Source: Rhodothermia bacterium | GTDB lineage: Bacteria > Bacteroidota > Rhodothermia > Rhodothermales > JAAAOL01 | Direction: 5' to 3' | NCBI GenBank assembly: GCA_030428385.1 | Contig: JAUIDY010000041.1 | Location: 1 to 46,390, forward strand | Length of the DNA stretch: 46,390 nt | In this document: positions 1 through 46,390 of the stretch, one piece after another | How positions within the stretch are numbered: position 1 is the stretch's first letter | Layout: every line of letters begins with the position of its first letter | Position numbers and translations under genes: made by a program | The notes under the pieces: generated by a model | The model's database searches: none | What the model saw: the letters and a program-made list of their open reading frames with translations, nothing else | Told to the model about the DNA's origin: nothing

Positions 1-163
1 AATGGATGCCTGGCTCAGCGATTTCACCTTCCGCACGAGTTTGGGTATCGGCACGTTTGTGCTGGCGGGCGTCCTGACGCTGTTGGTGGCAGTTCTCACG
101 GTCAGTTATCAATCGGCCAAAGCCGCCCTCGTCGATCCGGTAAAGGCCCTGCGGTATGAGTGA
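1..163 (+). CDS. FtsX-like ABC transporter permease, C-terminal fragment (5' end outside window)
   Basis: The reading frame is open from base 2 to the TGA at 161-163 and encodes about 53 residues. It contains one hydrophobic helix followed by the tail SAKAALVDPVKALRYE. This tail is nearly the same as the ends of the two complete permeases downstream (ALADPVKTIRYE and ALADPVRSLRYE). It is therefore the last membrane segment of a third paralog in the same tandem array. The 5' part lies outside the window, so the prefix domain and periplasmic core cannot be checked. It ends about 105 bp before the PadR gene and may form a separate transcription unit ahead of it. Confidence 0.85.
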   Translation, partial: MDAWLSDFTFRTSLGIGTFVLAGVLTLLVAVLTVSYQSAKAALVDPVKALRYE

Positions 164-236
164 GCCGGCCAGCACGCGCTGAGATGTAGCTTTTTTTGTT
201 CGCTTCGTAACATCGGGAAAAGACCGGCGTAGGGAG

Positions 237-259
237 GCTATATCAAAAACAGATATAGC
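237..259. promoter_or_regulatory. Candidate PadR operator (8-bp perfect inverted repeat)
   Basis: GCTATATC (237-244) and GATATAGC (252-259) form a perfect inverted repeat around the 7-base spacer AAAAACA. It ends 8 bases before the ATG of the PadR gene. PadR regulators commonly bind dyads in their own promoters, so autoregulation of this gene and of the permeases behind it is the likely role. This is inferred from position and symmetry. Confidence 0.6.
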
Positions 260-267
260 TTATCAAT

Positions 268-612
268 ATGCTACCCAAAGAACTGGTTGCGGCGTCGCTT
301 CGGCCCATCATGCTCACGCTGTTGGAGGAGCGCGCCATGTACGGTTATCAAATCATCCAGCGCGTCCACGACCTCTCGGATGGGCAGATCAAGTGGACGG
401 CGAGCAAGCTGTATCCGCTCTTGCACGACCTCGAAAACAAGGGGCTGGTCGAAGCCTTTTGGCAGCCGTCGGAAGCAGGCCCGGATCGCAAATATTACCG
501 CCTCACGCGGGTCGGACGCGAAGCCCTGGCACGCGAAAAACGGTCGTGGCTGGACCTGAATGCCATTCTGGTGCGGCTGTGGGGGCCGGAACTGGGACTC
601 CAAACCGCTTGA
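268..612 (+). CDS. PadR family transcriptional regulator
   Basis: The 114-residue protein is a winged-helix repressor of the small PadR class, matching the usual 100-120 residues. YGYQI at residues 25-29, LYPLLHDLENKGLV at 48-61 and the wing RKYYRLT at 74-80 are the family hallmarks. There is no separate ligand domain. The ATG at 268 follows a palindrome closely and has no clear Shine-Dalgarno sequence, as is common in Bacteroidota. The stop lies 17 bases before the next permease, so the two are probably co-transcribed. PadR genes beside orphan FtsX-like permeases are a recurring arrangement. The regulator probably controls this array, but the inducing signal cannot be read from the sequence. 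Confidence 0.92.
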   Translation: MLPKELVAASLRPIMLTLLEERAMYGYQIIQRVHDLSDGQIKWTASKLYPLLHDLENKGLVEAFWQPSEAGPDRKYYRLTRVGREALAREKRSWLDLNAILVRLWGPELGLQTA

Positions 613-628
613 CCGAGACGGCCCGATC

Positions 629-3283
629 ATGAAATCGCACTTCGATCTAGAAAAAGCCATCGCGACGTGGCGGCAGTTCCACGAGCGCCGCCGGATGCTG
701 TTGCCGCAGGACCTCAACGAACTCGAGTGCCACCTGCGTGACCATGTGGCAGAGCGGGTTGGAGCGGGCGTGAGGGAAGAAGCGGCCTTTGAAGAGGCGC
801 TGCACGCGGTAGGAGATGTGGGCGAAGCCGAGCCTGAATACAAGAAGGTGTACTGGGGCAAGTTGCAGCGGCGACACGCCATCATCAACGAATTTATTTG
901 GAGAGGCACGATGCTCAGAAATTACCTGACGGTGGCCCTACGCAATTTAGGGCAGCGCAAAGGCTACACCGCCATCATTGTGACGAGCTTGGGAGTAGCG
1001 GTAACGGCAAGTTTGCTGATTCTTTCCTACATCCAGCATGAACGCTCGTTTGATACCTTCCATGATGAGGTGGAGCACCTCTACCGGGTGGGGGAAGCAG
1101 AGGAGGGCGACCCGGTCTATTTTCGCACCCGTCCCCGGTTGTTGCCTGCCGTGTTGGAGCACATCCCGGGGGTGGCGAGCGGTACCCGAACGATAGAAGC
1201 CAATCCGTGGGTCAGCTATAACAACCAGCGCTTCGAGGAATCCGGCTATTATGTAGACGACACCTTTTTTGAGGTCTTCTCGTTTCCGCTTGTGGCTGGG
1301 GATCAACGGACTGTTTGGGAGCCGCCCAACGCCGTGGTGATGTCCGAAACGCTGGCGCGAAAATATTTTGCCCAAGACGACCCGCTCGGCAAAATGGTTA
1401 TCATCGACTTTCAAGAGCATGTGGTCACGGGGGTCATGGCCGACTTTCCTGCTGCGTCCACGCTTCAGGCCGATATGCTTTTGCCGATTGCACCCTTGCC
1501 AGACCGATGGGGGGACTCCTGGAATTGGGGAAATACCTTCATGCCTATGTATCTGCGGTTGCACGGAGAGGCCAGCCCAGACGAGGTAGCCGACCAGATG
1601 GCCTCGTTGCTCCAGCGAAACATCGACGATGAGGAGGCGACCTCGTTCCTGCTTTTCCCGATGCGCGACTTCCATTTGCAAGCGGCAGGCGAATTATGGA
1701 CCCCGGGCGTAAGCGGGGCGCAAAAACGACTCCTTGTGCTCCTAATTATTGGCATCGCCATCCTTTGCATTGCGGCGATTAATGCCACCAACCTGGCAAC
1801 GGCCCAGGCCTTGACGCGCGCCCGTGAGATCGGGATGCGCAAAGTGCTGGGAGCCCACCGGGGACAGTTGATTACGCAATTTTTTGGGGAGGCGGCGCTG
1901 CTCAGTTTCGCAGCGATGCTGTTGGGAAGCGGACTGGCATGGGTCGTACATCCCTTTTTTAACGAGGTGTGGGGCACCACCATGACCCTCGACCTTCGCC
2001 AGCCCTCGGTCCTACTCCTCATCTTGGGAATAGGCGGTGTGGTGGGACTCTTGGCAGGCAGTTATCCGGCCTTTTATCTGTCGCGCTTGCGGCCCGTGGC
2101 ATCGCTGAAGGGGCGGCTGCAACACAGCCGGTTCAGCGTGCGTGCCCGAAATGGGTTGGTGGTCGCCCAATTTGCGCTCTCGGTGATGCTGATTGCAAGC
2201 ACGTTGGTGATGCACAAACAAATCACCTTTATGAAACAGCAGGAGCTTCATTTCGACGACGAGGGGGTGGTGGTGATGCCGCTTGCGGTGGATGACTTCG
2301 AGGATGAGGCCGTCGCATCTAGCCGCATTGAAACGCTGAAGTCGGAGTTGCTGCGCCATCCGGCCATTCAGGCCGTCTCCTCAGCCCGGGCCTTCCCCGG
2401 TATCAGCCGAGATTGGGCCACCGACTTCGACGTGGAGGGAGGCGCGGAGCCTGTTCACAGCCGGTGGACCTCGGTGGACGACGCCTATTTCCCGCTTTTT
2501 GGTATTGACCTGGTGGAAGGGCGCAACTTCGACGGCACCCGCGAAGCCGAGGTATGGCGCACGGCTATTATTAACGAAACCGCCCGGGCGGCGTTTGGCT
2601 GGGAAACCGCCGTCGGGAAACACATTGACTGGGGCGGCGACGAGCCGTTTGAAGTCATCGGGGTGGTGGATGATTTCCACTTTGCCTCCCTCGAAGAAGC
2701 CATCTATCCCATGGTTCACTTCTTTGGTGGCACCACCGCCTCGAATTACGACTACCTGGCGATTAAGCTGGGCCCGGGCGACGTGACGCCCGCCCTCGCG
2801 TACATCGAAGAGCAACTGGACGTGTTGGACCCCGCGCGCACGTTCGATTATTTCTTTGCCGATGCGTATTTCAACCAGCATTACGAAGAAATGGAGCGGC
2901 AAAGTGTGATGCTTGGCTTTTTTGCGGGCCTCGCCATCTTGATTGCTTGCCTGGGGTTGTTCGGGTTGGCGTCTTACATCACCACGCAGCGGAGGAAAGA
3001 GATCGGTATCCGGAAGGTGCTGGGGGCATCGGCTTCGGATGTGCTGGTGCTGCTTACAAAAAACATCGCCCTGCTGGTGCTGGTGGCGTTCGTGATCGGG
3101 GCTCCGCTGACGTTCCTCATCATGGAGCGCTGGCTGGCTGATTTTGCCTATCGCATGGAGTTGGGGAGTGGGTTGTTTTTGCTGGCAGGAGGGATGGCCT
3201 TGCTGATTGCACTGGGCACGGTCGGCTATCAATCGCTGCGGGCGGCATTGGCCGATCCGGTTAAAACCATCAGGTATGAGTAG
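629..3283 (+). CDS. FtsX/MacB-like ABC transporter permease with N-terminal permease-prefix domain
   Basis: The 884-residue membrane protein has a soluble prefix of about 90 residues (FDLEKAIATWRQFHERRR onward). A first transmembrane helix follows near residues 113-135, then a MacB-like periplasmic core. A first FtsX domain begins near residue 365 and carries the cytoplasmic motif AREIGMRKVLGA. A second core and a final FtsX domain from about residue 760 carry KEIGIRKVLGA. There is no ATPase domain and no ATPase gene in view, so it is an orphan duplicated permease, possibly working with an unlinked MacB-type ATPase. I chose the ATG at 629 because it follows the PadR stop and is matched by the paralog. 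The ATG at 911 (MLRNYLTVALRNLG) would give a version without the prefix. Substrate unknown. Confidence 0.88.
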   Translation: MKSHFDLEKAIATWRQFHERRRMLLPQDLNELECHLRDHVAERVGAGVREEAAFEEALHAVGDVGEAEPEYKKVYWGKLQRRHAIINEFIWRGTMLRNYLTVALRNLGQRKGYTAIIVTSLGVAVTASLLILSYIQHERSFDTFHDEVEHLYRVGEAEEGDPVYFRTRPRLLPAVLEHIPGVASGTRTIEANPWVSYNNQRFEESGYYVDDTFFEVFSFPLVAGDQRTVWEPPNAVVMSETLARKYFAQDDPLGKMVIIDFQEHVVTGVMADFPAASTLQADMLLPIAPLPDRWGDSWNWGNTFMPMYLRLHGEASPDEVADQMASLLQRNIDDEEATSFLLFPMRDFHLQAAGELWTPGVSGAQKRLLVLLIIGIAILCIAAINATNLATAQALTRAREIGMRKVLGAHRGQLITQFFGEAALLSFAAMLLGSGLAWVVHPFFNEVWGTTMTLDLRQPSVLLLILGIGGVVGLLAGSYPAFYLSRLRPVASLKGRLQHSRFSVRARNGLVVAQFALSVMLIASTLVMHKQITFMKQQELHFDDEGVVVMPLAVDDFEDEAVASSRIETLKSELLRHPAIQAVSSARAFPGISRDWATDFDVEGGAEPVHSRWTSVDDAYFPLFGIDLVEGRNFDGTREAEVWRTAIINETARAAFGWETAVGKHIDWGGDEPFEVIGVVDDFHFASLEEAIYPMVHFFGGTTASNYDYLAIKLGPGDVTPALAYIEEQLDVLDPARTFDYFFADAYFNQHYEEMERQSVMLGFFAGLAILIACLGLFGLASYITTQRRKEIGIRKVLGASASDVLVLLTKNIALLVLVAFVIGAPLTFLIMERWLADFAYRMELGSGLFLLAGGMALLIALGTVGYQSLRAALADPVKTIRYE
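640..726 (+). repeat. 87-bp exact direct repeat, copy 1 (permease prefix domain)
   Basis: Bases 640-726 are identical to 3293-3379 by direct comparison. Both copies encode the start of the permease prefix domain in the same reading frame. Similarity continues at a lower level for roughly 150 more bases and then falls off sharply in the membrane part. This suggests recent gene conversion or swapping of the prefix between neighbouring paralogs. Confidence 0.9.
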
Positions 3284-3287
3284 CCCT

Positions 3288-5951
3288 ATGTCCTTCGATC
3301 TAGAAAAAGCCATCGCGACGTGGCGGCAGTTCCACGAGCGCCGCCGGATGCTGTTGCCGCAGGACCTCAACGAACTCGAATGCCACCTACGTGATCATGT
3401 AGCAGAGCGGGTCGGCGTGGGTGTGAGCGAAGAAGCGGCCTTTGAAGAGGCGCTGCTCGCAGTGGGGGATATGGGCGAGGCCGAGCCCGAATACCAAAAG
3501 GTGTATTGGGGCAAACTCAAGCGAAATCATCAGCGGCTAGATGAAATCAGGGGGGGCATCAGCATGTTAAAAAACTATCTCACCGTGGCGTGGCGGAATC
3601 TGCTTCGGTACCCGGGCTACACGCTCATCAACGGACTGGGGCTTGCCGTGGGCATGGCGTGTTTTCTGCTCATGGCGCTGTTTGTGCACGACGAATGGCG
3701 CTACGACCGCCACCATGATAACGCCGACCGCATCGTTCGCATCACGCAGCATTACACGGACGAAGACGGCACCCGCTCGTTCGCCCGCTCGGTGCCTGCC
3801 CTGGGGCCTACGTTGCAGCAAGAAATAGCCGAAATTGAGGAAACGGTGCGCTTTCAGCGCTTCACCGCGCCCTTGCGCAACGGCGACCGGCTCTTTAACG
3901 AAGATGGCTTGTTTTTCGCGGAGCCGTCCGTGTTTGAGGTTTTCACCCTGCCGCTGGTACAGGGCGATGCAGCCACAGCGCTGGTGGCGCCCAACACCCT
4001 CGTGCTTACCGAGACGGCGGCGGTCCGGTATTTCGGTGGTGCAGATCCATTGGGGCAGACCCTCACGATGAGTGACACGTTGCAGTTTACCGTGACGGGC
4101 GTTGTGGAAAACCCGCCTCGGCAATCACACCTGTCCTTCGAGGTGTTGCTCTCGTTTGAAACCCTGCGCCACCGCTTCGCCGCCCAATGGGGCGACATCG
4201 ACACGCACTGGCGGTCGGGGACGTTTTACACCTACGCCTTGCTCGCCGACCCGGCGATGCGTACCGCCGCCGAGGCCCAGTTGCCTGCACTCATTGAGCA
4301 GCACCTGGGAGAGGATACCAGTCTTCAGGTACAGCTTCAGCCACTCACCGATATTCACCTGCGGTCGTCGCTGCGGCAGGAGTTGGGACCGAATGGAAGC
4401 GCGTCGGCAGTGTATATTTTTGCCGGGATCGCGCTGCTCATCTTGCTGATTTCGTGTATTAACTTTATCAACCTGACCACGGCGCGGGCCACCCGGCGCG
4501 CCCGAGAAATTGGCGTGCGCAAAGCCCTGGGGGCACAGCGGGGCCAGCTGACGCGGCAATTTTTAGGCGAGGCGGTGTTGCTCAGCGTATTGGCAGGGGG
4601 AATGGCGGTGATGCTGGTCCTCGTGCTTCTGCCGTGGTTTAATGCCCTCACCGACAAAACCCTGATGTGGTCGTCAGTGCTACAGGGGCCGTATCTGCTG
4701 TCGGTGTTTGGGGTCGCGTTGGGTGCCGGGATGCTCGCGGGCGCCTATCCGGCCCTTTTGCTGGCTTCGTATCGTGCCGCGCAGGTGCTCAAAGGAACCC
4801 AACGTGCCGAGCCCCGCTCCCGCACGGTGTTGCTGCGACGCGGGTTGGTGGCCTTCCAGTTTGCTTTGTCCGTAGGAATTATGGCCGCCACGGTGATTGC
4901 CATCCAACAGGTGGATCACCTCAAAAGCCGACCGCTGGGATTTGCCGACGAACAAGTAGTGGTTGTGCCTTTTTACTGGGAGCCGGTGGTGGTCGAGCGG
5001 CTGGAGACCCTAAAAACCGAATTGCAGGCGGTGCCCTCGATCCGCCATGTCACGGCCTCGGGCGATGTGCCGGGGCGTATGTTCACGTCGATGAGTTATT
5101 GGATCGAGGGAATGCCGACCGATGAGTCTCGGGGCATCAATGCGCTCATCGTAGATCCCGACTTCGCCGAAACCTATGGCCTGACGATGGTAGCGGGGCA
5201 AGACTTTGCGCCTGAACTGGCCGCCGATCTGGGCGAGACGTTTATCCTCAACGAAGCCGCCGTGGCCGAAATGGGATTAACACCCGAGGAGGTGATCGGG
5301 AAGCCCTTTCGGATGAACAGCCAAGGCCCGGTGGTGGGCGTCGTCGAAGACTTTCACTTCGAGGGGTTGCAGCACAAGCTGGAACCGCTGGTGATGACGG
5401 TGTGGCCAAGCTGGTTTGGCTATCTCTCCGTGCAGGTTGATGCGGCTCAATTGCCAACAACGCTGCTTGCGCTGGAGCAAACCTGGAAAACGGTGGTGCC
5501 GGAGATTCCGTACGACTTCTTTTTCTTGGATGAAGACTTCAACACCCAGTACCGCGCCGAGGAGCGTTTTGAGCAAGTGTTTTTGAGTTTTGCGTTGCTG
5601 GCGCTTTTTATTTCGGCACTCGGTCTCTTTGGATTGGCGGCGTATACGGCGGAGCGCCGGACCAAAGAAATTGGTGTGCGCAAGGTCTTGGGAGCCTCTG
5701 CATCAGGGATTGTTTGGATGCTCACCAAAGACGTGGCACAGTTGGTGGTGGTGGGCTTTCTGGTGGCGGTGCCGGTGGTGTACCTAGGGATGGAACGGTG
5801 GCTCGCTGCTTTTGCCTATCGGGTGGACGCAGGTGGACTGCCCTTTTTGCTGGCTGGGGGATTCACCTTGGGGTTGGCCGTGCTTGCCGTCGGTTTACAG
5901 TCGCTCAAAGCGGCCCTCGCCGATCCCGTGCGGAGCCTGCGCTACGAGTAG
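3288..5951 (+). CDS. FtsX/MacB-like ABC transporter permease with N-terminal permease-prefix domain (paralog 2)
   Basis: The 887-residue protein has the same architecture as its upstream neighbour: a soluble prefix of about 90 residues, a first helix, a MacB-like periplasmic core, an FtsX domain with AREIGVRKALGA, a second core and a final FtsX domain with KEIGVRKVLGA. It ends with ALADPVRSLRYE. The prefix is almost identical to the neighbour's, while the periplasmic cores differ widely, so the two may handle different substrates. The ATG at 3288 gives MSFDLEKA, which aligns with the upstream start. An in-frame ATG at 3276 overlaps the upstream stop and would add four residues. Translational coupling with the upstream gene is likely. 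No ATPase partner is nearby. Confidence 0.88.
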   Translation: MSFDLEKAIATWRQFHERRRMLLPQDLNELECHLRDHVAERVGVGVSEEAAFEEALLAVGDMGEAEPEYQKVYWGKLKRNHQRLDEIRGGISMLKNYLTVAWRNLLRYPGYTLINGLGLAVGMACFLLMALFVHDEWRYDRHHDNADRIVRITQHYTDEDGTRSFARSVPALGPTLQQEIAEIEETVRFQRFTAPLRNGDRLFNEDGLFFAEPSVFEVFTLPLVQGDAATALVAPNTLVLTETAAVRYFGGADPLGQTLTMSDTLQFTVTGVVENPPRQSHLSFEVLLSFETLRHRFAAQWGDIDTHWRSGTFYTYALLADPAMRTAAEAQLPALIEQHLGEDTSLQVQLQPLTDIHLRSSLRQELGPNGSASAVYIFAGIALLILLISCINFINLTTARATRRAREIGVRKALGAQRGQLTRQFLGEAVLLSVLAGGMAVMLVLVLLPWFNALTDKTLMWSSVLQGPYLLSVFGVALGAGMLAGAYPALLLASYRAAQVLKGTQRAEPRSRTVLLRRGLVAFQFALSVGIMAATVIAIQQVDHLKSRPLGFADEQVVVVPFYWEPVVVERLETLKTELQAVPSIRHVTASGDVPGRMFTSMSYWIEGMPTDESRGINALIVDPDFAETYGLTMVAGQDFAPELAADLGETFILNEAAVAEMGLTPEEVIGKPFRMNSQGPVVGVVEDFHFEGLQHKLEPLVMTVWPSWFGYLSVQVDAAQLPTTLLALEQTWKTVVPEIPYDFFFLDEDFNTQYRAEERFEQVFLSFALLALFISALGLFGLAAYTAERRTKEIGVRKVLGASASGIVWMLTKDVAQLVVVGFLVAVPVVYLGMERWLAAFAYRVDAGGLPFLLAGGFTLGLAVLAVGLQSLKAALADPVRSLRYE
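3293..3379 (+). repeat. 87-bp exact direct repeat, copy 2 (permease prefix domain)
   Basis: This is the second copy of the segment at 640-726, identical over 87 bases. It sits at the 5' end of the second complete permease gene, so recombination between the copies would precisely delete or exchange the permease body in between. Confidence 0.9.
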
Positions 5952-6048
5952 GAATGGCCTGGAGTGAAAGAAAGGCCTGGTTTTTGTGAAACCAATATAT
6001 CATGGGTTAGCCCACCCACCTTCCGCTCCAACCCTCCCTTTTCTGATC

Positions 6049-6513
6049 ATGGAAAAGCCTGCTGCCTCTCGCCGTAGCGAGGACCAAACCACCATTGGCT
6101 TGGACCGCAAAGCACTGCTCGCTCAAATCGCCGAAGAATATAACCGCCGGGGGCATTTGTCGGCCAAACCCGTGCCCCAGGTCGATCCTGCGGCCCCCGC
6201 CCCACGTTTCCGGGTTCGGGTGGCCCATCAGAAGCAGGTGGCAGAGCCCAAGGAATATGTCTTCGAACAGGCCCGGGTGTCTTTTGGGCGTGCCCCCGAC
6301 AACGACGTGGCCCTCAATAGCCCGCAGCGGACTCTCAGTCGCTATCATTTCGAGATCCAGTATGAGGACCGGGCTTTCTGGTTGGTAGATGTCCACAGCC
6401 GCAACGCCACCTCCGTGAAGGGTACCCGCCTACAGCCTGCCGAGCGGTATATTTTGCTGGAAGGCGACTCCTTCCAGGTTGGTGATTTTACCGTGACCTT
6501 CCTTGGAGCATAA
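6049..6513 (+). CDS. FHA domain-containing protein
   Basis: The 154-residue protein has a forkhead-associated domain in its C-terminal half, a phosphothreonine-binding module. GR at 80-81, SRYH at 97-100 and SRNATSVKG at 117-125 line up with the family pattern GR...SRxH...SxNGTxVNG. The usual Gly of the NGT turn is replaced (NAT). Residues 1-60 are polar and have no recognised domain, so this is an adaptor without its own enzyme activity. I used the ATG at 6049; an upstream GTG at 5986 would add 21 residues but begins right after the previous gene. No kinase or secretion gene is adjacent, so the partner is unknown. Confidence 0.85.
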   Translation: MEKPAASRRSEDQTTIGLDRKALLAQIAEEYNRRGHLSAKPVPQVDPAAPAPRFRVRVAHQKQVAEPKEYVFEQARVSFGRAPDNDVALNSPQRTLSRYHFEIQYEDRAFWLVDVHSRNATSVKGTRLQPAERYILLEGDSFQVGDFTVTFLGA

Positions 6514-6632
6514 GGTGCACGCTCACGCCGTGCGGGTGCGCCTCGCCTAAGCCAGCCCACTTACGGTAACGAGGATACCTGTCATTCTTCAATAAAGACA
6601 AGCGCAGTAGCGCTGCGAAGGATTCGTTGGCC

Positions 6633-6663
6633 TTGCCTCGTTTAAGTCAGGCACCTACTTTTG
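6633..6663 (+). promoter_or_regulatory. Candidate Bacteroidota-type promoter
   Basis: TTG (6633-6635), a 20-base spacer and TACTTTTG (6656-6663) match the Bacteroidota primary-sigma consensus TTG-N19/20-TAnnTTTG. The motif lies 64 bases before the ATG of the lipoprotein hydrolase gene. Confidence 0.55.
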
Positions 6664-6727
6664 TATCGTGAGCACCAATAGCGTTTGCGAGAGATCGCCC
6701 AGTCATTCACGTACCGTAGGATATGCC

Positions 6728-7678
6728 ATGAGGGTTTGGTATCGGTCAGGAGCCGTTATTCTTCTTGGCCTGTTGCTTGTAATCACCGGGTGCGCCACGT
6801 CGTCTTCCGTGGAGGCAGTTGTGGAAGAAGAGATGGCGCACCTCACGGTGATCCCGTTGTGGCCGGAAGGGACGCCGGGCATCAATCCTGATATTCCGGA
6901 AGAAATTGAGCCGCGAGGAGATCGGTATCTCAACATTCATAACCCGACCCTCACGTATTACAAGCCCGAGGTACCGAACGGGGTGGCGGTGGTGTTATGC
7001 GCAGGCGGCGGCTATCGCTATGTGGCCAGCGGGGTGGAGGGGGTGCCAACGGCAGAAAAACTCAACAAGCTCGGCATCACGGTTTTTGTGTTGAAATATC
7101 GCCTGCCGCCCACGTTTAAACATCCGGTTCCGCTTTCCGATGCCCTCCGGGCGATCCAACTGGTTCGGCATCGGGCCGCCGCATTTAACGTAGACCCGGA
7201 CAAGATCGGCATCATGGGCTTTTCGGCAGGTGGTCATCTGGCCGCGGCGGCGGGCACGCTGTTCTCTGAATATTCCTTTGGCACGGATCCCATCGCAGAG
7301 GCCCGTTCCCGCCCTGATTTTATGTGCCTCGTTTATCCAGTCGTATCCTCAACGCTCGTTCCTGGAAACGGAAGTATCCATGCACTCCTCCCAGACGACC
7401 AGGCCCTGGCAGCCCTTGCTCGGTTATCCAATGAGTTAAACGTGACGCCGGATTCTCCACCTGCCTTTCTTGTGCATGCAAAAGATGATGGTGCTGTTGC
7501 GTATCAGCATAGTGTGCGTATGCAGGAAGCCTTACAAGCGCACGGCGTGCCAGTTGCATTGCGCCTGTATGAGGAAGGAGGCCACGGGTTTGGGATTGGT
7601 CGCGAGGGAACCGATTCCGCGAGGTGGAGCGATGACTTCGTCGCGTGGTTGCAACAGATGAACGTCATGGCGTTGTGA
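6728..7678 (+). CDS. Lipoprotein alpha/beta hydrolase (esterase-like)
   Basis: From the ATG at 6728 the 316-residue protein starts with a charged end and a hydrophobic helix ending in the lipobox ITGC, with Cys22 as the likely lipidated residue. It would therefore be an envelope lipoprotein. The mature part is an alpha/beta hydrolase of the carbohydrate-esterase/dienelactone-hydrolase-like group. The nucleophile elbow GFSAGG places Ser166, HAKDDGAV suggests Asp254, and EEGGHGFG gives His286. An oxyanion-type stretch CAGGGY lies near residue 90. The GTG at 6668 would add 20 residues in front of the signal peptide, which fits poorly. It stands alone behind its own promoter candidate and converges with pxpC. 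Acetyl-xylan or other sugar-ester hydrolysis is plausible, but the substrate is unproven. Confidence 0.85.
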   Translation: MRVWYRSGAVILLGLLLVITGCATSSSVEAVVEEEMAHLTVIPLWPEGTPGINPDIPEEIEPRGDRYLNIHNPTLTYYKPEVPNGVAVVLCAGGGYRYVASGVEGVPTAEKLNKLGITVFVLKYRLPPTFKHPVPLSDALRAIQLVRHRAAAFNVDPDKIGIMGFSAGGHLAAAAGTLFSEYSFGTDPIAEARSRPDFMCLVYPVVSSTLVPGNGSIHALLPDDQALAALARLSNELNVTPDSPPAFLVHAKDDGAVAYQHSVRMQEALQAHGVPVALRLYEEGGHGFGIGREGTDSARWSDDFVAWLQQMNVMAL

Positions 7679-7732
7679 GGAAATAGCGTTACTCGTGCAG
7701 GGTGCCAGTAGGTTGAGGTGTACGCCTACAGG

Positions 7733-8548
7733 TCAATCAGATCGAATAAATTGGATCTGTTCTCCCGGCTTGATCTGTGCCAGTTGGTTGATCCCTTCTT
7801 CTGGCACAATCCCGATCCGAGGGTAGCCGCCGATGGTTTGTCCGTCTCGCATAAGCAGGGCAATTTGCCCCGAGGGCAAAAGCTGGAGCGTTCCAGGAAG
7901 GACCGCTGAGGAAAGCAGTTCTTTCTGGGCGGCATGCAGGGGTGGATGTTGCAGCAAATAGGCCATGCGGTTAGACGCGGGGGCGACCGTATATGCGACG
8001 TTGAACAGGGCATCGTAGCTGGTATCCTGCAAGAGGGGGGTCTCGGGTCCGGGCAACCAGGGAATCACGGGCGAGAGGGGCGTGGAGGAGGGGACGACGG
8101 ATGCCGCTGAGAGGGGAGCAGGTGGTCCCAGAACCAGCCGATCCCCCTTTTTGATGCGTCTTGTGGTTAAGCGATGATCGGGAAGCAACGGGCGGTTCAC
8201 CGCCATGTAGGTCCGGCACCCACCCGTGCAGTGCTGAAACGAAAGCACATCGCCCTGCCCGGCCCGAATGACGGCCTCGTGGTGAAACGGTGTGCCATTC
8301 AGGTGGGCGCCCAGGTCTGCTCCGCTGAGGACAAATTGAACCGATGCTTCAAATTTAATGACGGGACCCATAAGGGTGAATTCGAGCACGCCAGCGTCTA
8401 GCGGTTGTCCGAGCAGGGCATTGGCACGGGCGGCGGCGTTACGGTCCATCGGGCCTGCAAGGGGTACGCCGAATGCCGCCAGGTGATGCGACGGGGCATA
8501 CTGCAGCGAGGAAAAGAGGCCGGGTTTTATAAACAGCAGGCTATCCAT
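7733..8548 (-). CDS. pxpC: 5-oxoprolinase subunit C (biotin-dependent carboxyltransferase-like, AHS2/KipA family)
   Basis: The 271-residue protein has the AHS2-family signatures GVPLAGPMDRNAAARANALL near residues 27-46 and GGYPRIGIV near the C-terminus. PxpA, PxpB and PxpC together form the prokaryotic ATP-dependent 5-oxoprolinase, which opens 5-oxoproline to glutamate and so removes a damage product of glutamine and glutamate. The start overlaps the end of pxpB by 8 bases, indicating translational coupling. It is last in the operon and converges with the lipoprotein hydrolase. At 271 residues it is somewhat shorter than the usual 300-330, but both conserved ends are present. In Bacillus the orthologue KipA was first described as a regulator of the kinase inhibitor KipI. 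Confidence 0.92.
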   Translation of the reverse strand: MDSLLFIKPGLFSSLQYAPSHHLAAFGVPLAGPMDRNAAARANALLGQPLDAGVLEFTLMGPVIKFEASVQFVLSGADLGAHLNGTPFHHEAVIRAGQGDVLSFQHCTGGCRTYMAVNRPLLPDHRLTTRRIKKGDRLVLGPPAPLSAASVVPSSTPLSPVIPWLPGPETPLLQDTSYDALFNVAYTVAPASNRMAYLLQHPPLHAAQKELLSSAVLPGTLQLLPSGQIALLMRDGQTIGGYPRIGIVPEEGINQLAQIKPGEQIQFIRSD

Positions 8549-9260
8549 CCTTTTTCAACGCGTCGATGGAGAAGGTGCCTGCGCGCTCGCTCACGGAAAT
8601 GTCCTCGAACTCATCCCGCGCAATAGCGCGGAAGGTGACCGTATGCCCGGCCTGGATAAAAAAGGGAAAGGCGTTCCTGGTTCGAAGCAGCCTCACCGGG
8701 GTACGTCCGATGATCTGCCAGCCGCCGGGAGAAGCAACCGGATAAATCCCAGTCTGATTACCAGCAAGCCCTACCGATCCGGCTGCCACCCGTTGCCGGG
8801 GGGTTGCTTTTCTTGCCGTGGTGAGACGGGCATCGGTTTTACCCATGTAGGGAAACCCCGGCAAAAAACCACACGCATACACCCGATAGGCGGGCGCTGT
8901 ATGGCACTGAATAAGTTCGCCCACCGAAAGCTTGAGGGTCTCGGTGAGTGTCATGAGATCCAGGCCAAACGACGGTGCATAGCAAACCGGAATTTCCCAC
9001 CGGATGCGGCTGGCGAGCTGGCGGGTAGGGGCCTCGGTGGTTTCCACCAGGTGTTGAACCTGTGCCGATGAAATCTTGCGCGGGTCAAATGAGATCAGCA
9101 ACGAGGCATACGACGGGATCAGGTACTGGAGCCAGTCCTGCTGATACGGTTGCAGGGCTTCCCGTAGCGCGTGTACCTGGTCGTTCACGGTTGGGGAAAG
9201 GCTTTGCTCAAACTCCACCAGGAGGGCATGGCTGCCGTAGCGCTTAATCTCCATGGTCAT
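8541..9260 (-). CDS. pxpB: 5-oxoprolinase subunit B (AHS1/KipI family)
   Basis: The 239-residue protein carries the AHS1 signatures: YGSHALLVEF at the start, CGFLPGFPYMG near 135-145, then RKATPRQRVAAGSVGLAG and YPVASPGGWQIIGRTP. PxpB pairs with PxpC in the ATP-dependent opening of 5-oxoproline. The start codon shares an ATGA with the stop of pxpA, a 4-base overlap typical of coupled translation. A second in-frame ATG lies two codons downstream. Length is normal for the family. The KipI name comes from sporulation-kinase inhibition in Bacillus. Here the full pxp context makes the metabolic role far more likely. Confidence 0.94.
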   Translation of the reverse strand: MTMEIKRYGSHALLVEFEQSLSPTVNDQVHALREALQPYQQDWLQYLIPSYASLLISFDPRKISSAQVQHLVETTEAPTRQLASRIRWEIPVCYAPSFGLDLMTLTETLKLSVGELIQCHTAPAYRVYACGFLPGFPYMGKTDARLTTARKATPRQRVAAGSVGLAGNQTGIYPVASPGGWQIIGRTPVRLLRTRNAFPFFIQAGHTVTFRAIARDEFEDISVSERAGTFSIDALKKDG

Positions 9261-10012
9261 CGTACAGATCGAACCTGAATCCCCCGCTTCTTGAGCGCAG
9301 AGCGGATGGCGACAAGCAGGGTGTGCGCCTCGGGATTGTCTCCATGCACACAGAGCGAGTCGACGGAGAGCGGCACGACGCCACCCGACGTGTTGACGGT
9401 TTCGTCCTCAATGATGCGCAGGGTTTGTTGGACCGCCGCTTCAGGGGTAGAGAGCACCGACCCTTCCACGTCCCTCGATACCAGGGAGCCGTCCGCATGA
9501 TACGCTCGGTCAGCGAAGCCTTCCCGAATAAAGCGAAGATCATAATTGTGGCACATTCCCTCCAGGGAAGACTGGGGCTGGCCCATAATGGAGAGGGGGG
9601 GAGACCATGCACGTGCAACCTCGATCAGGGCGAGGGCATCGTCTGTTCCCTGCATGGTGGCGTGATACAGGGCACCGTGCGGCTTGATATACCGAAGCCG
9701 ACCGCCCGCACGATCTAAGAGGGTGGAAAGGGTAGCAAGCTGGTGGTGAATCAACTGCCGGAGTCTGTTCTTTTCAAACGGCATCGGCCTTCTTCCAAAC
9801 CCTTCCCGGTCGGGATAGCCAGGATGGGCGCCAACCGCCACCTTTTTCTCAACGACGGCGGCAACCAAGGGCTCGATGTAGGCAAGGTCGCCTGCGTGTT
9901 GCCCGCAGCAGATATTGGCTGAACTCACCAGGTCGAGCAGTTTTATATCCCGCGCCAACGCGGCGTCATCATCCCCTTCCCCTAAATCACAGTTCAGGTC
10001 GATCACGTGCAT
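9257..10012 (-). CDS. pxpA: 5-oxoprolinase subunit A (LamB/YcsF family)
   Basis: The 251-residue protein has the full LamB/YcsF pattern: DLNCDLGEG at residues 5-13, SSANICCGQHAGD near 30-42, GAHPGYPDREGFGRR near 60, and YIKPHGALYH near 108-117, then HADGSLVSRD and VHGDNPEAH. It is the third component of the ATP-dependent 5-oxoprolinase, with PxpB and PxpC encoded directly downstream. Its ATG lies 2 bases after the stop of the NRAMP-like transporter gene, so the transporter and enzyme are almost certainly made from one message. Length is typical. Cytosolic. Confidence 0.95.
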   Translation of the reverse strand: MHVIDLNCDLGEGDDDAALARDIKLLDLVSSANICCGQHAGDLAYIEPLVAAVVEKKVAVGAHPGYPDREGFGRRPMPFEKNRLRQLIHHQLATLSTLLDRAGGRLRYIKPHGALYHATMQGTDDALALIEVARAWSPPLSIMGQPQSSLEGMCHNYDLRFIREGFADRAYHADGSLVSRDVEGSVLSTPEAAVQQTLRIIEDETVNTSGGVVPLSVDSLCVHGDNPEAHTLLVAIRSALKKRGIQVRSVR

Positions 10013-10014
10013 GA

Positions 10015-11226
10015 TTAGACGAGGTTCAGAACAGAAAGGATGGATTTTACGCCCAGCAATAGGGTCACCAGCAGGACCACGAGGCCCAGTCCATTCGTGA
10101 CGGGGGTGTTCACCCGATCACCGAGGAGTTGCTTGTCGCTCATTACCCAGAGCAATAAAAGCGCAATCACGGGAAGCAACAACCCGTTGGCAAATTGTGC
10201 AAAGAGGATGATGGTCTCGGGGGTATAGGCCGGGAATGTCGAAAAGAGGAAGCCTGTGAGCAGAACCAGCCCCCAGGCCATTCGAAACGGCCTGCTTTTT
10301 TTGTCCGAAGTCAAGCCCAGGATCTCCGTGGAGGCATAGGCAGCGGCGAGCGGGGCCGTGATGGCTGAGGAGAGCCCGGCTGCCATAAACCCAACACCAA
10401 CAAACAGCGAGGCATGGGTGCCAAGCAAGGGGCGCAACTGGTCCGCAAGATGGGCGCGTTGGAGCGGTTCGGAGCCTCCTGTAAGCGAAGCCGCCACAAT
10501 GACAATCGCCAGGGTGATCACGCCGCCGAAAAGGATCGACAGGAGGGTGTCCCACTGCATGGAGGGCAAGTCTGAGGTATGCTTCCAGCGTTCGGAGGCG
10601 GCAGCGGCGTGGAGAAACAGATTGTACGGCACCACGGTGGTCCCGATCAGCCCCAGAATCGCGAGGCCAGCATTTTCAGGTATGCTGGGCACGAACAAGC
10701 CGTGCAGAATTGGCCACAGGTCTTTGTCTGCCAGGAAGGCTGCGGATAGGAAGGTGAATCCCATTAGGGCCACCAGCCCAACCAGCAGGCGCTCGATCCA
10801 ACGGTACGTCCCTAGAAACAAGAGGATACCGGCGAGGAAGGCGATAAAGAGGGGGATGCCGGGGCTCAGAGAGGAGGCGGGGAAGCTCAACTGAACACCT
10901 AATGCTACCCCGGCTATGTTTCCGGCTTCATAGGCGGCATTGCCAATAAAGATGGCAGCGATGACCAGCAGCATCACCGCGATCCGCCCCAATCGGGAGG
11001 TGACCTTTTTTCGGAGCGCTTCGCCGAGTCCGCTTTGGGTGACTACGCCCAGCCGGGCCGCCATTTCTTGCAAAATGCAGGTGGTAAGGACCGAAAACAG
11101 GATGGCCCAGAGCAGGGTGTATCCAAACGTCGTGCCCGCTAAGGTGGCGGTAGTGACGGTGCCCGGCCCGATAAAGGCAGCCGCTACCATAGCGCCGGGA
11201 CCAATATCCTTCAAACGACGGAGCAC
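10015..11226 (-). CDS. Divergent NRAMP-fold transporter (YcsG-like)
   Basis: The polytopic protein has the NRAMP/LeuT-fold layout with about 11 helices and some 403 residues from a GTG at 11226. Where classical NRAMPs have DPGN in helix 1, this one has GPGT (20-23). Where they have MPHN in helix 6, it has VPYN (199-202). The metal-binding Asp, Asn and Met are thus absent, so manganese or iron transport is doubtful. In Bacillus an NRAMP-like gene, ycsG, also sits beside the 5-oxoprolinase genes, which supports a role in uptake of 5-oxoproline or a related compound (inference). The start is uncertain: the frame stays open to an ATG at 11409, but that would overlap the upstream gene by 140 bases. 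It lies 2 bases before pxpA. Confidence 0.88.
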   Translation of the reverse strand: MLRRLKDIGPGAMVAAAFIGPGTVTTATLAGTTFGYTLLWAILFSVLTTCILQEMAARLGVVTQSGLGEALRKKVTSRLGRIAVMLLVIAAIFIGNAAYEAGNIAGVALGVQLSFPASSLSPGIPLFIAFLAGILLFLGTYRWIERLLVGLVALMGFTFLSAAFLADKDLWPILHGLFVPSIPENAGLAILGLIGTTVVPYNLFLHAAAASERWKHTSDLPSMQWDTLLSILFGGVITLAIVIVAASLTGGSEPLQRAHLADQLRPLLGTHASLFVGVGFMAAGLSSAITAPLAAAYASTEILGLTSDKKSRPFRMAWGLVLLTGFLFSTFPAYTPETIILFAQFANGLLLPVIALLLLWVMSDKQLLGDRVNTPVTNGLGLVVLLVTLLLGVKSILSVLNLV

Positions 11227-11269
11227 AGACGAGAGGTGGGATGGAGGGAGGACAGGCGGAGGGGGCCGC

Positions 11270-12073
11270 TTAATCGTCAGGCAGCAGCTTAATCTGGATG
11301 TTTTTGAACCAGATAGGTTGCCCCTCTGCTTGTAAAGCAATAAACCCTTGACTGACCTTTTTGCGTGCACCCGCTTGCATGAGGCGCAGGGCATCTTGGT
11401 CAGACTCATCGAGTTGGGGATGCGTGAAGCGGATCACTTCTTCTCCATTGACACGAAAAATAACCAGGTCATGGCCATGGACCTCGGCTTCAAACGATAC
11501 CCATTCGTCGAGGGGGTACAGCTTGGAACTTGAGTCAATGATATGGTCGGTGGTGAGGGCGCCATTATAAATAATATGGGTGCCGGGGGTCACGGCATTT
11601 CCGGTTTGGGTACCTGCGGTGGCCCCTTCCGCCAGAAACTGACCTTCGAGGCTGACTGGAAAGCCCTGGTCAATTCTCATGCTTTGCGGTGATTGGGCGT
11701 GCAGCATGACCCCGCTGTTGAGCAGGGCCCAGGACGGCGCGTCCGCCAATCCAGATCCAAAGATTTTATAATCAACGCGGAACACATAGTGGGAGTAGGC
11801 GATGTTCGTAAATAGATGCCCAAACTGCATATCGAATTGGTCATACTTGTCATACGAAACCTTCAGGATGCCATCTTCTGCGTAAAAGGTGTCGAAGGCA
11901 TTGTCATTTAAGGCATGCCCGTTGATCTTAACCGTCCACCCATCCAGGTTTTCCCCATTAAACAGCGAGATCCAGTCCGACGCTTCGGTTGTTTGCGCGC
12001 TGCTGGTGGGAGTAAAAAATAGCAGGACAAAGGAAAGCAGGAGAAGAAGTCGGTTGAGGGAAGAGAAAGGCAT
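11270..12073 (-). CDS. Secreted DUF1080 (3-keto-disaccharide hydrolase-like) protein
   Basis: The 267-residue protein starts with a signal peptide (hydrophobic residues 8-22, probable cleavage after SSAQ). It continues with the DUF1080 signature WISLFNGENLDGW near 33-45 and a concanavalin-like beta-sandwich with NSGVMLHAQ near 118-126. It ends with GFIALQAEGQPIWFKNIQIK, the usual end of the family. DUF1080 proteins are extracytoplasmic, and some cleave 3-keto-glycosides. It is first in the minus-strand operon ahead of the NRAMP-like and pxp genes, with 43 bases to the transporter's GTG. A sugar-type hydrolase leading a 5-oxoproline operon is unusual, and a functional link is unproven. Confidence 0.88.
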   Translation of the reverse strand: MPFSSLNRLLLLLSFVLLFFTPTSSAQTTEASDWISLFNGENLDGWTVKINGHALNDNAFDTFYAEDGILKVSYDKYDQFDMQFGHLFTNIAYSHYVFRVDYKIFGSGLADAPSWALLNSGVMLHAQSPQSMRIDQGFPVSLEGQFLAEGATAGTQTGNAVTPGTHIIYNGALTTDHIIDSSSKLYPLDEWVSFEAEVHGHDLVIFRVNGEEVIRFTHPQLDESDQDALRLMQAGARKKVSQGFIALQAEGQPIWFKNIQIKLLPDD

Positions 12074-12544
12074 GGGGTAACGCTTTTTGATGTCTGGGGG
12101 TTGGCAAGGATACTCCAGAACGGCGTAGCCGACTTGAGAGCCATAACTCGTTCTGCTACAGACTGAGGCTGCATTAAAATACGGATTCTATCCGCATATC
12201 TCCTATTCCCTTCTTTGTATGGGATATGGTGTAGGCCCCCTGCTTGGAAAAGGGAGAGCCTTCTTCTGGTCAGAACCTCGAAAGACACTTCCTATCGCTA
12301 CGGTCACTCAGCCACGGGCCCCACACCGTTGTACGGACGGATTGTGCATCGAACTGCCCTCCTAGATTTTATCCCTCGAAGGCTGTGCGTTTGTTCAATG
12401 CTACCAAGTCCCTTGGTTCAGGGTGGACGGAAATCGGCAGAGGCGTATAAATACGCTGCTGATTCTATCTGTGATAATCTTCGTCTACACGGCTTCTGGT
12501 GTTTCTGCAGAAACTAAGCCAACACGGAGCGGCAAGGGAAATGC
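12074..12544. other. Intergenic region without recognisable gene
   Basis: This stretch separates the start of the minus-strand DUF1080 operon from the tRNA terminator. Short open frames on both strands show no signal peptide, domain or sensible composition. It must hold the promoter of the pxp operon, but I found no convincing TTG...TAnnTTTG pair on the minus strand. CATATC near 12197 and GATATG near 12224 form a weak inverted repeat. Confidence 0.5.
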
Positions 12545-12592
12545 AAAAAACCCGCTCAAATGGTCGAAAACGGCCTATTTGAGCGGGTTTTT
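12545..12592. terminator. Bidirectional intrinsic terminator downstream of tRNA-Ala
   Basis: AAACCCGCTCAAAT (12548-12561) and ATTTGAGCGGGTTT (12577-12590) form a perfect 14-bp stem. It is flanked by A and T tracts, so both strands end in a T run. It lies directly after the 3' end of the minus-strand tRNA. Confidence 0.9.
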
Positions 12593-12596
12593 GAGG

Positions 12597-12669
12597 TGGA
12601 GCTAAGCGGAGTCGAACCGCTGACCTCTTGAGTGCGATTCAAGCGCTCTACCAACTGAGCTATAGCCCC
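12597..12669 (-). tRNA. tRNA-Ala, anticodon CGC
   Basis: The 73-nt cloverleaf on the minus strand has acceptor arms GGGGCTA and TAGCTCC with discriminator A, and D stem GCTC/GAGC. The anticodon stem CTTGA/TCAAG encloses the loop ATCGCAC, giving anticodon CGC. The T arm is AGCGG-TTCGACT-CCGCT. The third acceptor pair is G-U, the identity signal of alanine tRNA. It reads GCG codons. The 3' CCA is not encoded, as is common in Bacteroidota. Confidence 0.96.
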
Positions 12670-12720
12670 ATCGGTATGCCTTTGAACAGGCCCTTTTCAG
12701 GTCGGGTTCCAGGCGGGCTG

Positions 12721-12751
12721 CCAATATACGGCATGTTGCCCTACACACAAA
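12721..12751 (-). promoter_or_regulatory. Candidate promoter of tRNA-Ala
   Basis: On the minus strand TTTG (12751-12748), a 19-base spacer and TATATTGG (12728-12721) resemble the Bacteroidota consensus, with one mismatch in the -7 box. It lies 52 bases before the mature tRNA 5' end, leaving a normal leader. Confidence 0.45.
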
Positions 12752-12911
12752 GCCGCGGAGCACATCGCCATTCCTGCCGCATCACTATTCACGGGCGCTT
12801 CGATTCTTGCACCTTCTTCGTGGATCACGACGAACAAATCATCCTGAAAACGGGTATTTTATAACCTTCCTTTGTTACGCTGTTTATTGTGTCACCCAAG
12901 CATTTCTGTCT

Positions 12912-15656
12912 ATGACAACGCCCGCCGCTGCGCTTAAAAAAGATCCCTTTGGAGCCCGTGCCACCTTCGATACAGGATCGGGGACGGCTTATTTGTACCG
13001 CCTCGATACGCTCGAAAAGCACGGGCACACCGTCAACCACCTTCCCTTCTCCATCCGTGTGCTGCTGGAAGCCTTGCTGCGCGAGTGTGATGGCTTTGCC
13101 GTGACCGAAGAAGATGTGCTTCGCTTGGCAGCCTATGACCCCAAAAATCCAGCCCGCGAAGAAATCCCCTTTATGCCAGCGCGGGTCTTGTTGCAGGACT
13201 TTACCGGCGTCCCCGCGGTGGTCGACCTCGCAGCGCTCCGCTCGGCGATGGCACGGCTCGGGGGCAACCCGGAGGCCATCAACCCGAAAGTGCCGGTGCA
13301 TCTGGTCATCGACCATTCCGTGCAGGTGGATCACTTCGGCGGACCGCAAGCCCTGCAGCTCAACTCCGACATTGAGTTCAAGCGCAACCGCGAACGGTAT
13401 GAGTTTCTGCGCTGGGGGCAGCAGGCGTTTGAGAATTTCAGCGTGGTGCCCCCGTCCAGCGGGATTTGCCATCAGGTGAACCTGGAATACATCGCCCGCA
13501 CGGTGTGGACGCGGCCCGAGGACGGCCTCGAAGTGGCGTACCCGGATAGCCTGGTGGGTACCGACAGCCACACCACTATGATCAACGGCCTCGGCGTGGT
13601 GGGCTGGGGTGTGGGGGGCATCGAGGCGGAAGCGGTGATGCTCGGACAACCCATCTATATGCTGATGCCCGAAGTGGTGGGCTTTAAACTGACGGGGCAG
13701 CTTCCCGGTGGTGCTACCGCCACCGACCTCGTACTCACCGTCACGCAGATGCTGCGTAGCTACGGCGTCGTTGGGCGGTTCGTGGAGTTCTTTGGACCGG
13801 GGCTGGCCAACATGACGGTGCCCGACCGTGCCACGATCTCGAACATGGCTCCCGAATACGGAGCCACCATGGGCTTCTTCCCGGTGGATGCGGAGACGCT
13901 GGCGTTTATGCGCCGCACCGGACGTCCCGAGGAACTGGTGGAAATGGTGGAGCGCTACACCAAAGCGCAAGGGCTCTTCCGCGCCGAAGATACCCCGGAT
14001 CCTGAATTCCTCGATGTGCTGGAACTGGACCTGGGCGATGTGGTGCCGAGCGTTGCTGGGCCGAAGCGCCCGCAGGACCGGATCCAGGTGCCCGACCTGA
14101 AGCAGTCTTTTGCCGAGGCGTATGTGGCACCAGCCGGAGTCAAAGGGTTTGGCAAAAAAGCGGATGACTTCGACAACACGGGCCATTATAAAGACGACAA
14201 GGGCAACGAGCTTGATCTAAGAAACGGCGATGTGGTGATCGCAGCCATTACGAGCTGCACCAACACGAGCAACCCGTCAGTCATGGTCGGGGCCGGGCTG
14301 TTGGCGAAAAAGGCTGTAGAGCGGGGCCTCGCGGTGCCGCCCTATGTCAAAACCAGCCTCGCGCCGGGCTCACGGGTGGTGACGCAGTATCTGCATGAAG
14401 CGGGCTTGCTGCCGTACCTCGATCAGCTTGGGTTTAGCCTCGTCGGGTATGGGTGCACCACCTGCATCGGGAATAGCGGGCCGCTGCCCGAGCCGGTTGC
14501 CAAGGCCATCAAGGAAGGCGACCTGGTGGTGTCAGGCGTGCTTTCGGGCAACCGCAACTTCGAAGGGCGCATCCACGCACTGGTGCAGGCCAACTTCCTG
14601 GCGTCGCCGCCGTTGGTGGTGGCGTATGCGCTCGCAGGCACGGTAGACATTGACCTGATGCATGCGCCCCTCGGGACCGATTCGGCAGGCAACGAGGTGT
14701 ATCTAAAAGACATCTGGCCGAGCGCTGAGGAAATTCAGGCTGCCGTTAATGCCTCCATCACGCCGCAGATGTTTGAGGAAGAATATGGTGGCATCGAGAC
14801 CTCGAATGCGCAGTGGAACGCCATTGAAATCCCCGAAGGCTCAATCTATGCCTGGAACAGCGCCTCCACGTATGTGCAAGAGCCGCCGTTTTTTATCGAC
14901 CTGACGCCCGAAGTGCCGCAGATTACTGCCATCGAAGGGGCGCGTGTGCTGGTAAAAGCAGGCGATTCCACCACCACCGACCACATCTCGCCTGCCGGAG
15001 CGATTAAGCCCGATGGACCGGCAGGCAAATACCTGACCTCGCATGATGTGAAGCCGTTTGCGTTTAACTCGTTCGGCTCGCGGCGTGGCAACCACGAGGT
15101 GATGATGCGCGGCACGTTTGCCAACATCCGCATCAAAAACCAACTGGTGCCCGGTACCGAAGGTGGCATCACCAAAAACTTCCTTCAGGAAGGCAAGGTT
15201 ATGTCCATCTATGATGCGGCGATGGACTACATCAACAACGACGTGCCACTGGTGGTGCTGGGCGGCAAAGACTACGGCATGGGTTCGTCGCGTGACTGGG
15301 CGGCCAAAGGAACAATCTTGCTCGGCGTGAAGGCCGTAATCGTCGAAAGCTTCGAGCGGATTCACCGCTCCAACCTGATCGGGATGGGCGTGCTGCCCTT
15401 GCAATACGCGGAAGGCGAAAGTGCGGCATCGCTCGGGCTGGATGGGACCGAGGCCTTTAGCATTCCCATTGATGAAAGCCTGCAGGCTCGGCAAAACGTC
15501 ACCGTGACCGCCACCCGCACCGATGGGACGAGCGTCACGTTCGACACCCTCTGCCGCCTCGATACGCCGGTGGAGGTGGAGTATTATCGGCACGGGGGTA
15601 TTCTGCATTATGTCCTGCGCGACTTTCTGAGCAACGAACTGGAAACGGTTGACTAA
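12912..15656 (+). CDS. acnA: Aconitate hydratase A
   Basis: The 914-residue enzyme belongs to the AcnA/IRP branch, which averages about 900 residues. It interconverts citrate and isocitrate in the TCA cycle in the cytosol. The [4Fe-4S] ligands are Cys449 in ITSCTN and Cys515 and Cys518 in [12 protein letters not shown]. Other signatures are [15 protein letters not shown] near 216-230, [19 protein letters not shown] in the swivel domain and [17 protein letters not shown] used the ATG at 12912; the frame is open further upstream but has no family similarity there. The gene stands alone between tRNA-Ala and a terminator. Many AcnA proteins also bind RNA when the cluster is lost, which cannot be judged here. 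Confidence 0.97.
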
Positions 15657-15676
15657 CGGTACTTCATGACGGTCTC

Positions 15677-15713
15677 AAACGGGCGGTGTCGGTTCGCGGC
15701 ATCGCCCGTTTTG
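15677..15713 (+). terminator. Intrinsic terminator after aconitase
   Basis: AAACGGGCG (15677-15685) pairs with CGCCCGTTT (15703-15711), followed by a short T-rich stretch. It begins 20 bases after the acnA stop. Confidence 0.75.
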
Positions 15714-15885
15714 TGGTTTAAGCAATTCCTAAAATTATTTAATGAGGGGCTTAAGAAGAGAAGGAGGAGCCCGATACCAACATTCGTTAAGGTTGTCTCA
15801 GGTACAGTTCATCCCCATTACGCCTCGCTTTTGTACTGGTCAACACCCCCTTCTATCAATCAACATTACCCCAAGAGGTGCATCG

Positions 15886-16251
15886 ATGGACATTCAACAA
15901 GCACTCGACAAAGCCATGGAAATTAACGGCGCCGTAGGCGTCGCGCTGGTGGACTTTACCTCCGGCATGTGCCTGGGCACCGCAGGCGGTGGTCCCATTG
16001 ACCTGGAACTTGCTGCCGCTGGTAACACCGAAGTCGTTCGTGCCAAGAAGAATGTGCGGGACAAATTAAAGATCAAAGACAGCATTGAAGACATTCTGAT
16101 TACGCTGGAAACCCAGTACCATTTGATCCGCATGTTCCACAACAGCAAAAATATCTTCCTGTACCTGGTGCTGGACCGGAAGTCGAGCAACCTGGCATTG
16201 TCCCGGATGAGCCTGCGTGCCATTGACGAGGAACTTGAAGTCAAGGTTTGA
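15886..16251 (+). CDS. Roadblock/LC7-like domain protein (copy 1)
   Basis: The 121-residue protein consists of a single Roadblock/LC7-like domain. ALDKAMEINGAVGVALVDFTSG forms the first helix and strand (residues 6-27), LELAAAGNTEVV is near 39-50, and EDILITLETQYHLIRMF is near 66-82. Such proteins act as dimeric platforms or GTPase-activating partners, as MglB does for MglA. The ATG at 15886 has a good ribosome site, AAGAGG, 7 bases upstream. It shares ELAAAGNTE, DILIT and QYHLIR with the gene at 18218, so the two are paralogs. The ParA-like gene between them suggests a common module. No small Ras-like GTPase is in the window. Cytosolic. Confidence 0.82.
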   Translation: MDIQQALDKAMEINGAVGVALVDFTSGMCLGTAGGGPIDLELAAAGNTEVVRAKKNVRDKLKIKDSIEDILITLETQYHLIRMFHNSKNIFLYLVLDRKSSNLALSRMSLRAIDEELEVKV

Positions 16252-16274
16252 GCAAACACAAAACGATGTTTGGC

Positions 16275-16317
16275 AAAGAAGCCCGGCAGGAACAAGCTCT
16301 GCTGGGCTTCTTTTTTT
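16275..16317 (+). terminator. Intrinsic terminator after Roadblock gene 1
   Basis: AAAGAAGCCCGGCAG (16275-16289) pairs with CTGCTGGGCTTCTTT (16299-16313), with one C-T mismatch in the stem. It runs into TTTTTTT. It starts 23 bases after the stop, so the first Roadblock gene is probably transcribed separately from the ParA-like gene. Confidence 0.9.
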
Positions 16318-17314
16318 GTATCTGATACCAATTCTGAGAAATATGTGTGCAGCGGTCGGGGGAAGCGCATTCTGATCATCACCCAGGTAATTCGGCGTTT
16401 TGATGTACTTTGAAATGCTGCCTAGCCGTCCGACCCGCTGATTCGGTTAGATTCGTTGATCTTTGTGGCACCCGCCAACGGCGGTAGGGGCGATAGCCAT
16501 CGGTTGGTCAGGAGGCAATGATCCATTGGGTGCCCTACTTTTTTTTAGTATTGGTAATTGCGCCAACAGGGCATAGAAATTGCTACACAATTTTTTCACA
16601 CCACCCCTTTTTAATTAAGCTAATTCGTAACTTTGAGCGTGTACCCCCTTAATAGGTAGCGCGTCTTTACCGAAACTACCTTCGTCACACAATCCTTTAA
16701 CAACCCACGCTGTCGAACCCATTTTTGCTTCCTTCGAACCAGGTGCAGATGGGTAATTATTAGGAGCCTCGGCTACTGTTCCTGCTTTCTGCTCCCCGCC
16801 TATCCCCAAGGAACATCATACAAGCCGTCCCTAATCGCCTCAGTTACTACTTTTCGCATCACTTCGACTTTTCCGGCCAGTGGCATCAAGAGAAGTCATT
16901 CGATTCGGGCCTTAACTTGGTCCAACCAAGCTGCAAGGATGGGAGGGTTCAGCGTTTAACCCTCATTCCTCATGTCCGCTGTATGTCCTTGCCGAACGGC
17001 TAACGCTCCCCCGTTGTTGGGTGTCTGTGTACCCGAACGCCTATTCTTTGCTTGTTGAAAGCAACACGGCTTTTGAAAGGGTTTGTCTGTCAGCAAATCG
17101 ACTGTGCAAACAGTGCCGTTTCTGCTCCCTGCGGTGTTTGTTGATGCGTTAAGCCTGTAGGATTTTTCCTACACCGTTATTTCCACTAGCCTTATTCGAA
17201 TTGAAGAATTTGCTTACGAAGAAATGACAAGGAATGCGCGATGCTAAAATGGTCGTCAAATTAAACCCAATTTAATCCCTGCCTTTATGGGAGGGGCATA
17301 GATACCAGTAGCCC
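16318..17314. other. Unexplained ~1-kb region, locally AT-rich, with short minus-strand frames
   Basis: There is no protein of recognisable family here. Parts, notably about 16540-16830, are richer in A and T than the flanking genes. The minus strand holds a 28-codon ATG frame starting MPLAGKVEVMRK and ending DGLYDVPWG (about 16895-16809). In another phase, a 64-codon TTG frame (16809-16615) ends in AQSYELA. The two could be pieces of one frameshifted gene. A tmRNA-like GGGTTCGACAGCG occurs at about 16711 on the minus strand, but no tRNA-like 3' end was found. A hairpin with a T8 run is listed separately. The promoter of the ParA-like gene should lie at its right end. Confidence 0.5.
16467..16546 (+). 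ncRNA. Candidate structured RNA or orphan terminator hairpin
   Basis: GGCACCC (16467-16473) pairs with GGGTGCC (16528-16534). Inside it CCAAC (16475-16479) pairs with GTTGG (16503-16507) around a smaller GGC/GCC stem. A run of eight T follows at 16539-16546. This nested fold with a T run looks like the end of a small plus-strand RNA. No known family was recognised, and no convincing promoter was seen. Confidence 0.35.
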
Positions 17315-18145
17315 ATGTTAAAGACGATTTCAGTTATCAACAATATGAGTGTTGGTCAGGTTAAGGGCCAACAAATGGCGTCCATGCTAACCTTGATGGC
17401 TGCCGGTTTAGCCAGCGAAAGCCAACGCACACTGTTGGTGGATTTGCATTCCAACGCGCGCGTTTCCAAAGCCTTCATAGAAAATGGCCGCCACTTCCTT
17501 CCCGGCATCGCGGAGGTGCTGACGCGGCAGATACCCATTCAAGAGGCCATTCGGTCAGTGGAAGGGACGCGGCTAGACTTGCTGGTGGGGGGCCCCTGCA
17601 TGGAGGGGGTGGAACCCGTCCTGCGAACCATCGAGGATGGGGCCTGGCAACTCAAGCAACGGCTGGATGAAGTGCGTAAAAACTATGACCTGATTCTTAT
17701 TGACTGCCCTTGCTTTCTGTCGCAGGCAGCGGTGAATGCTTTTTTTGCGTCCGATGCGTTTATGTTTGCCTTTGCGCCATCGCCCTTGTCAATGAGCCAG
17801 ATGCACAAGATGTACAGTGCCATTCAAAACGTACGGTTTAATGTAGGCAAGGTCGCGCCCTTGTTGGGCATCTTGTTGCCCTTGCTTGAGCCGAAGGAAG
17901 AGGAAACGCAAGTTTTGGCCCAGAAAGTGCGCCAGTCCTTTGGGGGCAAGCTACTCCGCACCAAGGTGCATGTGCCTGTTCCTCGTGAACCTGATCATCC
18001 CGCGAAAAAGTCCCGGTTGTTACTGGGCGATTGGGATTATGACCGGGCGGTGTATGAGCAAATCAATGAGCTGGAAGTGGAAGTAAAAGAGCGACTGGAG
18101 CGGTGCCAGAAAATTCTGGGTCGCCGTGCTCGATATGACCTATAA
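17315..18145 (+). CDS. ParA/MinD-like protein with degenerate P-loop
   Basis: The 276-residue protein has the ParA/MinD fold order. Strand 1 is KTISVINN, LLVDLHSNARVSKAF (40-54) replaces the Walker A' segment, and YDLILIDCP (124-132) is the Walker B strand, followed by FFASDAFMFAFAPSPLS. The deviant Walker A that should read KGGVGKT is replaced by NMSVGQVKGQQ (10-20). The canonical lysines are not in place, so ATP hydrolysis is doubtful; atypical P-loops are known in TadZ/CpaE relatives. There is no receiver domain. The C-terminal 40 residues are charged and helical. It lies between two Roadblock-like paralogs and 72 bases before the second. No parB gene or origin is nearby, so a chromosome partition role is unlikely. 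Confidence 0.82.
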   Translation: MLKTISVINNMSVGQVKGQQMASMLTLMAAGLASESQRTLLVDLHSNARVSKAFIENGRHFLPGIAEVLTRQIPIQEAIRSVEGTRLDLLVGGPCMEGVEPVLRTIEDGAWQLKQRLDEVRKNYDLILIDCPCFLSQAAVNAFFASDAFMFAFAPSPLSMSQMHKMYSAIQNVRFNVGKVAPLLGILLPLLEPKEEETQVLAQKVRQSFGGKLLRTKVHVPVPREPDHPAKKSRLLLGDWDYDRAVYEQINELEVEVKERLERCQKILGRRARYDL

Positions 18146-18217
18146 GTTGACCGGAAAAAATAAAAAAATAATCACGAAGCCCGTTGAGTACTTCTGCTTT
18201 TGGCCGATACGGTTGAT

Positions 18218-18667
18218 ATGATGGAAACGCTAGCCAAAAGGAACGGGATTCACAGCTCGAAACAGCCACAGGTGCGAACGCAGAAAGGTATCGTTCGGAC
18301 GCCACCGGCGTTGCAGAAAAAGATACAGGCTGCGCTGGAGGAGGCCATGGCGATAGACGGGGCGTTAGGAGCTGCACTGGTTGATCTGCACTCGGGTGTC
18401 TGCCTGTCTTCTGCGGGAAGCAGTGAACTGGATATGGAACTGGCAGCAGCTGGCAATACGGAGATGATCAACATCCAGCAGGAGATTGGGCGCTTGTTTG
18501 GACAATCCGATGAGGTGGAGGACATCCTCATCACGCGGAAGGCGCAATATCACCTCATCCGCTTGTTTCCCAGTCAGCCGGATCTGTTTCTCTATGTGGT
18601 GCTCAGCCGTGAAGCAACCAGCCTAGCTATGGCGCGGCTGGGGGTTAATAAGATCACCTTTGCCTGA
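18218..18667 (+). CDS. Roadblock/LC7-like domain protein (copy 2)
   Basis: The 149-residue protein has a polar N-terminal extension of about 38 residues and then a Roadblock/LC7-like domain. ALEEAMAIDGALGAALVDLHSG, MELAAAGNTEMI and DILITRKAQYHLIRLF match the first copy residue by residue in many positions. The ATG at 18218 is preferred over a TTG at 18200; a second ATG follows directly at 18221. It lies 72 bases after the ParA-like gene on the same strand and is probably co-transcribed. Its last 14 bases overlap the end of the convergent methyltransferase gene. Its partner and signal are unknown. Confidence 0.8.
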   Translation: MMETLAKRNGIHSSKQPQVRTQKGIVRTPPALQKKIQAALEEAMAIDGALGAALVDLHSGVCLSSAGSSELDMELAAAGNTEMINIQQEIGRLFGQSDEVEDILITRKAQYHLIRLFPSQPDLFLYVVLSREATSLAMARLGVNKITFA

Positions 18668-19640
18668 TGGCCTCCATCGTTGAGCGGGTTTTGCTGATCT
18701 TGGCCACAAAAAAAGCTTCCATGGTGGAGGTGGGCAGTACCCGTTTCGCGTTGGACAAGTCATGACTATATTTTTTGCCCTGCCAGATGGAACGGGCGGG
18801 CATCGTGAGGGGAAGGGATAGTCCCAGGGGTTCCAGCACCAGGGCATCTCCGAACTTCCGAAGCAGTTTATCAAGCACGGCTTCATTTTCTTCTGGGGCA
18901 AAGGTACAAGTGGCGTAGACTAGTACACCACCAGGACGCAGGCACTGCACGGCAGCGTAGAGGAGTTTTCGCTGCTTGCGCGCCATCTCCTTAATCTTGC
19001 GCGGACTCCAGAACGCAAACGTCGCGGGATCGTCGACGTGAAACCGCCCCTCGGTAGAACACGGTGCGTCCAGCAGCACCCGGTCGAAGTATTCGGGCCG
19101 GTAGCGCCACACCCGCGTGCCGTCTTGCAAATAGGTCCGCACGTTGGTGGCCCCCTGGGCGTTGAGGTTGGCACGCAGCTTAAAGAAGCGGGATTTAACC
19201 ACCTCCACGGCGGCCAATTCGCCCGTGTTCTGCATCATACAGGCGAGTTGCAAGGTTTTGCTGCCGGGCGCGGCGGCCAGGTCCAGCACCCGCTCGCCAG
19301 GCTGCGCGTCCAGCACCAACGGCGGGATCATGCTCGACAGGTTTTGAACATAGATCTGTTGGTCTGCAAAGGCGTCGGAGGCCAGCAATGTGGCGCGGTC
19401 CTCGGGAGCTACCCAAAACGCATCATCTTTCCAAGGCACCCGGTGCAGCACCAGCCCGAGAGACTCCAGGTTGGTGATCACCGATTCAGGAAATTCGACA
19501 CGCAATGAATTGATGCGAAAACCCGTAGCAGGAGGCGCAACAAAGGTGGAGAGGACATCCGTGTACCGTTCTGGAGGAAGAAGGTGTTGCAACCGGTCGA
19601 GAAAGGCGGGCGGCAGGGAAGAAACAGCAGAGACAGACAC
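18654..19640 (-). CDS. RsmB/NOP family class I SAM-dependent RNA (cytosine-5) methyltransferase
   Basis: The 328-residue enzyme transfers a methyl group from SAM to C5 of a cytosine in RNA. LDLAAAPGSKT (119-129) is the SAM loop. DAPCSTEG (191-198) is motif IV with Cys194, and ATCTFAPEENE holds the catalytic Cys245. Residues 1-105 form the N-terminal RNA-binding part, with FRINSLR. It lacks the C-terminal RNA-binding extension of RsmF and the NusB-like domain of RsmB, so whether rRNA or tRNA is the target is open. The ATG at 19640 gives a normal start. Its 3' end overlaps the Roadblock gene by 14 bases, and clpX diverges from it. Confidence 0.9.
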   Translation of the reverse strand: MSVSAVSSLPPAFLDRLQHLLPPERYTDVLSTFVAPPATGFRINSLRVEFPESVITNLESLGLVLHRVPWKDDAFWVAPEDRATLLASDAFADQQIYVQNLSSMIPPLVLDAQPGERVLDLAAAPGSKTLQLACMMQNTGELAAVEVVKSRFFKLRANLNAQGATNVRTYLQDGTRVWRYRPEYFDRVLLDAPCSTEGRFHVDDPATFAFWSPRKIKEMARKQRKLLYAAVQCLRPGGVLVYATCTFAPEENEAVLDKLLRKFGDALVLEPLGLSLPLTMPARSIWQGKKYSHDLSNAKRVLPTSTMEAFFVAKISKTRSTMEAIRQR

Positions 19641-19783
19641 AATAGGTGGATCTTCGGCCAGAAGGAGCCGTTTAGCGGATGGTTTTCAAGGTTGCGCAAG
19701 ATACACGTGTTGCCTACTATAATCCCACTGTGAGGAAGCCAGGCTGTATTTGGTAATCGAAGCACGCACGACGCGCATCTGGA

Positions 19784-21055
<1,272 letters not shown>

Positions 21056-21061
21056 AACCAT

Positions 21062-21931
21062 TCAGGGGGAAGGGACGGCAGGCACTTCCATCAGCAGTGA
21101 CGTGATGCCGAACGGATTTTGAAAGGCGACAACGTTCCCGTTCGTATCGTGAGAATCGGGGAGATGGACCTGTACGCCTGGGTGATGTTGTAAGGACGTT
21201 TGGGTAGCGTCCAGGTCATTGGTAGAAAACACGAGGAGAAACTGCGCATGATCGGGATAGGCAGCGCGGGAAAGGGGTGTCGGTTCCTCCCGCCCATGCA
21301 ACATAAAGGCAAAGGTGCCTGCGGCGTCTTGCATGGGATAGTTGTGGGCGTAGATCGACGTCAACGGGGTGAAACCTAACACGGAGCAGAATCGAAGCCC
21401 AGCATCGATCTGGCTCCCGGGGATATAAAAGCCCAGGTTGTAAATGCGGACGCCCGTGAACGACGAATCCGGTGAGCGGTGTTGTTCGAGTAGGGACACC
21501 ACATTCCCCGAGGGGTCTTCGATCCAGGTAGTCACACCGAGTGGTTCGCCCTGGGTATTCTGTCCGTACGGGATCGGGGGATCATGGGAGAAAGTGATTC
21601 CTTCGTCCCGCAAGCGCTGCATGGTGGCAGTAAGGTCAGCGGCTTGCAAGGACAGGGAGGTTTGGGTGTGTGCCGGATAGCCGCCCAGCGCTGGGTGGGG
21701 CACCTGTTCAAGTACCAGCGGAAACGAAGGATCCGACAGCGTCACGGTGCGCGGGTATTCGTCACGCGACTGAATAGGAAAACCCAGCGCCGTGTGGTAA
21801 AACGCGAGGGCGGCATCCATGTCATGCACCCGAATGATGAGATGATCAACACGGACGGTGGGTTGGGCGTAGGTAGGCGTAGACAAAAGCCCAACGGCGA
21901 AAAGAAGGAAGGGGGCAAGTAGACGAAGCAT
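21062..21931 (-). CDS. Secreted VOC (glyoxalase-like) protein with two VOC modules
   Basis: From the ATG at 21931 the 289-residue protein has a signal peptide (MLRLLAPFLLFAVGLL, probable cleavage after TYAQ). Two VOC beta-alpha-beta modules follow, VRVDHLIIRVHDMDAALAFY with a GLGF-like turn, and VRIYNLGFYIPGSQ further on. Family members are metal-dependent lyases, dioxygenases or resistance proteins. The exported location argues against a classical cytosolic glyoxalase I. The longer frame to 22096 lacks a signal peptide at its start and would overlap the anti-sigma gene. It lies 25 bases after that gene, so it is probably part of the sigma-factor operon and perhaps its target. Confidence 0.82.
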   Translation of the reverse strand: MLRLLAPFLLFAVGLLSTPTYAQPTVRVDHLIIRVHDMDAALAFYHTALGFPIQSRDEYPRTVTLSDPSFPLVLEQVPHPALGGYPAHTQTSLSLQAADLTATMQRLRDEGITFSHDPPIPYGQNTQGEPLGVTTWIEDPSGNVVSLLEQHRSPDSSFTGVRIYNLGFYIPGSQIDAGLRFCSVLGFTPLTSIYAHNYPMQDAAGTFAFMLHGREEPTPLSRAAYPDHAQFLLVFSTNDLDATQTSLQHHPGVQVHLPDSHDTNGNVVAFQNPFGITSLLMEVPAVPSP

Positions 21932-21956
21932 GGGTGTGGGCGTAATGAGGGATGGG

Positions 21957-22580
21957 TCAGGGGCGGATGATGCGGCGCACTTCGAGGAAGCCGCCATACC
22001 GAAGGTGGGGGCAGGTTTCGGCCAGGGCGAGGGCAGCGGCATCGCTGGCGGCATGAATGAGAAAATAGCCGCTGATGCCGTCAGGAGGGCGAACATGGGG
22101 CGAAGCCGTGGTGGCGGCGTCGATCAGGCGGTAGCCCGGGTCGGCTAACTGGTCGGCCAGTACCAGATGACGCTCGGTCGCCAACTGCCTTGCCCAGGCG
22201 GCATATTCCTCCACGATGCGTGCCTGAACATCGGGCGATGCGGTCGCAAAGGTGCCCCCCCGCACAAAAAGCACATGGGTCGCCTGAACCGGGGACGCAG
22301 CGGCTTCTGGACGCAGAAAAGCCAAGGCCCAGCCCAGAGAAACTCCCAGCGTGAGCAAGAGCGCCGAGGTAGCAATATGTTGCCAACCAAGGGCCCGCGG
22401 GCGAGCAGGTCGGTCTTGGGTTACGGGCCGGGCCGCGACAGAGGCCCAGAACCGCTCGGTGGCAGCGTCGGTGTCGTCGGCCGAGGGCAAGGGCGGCTGG
22501 GCGAGGGCGGCCAGCCGCCAAGCGGCATCAAGCGACGCGGGTTCGTTATCAGGTGGAAGTGGAGAATCAGCAGACATCAT
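21957..22580 (-). CDS. Putative anti-sigma factor with extracytoplasmic YCII-like domain
   Basis: The 207-residue protein has a cytoplasmic stretch of about 65 residues with AAWRLAAL and FWASVAARP, as in anti-sigma N-termini. One transmembrane helix follows at about 68-90. The outer domain looks YCII/DGPF-like: EEYAAWARQL (124-133), then LADPGYRLID, and GYFLIHAASDAAALALAETCP (171-191), ending in GGFLEVRRI. The start shares an ATGA with the stop of the ECF sigma gene, the classical sigma/anti-sigma arrangement. YCII domains are normally soluble and cytosolic, so use as a periplasmic sensor would be unusual. The anti-sigma call rests on context and topology; there is no zinc-binding HxxxCxxC motif. 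Confidence 0.72.
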   Translation of the reverse strand: MMSADSPLPPDNEPASLDAAWRLAALAQPPLPSADDTDAATERFWASVAARPVTQDRPARPRALGWQHIATSALLLTLGVSLGWALAFLRPEAAASPVQATHVLFVRGGTFATASPDVQARIVEEYAAWARQLATERHLVLADQLADPGYRLIDAATTASPHVRPPDGISGYFLIHAASDAAALALAETCPHLRYGGFLEVRRIIRP

Positions 22581-23134
22581 CGGAGGAGGCTAGGATCAAA
22601 AGCAAAGACGTGGTCGCGCAGGCGACGCAGGGCCGTGGTGATGTGTTTTTCAACCGTCAGGACGGACAGGTCCATTACGTCGGCAATTTCTCGGTGGCTC
22701 AACCCCGCAAAGCGGCTCAGTTGGAACGCCTCCCGTTGCCGGTCGGGAAGGCGGGCAATCCACACCTCAAGCTGCTGGCTGAGGTGGAGCGCATCGAAAG
22801 CCACATCGGGAGTGAGGACGGGGACGGGCGGAAGCACCGTGGCTTTCAGGTGTTCGCGGGTGCGCGTGTTGCGCTGGTGGTTATGGGCCAGGTTGCGCAC
22901 CGTGACGAACAACAGCGATCGCACGGAACGCTGGGGGTCAAGCCGTGCCCGCCGTTCCCACAGCCGCAAGAAGGCTTCCTGAATCAGGTCTTCTGCGGCA
23001 TCAGGGGCATCCACCCACTGACGTACATACCAGTGTAAATGTGGATACACCTCGCGAAACAAGCCCGAAAAAACGGTTTGCTCAAACGGGGTCTCTGCGG
23101 GTGGATTTCCAGACGTGTTGGGCGGATCAGACAT
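22577..23134 (-). CDS. ECF-type RNA polymerase sigma factor
   Basis: The 185-residue protein has region 2 (FREVYPHLHWYVRQWV, then DLIQEAFLRLWERR) and region 4 with the helix-turn-helix LSHREIADVMDLSVLTVEKHI near 144-164. Region 3 is missing, as in all ECF factors. RLPDRQREAFQL precedes the HTH as expected. It directs transcription in response to a signal passed by the membrane protein encoded directly downstream, with a 4-base overlap. The VOC gene follows, completing a three-gene unit. The spacing and -EKHITTALRRLR ending resemble the sigma factors expanded in Bacteroidota. Confidence 0.93.
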   Translation of the reverse strand: MSDPPNTSGNPPAETPFEQTVFSGLFREVYPHLHWYVRQWVDAPDAAEDLIQEAFLRLWERRARLDPQRSVRSLLFVTVRNLAHNHQRNTRTREHLKATVLPPVPVLTPDVAFDALHLSQQLEVWIARLPDRQREAFQLSRFAGLSHREIADVMDLSVLTVEKHITTALRRLRDHVFAFDPSLLR

Positions 23135-23342
23135 GCGATCCCCAGTTGGGCATCAGGACGAGAGAAGTAGGATCAAAAGAGGTACACGTGAGGCACGGAA
23201 ATCCGGTAGCGCGAAAAACCATTTATTGGTTGCACGAAAGACCCAGGCCGAATTGATGCACGAAGTTCACGTTTATGCGGAATCAGTGGGGTAGGCTTCG
23301 GGGTATGTGTGAAACACGTTGTGTGTTGTTTATTGTCTGCTT

Positions 23343-24410
23343 ATGGCTTTTTCCTGGTCTGCATATCGTCAACGCTTGCGGCAGGCTCCTGTGTATTATT
23401 TGAAGGGGCTGTACCGCCAGTTTACCGAGAAAGAAATTTTTCTCTGGGCGCAGGCCATCGCATTTAAGGTGCTCATCACCATCGTTCCCGTCATTATTCT
23501 TGCGACTGGCATTGTGGGGCAACTGTTGCAGCAAGATCGCCCGTTTGAGGTTGTTAGCCAGTTTATCATCGACTTTCTGCCGCCGTATCAGAGCGAAAGC
23601 CTGATCGAATTCTTGCGTCAGTTTGCCAGCACCAGTGGAACCTTCACGGTTGTTGGGGCAGGCGGTTTGCTGTTTTCGGCGGTCATTTTGTTCACCACGC
23701 TTCGCATCACCATCGCCAATGTGTTTCAGGAAGAGTGGCACAAGAGCCGCACCCTGATTGGCGGGTATTTGTTCGACGTGCGTATGGTGCTGCAGGTCGG
23801 CTTGCTCTTTATCCTGACGTTCGGCTTCACCATTGCCATGCAGTACATCAACTCGGCGGGGATTGAGCAACTGGCCACGTGGGGACTGGATTATGTGTGG
23901 CTGCGCGATGGCTGGCGGCGCACCTTCAAGTTTTTTGGCCTTGCCATCCCGTTTGCCTTAACGGTGGTCATGTTTTTCCAGCTTTTGTTTTTTGTCCCCA
24001 AGCCCCGTCCGCCCAAGCCCAGCGCCGCGACGGGTGCGTTTGCCTCGGCGGTGTTGTGGGAAATCGCGAAAAATGCCTTCACCGTCTATGCCACACGCTT
24101 GGGCCAGTTTGAATACGGGGCGACGGGAACAGAGGAAGGTACCCCCATCGGCGAGACGTTTGGGCTCATCATTGCGTTTGTGTTCTGGGTGTATTATTCC
24201 GGCGTGGTGTTGCTCATAGGGGCAGTGGTGGCACTGCTGCACGAAAAGGCCCACCGCTCGCGGCGGCAGGCCGGAAAGGAAGAAGACCGAGAGGAAAAAG
24301 CCGCGTTGGAAGAAACGCCGGACGCCACCGTGCCGCTTCCCCAGGAGCCGCCGCAGGATGTCGGCGAATTGGTGGCGATCAACGATGAAGGGAGGGCCGA
24401 GCATTCATGA
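23343..24410 (+). CDS. YihY/BrkB family integral membrane protein
   Basis: The 355-residue protein has about six transmembrane helices and the family's features: LWAQAIAFKVLITIVPVI in the first helix, GGLLFSAVILFTT, and FWVYYSGVVLLIGA in the last. The C-terminal 60 residues are cytosolic and highly charged. The ATG at 23343 is preferred to a GTG at 23319. YihY proteins were long annotated as ribonuclease BN in error. They are now linked to phospholipid movement between membranes alongside the AsmA/TamB group. That fits the neighbours here: the stop overlaps the TamA-like start by 4 bases, with TamB next. Confidence 0.9.
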   Translation: MAFSWSAYRQRLRQAPVYYLKGLYRQFTEKEIFLWAQAIAFKVLITIVPVIILATGIVGQLLQQDRPFEVVSQFIIDFLPPYQSESLIEFLRQFASTSGTFTVVGAGGLLFSAVILFTTLRITIANVFQEEWHKSRTLIGGYLFDVRMVLQVGLLFILTFGFTIAMQYINSAGIEQLATWGLDYVWLRDGWRRTFKFFGLAIPFALTVVMFFQLLFFVPKPRPPKPSAATGAFASAVLWEIAKNAFTVYATRLGQFEYGATGTEEGTPIGETFGLIIAFVFWVYYSGVVLLIGAVVALLHEKAHRSRRQAGKEEDREEKAALEETPDATVPLPQEPPQDVGELVAINDEGRAEHS

Positions 24411-26767
24411 GGCACCATCCCTCCGCGACATGGATCAAGGCCGGGGTGTGGCTGGGGATGCTTCTGCTTGCCGGAAGCATCACGGTCTGTGCACAGGCTC
24501 CCCTTACCCGCGTAAATGACAGCACCACCGTGCGGGCCATCGACTTTCACTTCCGGGAGACACAGACCTTCCTCGAGGAACGCCTCAAGGCGCAAATTGC
24601 GACCAAAGAGCCCGACTTCATCAACGAGCTCAAGCGCCGCCTGCCTTTTGTCAAGCCCGACACGTTTTGGTTCGATCCCATTGTGTTGCAGCAAGATGTG
24701 GTGCGGCTGCGCCGGTTTTACCACGACAACGGGTTTCTGCGGCCAGAGATTGATTATCCTGCGTCGCAGTTTAACCTCGCCGCGAACAACATACGCGTCA
24801 TTTTCTCCATTATCGAGGGGCCACCGCTGATTATTCAGGATGTTGGCTTCTTTGGGCCGGATGGGCGGTACGCGCTCCATCAGTTTGAGGGCACGCTGCG
24901 CGACGAATGGATTCGGTTCCGCGACCGCAACACGTTTAAGATCGGTGACCGCTACACTGACTACGAACGCCTGCGCATTCAGGACGCCGTACTGGGATGG
25001 GCACGCGACCGGGGGTTTGCCTTTGCGCAGGTTGTTGCTGCGCCCACCATCGACTCCACCTACAACACCGTCGATATTAGCTTTGAACTGGATGCAGGAC
25101 CGCGCGGGCAGGTAAGCCAAATCCTCGTGGAAGGCAACCAGCAAGTGGGCCCCGAAGTGGTGCGCCGCGAACTGCCGTTTAAGGTGGGCGACCGGTTTTC
25201 ATACCGCAAACTAATCCAGGGGCAGCGTGAACTCTTTGGTCTCAACCTGTTCCGCGTAGCCCTCGCCGATGTACCCCCCGCGTGTAGCAACGCCGACACG
25301 ACACAGGCGGCGCTCGGAGGGGGGACCGACATGGTATGCCAACCGCGCAGTTCAGACGTGACCGTGCGCTACCGCGTCCGCGAGGCCAAGCTGCGTTATC
25401 TGACGGCCCAGACCGGCTATGCCAAAGAACTCGGCGTGACGTTGCAGGGCGACTGGACGCACCGCAACTTCCTCGGTGATGCGCGGCGCGTGACGGCTTC
25501 CGTGGTGGCCTACACCGGCTGGTTGGGTAACCCGGCGGGTGACCTGCAGCCGCCGTTCCTGCTCGAAACGTCCCTCACGCTGCATCAGCCTTTTCTGTTC
25601 ACGACGCGGCTTTCTGGGTTTGTGAAGCCTTTTGCCCGCTTCGAGCGTGACCCGCTGCTCGATGCCCTGGACCCCGTTGGTCCCGACTTTGCGTCATTCC
25701 TCAACCTCAACCGCCGCGAGGTGGGCATCGGTACCCAACTGGTGTATGAGATCCTGCCGTTTCGTACGCTTAGCACCGAGTACACGTTCAGCCGTGTTAT
25801 TCAGGCCCGCAGCGACACACTGGATGCGCAGTCCGTCGACGAAATCCCCGCTGAGGAGTTGTTCGAGAAAGATCCGTACAGCAAAAGTATCATCCGGCTT
25901 AATGGCACCTTCGGCGATGTGGATGATTTCCTGAATCCACGGCGCGGATTTTTAGTGCGGCCGTTTATGGAAGAGTCGGGCACGCTGATTCCAACGGGCA
26001 TTAGCACCATTTCGTACTACAAAACCGGCGCCGAAGTGGTCGCCTATATTCCGTTCTCGGAACAGGCCAATGTGGGGGCACGCCTTTTTGCCGGGCGTAT
26101 CTGGACCCGTGGGGAGAGCCGGGCGCAGTTCGAGGTGCCGTATGAGGACCGCTTCGACCCCGTGCGGTTTTACGCAGGCGGTGCCAGCGACGTGCGCGGC
26201 TGGAACCTGAGCCTGCTCGGCGAACAAGGAAACCGCACCGAGTTTGTATATGACGAGGATGGACAGCTTGTGATTGACGAAAACTCGGGGCTGCCCCGGA
26301 CCCAGAGTGAACAGTATGAGGCTATCGGCGGGTTGGCAAAAATTGCAGGCAATATCGAGGTACGGCTGCCCCTGCTGGGTCTGGGACCGGCGTGGCGCTC
26401 GGCGGTGTTTCTCGACTTCGGTCAGGTCTCTACGCGGCGGCTCTCGAACAATCCGCTGCTGGCACAGAACGAGCGGTTTGTGGATGAAGGCAAGTTGCAA
26501 CTCAAACCGGCAGCGTTTCGGTTTGGGACGGGCGCAGGCATCCGTTACGAGACGCCCATCGGCTACCTGCGCCTCGATCTGGCGTTTAAGATCAACCCCG
26601 ACCGCCTCGACCTACTCAAGCCCCGCGAGGCGTTTCTCGAAAGCGTAAGCAGTCTCAGCGCACAGGAAAAAGCCAGCCTCGGACTGCCAGAAGACTTTGC
26701 GTTCTCGGCATCGGAGCGGTTCCTCCGTCGATTCGCCCTTCATTTGAGCTTGGGGCAAGCGTTTTAA
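24407..26767 (+). CDS. tamA: TamA-like Omp85/BamA family outer membrane protein
   Basis: The 786-residue protein has an N-terminal signal peptide and POTRA-type repeats up to about residue 330, such as IQDVGFFGPDG and VSQILVEGNQQVGPEVVRRELP. A C-terminal beta-barrel follows with the Omp85 signature FYAGGASDVRGW near 588-599. It ends in aromatic FALHLSLGQAF as expected for an outer membrane protein. It works in insertion of outer membrane proteins or lipid transport together with TamB. Start and upstream stop share ATGA, and the TamB gene begins 2 bases after its stop. BamA is the alternative, but the fixed pairing with TamB favours TamA. Confidence 0.88.
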   Translation: MRHHPSATWIKAGVWLGMLLLAGSITVCAQAPLTRVNDSTTVRAIDFHFRETQTFLEERLKAQIATKEPDFINELKRRLPFVKPDTFWFDPIVLQQDVVRLRRFYHDNGFLRPEIDYPASQFNLAANNIRVIFSIIEGPPLIIQDVGFFGPDGRYALHQFEGTLRDEWIRFRDRNTFKIGDRYTDYERLRIQDAVLGWARDRGFAFAQVVAAPTIDSTYNTVDISFELDAGPRGQVSQILVEGNQQVGPEVVRRELPFKVGDRFSYRKLIQGQRELFGLNLFRVALADVPPACSNADTTQAALGGGTDMVCQPRSSDVTVRYRVREAKLRYLTAQTGYAKELGVTLQGDWTHRNFLGDARRVTASVVAYTGWLGNPAGDLQPPFLLETSLTLHQPFLFTTRLSGFVKPFARFERDPLLDALDPVGPDFASFLNLNRREVGIGTQLVYEILPFRTLSTEYTFSRVIQARSDTLDAQSVDEIPAEELFEKDPYSKSIIRLNGTFGDVDDFLNPRRGFLVRPFMEESGTLIPTGISTISYYKTGAEVVAYIPFSEQANVGARLFAGRIWTRGESRAQFEVPYEDRFDPVRFYAGGASDVRGWNLSLLGEQGNRTEFVYDEDGQLVIDENSGLPRTQSEQYEAIGGLAKIAGNIEVRLPLLGLGPAWRSAVFLDFGQVSTRRLSNNPLLAQNERFVDEGKLQLKPAAFRFGTGAGIRYETPIGYLRLDLAFKINPDRLDLLKPREAFLESVSSLSAQEKASLGLPEDFAFSASERFLRRFALHLSLGQAF

Positions 26768-26769
26768 TC

Positions 26770-29700
26770 GTGGCTGCGTCGAACCAACATACCGCCCGCA
26801 CCCCGGCTCCTGAAGCCTCGGAGCCGAAAGCCGCCCGTCGTTCGTGGTGGCGGCGTGTGCTGCGGCTGCTGGGCTGGCTCGGCGGCGTGGTGCTGGTGCT
26901 GATCGTGCTGTTGCTCCTCGCGCTCCAAACCAACCGCGGTGGGCGCGTGGCGGCCGATGTGGCGATTGGCATACTCGACCCCTTCGACAACGCCGAGCTT
27001 TCGGTGGGGCGGTTTGGTGGGAGTTGGCTGCGCAGCCTCAAGCTGTATGAGGTTGATTTTGTACGCGACGACACGGTGCGGATGGCGCACGTCGACACAT
27101 TGCACGTTCACTATCGTCTGTTGCCCCTCCTGCGCGGGCGCCTGCACGTCCGTGAGGTACTGGTGTCGGGACTCGATGTGGCTATGACGCAGCAGCCCGA
27201 TGCGTCGTGGGACCTGCTCAACGCCATCAAGCGCGACACGACAGCGGTGGAAGACACGGTGGCGGTGGAGAGCGGTTTTGTCATACAGGTAGATACCATC
27301 GACGTACGGCGGGTGCAGGCCCACGTGGCGTTTTACCACCCGGCGAAAGACTCCAGCCTATCCGTCGAAGCGCTCGATACGCGGGTGCAGGGCTTGACGA
27401 TGGGGCCGGGCGATGCGCTCGCCGTGGCAGTGCCGAGGCTGCACACGCGCTTCCTCCCGCCCGACACCGATGCCCCCGTGTCGCTCGCCACCACACTCCG
27501 GCTGGAAGACGATCTGCTCACGCTCGACACGCTGAGCCTCGACTCCGAGCGCTCCCATCTCACGGCTTCGGGGATGGTCCAGTTGCCGGGTTCGGAAGGC
27601 GAAATGGTGCGCCCGTTGCTGCAATGGCGTGCCGAGCCACTGGCGTTGGGTGACATTACACCGTTTGTGCCCGTGCTAAATCCGCAGGCGGTGGTGACGA
27701 TGAACGGCGAACTCGGTAGCGAAGACGAGTTGTATGCGGTGACGCTAGATGCTCAACTCGGCGATGGTGCAACGATGACCCTCGCCGCCGACCTGACGCC
27801 GACGCTCACTGGACCTTTGATGTACCGGGTGGATGGACAGATCCGGCGGTTCGATCCCAACTACCTCACCGCTGCACCCTCCGAGACACTGGTCATGGTC
27901 AACACCGACCTGACCGCCGACCTTGCAGGCGAATCGCTCAGTGCGCTCAGCGGCACCGTTCGTGCCACGGTTTTCGACACCCAGTTTGCTGACTATGCGC
28001 CCGATCGCACGACGCTGGACGTACGGTTTATGGATGGCGTGGCGCAATTGGAAGGACGCACGGGCTTGCGCGGCGCGTTGGTGGATCTTGGGGGCACGAT
28101 CCGCCCGTTTGACGACGCTCCAACCTATGACCTGCGCGGGCAACTTCAACACCTGAATATCGGGCGTTTTCTGGATGACGATACACAATCGAGCGATGTG
28201 ACGACGGCGTTTAGGATCGTGGGCACAGGCTTCGATCCTGATTCTTCAGACATAACCGCCACGCTCGAACTGGCTCCGTCGCAGGTGAACCGGATGCGGC
28301 TCGAAGAAGGGCTGGTGGAAGTACAGGTGCGCAACGGGCGTGTGGTGTTCGACGCCGACGTGTGCCTGCCCGAAGGCGAAGTGTTGGCGCAGGGCACGGT
28401 CACGCTTGGAGAGGAACTGCGGTATCAGATCAACCGGGGTGAATTGCGCAACGTGGATGGGGCCGCGCTGGCTGGCGACACCACCCGCAGCCAGATCAAC
28501 GCCACGTTTGCGCTGCGCGGGCGCGGCACCGACCCGGCCACGATGCGGCTTGAAGACGTGCAGTTGGAACTGCAAAACACATTCTACGGCCCGTACCGCG
28601 TTCACAACGCCACCGCCAATGCGACCCTCGCCAACGGGCGGTTCGATCTACAAACCAATGCCGTGCTCGAAGGCGGAGCACTGAACCTGACCGCCACGGC
28701 GCGTCCGTTCGACCGCACACTGACCTATTCGGTTACAAACGGGCGGTTTGAGAACCTGCACCTCGGCACGCTGCTGCAAAATCCCGATTTAGCCACCGAC
28801 CTCACGGGCCGTCTCACCCTCACGGGAAGCGGCACCGATCCGGCACAGGTCCAACTTACTACGCGCCTCGACCTGGAGCCCAGCACCATCAATGACCAAG
28901 CCATCGACGCCGGAACGGTCCAACTCGATTTGCAACAGGGAACCTTGGCGTATGCCGCCCAACTAACGACACCAACAGGGACGACCCGACTGGCGGGCGA
29001 TGCCACGGACCTTTTTGGTGAAGCCCCTGTCCTTGCGCTCAACGAAGGCGTGTTTGAAGGCATTAATCTGGGGGCGTGGCTCGGCGACGAGGCGTTGCAA
29101 TCGAACCTTACCGGCACGCTGGCGGCCAACGGGCAGGGCTTTGATCCAAACACCGCGCAGTGGGCGATGCAACTGGACCTCGCGCCGTCGCAGATCAATG
29201 ATCAGGCGCTACCGAATGGCTTGCTCTCCCTCGAACTTGAAGATGGCCTGGCGCGCATCGGCAGCGACATCAGCCTCGGCGAAGGACACGTGCAACTACG
29301 CGCGTCGGGGCGTTTCTTCGACGAGGTGCCGACCTACGAGGCCGAAGGAACCCTTGATCAACTCGACCTCGACCGGCTGACGGGCATCGACACGCTGGAT
29401 ACACGCCTGAGTCTTGGATTTACGGTCAACGGATCCGGGCTGGAGCCCGAGACGATGCAACTAGCCGCCACCGTGCAAGGACAAGAGGCACAGGTGCTCG
29501 GGGCTTCGCTGGATCGGCTATATGGTGCCGTACAACTCTCGGGTGGGTTGCTGACGGTGGATACCCTTGACGTACAATCCAGCCTCGCCGACATCACCGC
29601 GCACGGCCCCATTGCGTTGTTCGATACCACCAGCGCTTCCGATTTTGAAGTCGTTGCCACGTTGCGCGATGTTCAGCCGTTGGCACCGTATGTAGGCGCG

Positions 29701-31974
29701 CGGGTTTTCGCCATCCCCGATGGGGTCTTCACTGGGCGCATCTATGGGCGACCCGGATTGCTGCGCTTTGAGGGGGAAGCCGAGTTCGAAAACATCGCCT
29801 ACAACGTTTTCCATGCCACCGAAACCGAAGTGCGTCTCGCTGGCGAGTTTAACCGCGACCTCTCGATTCGCTTCGCTGAGGTGGTGGGCGACATCGGGTT
29901 TACGTCTACGCCCACCTTCTCCATCGAAGAAACGGTGTTGGAAGCCCGCTACAATGGCGCGTCGGTGGAATACCTGACCGAGATCACGGTGGACGATTCG
30001 CATACGGTGCAACTCAACGGTCAGGTGGACCTGCGTCCGGAGAGCCAGCGGATTGTGTTCGAAAACTTCGGGATGCGCTTGGGACCCGATCGGTGGGAAA
30101 TGTTGCAGGAGGCGTCCATTTCGTACGGCGACGAGTACCGCGTGCGCAACTTCCTGATCTATGCCGACGACCAGCAGGTTGCCCTCGATGGGGTCGTCGA
30201 TCTGGACGGCGAGCAAAGCCTCATTCTCACCATTGAAGACCTGAAGATGGGCACCTTCGCCGAACTGCTCGGCATCGACGGGCTGGATGGCTCGCTGTAT
30301 GGCACCCTTGATCTTACCGGACCCGCCGCTTCGCCCAATATTTCGGGGACGCTCAACATGGACGTCATCTCATACGGGCAGCCGGTTGGTGATCTGCAAC
30401 TTGTCATTGGGTACGACAGCCTGCGGTTCAATATCGACGCCCAACTGGCGCACGAAAACGGCAACACGCTCCGGCTAAACGGCTATGTGCCCGTGGACCT
30501 TCGCCTCAGCCAACCCGATGAGGCCGAGCCGACCATGCAGGAAACGGTGCAGATCTCCACGCCTACTTCGGGCGACAACACCGTAGACCTGCGTCTTTCG
30601 GCAGAGGATTTCTCCATCGGATGGGTGCAGCCGTTCCTCGACCCGGAAATCGTGGGGTCGGTAGCAGGCATCCTGAACGCCGATGTAACGGTGGGGGGAA
30701 CGCTGAACGACCCCGTCCTGGCAGGTTCGGCGCGGTTTGAGAATGGCCGGATGCGCCTGCCCGACATCAACCTGACGTACGAACGCGCCCGCGCCGACAT
30801 TGAGTTTGCAGAGGATCAGGTGCGGGTGAACCACCTGGAAGTGTGGACCAGCAACCGGGGCAGTATGATCGGCGAAGGCACCGTCGATTTGCCCGACCTG
30901 ACGCTCGGCGAGTTTCATTTGAACGCCAGCCTCGAAGACTTCCGCCTTATTAACACCGATGAATACCGCATGGTGAGCGGCGGCGACCTCGAACTGAGCG
31001 GCACCACCGAGCGTCCCGTCCTCACCGGCGACTTGCAGATCATCAGCGCCGATATCTACCTCACCGAAGAAACCACCAGCGAGGAGTTCTTGCCAGTGGC
31101 GCTTACCGACGCCGACCTGCGCATCCTCGAACAACGTTTTGGCATCCGCGTGGCCGAAGAAGACACCACCACCTTCGACTTTTACGTCGCGCTGACGATG
31201 GACCTGAACGTGGAACTGGAACGCGACGTGTGGCTGCGCTCCGAGTCCAATCCCGAGATGAACATCCAGTTTACTGGCGACCTGGAGTTGCGCAAGCAGG
31301 CCAATCAGGAAGAGCAGATGTTTGGCGTCATCGAGGTGATTCCGCAGCGCAGCTACATCAACCAGTTTGGGAGACGGTTCAACATCACCAGCGGGACCCT
31401 AACGTTTAACGGGCCGTCCACGGTGCCCTATTTAGATGTTCAGGCGGCCTATGAGGTGCGTTCGCGCGGCAACCAGGGTGAGGAAATCACCATCAACCTG
31501 AACCTGTCGGGCACGCCCGAGGACCTGGACACCGAACTCTCCTCCGATCCCTCTACCGACCTGACCAACATCATTTCGTATATCGCCACGGGCCGTCCCG
31601 CCGACGAAGCGTTTCAACTGGGCGGAACCGGCACGCTGGCCGACCGGGGAGCTGGGCTGGCCTTGGGGCAGGTCGCCAACGTCATCGAAAATGCCGCCGG
31701 GTCTGAGTTGGGGCTGGATGTGATTGAGATCAAGCAGGAAGGGTTGCGCGGTGCCACCGTCACCGCTGGCAAATACCTCACGCGGCAGCTTTACGTCTCC
31801 GTGAGTCAGCCCATTTCGTTCAGCGGTAACTCGGGGCAGGAGTCGGCCGCGAGCAATTCCACCAGCACCCGGGTTATCACCATCGAATACGAGCTGTTCG
31901 AGTGGCTCCTCGCCCGCGCCGCCAGCGACGGCTCTTCGATTCGCGCGTTGCTCTTGTGGGAATACGCGTATTGA
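26770..31974 (+). CDS. tamB: TamB-like translocation/assembly module (AsmA-like bridge protein)
   Basis: The 1734-residue protein starts at a GTG two bases after the TamA-like stop. An N-terminal anchor helix (about residues 35-57) is followed by a very long beta-strand-rich periplasmic part. This part contains repeated units with phrases such as GSGTDPAQVQL, GTGFDPDSSD and LEPSTINDQAI, consistent with a beta-taco groove. The C-terminal DUF490 domain has VIPQRSYINQFGRRFNITSG and LNLSGTPEDLDTELSSDP, and ends in a strand matching the TamA partner site. It would span the periplasm to the outer membrane. It is longer than E. coli TamB (about 1260) because of extra repeats. TamB relatives carry phospholipids to the outer membrane. 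Confidence 0.92.
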   Translation: MAASNQHTARTPAPEASEPKAARRSWWRRVLRLLGWLGGVVLVLIVLLLLALQTNRGGRVAADVAIGILDPFDNAELSVGRFGGSWLRSLKLYEVDFVRDDTVRMAHVDTLHVHYRLLPLLRGRLHVREVLVSGLDVAMTQQPDASWDLLNAIKRDTTAVEDTVAVESGFVIQVDTIDVRRVQAHVAFYHPAKDSSLSVEALDTRVQGLTMGPGDALAVAVPRLHTRFLPPDTDAPVSLATTLRLEDDLLTLDTLSLDSERSHLTASGMVQLPGSEGEMVRPLLQWRAEPLALGDITPFVPVLNPQAVVTMNGELGSEDELYAVTLDAQLGDGATMTLAADLTPTLTGPLMYRVDGQIRRFDPNYLTAAPSETLVMVNTDLTADLAGESLSALSGTVRATVFDTQFADYAPDRTTLDVRFMDGVAQLEGRTGLRGALVDLGGTIRPFDDAPTYDLRGQLQHLNIGRFLDDDTQSSDVTTAFRIVGTGFDPDSSDITATLELAPSQVNRMRLEEGLVEVQVRNGRVVFDADVCLPEGEVLAQGTVTLGEELRYQINRGELRNVDGAALAGDTTRSQINATFALRGRGTDPATMRLEDVQLELQNTFYGPYRVHNATANATLANGRFDLQTNAVLEGGALNLTATARPFDRTLTYSVTNGRFENLHLGTLLQNPDLATDLTGRLTLTGSGTDPAQVQLTTRLDLEPSTINDQAIDAGTVQLDLQQGTLAYAAQLTTPTGTTRLAGDATDLFGEAPVLALNEGVFEGINLGAWLGDEALQSNLTGTLAANGQGFDPNTAQWAMQLDLAPSQINDQALPNGLLSLELEDGLARIGSDISLGEGHVQLRASGRFFDEVPTYEAEGTLDQLDLDRLTGIDTLDTRLSLGFTVNGSGLEPETMQLAATVQGQEAQVLGASLDRLYGAVQLSGGLLTVDTLDVQSSLADITAHGPIALFDTTSASDFEVVATLRDVQPLAPYVGARVFAIPDGVFTGRIYGRPGLLRFEGEAEFENIAYNVFHATETEVRLAGEFNRDLSIRFAEVVGDIGFTSTPTFSIEETVLEARYNGASVEYLTEITVDDSHTVQLNGQVDLRPESQRIVFENFGMRLGPDRWEMLQEASISYGDEYRVRNFLIYADDQQVALDGVVDLDGEQSLILTIEDLKMGTFAELLGIDGLDGSLYGTLDLTGPAASPNISGTLNMDVISYGQPVGDLQLVIGYDSLRFNIDAQLAHENGNTLRLNGYVPVDLRLSQPDEAEPTMQETVQISTPTSGDNTVDLRLSAEDFSIGWVQPFLDPEIVGSVAGILNADVTVGGTLNDPVLAGSARFENGRMRLPDINLTYERARADIEFAEDQVRVNHLEVWTSNRGSMIGEGTVDLPDLTLGEFHLNASLEDFRLINTDEYRMVSGGDLELSGTTERPVLTGDLQIISADIYLTEETTSEEFLPVALTDADLRILEQRFGIRVAEEDTTTFDFYVALTMDLNVELERDVWLRSESNPEMNIQFTGDLELRKQANQEEQMFGVIEVIPQRSYINQFGRRFNITSGTLTFNGPSTVPYLDVQAAYEVRSRGNQGEEITINLNLSGTPEDLDTELSSDPSTDLTNIISYIATGRPADEAFQLGGTGTLADRGAGLALGQVANVIENAAGSELGLDVIEIKQEGLRGATVTAGKYLTRQLYVSVSQPISFSGNSGQESAASNSTSTRVITIEYELFEWLLARAASDGSSIRALLLWEYAY

Positions 31975-32005
31975 GGGAAGGGGGACGTGGGTTGAGGGAA
32001 GGGGG
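31971..32005 (+). repeat. 14-bp direct repeat at the end of tamB
   Basis: TTGAGGGAAGGGGG occurs at 31971-31984, including the tamB stop codon, and again at 31992-32005. The copies are 21 bases apart. A short local duplication is the simplest explanation. Confidence 0.8.
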
Positions 32006-32047
32006 TTGTTTGAATCGAAGAACCGACGATCATACTAGGTTGACAAC

Positions 32048-32140
32048 CAATGACGCAGGTGTAGCCCGGAAATGACAAGCAATGACACGGACGAAGTCCG
32101 TACATGACCATCCATAACCCGAGCGACGCTCGTAAGTGAC
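32048..32140. repeat. Three imperfect ~31-bp repeats with short hairpins
   Basis: Units begin near 32048 (CAATGACGCAGG), 32080 (CAATGACACGG) and 32112 (CATAACCCGAG), and each ends in a TGAC-type tail. The second contains ACGGACGAAGTCCGT (32087-32101) and the third CGAGCGACGCTCG (32120-32132), both perfect hairpins with different stems. This pattern of conserved flanks and covarying stems resembles intergenic REP-like elements. Confidence 0.6.
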
Positions 32141-32197
32141 ACAGAGTAATTTTTCTTTCATACCTTACGGCCTGAATCAGACTCACCCGTACCGCCC

Positions 32198-32983
32198 ATG
32201 GCCACCCCATCAACAAGCATCACCCAGGAAGCACTGGAAAACGTGGGGGCGTTTGCATCGTTTGTGGGCGAGTTTTTCCAGCGGTTCTGGCGTCCGCCGT
32301 TCGAAGGACGCGAATTAGTGAACCAGATGGACGAGGTGGGCACCAAGAGCTTTTTGCTGGTGGCTGTCACAGGGTTGTCCATTGGCGTGGTGCTGGCGAT
32401 GCAGAGCCGGGGTACGCTGGCGCGGTTTGGGGCCGAGGCGGTGCTGCCCAACATGCTGGCGCTGTCCATCATCAAAGAGATCGGCCCCGTGCTGACGTCG
32501 CTGGTGTTGGCAGGGCGGCTGGGCGCGGGCATGGCCGCCGAGATTGGCTCGATGAAGGTGACCGAGCAGATCGATGCGCTGGAGGTGGCGGCGCTTAAGC
32601 CGTTTCACTACCTCGTCATCACGCGGGTGCTGGCGTGCGTCATCATGTTTCCCATCCTCACCATCACCTGCGACATTATCGCGCTCATCGGTGGTTTTCT
32701 GGAGTCCATGCTGTCGTCAGACATGGACTACCGCATCTACATCAGCACGGCGTTTGAGTCCGTGCGCTTCTCGGATCTGATCGTCGACACGATGAAGACC
32801 AGCATCTTCGGCTTCATCGTTGGTATTGTGAGTTGCTACCGGGGCTACACCGTGCGTGGCGGCACCCGCGAGGTGGGGCAGGCCGCCATGCAGGCCGTCG
32901 TCATCGCCTCGCTGCTCATCCTCCTCGCCGACGTGATCGTGGTGCGCATGTCGCTGTTTTTGTTCGGCGATATCGGGGGGTAG
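32198..32983 (+). CDS. mlaE: MlaE family lipid ABC transporter permease
   Basis: The 261-residue permease has about five helices and the MlaE signatures: GLSIGVVLAMQS near 59-70, SIIKEIGPVLTSLVLAGRLG near 89-108, AAEIGSMKVTEQIDALEV and YTVRGGTREVGQA. In other bacteria MlaE works with MlaF (ATPase) and an MCE protein such as MlaD to move phospholipids between membranes. Neither gene follows here: the next gene is a T9SS cargo protein. Either the partners lie elsewhere or the permease is used with unlinked ones. It sits 223 bases after tamB behind a repeat cluster, so it extends the lipid-transport theme but probably has its own promoter. Confidence 0.92.
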   Translation: MATPSTSITQEALENVGAFASFVGEFFQRFWRPPFEGRELVNQMDEVGTKSFLLVAVTGLSIGVVLAMQSRGTLARFGAEAVLPNMLALSIIKEIGPVLTSLVLAGRLGAGMAAEIGSMKVTEQIDALEVAALKPFHYLVITRVLACVIMFPILTITCDIIALIGGFLESMLSSDMDYRIYISTAFESVRFSDLIVDTMKTSIFGFIVGIVSCYRGYTVRGGTREVGQAAMQAVVIASLLILLADVIVVRMSLFLFGDIGG

Positions 32984-33191
32984 CTTGCCCGGAAGCCACC
33001 CATGCTTTCATGCCGCCGCGTGGGTCCGCAACATGCACCCGCTAGGTGAGGCTGGAGCGCGGAACGAGCATAAAGAGGGTGATGAGGAACGGTACCCTTG
33101 GTTTGAACGATAAGGCCCATGCAGCGTTGATGGCCATAGGCTCCGATGTACGGTTGGAGCGACAGTTCCATCGGTTATTGAGGATTTGCTC

Positions 33192-34136
33192 ATGCGGATG
33201 CTGTTGCTTGTGCTCATGCTCACCACGAGCAGCACCGTCTACGCGCAGACACGCGTCACGGCGCAGGAATGGGAACCCCAGGCGCGGCAGTTGGCCATGC
33301 AGGCCACCGGCGACACCACCCTGACGGCTCCCAGTGGTGTAGAACCGGCCCCTGCCCCCGGTGATGTCGTTTTGGTAGAGTGGGACACTGGGGCGGCCTC
33401 CGGGTGGCGCTACGACTATGCCTTCGGCGACTTTCTGGACGGCGGCTCGCGGTATGTGGCAACCGTCACCATGGTGGAGGGACAGCAACCCGTAATGGTG
33501 CTCCCTCAGGTGTCCTCTGCACCCTTTCTGGTAGATAACCTCTATCCCCTGCCTCCCGGCTGGCTCGACAGCGGTGCCTTCCTGCAGCAGGCCGCCGACG
33601 TGCAATTCGACACCTGGTACCTCGCCGGTTTTAAGGAAGCCTACGATGACGCGGCCGTCATAGCACTCCGCGCCTACGGCGGCTCGCGAGGCCCACAGAA
33701 TGGCTATGTGGGAAAATGGGCCGTAGAGGTTCGCTCTGACAGTTGCAGTATGCGGATGAGTGTGCGTTTCTGGGCCGATGGCCTCCATGTGGACGGTGGA
33801 GGTCGCCCCGCGTATTCCAACCTGGGCGACTGTCATCCCCCGTCGGTTTCGTCCGAAAAAGTCCCCTTTTCGGGGACAGTTTCGCTGGGAAGTGCCATGC
33901 CAAATCCCTTCTCCCAGACGACAACCATTCCCTTTACGCTGGCGATACCTTCCGCTGTGCGTCTTGAGGTATTTGATCTCTTGGGGCGGGTGGTCGCCAT
34001 GCCCGTAAATGAGTATATGAATCCGGGCACGCATTCGGTGGTGTGGGATGCCCAAGGACAGCCTGCAGGGGTGTATCTGTGTCGCCTAATAGCCAACGGG
34101 GTGCAGCACACCCAACACATGGTGCTTGTCAACTAG
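33192..34136 (+). CDS. Secreted protein with type IX secretion C-terminal sorting domain
   Basis: The 314-residue protein starts with a signal peptide (MRMLLLVLMLTTSSTVYAQ). The last 80 residues form a T9SS type A sorting domain with MPNPFSQTTTIPFTL, VRLEVFDLLGRVV and GVYLCRLIANG. The middle 210 residues have no family I recognise and contain few Cys. The ATG at 33192 is preferred to the TTG at 33186. Cargo of this type crosses the outer membrane through the type IX system and is released or anchored after removal of the sorting domain. No T9SS machinery gene is in the window. It appears to stand alone. A FlgD-like Ig fold is an alternative description of the same C-terminal segment. Confidence 0.85.
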   Translation: MRMLLLVLMLTTSSTVYAQTRVTAQEWEPQARQLAMQATGDTTLTAPSGVEPAPAPGDVVLVEWDTGAASGWRYDYAFGDFLDGGSRYVATVTMVEGQQPVMVLPQVSSAPFLVDNLYPLPPGWLDSGAFLQQAADVQFDTWYLAGFKEAYDDAAVIALRAYGGSRGPQNGYVGKWAVEVRSDSCSMRMSVRFWADGLHVDGGGRPAYSNLGDCHPPSVSSEKVPFSGTVSLGSAMPNPFSQTTTIPFTLAIPSAVRLEVFDLLGRVVAMPVNEYMNPGTHSVVWDAQGQPAGVYLCRLIANGVQHTQHMVLVN

Positions 34137-34305
34137 ATCGGACGTGGTGGTTGCGAAATGAATATCTGTGATAGGTGTAGGGAATCACCCGGTATGCCTT
34201 TCGGGGCGCAGATGGCAGTGAGCAGGAAGGGCTATGGCTACGTTGCCTTTGGAGCATCAACCGATGCCTGATACCGCCCTTGCGACCTAACCACCGGAGG
34301 ACATC

Positions 34306-34803
34306 ATGGAAGTTGTCGTTGCCGAACCCACAGCCCGCGACCTCATGACCCCCAAGGTACTGGCGGCCCACGCCGACTGGTCGCTGGAGCGCCTCGCGGA
34401 GTTTCTCATTGAGCACAACATTTCGGGGGCTCCGGTTTTATCTGAAAGTGGTTTTTTGTTGGTCGGGGCCGTCTCCATGAGTGATCTCGTGCGGCATGAA
34501 AGCCTCCCGCAACGCGAGCCCCGGCATCATCGGCCCACGTCTTTTTACCTCGAAGGCCCCGACCTTCACTATGCAGAAGAAGACCTCGCCTCGTTCCAAT
34601 TTGGGCAAGTATCTATGGTAACGGTGCGCGATATCATGACGCCTGTCATCTTTAGCGTCAAAGAACACGCTCCGCTGTCCGAAGTCGCGAAAACGATGGT
34701 AAATGGTCGCATTCATCGGGTGTTTGTCACCCGCGATGGACATTTGATCGGGGTTATTTCCGCACTGGATATACTCCGGGCCATTGCCGAAGAAAAGACG
34801 TGA
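34306..34803 (+). CDS. CBS domain pair protein
   Basis: The 165-residue protein consists of two CBS motifs: ARDLMTPKVLAAHADW...GAPVLSESGFLLVGAVSMSDL (about 10-60) and VRDIMTPVIFSVKEHAPL...RVFVTRDGHLIGVISALDILRA (about 107-160). The linker of about 45 residues is rich in His and Pro. CBS pairs bind adenosyl nucleotides and act as energy or SAM sensors. No enzyme is fused or adjacent. The ATG at 34306 has a clear ribosome site, GGAGG (34296-34300). A strong hairpin follows 57 bases after the stop. The partner cannot be inferred. Confidence 0.9.
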   Translation: MEVVVAEPTARDLMTPKVLAAHADWSLERLAEFLIEHNISGAPVLSESGFLLVGAVSMSDLVRHESLPQREPRHHRPTSFYLEGPDLHYAEEDLASFQFGQVSMVTVRDIMTPVIFSVKEHAPLSEVAKTMVNGRIHRVFVTRDGHLIGVISALDILRAIAEEKT

Positions 34804-34860
34804 TCTCCGGTAAATGAAATCCTTGATTAATCCTCGGGTGGGAGGATTCGTCAAAGGCAA

Positions 34861-34893
34861 AAGGGGACGCAACTTGGCGGGTTGCGTCCCCTT
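34861..34893. terminator. Strong hairpin, likely bidirectional terminator
   Basis: AAGGGGACGCAAC (34861-34873) pairs perfectly with GTTGCGTCCCCTT (34881-34893). The minus strand runs into TTTT, the plus strand only into TT. It could end the CBS transcript and, reading left, the fhs transcript. Confidence 0.7.
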
Positions 34894-34999
34894 GCTAGTG
34901 GATGCGGGAAATCCAACGATTGGAAAAGAGTCACAAACCTAAAACCGCTTCTAGAGCGGTATCCTGTTGCGTTTTATACAAACTTCGAGTGTTTCTCCT

Positions 35000-35083
35000 T
35001 GTCATCCCGAACAGTAGAGAGGGATCTCGTCTTCAGGAGCTATTTCCCGCCGTCGAGATCCCTCACATACGTTCGGGATGACA
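35000..35083. repeat. Palindromic interspersed repeat (MITE/REP-like)
   Basis: The left arm starts TGTCATCCCGAAC and ends GAGGGATCTCG (35000-35029). The right arm (35054-35083) is its imperfect inverse, CGAGATCCCTC to GTTCGGGATGACA. The two enclose a 24-base loop. The arm sequence GTCATCCCGAAC...GGGATCTC resembles a palindromic repeat I recall from intergenic regions of many bacteria. Confidence 0.8.
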
Positions 35084-35115
35084 GACAAGGGTGTCACACA
35101 CAGTTGGGAAATGCA

Positions 35116-36789
35116 CTAAAACAAGCCGTGAATCCGTCCGTCGTCGTCCACCTCCATGTTTAGGGCGGCAGGTGCCTTCGGTAGTCCAGGCATCCGCATC
35201 ATATTGCCACAGACGACAACCAGGAAGCCCGCCCCTGCTGCCAACTGTACGTCGGTGACGGTGAGGGTCCACCCCGTTGGTGCCCCCATGCGAGAGGAAT
35301 CATCGGAGAGGGACGCCTGGGTCTTGGCAATACAGATCGGTAGTTGTCCGAAGCCAAGTTCCGTGAAGCGGTTGATTTGTTTGCGGGCACTTTTTTCGAT
35401 GTGGATGCCGTCGGCCCCGTAGATGTCACACGCAATCCGCTCGATTTTCTCTTCGATGGTCTGGTCCAAGGTGTAGGTGTACCTCGGTTCCTGATGATTG
35501 GCGCGATCCGCCAGCGCCAGCACGGTTTCCGCGAGGGCAGTTGCGCCTGCGCCGCCGTCGGCGAAAGCGGTATGGGGGACACAGCGTACCCCTAGGTCCG
35601 TGCAGAACGATGTTACTTCGTGAATTTCATCGACGGTATCGGTGGGAAAGCGATTGAGGCCGACAACAACAGGGATGCCAAATTTTTGCATGTTTCGCAC
35701 GTGTACCCGCAGGTTGGCAAGTCCTTTCGAAAAGGCTTCGGGATCGGGTACGTCCAGCGCAGAGGCCGCGGCTCCCCCGTGTAGCTTGATGGCGCGGCAG
35801 GTTGCCACCACCACCACTGCCGATGGCCATAACCCCGCCGACCGGCATACAATGTTGAAGAATTTTTCGGCTCCTAGGTCGGCCGCGAAGCCTGCTTCGG
35901 TCACCACATAGTCAGCCAGCTTCAGCGCCATACGCGCCGCAAGGACGCTGCTCGTTCCGTGGGCGATGTTGGCAAACGGACCGGCATGAATGAGCGCCGG
36001 GGTATGCTCCAAGGTTTGCACGAGGTTTGGCATAATGGCTTCGTTCAGCAAGACCGCCATGGCGCCTTCGGCCTGCAGGTCGGCAGCGCGGACCGGAGTG
36101 CCTTGCCTCGAAAAGCCCACGACAATGTTGCCCAGTCGGCGTTTGAGATCTGCCCGCGACGTAGCGAGGGCCAGGATGGCCATAATTTCGGAGGCCGCCG
36201 TAATCACGAATCCGGTTTCACGCGGGACACTGTTGATGCGTCCGCCGAGGCCAACCACAATGTTGCGCAAGGCCCGGTCATTCATGTCGAGGGCGCGGGG
36301 CCAGATAATTTCACGCACGTCCAGGTCCAGGGCATTGCCTTGATGCAGGTGGTTGTCCAGCATGGCTGCCAGCAGGTTGTGCGCAGCCGTGATGGCATGC
36401 AAGTCGCCGTTGAAGTGTAAATTGATGCGCTCCATGGGGAGCACCTGGGCATATCCTCCTCCTGCTGCGCCGCCCTTAATGCCAAAAACGGGGCCTAGCG
36501 AGGGCTCACGGAGGGTGATCATCCCCCGTTTGCCGAGTTGCCCCATGGCTTGTCCCAAGCCTACGGAGGTCAGGGTTTTTCCTTCTCCTGCCCGCGTGGG
36601 TGTCATTGCCGTTACAAGAATCAGTTTGCCATCGGGTTGATGGGCCAGCTTGTCTAGCGTATGTAGGCGGACTTTGCCCGTGTATTGGCCATAGAAGTCA
36701 AAATCTTCATCGGCAAGGCCAAGAGGTTCCAGAAAAGTGCGAATCGGATGCAAGGAGGCTTGTTGGGCTAGGTCTATGCTTGAAATCAT
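35116..36789 (-). CDS. fhs: Formate--tetrahydrofolate ligase
   Basis: The 557-residue enzyme uses ATP to join formate and tetrahydrofolate to 10-formyl-THF, for purine and formyl-Met synthesis or formate assimilation. The P-loop TPTRAGEGKT is at 63-72 and LREPSLGPVFGIKGGAAGGGYAQV follows near 94-117. Also present are HFNGDLHAITAAHNLL near 125-140 and EAGFAADLGAEKFF. Length matches the family. The ATG at 36789 is used; a TTG at 36801 would add four residues. It stands alone on the minus strand. folD and other one-carbon genes are not adjacent. Cytosolic. Confidence 0.96.
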   Translation of the reverse strand: MISSIDLAQQASLHPIRTFLEPLGLADEDFDFYGQYTGKVRLHTLDKLAHQPDGKLILVTAMTPTRAGEGKTLTSVGLGQAMGQLGKRGMITLREPSLGPVFGIKGGAAGGGYAQVLPMERINLHFNGDLHAITAAHNLLAAMLDNHLHQGNALDLDVREIIWPRALDMNDRALRNIVVGLGGRINSVPRETGFVITAASEIMAILALATSRADLKRRLGNIVVGFSRQGTPVRAADLQAEGAMAVLLNEAIMPNLVQTLEHTPALIHAGPFANIAHGTSSVLAARMALKLADYVVTEAGFAADLGAEKFFNIVCRSAGLWPSAVVVVATCRAIKLHGGAAASALDVPDPEAFSKGLANLRVHVRNMQKFGIPVVVGLNRFPTDTVDEIHEVTSFCTDLGVRCVPHTAFADGGAGATALAETVLALADRANHQEPRYTYTLDQTIEEKIERIACDIYGADGIHIEKSARKQINRFTELGFGQLPICIAKTQASLSDDSSRMGAPTGWTLTVTDVQLAAGAGFLVVVCGNMMRMPGLPKAPAALNMEVDDDGRIHGLF

Positions 36790-37027
36790 GGGAAGTACCA
36801 AGGTCGAATGAACGGAGCCTTAAAAAATTAGGCACTTGAAATAGGCACGTGGTACCCTTCGTCGTCGCGGGGAAAGGGCGCGAAGCCATGTGGGAAAAAG
36901 CCTTTCTCCATTATCCGAAACGTCCTCACAGATAGAAAGGACGCGGACAGGCGATTCTTTCCCACTCCGGAAACAGGAAGCTGAAAGGGGGGTAGGTGGT
37001 GTTTTTTTCATCCCCGCTGGAAGTCCG

Positions 37028-37366
37028 ATGTCTATCCCCGACGATACCCTTTCACGCCGCCACTTTTTACACCGATTGGGCCTGTGGGGCGCAATGGGAG
37101 CCATGGCACCACTCGCGGCCTGTGGAGGAGGAGCCGCTTCGGGAAGATGTATGGATGTGTCGGGGCTCACGGAGCAGGAGCGCCGGATGCGGGAGAGCTT
37201 GCAGTATGTGGACGTCTCGCCGCTCGCCGGGAAGACCTGCAGCAATTGCGAGTTCTGGGAGGCAGTAAAGCCAGCGGATGCCTGCGGCGGGTGCAAACTC
37301 GTCAAAGGGCCCATTCATCCCGACGGGTATTGCACATCCTGGGTACCTCAGCGGGTGAGCGCCTAG
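37028..37366 (+). CDS. High-potential iron-sulfur protein, Tat-exported lipoprotein
   Basis: The 112-residue protein begins with a twin-arginine signal (SRRHFLHRLG, 9-18) leading to a lipobox LAAC with Cys32, so it is probably Tat-exported and then lipid-anchored. The mature part is HiPIP-like: Cys71, Cys74, Cys89 and Cys102 fit the C-x2-C-x14-C-x12-C spacing for a [4Fe-4S] cluster. Cys41 and Cys86 are extra. HiPIPs carry single electrons at high potential between quinol-oxidising complexes and terminal oxidases or reaction centres. I used the ATG at 37028; the frame is open to 36890 but that would bury the Tat signal. It converges with sppA, 5 bases apart. Confidence 0.87.
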   Translation: MSIPDDTLSRRHFLHRLGLWGAMGAMAPLAACGGGAASGRCMDVSGLTEQERRMRESLQYVDVSPLAGKTCSNCEFWEAVKPADACGGCKLVKGPIHPDGYCTSWVPQRVSA

Positions 37367-37371
37367 GCTCG

Positions 37372-39159
37372 TTAGCGCACACGCAGTTCTATCGGCAAGC
37401 GGGCTTGCACCGTACCGTGCATCGTGGCGAGGTCTTCGAGAACGCGTGCGTAGCGTAGCAATTCACGCTCCACTGGGGAGGTTGTCCAGCGCATCCACAC
37501 ACTACGTGCTTGGGTGCTGAGGGCGTCGTCCAGTTGCTCGAAAAAGGTCTTGGGTTGGGGCAAGGAGCGGACGCGGTAGCTTCCCTCCTCAAGGCCGGCT
37601 TGATCGGCCGCCAGCGCCAGGGCTTCTTCGAGGCCCCCCAGTTCATCGACCAGCCCGATTTGTTGCGCCTGCTTCCCTGTCCATACGCGGCCCTGGGCAA
37701 TGGCGTCCACCTCGGCCGTTGTAAGGTTTCGGCTGTCGGCGACTTTACGGAGGAATTTGGCGTAGGTACCGTCGGTGGTTTGTTGGAGTAGCGTGCGTTC
37801 GGCATCGGAAAGGGTTTCGACGCCGGAAAACATGTCGGCATACGGGCTGGTTTGCACGCCGTCGAAGGTGATGCCGAGTTTGTTGTTGAAGAAGCCACTG
37901 ATATCGAACAACACGCTGAATACACCGATGGAACCAGTGAGCGTGAGCGGTTCCGCCACGATGGGACCATTGGCAGCGGTAGCAATCCAGTAGCCCCCTG
38001 AGGCAGCATAGTCGCCCATCGACACCACCACGGGTTTTTGTTCAGAAGCGAGGTGGATGGCCCGCCACATGGCGTCGGAGGCAACGGCCGAACCACCAGG
38101 CGAGTTGATGCGCAGGACAATGGCGTTTACGTCGTCATCATCGCGGGCTTCTTCCATCGCATCCACAAAGGTGGCCGAGCCAACGATGCCGTCCGAACTT
38201 TCGCCGGGCATGATGGTGCCGTCGGCGTACACCACCGCGATTTCGCCTGCATCACCTGTTTCCAGACCGGCTTGCGAGGCCGGGACGGCGACATAATCTT
38301 CAAGGCTCACGGTGCGCAGGTTGTCGTCCGGATCGATGCCAAGCCTGGCCTTGAACTGATCTCTCACCTCGTCCTCATACAGGAGCGCGTCCAGGAGTCC
38401 CGCATCGCGGGCTTGTTCGGCGGTGATGAGTGCTTGCTGGGCTGCGACTTGCTGCCACGCCTCGGCGGTGCGTCCGCGCCGGGCTGCAATCGCCTCCATA
38501 AAGAGAGTGTTTTGGTCGTCGAGAATCGCCGCGAGTTGTTCTTCACTGGCAGGCGAAAGGTCATCCCGCAGGAACGGCTCGACAGCGCTTTTATAGGTGC
38601 CCACGCGCACGATTTGAGGAGCCACGTCCAGCTTTTCGAGAAGGCCAGCATAGAACATCACTTCCATCTGGAAGCCGTTAAACTCAAAAAAGGCTTCGGG
38701 GTCGGCAAAAACGCTGTCAGCGGTACTGGCGAGGAAATAGTCGGCTTCCGACATCGTAGACTCGCCGCCGGAGGCATACATCGGCTTGCCACTGGCACGG
38801 AAATCCAGCAGGGCGTCGTGTAATTCTTGCAGCGTTCCCCATGAGGCAGCCACACCCCGCACCTGAAGCCAGACGGCATCAATACGGTCGTCCGCGGCCG
38901 CCTTTTTAAGCGCCATACGGATATCATGCAGGTCTACGGCGGGCTCATCGGCGAAGGCTTGGGCAAGGGCGTCGCCCGAGACCTGTTCGGGGACCGGGCC
39001 AGCAAGGGGCATGACCAAGATCGAACCAGCGCGAACGGCAGGCTGCGGGTCGGAAGAGGCTGCCAGCCCAATGATGAATAACAGACCCAGGAAGAAAAGG
39101 AGGCCGAGGGCAATGAGTGAACCCAGCACACTGGCGATCAGTGTAGAGAAAAAACGCAT
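37372..39159 (-). CDS. sppA: Signal peptide peptidase SppA, 67K type
   Basis: The 595-residue protein has one N-terminal transmembrane helix (about 8-33) and two tandem peptidase S49 domains, the long form found in Gram-negatives. It cleaves remnant signal peptides in the membrane. The catalytic Lys lies in the first domain (GTYKSAVEPF, Lys190) and the Ser in the second (GDYAASGGYW, Ser387), as in E. coli SppA. NSPGGSAVASDAMW near 352-365 is the substrate loop. The ATG at 39159 gives a proper membrane anchor; the frame extends to 39300 without similarity. It diverges from the DUF2231-like gene. Confidence 0.94.
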   Translation of the reverse strand: MRFFSTLIASVLGSLIALGLLFFLGLLFIIGLAASSDPQPAVRAGSILVMPLAGPVPEQVSGDALAQAFADEPAVDLHDIRMALKKAAADDRIDAVWLQVRGVAASWGTLQELHDALLDFRASGKPMYASGGESTMSEADYFLASTADSVFADPEAFFEFNGFQMEVMFYAGLLEKLDVAPQIVRVGTYKSAVEPFLRDDLSPASEEQLAAILDDQNTLFMEAIAARRGRTAEAWQQVAAQQALITAEQARDAGLLDALLYEDEVRDQFKARLGIDPDDNLRTVSLEDYVAVPASQAGLETGDAGEIAVVYADGTIMPGESSDGIVGSATFVDAMEEARDDDDVNAIVLRINSPGGSAVASDAMWRAIHLASEQKPVVVSMGDYAASGGYWIATAANGPIVAEPLTLTGSIGVFSVLFDISGFFNNKLGITFDGVQTSPYADMFSGVETLSDAERTLLQQTTDGTYAKFLRKVADSRNLTTAEVDAIAQGRVWTGKQAQQIGLVDELGGLEEALALAADQAGLEEGSYRVRSLPQPKTFFEQLDDALSTQARSVWMRWTTSPVERELLRYARVLEDLATMHGTVQARLPIELRVR

Positions 39160-39302
39160 AGGGGCGTGGTTTGACAAGCAAGTGAAAATGGTGTCCCGAT
39201 GACTTCGGGAGGTTGGACGTTGGCGGGTGCCAGTGGCACGTTCGCCTGATGAACAACGTAATCCTGCGCTACGCGCAAGCCGGAAGGCGGTTGCAATCAT
39301 CT

Positions 39303-39809
39303 ATGGAACAGCAGCCCCCGGTACAACCGTTTGAGCGAGCCATGATCGAGCAGGTTCTGCAATATGACATTCCGGTATTGCACCCATTGGCAGTGCATTT
39401 TCCGATGGCGTTGTTGTTGGCGGCAGCGCTTTCAGCCGTCCTATGGAGCGTTCGTGGCACTGGATTCTGGCGGCGCTGCACGTTGTGGCTGCTCACGCTA
39501 GGCATGGGCGGTGCGCTGTTCGCCTACTTTACCGGCGATGCACTGGAAGAACAGGTGGAAGGCACCCCAATCGTTGAAGAACTGGTTGGGTTTCACGAAG
39601 ACATGGCCTTGTACACGTTGATTGTAGCAGGGGTGGCCCTGCTGGCCTTGGCAGGACTTTCGGTTTGGCTGGAGCGCCGCATCACCCTTGAACGTGACGT
39701 TCCCGATCCCATTGTCGCCCGGGTGGCGATTACGGTATTTGTGGTAGCTGCTGCAGTTCTGGTGGCATGGACGGGGCATATTGGTGGTGTTATGGTTTGG
39801 GGGCAATAA
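39303..39809 (+). CDS. DUF2231-like small membrane protein
   Basis: The 168-residue protein has four predicted transmembrane helices. The first carries LHPLAVHFPMALLLAAAL, the DUF2231 hallmark with conserved His residues. A further HED motif (FHEDMALYT) opens the third helix and TGHIGG lies in the last. Such proteins are often found near cytochrome or electron-transfer genes, and the His residues could bind heme or metal, but no function is established. In-frame ATGs exist at 39249 and 39303; I took the second because similarity starts after it. Cytoplasmic membrane. Confidence 0.75.
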   Translation: MEQQPPVQPFERAMIEQVLQYDIPVLHPLAVHFPMALLLAAALSAVLWSVRGTGFWRRCTLWLLTLGMGGALFAYFTGDALEEQVEGTPIVEELVGFHEDMALYTLIVAGVALLALAGLSVWLERRITLERDVPDPIVARVAITVFVVAAAVLVAWTGHIGGVMVWGQ

Positions 39810-40061
39810 GGGGTGGCACGGGGCCAGGACCTGCACACAATGCCCGAGCGGGAAAGGCGCCCCAACTGTCCGCTATTCTGTACAGGTAGGCACCTCGATT
39901 ATTGGCACTCTTTTCTGTTGGCAGAAGGACCGGTGCCGCAGGTGTGTTTTTTAACGGTTTCGCCGTGGGTTGGCATGGCATTCTCTTAAAGATCAGGGCA
40001 CTTGGGCGTACGCGGTGTGATACCCCGGCGCATCCTGTAGTTCTAATCGGAGAGAGATACC

Positions 40062-41999
40062 ATGAGACCTGCTTCCCACCACCTGTCGTTTCGCTGGCTA
40101 CCCGCCTTTGTAATATTCATAATGCTGGCGCTGGTGGCGCAGGAGGCCATGGCACAATCGCGGCGTGGGCGGGGGTCAAGCACGGAGCAAAACGATAACC
40201 GGCGTAGCGACCGCCAGGCCCGCACACGGCAGGACGCCAGCAACCGACAGCGCGCCACCGCTCGCAAGCGCAACGACCAGCAACAGGCATCTCGCCAGCG
40301 CAGTGCCTCTCAAGCACGTAATCGTGCCAACAACCAGCGTCAGCAGCAGACCAACCGCACGCGTACCAATCAACGGACCCGCGCTTCGCAGCCGCGCCAG
40401 CAAACCCAGCGCACGCGTACCGACCAGCAACGGCGGGCTCAGCCTCAGAACAACCGTGCTCAAACACGCCAGCGGACCCAAACGCGCCAGCAGCCTCAAA
40501 CGCGCCAGCGGACCCAAACGCGTCAGCAGCCTCAAACGCGCCAGCGCACCGAAACTCGTCAGCGCACCCAGCAAAGCCGCTCCTCGTCGCGGGGGCGTGA
40601 GGCCCAGCAGAACCGCAGCGAGCGGCGGCGGCCTCAGGTTCAGGTGAAGCCGCTCGAAAATCAGAACCGCTCCCGTACCGATCGTAGTGCCGAGACAAGA
40701 CGCCGCTCAGGAAATGACCGCGCGGACCGCAGCAGGGATTCCAACCGCCAACAAGCCGACCGTACACGGGGCAACAACCGCCAACAGACCGGTCGCCGCG
40801 GGAATGATCGTCAGAACGACCGCACCCGCACCACCACGCGAACGCGTCAGCGGGTGGAGCCCAACCGGAGCGACAACCGAAACAACCGGAACCGCGACCA
40901 GCGCGTTGACCGGAACCGCCGGGACAACGACCAACGAGTGGATCGCAACCGCCGCAACAACGACCAGCGCGTTGACCGGAATCGACGTAACAACAATTCG
41001 CGGGTTGACCGGAACCGGCGCAATAACAACCAGCAGTATCGCAACAACCGCCAGCGGGACAACCGCACCTATCGCAACAACCGGCGTCGGCACTACCGTC
41101 CGAACTGGCACTACCGCTACGACCGCCCGCGTTATCAGCGACCGGTGTACCACCATCGCCACAAGCGGTACCGCCGCTATAAACACCACATCCTTGTGCA
41201 GCCGAACATCTACATCGACATCAACTGGCCGTGGTACCACCGCTACCACACTGGCTGGCGGCCCCGCTACCAGCATCGGCAGGTGGTATATGTAGAGGTG
41301 GGCTATGGCAACCAGCGCCGGAACTCCCGCATCGACGTGCGGACGCATTACTACCACCGCATCCACCGCGCCGATGAAGACCGGGCCGTGATCGACATCT
41401 TTGTTGAACGCCTCGAACTCTACGACGGAAACCAGTACCTCGGCGAAGTCACCGACATCCCTGAATCGTTGGGACGCATCCGGGCTACCGTCTATCGTAA
41501 TGGGTACGTAGACTTCGACCGCGACGTGTTCCTCGTGGGTGACCGCTACAGCGGCTTCGAATTGATTTCGACACAGCATTACAACGACTATGTGTTGAAT
41601 GCCTACAACCGCAGCCACGGATTCCGCGTGGGTGAAGTGGACCTGTACCGGGGTCGGGTGTATCAGGTGAGTCGCAGCCGCTTGTTTAATCCGTATGGCT
41701 ACACCGGCTATGCCCCGATCTCGCTGCTGCCCGAAGACACCGGTTGGCTGTTTGATTACGGGCAGGAGTCGTTTAGTGCAGCCTACTATGACCAGGACCC
41801 GCTCTACTATGGCGGCTACTACAACGATGAGTACTACGATGACGACTACTACGAATACGGCAACACCGACTACACAGCTGCCGACTTCGACGTAGACTAC
41901 GTAGAGCCGCTCACCACGGCCAACGAGCGCCAATACCGTACTGAGTTTGGAGCCAGCGTCTCATTCCGGCGAGAGGCCGAGTTTATTCGTACCGAATGA
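40062..41999 (+). CDS. Secreted Arg/Gln/Asn-rich repeat protein with acidic Tyr-rich C-terminus
   Basis: The 645-residue protein has a signal peptide (hydrophobic 13-28, probable cleavage after AMA). Residues 31-340 are low-complexity and about 29% Arg by my count, with Gln, Asn and Thr. They include three 12-residue units (QTRQRTQTRQQP type, 134-169) and four 11-residue units (DQRVDRNRRNN type, 279-322). Residues 345-410 are rich in Tyr, Arg and His. Residues 420-545 look folded (VIDIFVERLELYDGNQYLG, then GFELISTQHYNDY). Residues 565-615 are acidic and Tyr-rich. I know no family for the whole protein. A role in the cell envelope, binding polyanions such as LPS or nucleic acid, is a guess. 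It stands alone with a strong terminator. Confidence 0.85.
   Translation: MRPASHHLSFRWLPAFVIFIMLALVAQEAMAQSRRGRGSSTEQNDNRRSDRQARTRQDASNRQRATARKRNDQQQASRQRSASQARNRANNQRQQQTNRTRTNQRTRASQPRQQTQRTRTDQQRRAQPQNNRAQTRQRTQTRQQPQTRQRTQTRQQPQTRQRTETRQRTQQSRSSSRGREAQQNRSERRRPQVQVKPLENQNRSRTDRSAETRRRSGNDRADRSRDSNRQQADRTRGNNRQQTGRRGNDRQNDRTRTTTRTRQRVEPNRSDNRNNRNRDQRVDRNRRDNDQRVDRNRRNNDQRVDRNRRNNNSRVDRNRRNNNQQYRNNRQRDNRTYRNNRRRHYRPNWHYRYDRPRYQRPVYHHRHKRYRRYKHHILVQPNIYIDINWPWYHRYHTGWRPRYQHRQVVYVEVGYGNQRRNSRIDVRTHYYHRIHRADEDRAVIDIFVERLELYDGNQYLGEVTDIPESLGRIRATVYRNGYVDFDRDVFLVGDRYSGFELISTQHYNDYVLNAYNRSHGFRVGEVDLYRGRVYQVSRSRLFNPYGYTGYAPISLLPEDTGWLFDYGQESFSAAYYDQDPLYYGGYYNDEYYDDDYYEYGNTDYTAADFDVDYVEPLTTANERQYRTEFGASVSFRREAEFIRTE
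40461..40568 (+). repeat. 36-bp tandem repeat, three units
   Basis: Three near-identical 36-base units encode the 12-residue QTRQRTQTRQQP motif inside the Arg-rich secreted protein. The third unit has diverged in its last third. Confidence 0.8.
40896..41027 (+). repeat. 33-bp tandem repeat, four units
   Basis: Four 33-base units encode the 11-residue DQRVDRNRRNN motif. Codons differ between units more than residues do, which suggests selection on the protein sequence. Confidence 0.8.
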
Positions 42000-42019
42000 G
42001 TCTCAACGCCTGCACCTTG

Positions 42020-42052
42020 CGGCCCGGTGGATTCCCACCGGGCCGTTTTTTT
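42020..42052 (+). terminator. Intrinsic terminator after Arg-rich protein gene
   Basis: CGGCCCGGTGG (42020-42030) and CCACCGGGCCG (42035-42045) form a perfect 11-bp stem with a 4-base loop, followed by seven T. Confidence 0.95.
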
Positions 42053-42149
42053 ATGGTCGAAATTTCCCAAAGGAAAAAATCTGCACGAAGGAGATTAAGG
42101 CTGAGACCCGCAATTTTGCAGGTTTTTATCCACCTGAGAGAAACCAGGA

Positions 42150-42175
42150 GGCCCGTTCACGAATACGAACGGGCC
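42150..42175. promoter_or_regulatory. Inverted repeat upstream of hrcA
   Basis: GGCCCGTTC (42150-42158) and GAACGGGCC (42167-42175) form a perfect 9-bp dyad with an 8-base spacer, 112 bases before the hrcA ATG. It is not the CIRCE element bound by HrcA. It may be an operator for another regulator or an RNA hairpin. Confidence 0.4.
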
Positions 42176-42287
42176 GCGCTGTCAGGATGACGCAGCCCGT
42201 CCCCAATGGGGGGCACGTCGTGTTGGCGTCTGTCGTTTCGTCGGATCGGCAGGACAAGGCAAGACTTTTGCGGCCTCCAAACGCATC

Positions 42288-43361
42288 ATGCGAAGCCCGA
42301 ACCATCCATACCACCCCGGCCATGCCCTGAGCGACCGCGAGCAGGAGATCCTGCGGCTCGTCGTGCAGAGTTTTATCGAGACGGCGGGGCCGGTGGGGTC
42401 GCGGTACTTGGCAAGGCGCTATGCCTTAGGCCTCAGCCCGGCGTCGATCCGCAACACCATGAGCGATCTAGAAGATCGGGGCTTCCTGGGACATCCGTAT
42501 ACGTCGGCTGGACGCATGCCGACGGAACTGGGCTACCGGGCCTTTGTGGACAACTTGATGGCCACCCCTGAACTCTCACAGGCTGACAAACACGTACTGA
42601 AGGCGGAATTGGAGCAGCTCATGGGCGACACCGAGGAACTGCTACGTGAAAGCTCGCGGCTCCTGGGGCGTATGTCGAACCTGCTGGGGGTGGTGCTCAC
42701 GCCCCGGCTTTCCAAAGGGGTGCTGGAACGGCTCGACCTCGTGCCGCTTTCGTCGTCGCGGGTGATGGTGATTATCAGCGTGCGGAGTGGCTTTGTGAAA
42801 ACGCTGGTGCTGGAAGTAGAAGCGAACATGAAACGGTCTGAGTTGGGCCGGGTGGTGGCGATCCTGAACGAACGCCTTGCAGGCCTTACGCTTGAAGAAA
42901 TCCGGGAGACGTATGCTACCCGCACCCGTGATCTGAGCGGCGACACCACGGGGGTGATTCAACTGCTAGGCAAGGCTTCGAACACGGTCTTTAGCGAGCC
43001 CGCCGAGGGCCGCGTGCGCCTCAGTGGTACGCAGCAATTAATCACCCAGCCAGAATTTCACGAGGTTGATCATGTGCGGCATCTCATCGGGCTGATTGAA
43101 GATGAAGGCTATGTGGTGCACCTGCTCGAAGAAGAACGGCCCGATAGTCCCGAAGAAGTGGGACGGGCCGTGGTGAGCATTGGAAGTGAAAATAGCGACG
43201 AAAATGTCGATCAATATTCTATCGTGACCGCCCGCTATCAGGTGGGCGACACCATGGGCACCCTGGGCGTGATCGGGCCTACCCGTATGGATTACAAACG
43301 CGTCATGGCCTTGGTTGAAAACATGGCACATTTGATGAGCCGCCCCTTGCCACTGGCCTAG
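42288..43361 (+). CDS. hrcA: Heat-inducible transcriptional repressor HrcA
   Basis: The 357-residue repressor normally binds CIRCE elements and is kept active by GroE. The N-terminal winged helix has FIETAGPVGSRYLA and LGLSPASIRNTMSDLEDRGFL (48-68), then TSAGRMPTELGYR. The GAF-like middle has LVPLSSSRVMVIISVRSG and the C-terminus has IGPTRMDYKRVMALVENM. Length is typical. It starts the hrcA-grpE-dnaJ operon. I could not find the CIRCE dyad TTAGCACTC...GAGTGCTAA upstream, so direct autoregulation is not visible. Confidence 0.95.
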   Translation: MRSPNHPYHPGHALSDREQEILRLVVQSFIETAGPVGSRYLARRYALGLSPASIRNTMSDLEDRGFLGHPYTSAGRMPTELGYRAFVDNLMATPELSQADKHVLKAELEQLMGDTEELLRESSRLLGRMSNLLGVVLTPRLSKGVLERLDLVPLSSSRVMVIISVRSGFVKTLVLEVEANMKRSELGRVVAILNERLAGLTLEEIRETYATRTRDLSGDTTGVIQLLGKASNTVFSEPAEGRVRLSGTQQLITQPEFHEVDHVRHLIGLIEDEGYVVHLLEEERPDSPEEVGRAVVSIGSENSDENVDQYSIVTARYQVGDTMGTLGVIGPTRMDYKRVMALVENMAHLMSRPLPLA

Positions 43362-43413
43362 GTGGGGCTACCTCCGACAAACTTTTGCAAACGAACCATT
43401 CCAAAGACGATAA

Positions 43414-44070
43414 ATGAGCAAGAAATCTGCAAACGGGATTGAGGCCGATGCCTCGGTTGAGTTTTCTGTGGAAGAACTAGAAGGCATGGCCGCAGACATG
43501 GTGGAAGCCGTAGAAGAAACCGTGGGCGGCCTTGAGGAGGCTGTTGATGACATGGAGAACGCCGTCGAAAAAGAGGAGGGTGATGCCTTCGCGGCCGTGG
43601 CACAGATTCAGCAAGCCCTGGTTGAGACACAGGACCAACTGCTGCGGCAGGCGGCCGAGTTTCAGAACTTCCGCCGCCGCAAAGACAAAGAACTGGAGCA
43701 GCGGCTAACCAACAACAAAGCCCGCATGCTGACGCCTTTCCTGGATGTGTTGGATGACTTCCGGCGCAGCCTTGAAGCTGCCACGCAGGAAGAAGCCAAA
43801 GAAGGCACAGAAACCGGCCCGTCGTACCAGGCACTTAAAACAGGCGTCGAGATGGTCTACCAGAAGTTTTCTGATGAACTGAAGAAACTGGGTGTGGAAG
43901 CCATTGAAGCCGAAGGGTTGCCGTTCGATGAAAATCTTCACGAGGCCCTGATGCAACAACCCGCGCCGGATGACGATACGCCTTCGGGCACGGTGTTGCA
44001 GGAATTGCAGCGGGGCTATCGCCTGGGCGAGCGCGTGCTGCGCCATACGAAAGTGATTGTTGCCCAGTAA
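43414..44070 (+). CDS. grpE: Nucleotide exchange factor GrpE
   Basis: The 218-residue cochaperone releases ADP from DnaK. A long acidic N-terminal stretch (about 15-60, poor in aromatic residues) precedes a coiled coil with LLRQAAEFQNFRRRKDKELE near 76-95. LDVLDDFRRSLEAA is in the four-helix bundle, and the beta domain has GVEAIEAEGLPFDENLHEALMQ, with the GYRLGERVLRHTKVIVAQ ending as expected. It lies 52 bases after hrcA and 110 before dnaJ on the same strand. dnaK is not in the window. Cytosolic. Confidence 0.96.
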   Translation: MSKKSANGIEADASVEFSVEELEGMAADMVEAVEETVGGLEEAVDDMENAVEKEEGDAFAAVAQIQQALVETQDQLLRQAAEFQNFRRRKDKELEQRLTNNKARMLTPFLDVLDDFRRSLEAATQEEAKEGTETGPSYQALKTGVEMVYQKFSDELKKLGVEAIEAEGLPFDENLHEALMQQPAPDDDTPSGTVLQELQRGYRLGERVLRHTKVIVAQ

Positions 44071-44180
44071 GGTCCATCACGTTCGCCCGTCGCTGGTCAA
44101 CAGGCTTTTTTGCAAACGGATAGACTTGCTGAACGAGTAACCGGAGAGACCGGAACGAATTTACCTTTTATCGGCTGATT

Positions 44181-45338
44181 ATGCGCGATTATTACGACAT
44201 TCTGGGGGTTGCTCGTGAGGCGTCGCCGGACGAAATAAAGAAGGCGTACCGCAAGCTCGCCCTGAAGTATCACCCGGATCGTAACCCGGACAATGCTGAG
44301 GCGGAGACCAAATTTAAGGAAGCAGCCGAAGCCTACGATGTGCTCTCGAATCCTGACAAGCGGGCGCGCTACGACCGTTTTGGACACGCCGGAGTGCGGG
44401 GTAACGGCGGGGGTGCCGGCTTTCACGATGTCAACGACATCTTCAGCGCCTTCAGCGACATCTTTGGCGGGGGCGCAGGCGGCAGCATCTTCGATGAGTT
44501 TTTTGGCGGCGGCCGGGGTCGCAGCCCGCGTCAGGCCCGCACAGGCGGCGACCTGCGCATCCAACTCCCGCTCACCCTCGAAGAAATTGCCGAAGGGGTA
44601 GAGAAAAAAATCAAGGTGCGGAAGGATGTGGTGTGTGAGGCGTGTAGTGGCACTGGGGCTGAAAATGGTACGCCCGACCTGGAGCGTTGCGAAACATGTG
44701 GTGGGGCAGGAGAAGTACGCCAGGTGTCGCGTTCGGTGTTTGGCCAAATCGTTAACGTGCGGGTGTGCCCGACCTGCCGGGGCGAAGGCCAACGGCTTAA
44801 AAACCCTGATCCTGTCTGTGGCGGCACTGGGCGGGTGAAAGGCGAAGAAACCATCACCATTCCCGTGCCACCAGGCGCGATGGAGGGCAATTACATCTCG
44901 ATCCGAGGTGGCGGCAACGCGGGAATCCGCAAAGGCCCGGCCGGCGATTTGCGGGTGGAGATTGAAGAAGTGCCCCACGAAGATTTTACGCGTGAAGGGC
45001 TGGATATTTTCTACGATTGTTTTATCTCGTTCCCCGACGCCGCGTTGGGGACCGAAGTGGAGGTGCCCACCCTTAAAGGCCGAGCCCGGCTCCAGATCGA
45101 CGCAGGTATCCAGTCGAGTAAAATTCTTCGGATGCGGGGGCGTGGCTTGCCAGAATTACAAACCACGCGCCGGGGAGATCAGATGGTGCGGGTACATGTA
45201 TGGACACCGCAGCACGTCACCCCCAAGGAACGCGAAATGCTCGAAACGTTGCGCGAATCCGACTCGTTCAAACCCAAGCCACAGGCCAGAGAGGAACGCA
45301 AATCGTTCTTTAGCCGGGTGAAAGACGTGTTCTCATAA
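44181..45338 (+). CDS. dnaJ: Chaperone protein DnaJ (type A) with altered zinc-centre residue
   Basis: The 385-residue DnaK cochaperone has a J domain with HPD at 31-33, a Gly/Phe-rich region (about 70-115) and a zinc domain, and substrate-binding domains follow. The zinc motifs are Cys152/Cys155, Cys170/Cys173, Cys196/Cys199 and a fourth in which the first Cys is replaced: [10 protein letters not shown], with Asp210 and Cys213. In E. coli the first and fourth motifs form zinc centre I, so this protein would bind zinc there through three Cys and possibly Asp. The frame is intact around the change, arguing against a frameshift. It ends the hrcA-grpE-dnaJ cluster. Cytosolic. Confidence 0.95.
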
Positions 45339-45441
45339 GGGGCGAAACGCCGTCCTGCTGAAACCACGAGGCACGTCTCCGGTACGAGGCGTGCCTTTTT
45401 TACGAAGTTCGCTCCCCACCAAGGCCGCCGTTTGCAAGCCC

Positions 45442-45990
45442 ATGCGACAAATCATCGACGGAGAAGACCTGCGTGCTGTGATGCGCCATGTGCCGTCGCC
45501 CGTGACGGTGGTGACGGCCCTGCGGGAGGGCCAGGTCCGGGGGGTTACCATTGGGTCGTTTACCAGTGTCTCGTTGGATCCACCGCTGATCTCCTTTAAC
45601 CTTGAGAAAGCCTCGCAGATGCATGGCTTTTTGAAAGAGGCTCTCCGGTTTAATGTGCATGTGTTGGCCAATGATCAGGCGCATCTGTCGGCCCATTTCG
45701 CGACACCCGATCTGACCAGCGAGGCCCAGTTTAAAGGCGTGGCATTCGATGTAGACGCACACCATGTGCCCATGCTGCAAGAGGTATTGGCCGTGCTTCA
45801 GTGTACTTCTTATGCCTTTTACGATGCGGGCGACCACTCGCTGGTATTGGGGCACGTCCGAGGCGTGGCGGTTGATGACAGCAAGGAGCCGCTGCTCTAC
45901 GTCAACCGGGCCTATATGTCGGTGGGCGAAGCCGTAACCTTGCGCAGCCTGTTTTCGCCAATGAACCGGCTGTCGAGCAAGTCACCATAA
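45442..45990 (+). CDS. Flavin reductase-like (FMN-binding split barrel) protein
   Basis: The 182-residue protein fits the flavin reductase-like family: RHVPSPVTVVTAL near 13-25, GVTIGSFTSVSLDPPLISFNL near 34-54, FNVHVLAND near 69-77 and GDHSLVLGHV near 131-140. Such proteins reduce FMN or FAD with NAD(P)H, often for a partner monooxygenase. No monooxygenase is nearby. The ATG at 45442 is used; the frame opens at 45391 without similarity there. Its last 79 bases overlap the convergent TIGR02757 gene. Confidence 0.87.
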   Translation: MRQIIDGEDLRAVMRHVPSPVTVVTALREGQVRGVTIGSFTSVSLDPPLISFNLEKASQMHGFLKEALRFNVHVLANDQAHLSAHFATPDLTSEAQFKGVAFDVDAHHVPMLQEVLAVLQCTSYAFYDAGDHSLVLGHVRGVAVDDSKEPLLYVNRAYMSVGEAVTLRSLFSPMNRLSSKSP

Positions 45991-46390
45991 GCGCCTACGC
46001 CGAATAACGCGAAGTCGTACCGCGCGGGATCTTCGGGGCTCAGCATCTGGCATCGCGCCGTGAGTTCAAGGGCCGCTTTCCAGTCGTCCTGCGTGCGATC
46101 CAGAAGGCCCAGCGCCCGTGCCTGTCGGCCTGAATGCACATCGAGCGGCAAAACCAACTGCGCAGGTTGAATCATCGTCCAGATGCCAAGGTCTACCGGG
46201 CCAGGGCGCACCATCCAGCGCAGGTACATGGCGAGGCGTTTGCAGGCGCTTCCTGCCTGGGGGCGGGCCAGGTGTTTGCGCAGCCGCTGCGGCGTTCCGG
46301 GTTGGTCTAGCATCGCTTCGCTGAAGCCCTGAATGGCAGCGCCTACGTGGGTGTCTGTTGGCTGCATGTGCCGTGCAAACAGCCGCTCGA
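45912..46390 (-). CDS. TIGR02757 family (DUF2400) protein, C-terminal part (5' end outside window)
   Basis: The frame is open to the right edge and continues beyond an internal ATG at 46367, with ERLFARHMQPT reading in, so the start lies outside. About 158 residues are visible. GSACKRLAMYLRWMVRPGPVDLGIW, cut here into GSACKRLAMYLRWM and VDLGIW, then IQPAQLVLPLDVHSGRQARALG and EDPARYDFALFGVG, match the TIGR02757 family. Members resemble helix-hairpin-helix DNA glycosylases, but no reaction is proven. The last 25 or so codons overlap the end of the flavin reductase gene on the other strand. Confidence 0.88.
   Translation of the reverse strand, partial: ERLFARHMQPTDTHVGAAIQGFSEAMLDQPGTPQRLRKHLARPQAGSACKRLAMYLRWMVRPGPVDLGIWTMIQPAQLVLPLDVHSGRQARALGLLDRTQDDWKAALELTARCQMLSPEDPARYDFALFGVGAYGDLLDSRFIGENRLRKVTASPTDI

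Follow-up and report, generated by a model that had tools for sequence, protein, structure and literature searches.

Roadblock proteins regulate Ras-like GTPases and were long ago proposed as general regulators of NTPases. Do they also work with proteins of the ParA fold, and what becomes of such a pair when the ParA partner loses its ATP site? Both questions are raised by a three-gene locus (Rb1, a ParA-like gene and Rb2; Table 1) on contig JAUIDY010000041.1 of a Rhodothermia bacterium (assembly GCA_030428385.1), a stretch of 46,390 nucleotides referred to here as the window. A recurrent tie between Roadblock and ParA proteins would join two main bacterial cell-positioning machineries, the MglA type and the ParA type, in one operon, and a ParA pseudo-ATPase still accompanied by its Roadblock partner, if derived in this way, would offer a natural test for where in the pair the function resides.

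Two Roadblock proteins in separate transcription units

All three ORFs were found where the first-pass annotation had placed them, and in this respect its description of two Roadblock genes flanking a ParA-like gene holds; the three do not, however, form one operon. Rb1 is followed by the strongest terminator-like hairpin of a region in which the number of such sites is near chance, and then by a gap of about 1 kb (1.06 kb from the end of Rb1 to the ParA-like gene), and is therefore assigned to a transcription unit of its own. Rb2 lies 72 bp 3' of the ParA-like gene in the same orientation, and these two look like an operon, the sole operon-like pair among the three genes. An in-frame stop lies just 5' of the ATG of the ParA-like gene. 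The gap contains no ORF that reaches 80 aa and has no Rfam match; it shows no convincing homology to the Roadblock family, to ParA or to X (the small protein encoded behind ParA in relatives, described below), and was rejected as a hidden gene, a decayed X or a known RNA.

The flanks are ordinary (aconitase, an RsmB-type methyltransferase and a ClpX-like ATPase), the G+C content of the locus is slightly below that of its surroundings, and a search for defence systems gave no PADLOC match. An empty-site test with the flanking genes was uninformative because the aconitase and RsmB-type genes do not adjoin in the relatives examined. Elsewhere in the window lies a tRNA gene.

Table 1. Coordinates of the features discussed, in the window and in the loci used for comparison
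Feature	Sequence	Position	Strand	Remarks
Rb1	window	15886..16251	+	121 aa, ATG 15886; Roadblock fold; family widespread, usually labelled 'hypothetical'; conserved, on a short branch
Intrinsic-terminator-like hairpin and T-tail	window	16275..16313	+	stem of 16 pairs, then T run; ends the transcription unit of Rb1
Gap of about 1 kb	window	16314..17314		no recognisable gene or RNA family; 48% G+C against 58% in the window
ParA-fold pseudo-ATPase	window	17315..18145	+	276 aa, ATG 17315; P-loop replaced, residues ~11-24; adenine loop ~223-241 lost
Rb2	window	18218..18667	+	149-155 aa, ATG 18218 or TTG 18200; second protein of the Rb1 family
tRNA gene	window	12597-12669	-	Rfam RF00005
ParA-to-Roadblock operon, G060:C9	L040	5264-9003		
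ParA-to-kinase gene set, G047:C5	L042	7347-10482		
X	L037	10135-10539		
X	L048	7738-8157		
X	L060	13329-13763		
X	L171	6715-7128		
Broken ParA fragments, G100	L172	7113-7274 and 8818-9153		near Roadblock gene
Relative of these fragments, G060	L035	9555-10418		intact
Inorganic-pyrophosphatase-like gene	L041	7776-8725		
Inorganic-pyrophosphatase-like gene	L108	4332-5294		
Inorganic-pyrophosphatase-like gene	L167	8292-9586		
Response regulator with Roadblock domain	L058	8745-9926		
Response regulator with Roadblock domain	L059	8526-9791		
Rup/Rab-like small GTPase, window genome	L180 (G000:C196)	1357-1854		

The AF2 model of Rb1 (pLDDT 93.6, pTM 0.87) is a high-confidence Roadblock fold with the MglB-like order alpha-beta-beta-alpha-beta-beta-beta-alpha, which places the protein in the Roadblock/LC7 superfamily, and in the PDB it matches chains of MglB, archaeal Roadblock proteins and Ragulator best (MglB 6h5b_B: E 1.1e-6, TM 0.81). 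At the profile level, neither Rb1 nor Rb2 matches Pfam Robl_LC7 (PF03259, MglB proper), and Rb1 scores 25.2 bits against LAMTOR5, under the cut-off of 27. Rb1 is 71% identical to the copy in a Myxococcota-type MAG and 45-66% identical to Salinibacteraceae-type copies. Rb2 is a homologue of Rb1 (47-49% identity; 49% over 111 aa) with about 35 extra basic residues at its N terminus, and it is fast-evolving (branch length 1.75, against 0.27 for the conserved Rb1). The two had been called paralogous; they do belong to one family, but a closest mutual relationship is not supported by the tree. Similarly, the segments ELAAAGNTE, DILIT and QYHLIR that they share are real but represent a family consensus found across several phyla rather than a private signature.

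The ParA-like protein: retained fold and altered ATP site

From residue 25 onward the ParA-like protein matches Pfam AAA_31 (4.5e-21, 76 bits), and its AF2 model (pTM 0.80) is a complete Soj/ParA fold, close to Soj (Z ~28-30, rmsd ~2.1-2.3 over 236-247 residues) and to McdA (Z ~25). The fold of these ParA/MinD positioning ATPases is therefore shared over nearly the whole length. Model confidence is low at residues 12-21 (P-loop), at residues 223-241 (adenine loop) and at the extreme C terminus.

Alignment with 19 relatives locates the changes. The P-loop reads INNMSVGQVKGQQ in the window protein against INNKGGVGKTTT in the relatives, with loss of the lysine; over the wider P-loop region, INNMSVGQVKGQQMASMLTLMAAGLA stands where the relatives have INNKGGVGKTTTTVNLAAGLA, five residues longer and lacking GK[T/S]; and the deviant Walker A motif KGGxxK[T/S], present in the relatives as KGGVGKTTT or close variants, is replaced by INNMSVGQVKGQQMAS. 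This is exactly the P-loop sequence that the first-pass annotation had quoted, and the Walker B strand (LILIDCP, aspartate present) is intact as it stated; the C-terminal helix ERLER is also kept. Two losses come in addition: DLDSQ has become DLHSN, so that the aspartate of the DxD element is gone, and the C-terminal adenine loop is unrecognisable, with none of its four conserved columns kept. Of the 83 columns conserved in 16 relatives, the window protein retains 10/30 within the three ATP-site regions and 30/53 elsewhere. A frameshift or sequencing error was considered as the origin of the P-loop loss and rejected: no other reading frame of the gene contains a P-loop motif, and a simple frameshift is therefore not the cause.

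The reading frame itself is uninterrupted. With stop-creating changes making up 3.9% of random substitutions in this frame, a neutral phase of more than about 0.09 substitutions per site is likely to have introduced a stop, and all 276 codons are open. Codon usage in the gene (0.61) lies far closer to that of the neighbouring genes (0.65-0.76) than does that of its own off-frames (0.42-0.44); codon adaptation is lower in the ParA-like gene and Rb2 than in Rb1.

The form without a P-loop was found in one genome only. Neither the order (114 genomes) nor 394 genomes sampled from the phylum nor plasmids yielded a closer orthologue or anything above 36% identity, and the ParA of every relative checked carries KGGVGKT, KGGIGKT or KGGVAKT. 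The pseudo-ATPase is therefore a property of the window genome alone, and its conservation cannot be shown from one genome when no other protein comes closer than 36% identity. Its branch is extreme (6.2), and this length leaves its place in the tree unfixed. Other ParA proteins of the same genome have KGGVGKT. TadZ and CpaE are ParA-like proteins with a departed Walker A that act as localisation scaffolds; the window protein resembles them in joining a ParA fold to a departed Walker A, and differs in that no Tad pilus genes occur among the neighbours examined and a Roadblock partner is found instead.

Roadblock and ParA genes in related genomes

The pairing of Roadblock and ParA genes is real and not due to chance. 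The Roadblock family of Rb1 (hereafter RbI) occurs in 8/114 genomes of the order, and still in 8/245 at class level; the ParA subfamily occurs in 11/114 genomes of the order, among them all eight with RbI. The hypergeometric probability of this co-occurrence is 3e-10 over the order, a value inflated by shared ancestry, and ~5e-4 within one main family, which includes Salinivenus (Salinibacteraceae), among the members that were countable. A ParA gene lies within 5 kb at 6 of the 13 RbI loci, against 0.08 expected, with a cut-off set after the loci were seen and with ParA copy numbers assumed at the thresholds used. The association of homologues, whose absence would have spoken against the first-pass proposal, thus recurs in related genomes by co-occurrence and by linkage.

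In Salinibacteraceae-type genomes the ParA is canonical and is mostly followed by X, a small uncharacterised acidic protein (~100-190 aa; FFGSVF...DDPLL...GW...SLFDFG) encoded directly 3' of most ParA-subfamily genes, for which the two copies scanned gave no Pfam match. McdA and McdB likewise consist of a ParA protein with a small downstream partner, and X is a candidate cargo adaptor. The resemblance to Soj and McdA has its limits in the missing P-loop of the window copy and in the acidic X without a Pfam match. Searched within the window, X was not found beside the ParA-like gene, ParA and RbI both being present.

Two loci show a fuller arrangement. In G060, ParA, X, a Robl_LC7 protein, an MglA-like GTPase, a protoglobin (PF11563, 1e-30) and RbI follow one another on one strand; in G047, the set comprises ParA, X, Robl_LC7, protoglobin, RbI and a PAS-type kinase recognised from sequence reading. 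With MglB, GTPase and globin beside them, Roadblock and ParA sit within a signalling context of the GTPase type that includes a heme sensor, and the Roadblock proteins therefore meet ParA alongside a Ras-like GTPase and not instead of it. A pseudo-ATPase partner in place of the GTPase is thus not supported in that form, since the relatives have a canonical ParA together with MglB and an MglA-like GTPase. The first-pass interpretation is partly supported: the Roadblock/ParA association recurs, but as an extension of Ras-like GTPase systems. The globin suggests a gas or redox input. We found no report of such a ParA-X-MglB-GTPase-protoglobin-RbI operon in the open-access literature, and a G-protein/heme-sensor operon with ParA appears to be undescribed; the same literature yielded no description of a Roadblock/ParA operon or of a ParA pseudoenzyme, in agreement with the initial view that no system with this layout had been described. 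These operon-like Salinibacteraceae-type gene sets, with or without the GTPase, may deserve more attention than the window locus itself.

Outside Rhodothermota, Rb1 has relatives at ~50-71% identity in Actinomycetota, Herpetosiphon, Marinobacter, Nitrospirota, Acidobacteriota and Myxococcota-type MAGs, and at more or less similar identity on plasmids, mostly annotated as 'hypothetical'. For many of them the nearby genes encode further Roadblock proteins, Ras-like GTPases, BLUF proteins, kinases or response regulators; a ParA family gene was found near none of the RbI loci examined there. Group 3 MglA systems combine a GTPase with one or two MglB homologues and a receiver-like/winged-helix protein (Wuichet and Sogaard-Andersen, PMC4316618). 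A plasmid locus in Comamonas, with genes for an HTH-like protein, a GTPase, Robl_LC7 and RbI, is similar to them. Common to these systems and the present families are the Roadblock fold and, for relatives of Rb1, the company of MglB and an MglA-like GTPase; conversely, the neighbourhood descriptions in that study mention no ParA, and the window has neither MglB nor MglA nearby and two Roadblock proteins outside Robl_LC7. The actinobacterial conservons (CvnA-D) are signalling operons of sensor kinase, Roadblock protein and small GTPase (PMC13343842), comparable in placing a Roadblock protein in a signalling operon and different in having no ParA; the actinobacterial RbI genes sit in multi-Roadblock clusters that are not necessarily conservons. 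In HGbRL of Methylacidiphilum a globin is fused to a Roadblock domain (PMC4476040), a coupling that the protoglobin-RbI neighbours of G060 and G047 also suggest, here as separate genes, whereas no ParA is reported for HGbRL.

Two genomes carry an inorganic-pyrophosphatase-like gene next to a Roadblock gene, and a third carries one next to ParA-X, which may reflect a neighbourhood inherited from a common ancestor.

Scaffold, relic or bystander

We tentatively favour, with less than even confidence, the explanation that the window holds a reduced, lineage-specific derivative of the Roadblock/ParA module in which the ParA-like pseudo-ATPase survives as a scaffold binding Rb2. In that module as Salinibacteraceae-type genomes have it, with a putative role in signalling and positioning, MglB, an MglA-like GTPase and a heme sensor join the ParA ATPase, X and the Roadblock protein. 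In the window, Rb1 would persist as a conserved Roadblock adaptor on its own transcript. Judged from its motifs, the ParA-like protein is probably an ATP-dead pseudo-ATPase and a scaffold for its Roadblock neighbour: it would no longer bind ATP normally, so that the ATP-driven cycle of DNA binding and dimerization could not run, and would be held in a fixed state in contact with its operon partner Rb2, the two having evolved fast together. Pairing of Rb1 with Rb2, presumably as a heterodimer, would then pass a Roadblock-dependent signal from the scaffold to an unlinked target. This explanation draws on the same gene pairing in relatives, with ParA then X at most loci and the full operons of G060 and G047, on the coherent loss of the ATP site while the fold stays, and on a frame that has remained open, with codon usage far closer to that of its neighbours than its off-frames show, despite very long divergence.

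Nearly as compatible with these data, if in our estimate rather unlikely, is its main rival, a relic: the ParA-X/Roadblock module is being lost, relaxed selection has removed the ATPase of the ParA-like protein, which has little or no function, X and the GTPase part have already disappeared, and only Rb1 works. The extreme branch of a protein known from one genome also fits relaxed constraint, codon adaptation is lower in the ParA-like gene and Rb2 than in Rb1, X, MglB and the MglA-like GTPase are unlinked in the window, and the window genome as a whole yielded no Robl_LC7 protein. The ParA fragments adjoining RbI in G100 indicate that ParA can be lost in such a setting, and RbI itself is broken by a stop in G092. 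Against decay speak the stop-free frame with its frame-specific codon usage and folded core, changes that hit the ATP site more than other conserved columns, and Rb2 so close downstream in the same orientation.

The scaffold may also be one form of a wider arrangement, which we regard as unlikely, though worth stating: a Roadblock-regulated ParA-fold switch in Rhodothermota, whose wiring includes an MglA-like GTPase as well as a heme sensor, and whose ParA in the lineage of the window would have become a nucleotide-independent scaffold under Roadblock control only.

A further and still less probable alternative is that the Roadblock proteins depend, like those of other bacteria, solely on a Ras-like GTPase from another locus, the ParA-like gene being a non-contacting neighbour. 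Comamonas, Agarilytica, an Acidimicrobiales MAG and G060 all have RbI genes with Ras-like GTPases and Robl_LC7 proteins for neighbours, and although the window neighbourhood contains no Ras-like GTPase or MglB gene, such as the GTPase beside the relative in G060, the window genome does have a single strong Ras-like GTPase, a Rup-like protein on another contig (C196) adjoining a histidine kinase. This candidate, however, is also present in the sister genome G001, which is without the Roadblock family, and the linkage and co-occurrence of ParA with RbI recur in the order. The C196 gene lies beside a receiver-like gene as well as the kinase, and the arrangement is conserved in G001.

That the locus is what remains of a partition system, of plasmid or chromosome origin, in which the Roadblock genes are mere passengers, as the ParA fold, the plasmid-borne RbI genes and the slightly lower G+C content might suggest, is very improbable given the lost P-loop, the other KGGVGKT ParA proteins of the genome, the lack of an adjoining ParB-like gene (the neighbours are Rb2 and the RsmB-type methyltransferase) and of a parS-like site in the window, and the plasmid RbI neighbourhoods examined, which show no directly adjoining ParA.

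In Myxococcota-type MAGs, the RbI family also provides the C-terminal Roadblock domain of a response regulator, whose gene adjoins those of a kinase, an NtrC-type regulator and a stand-alone relative of Rb1.
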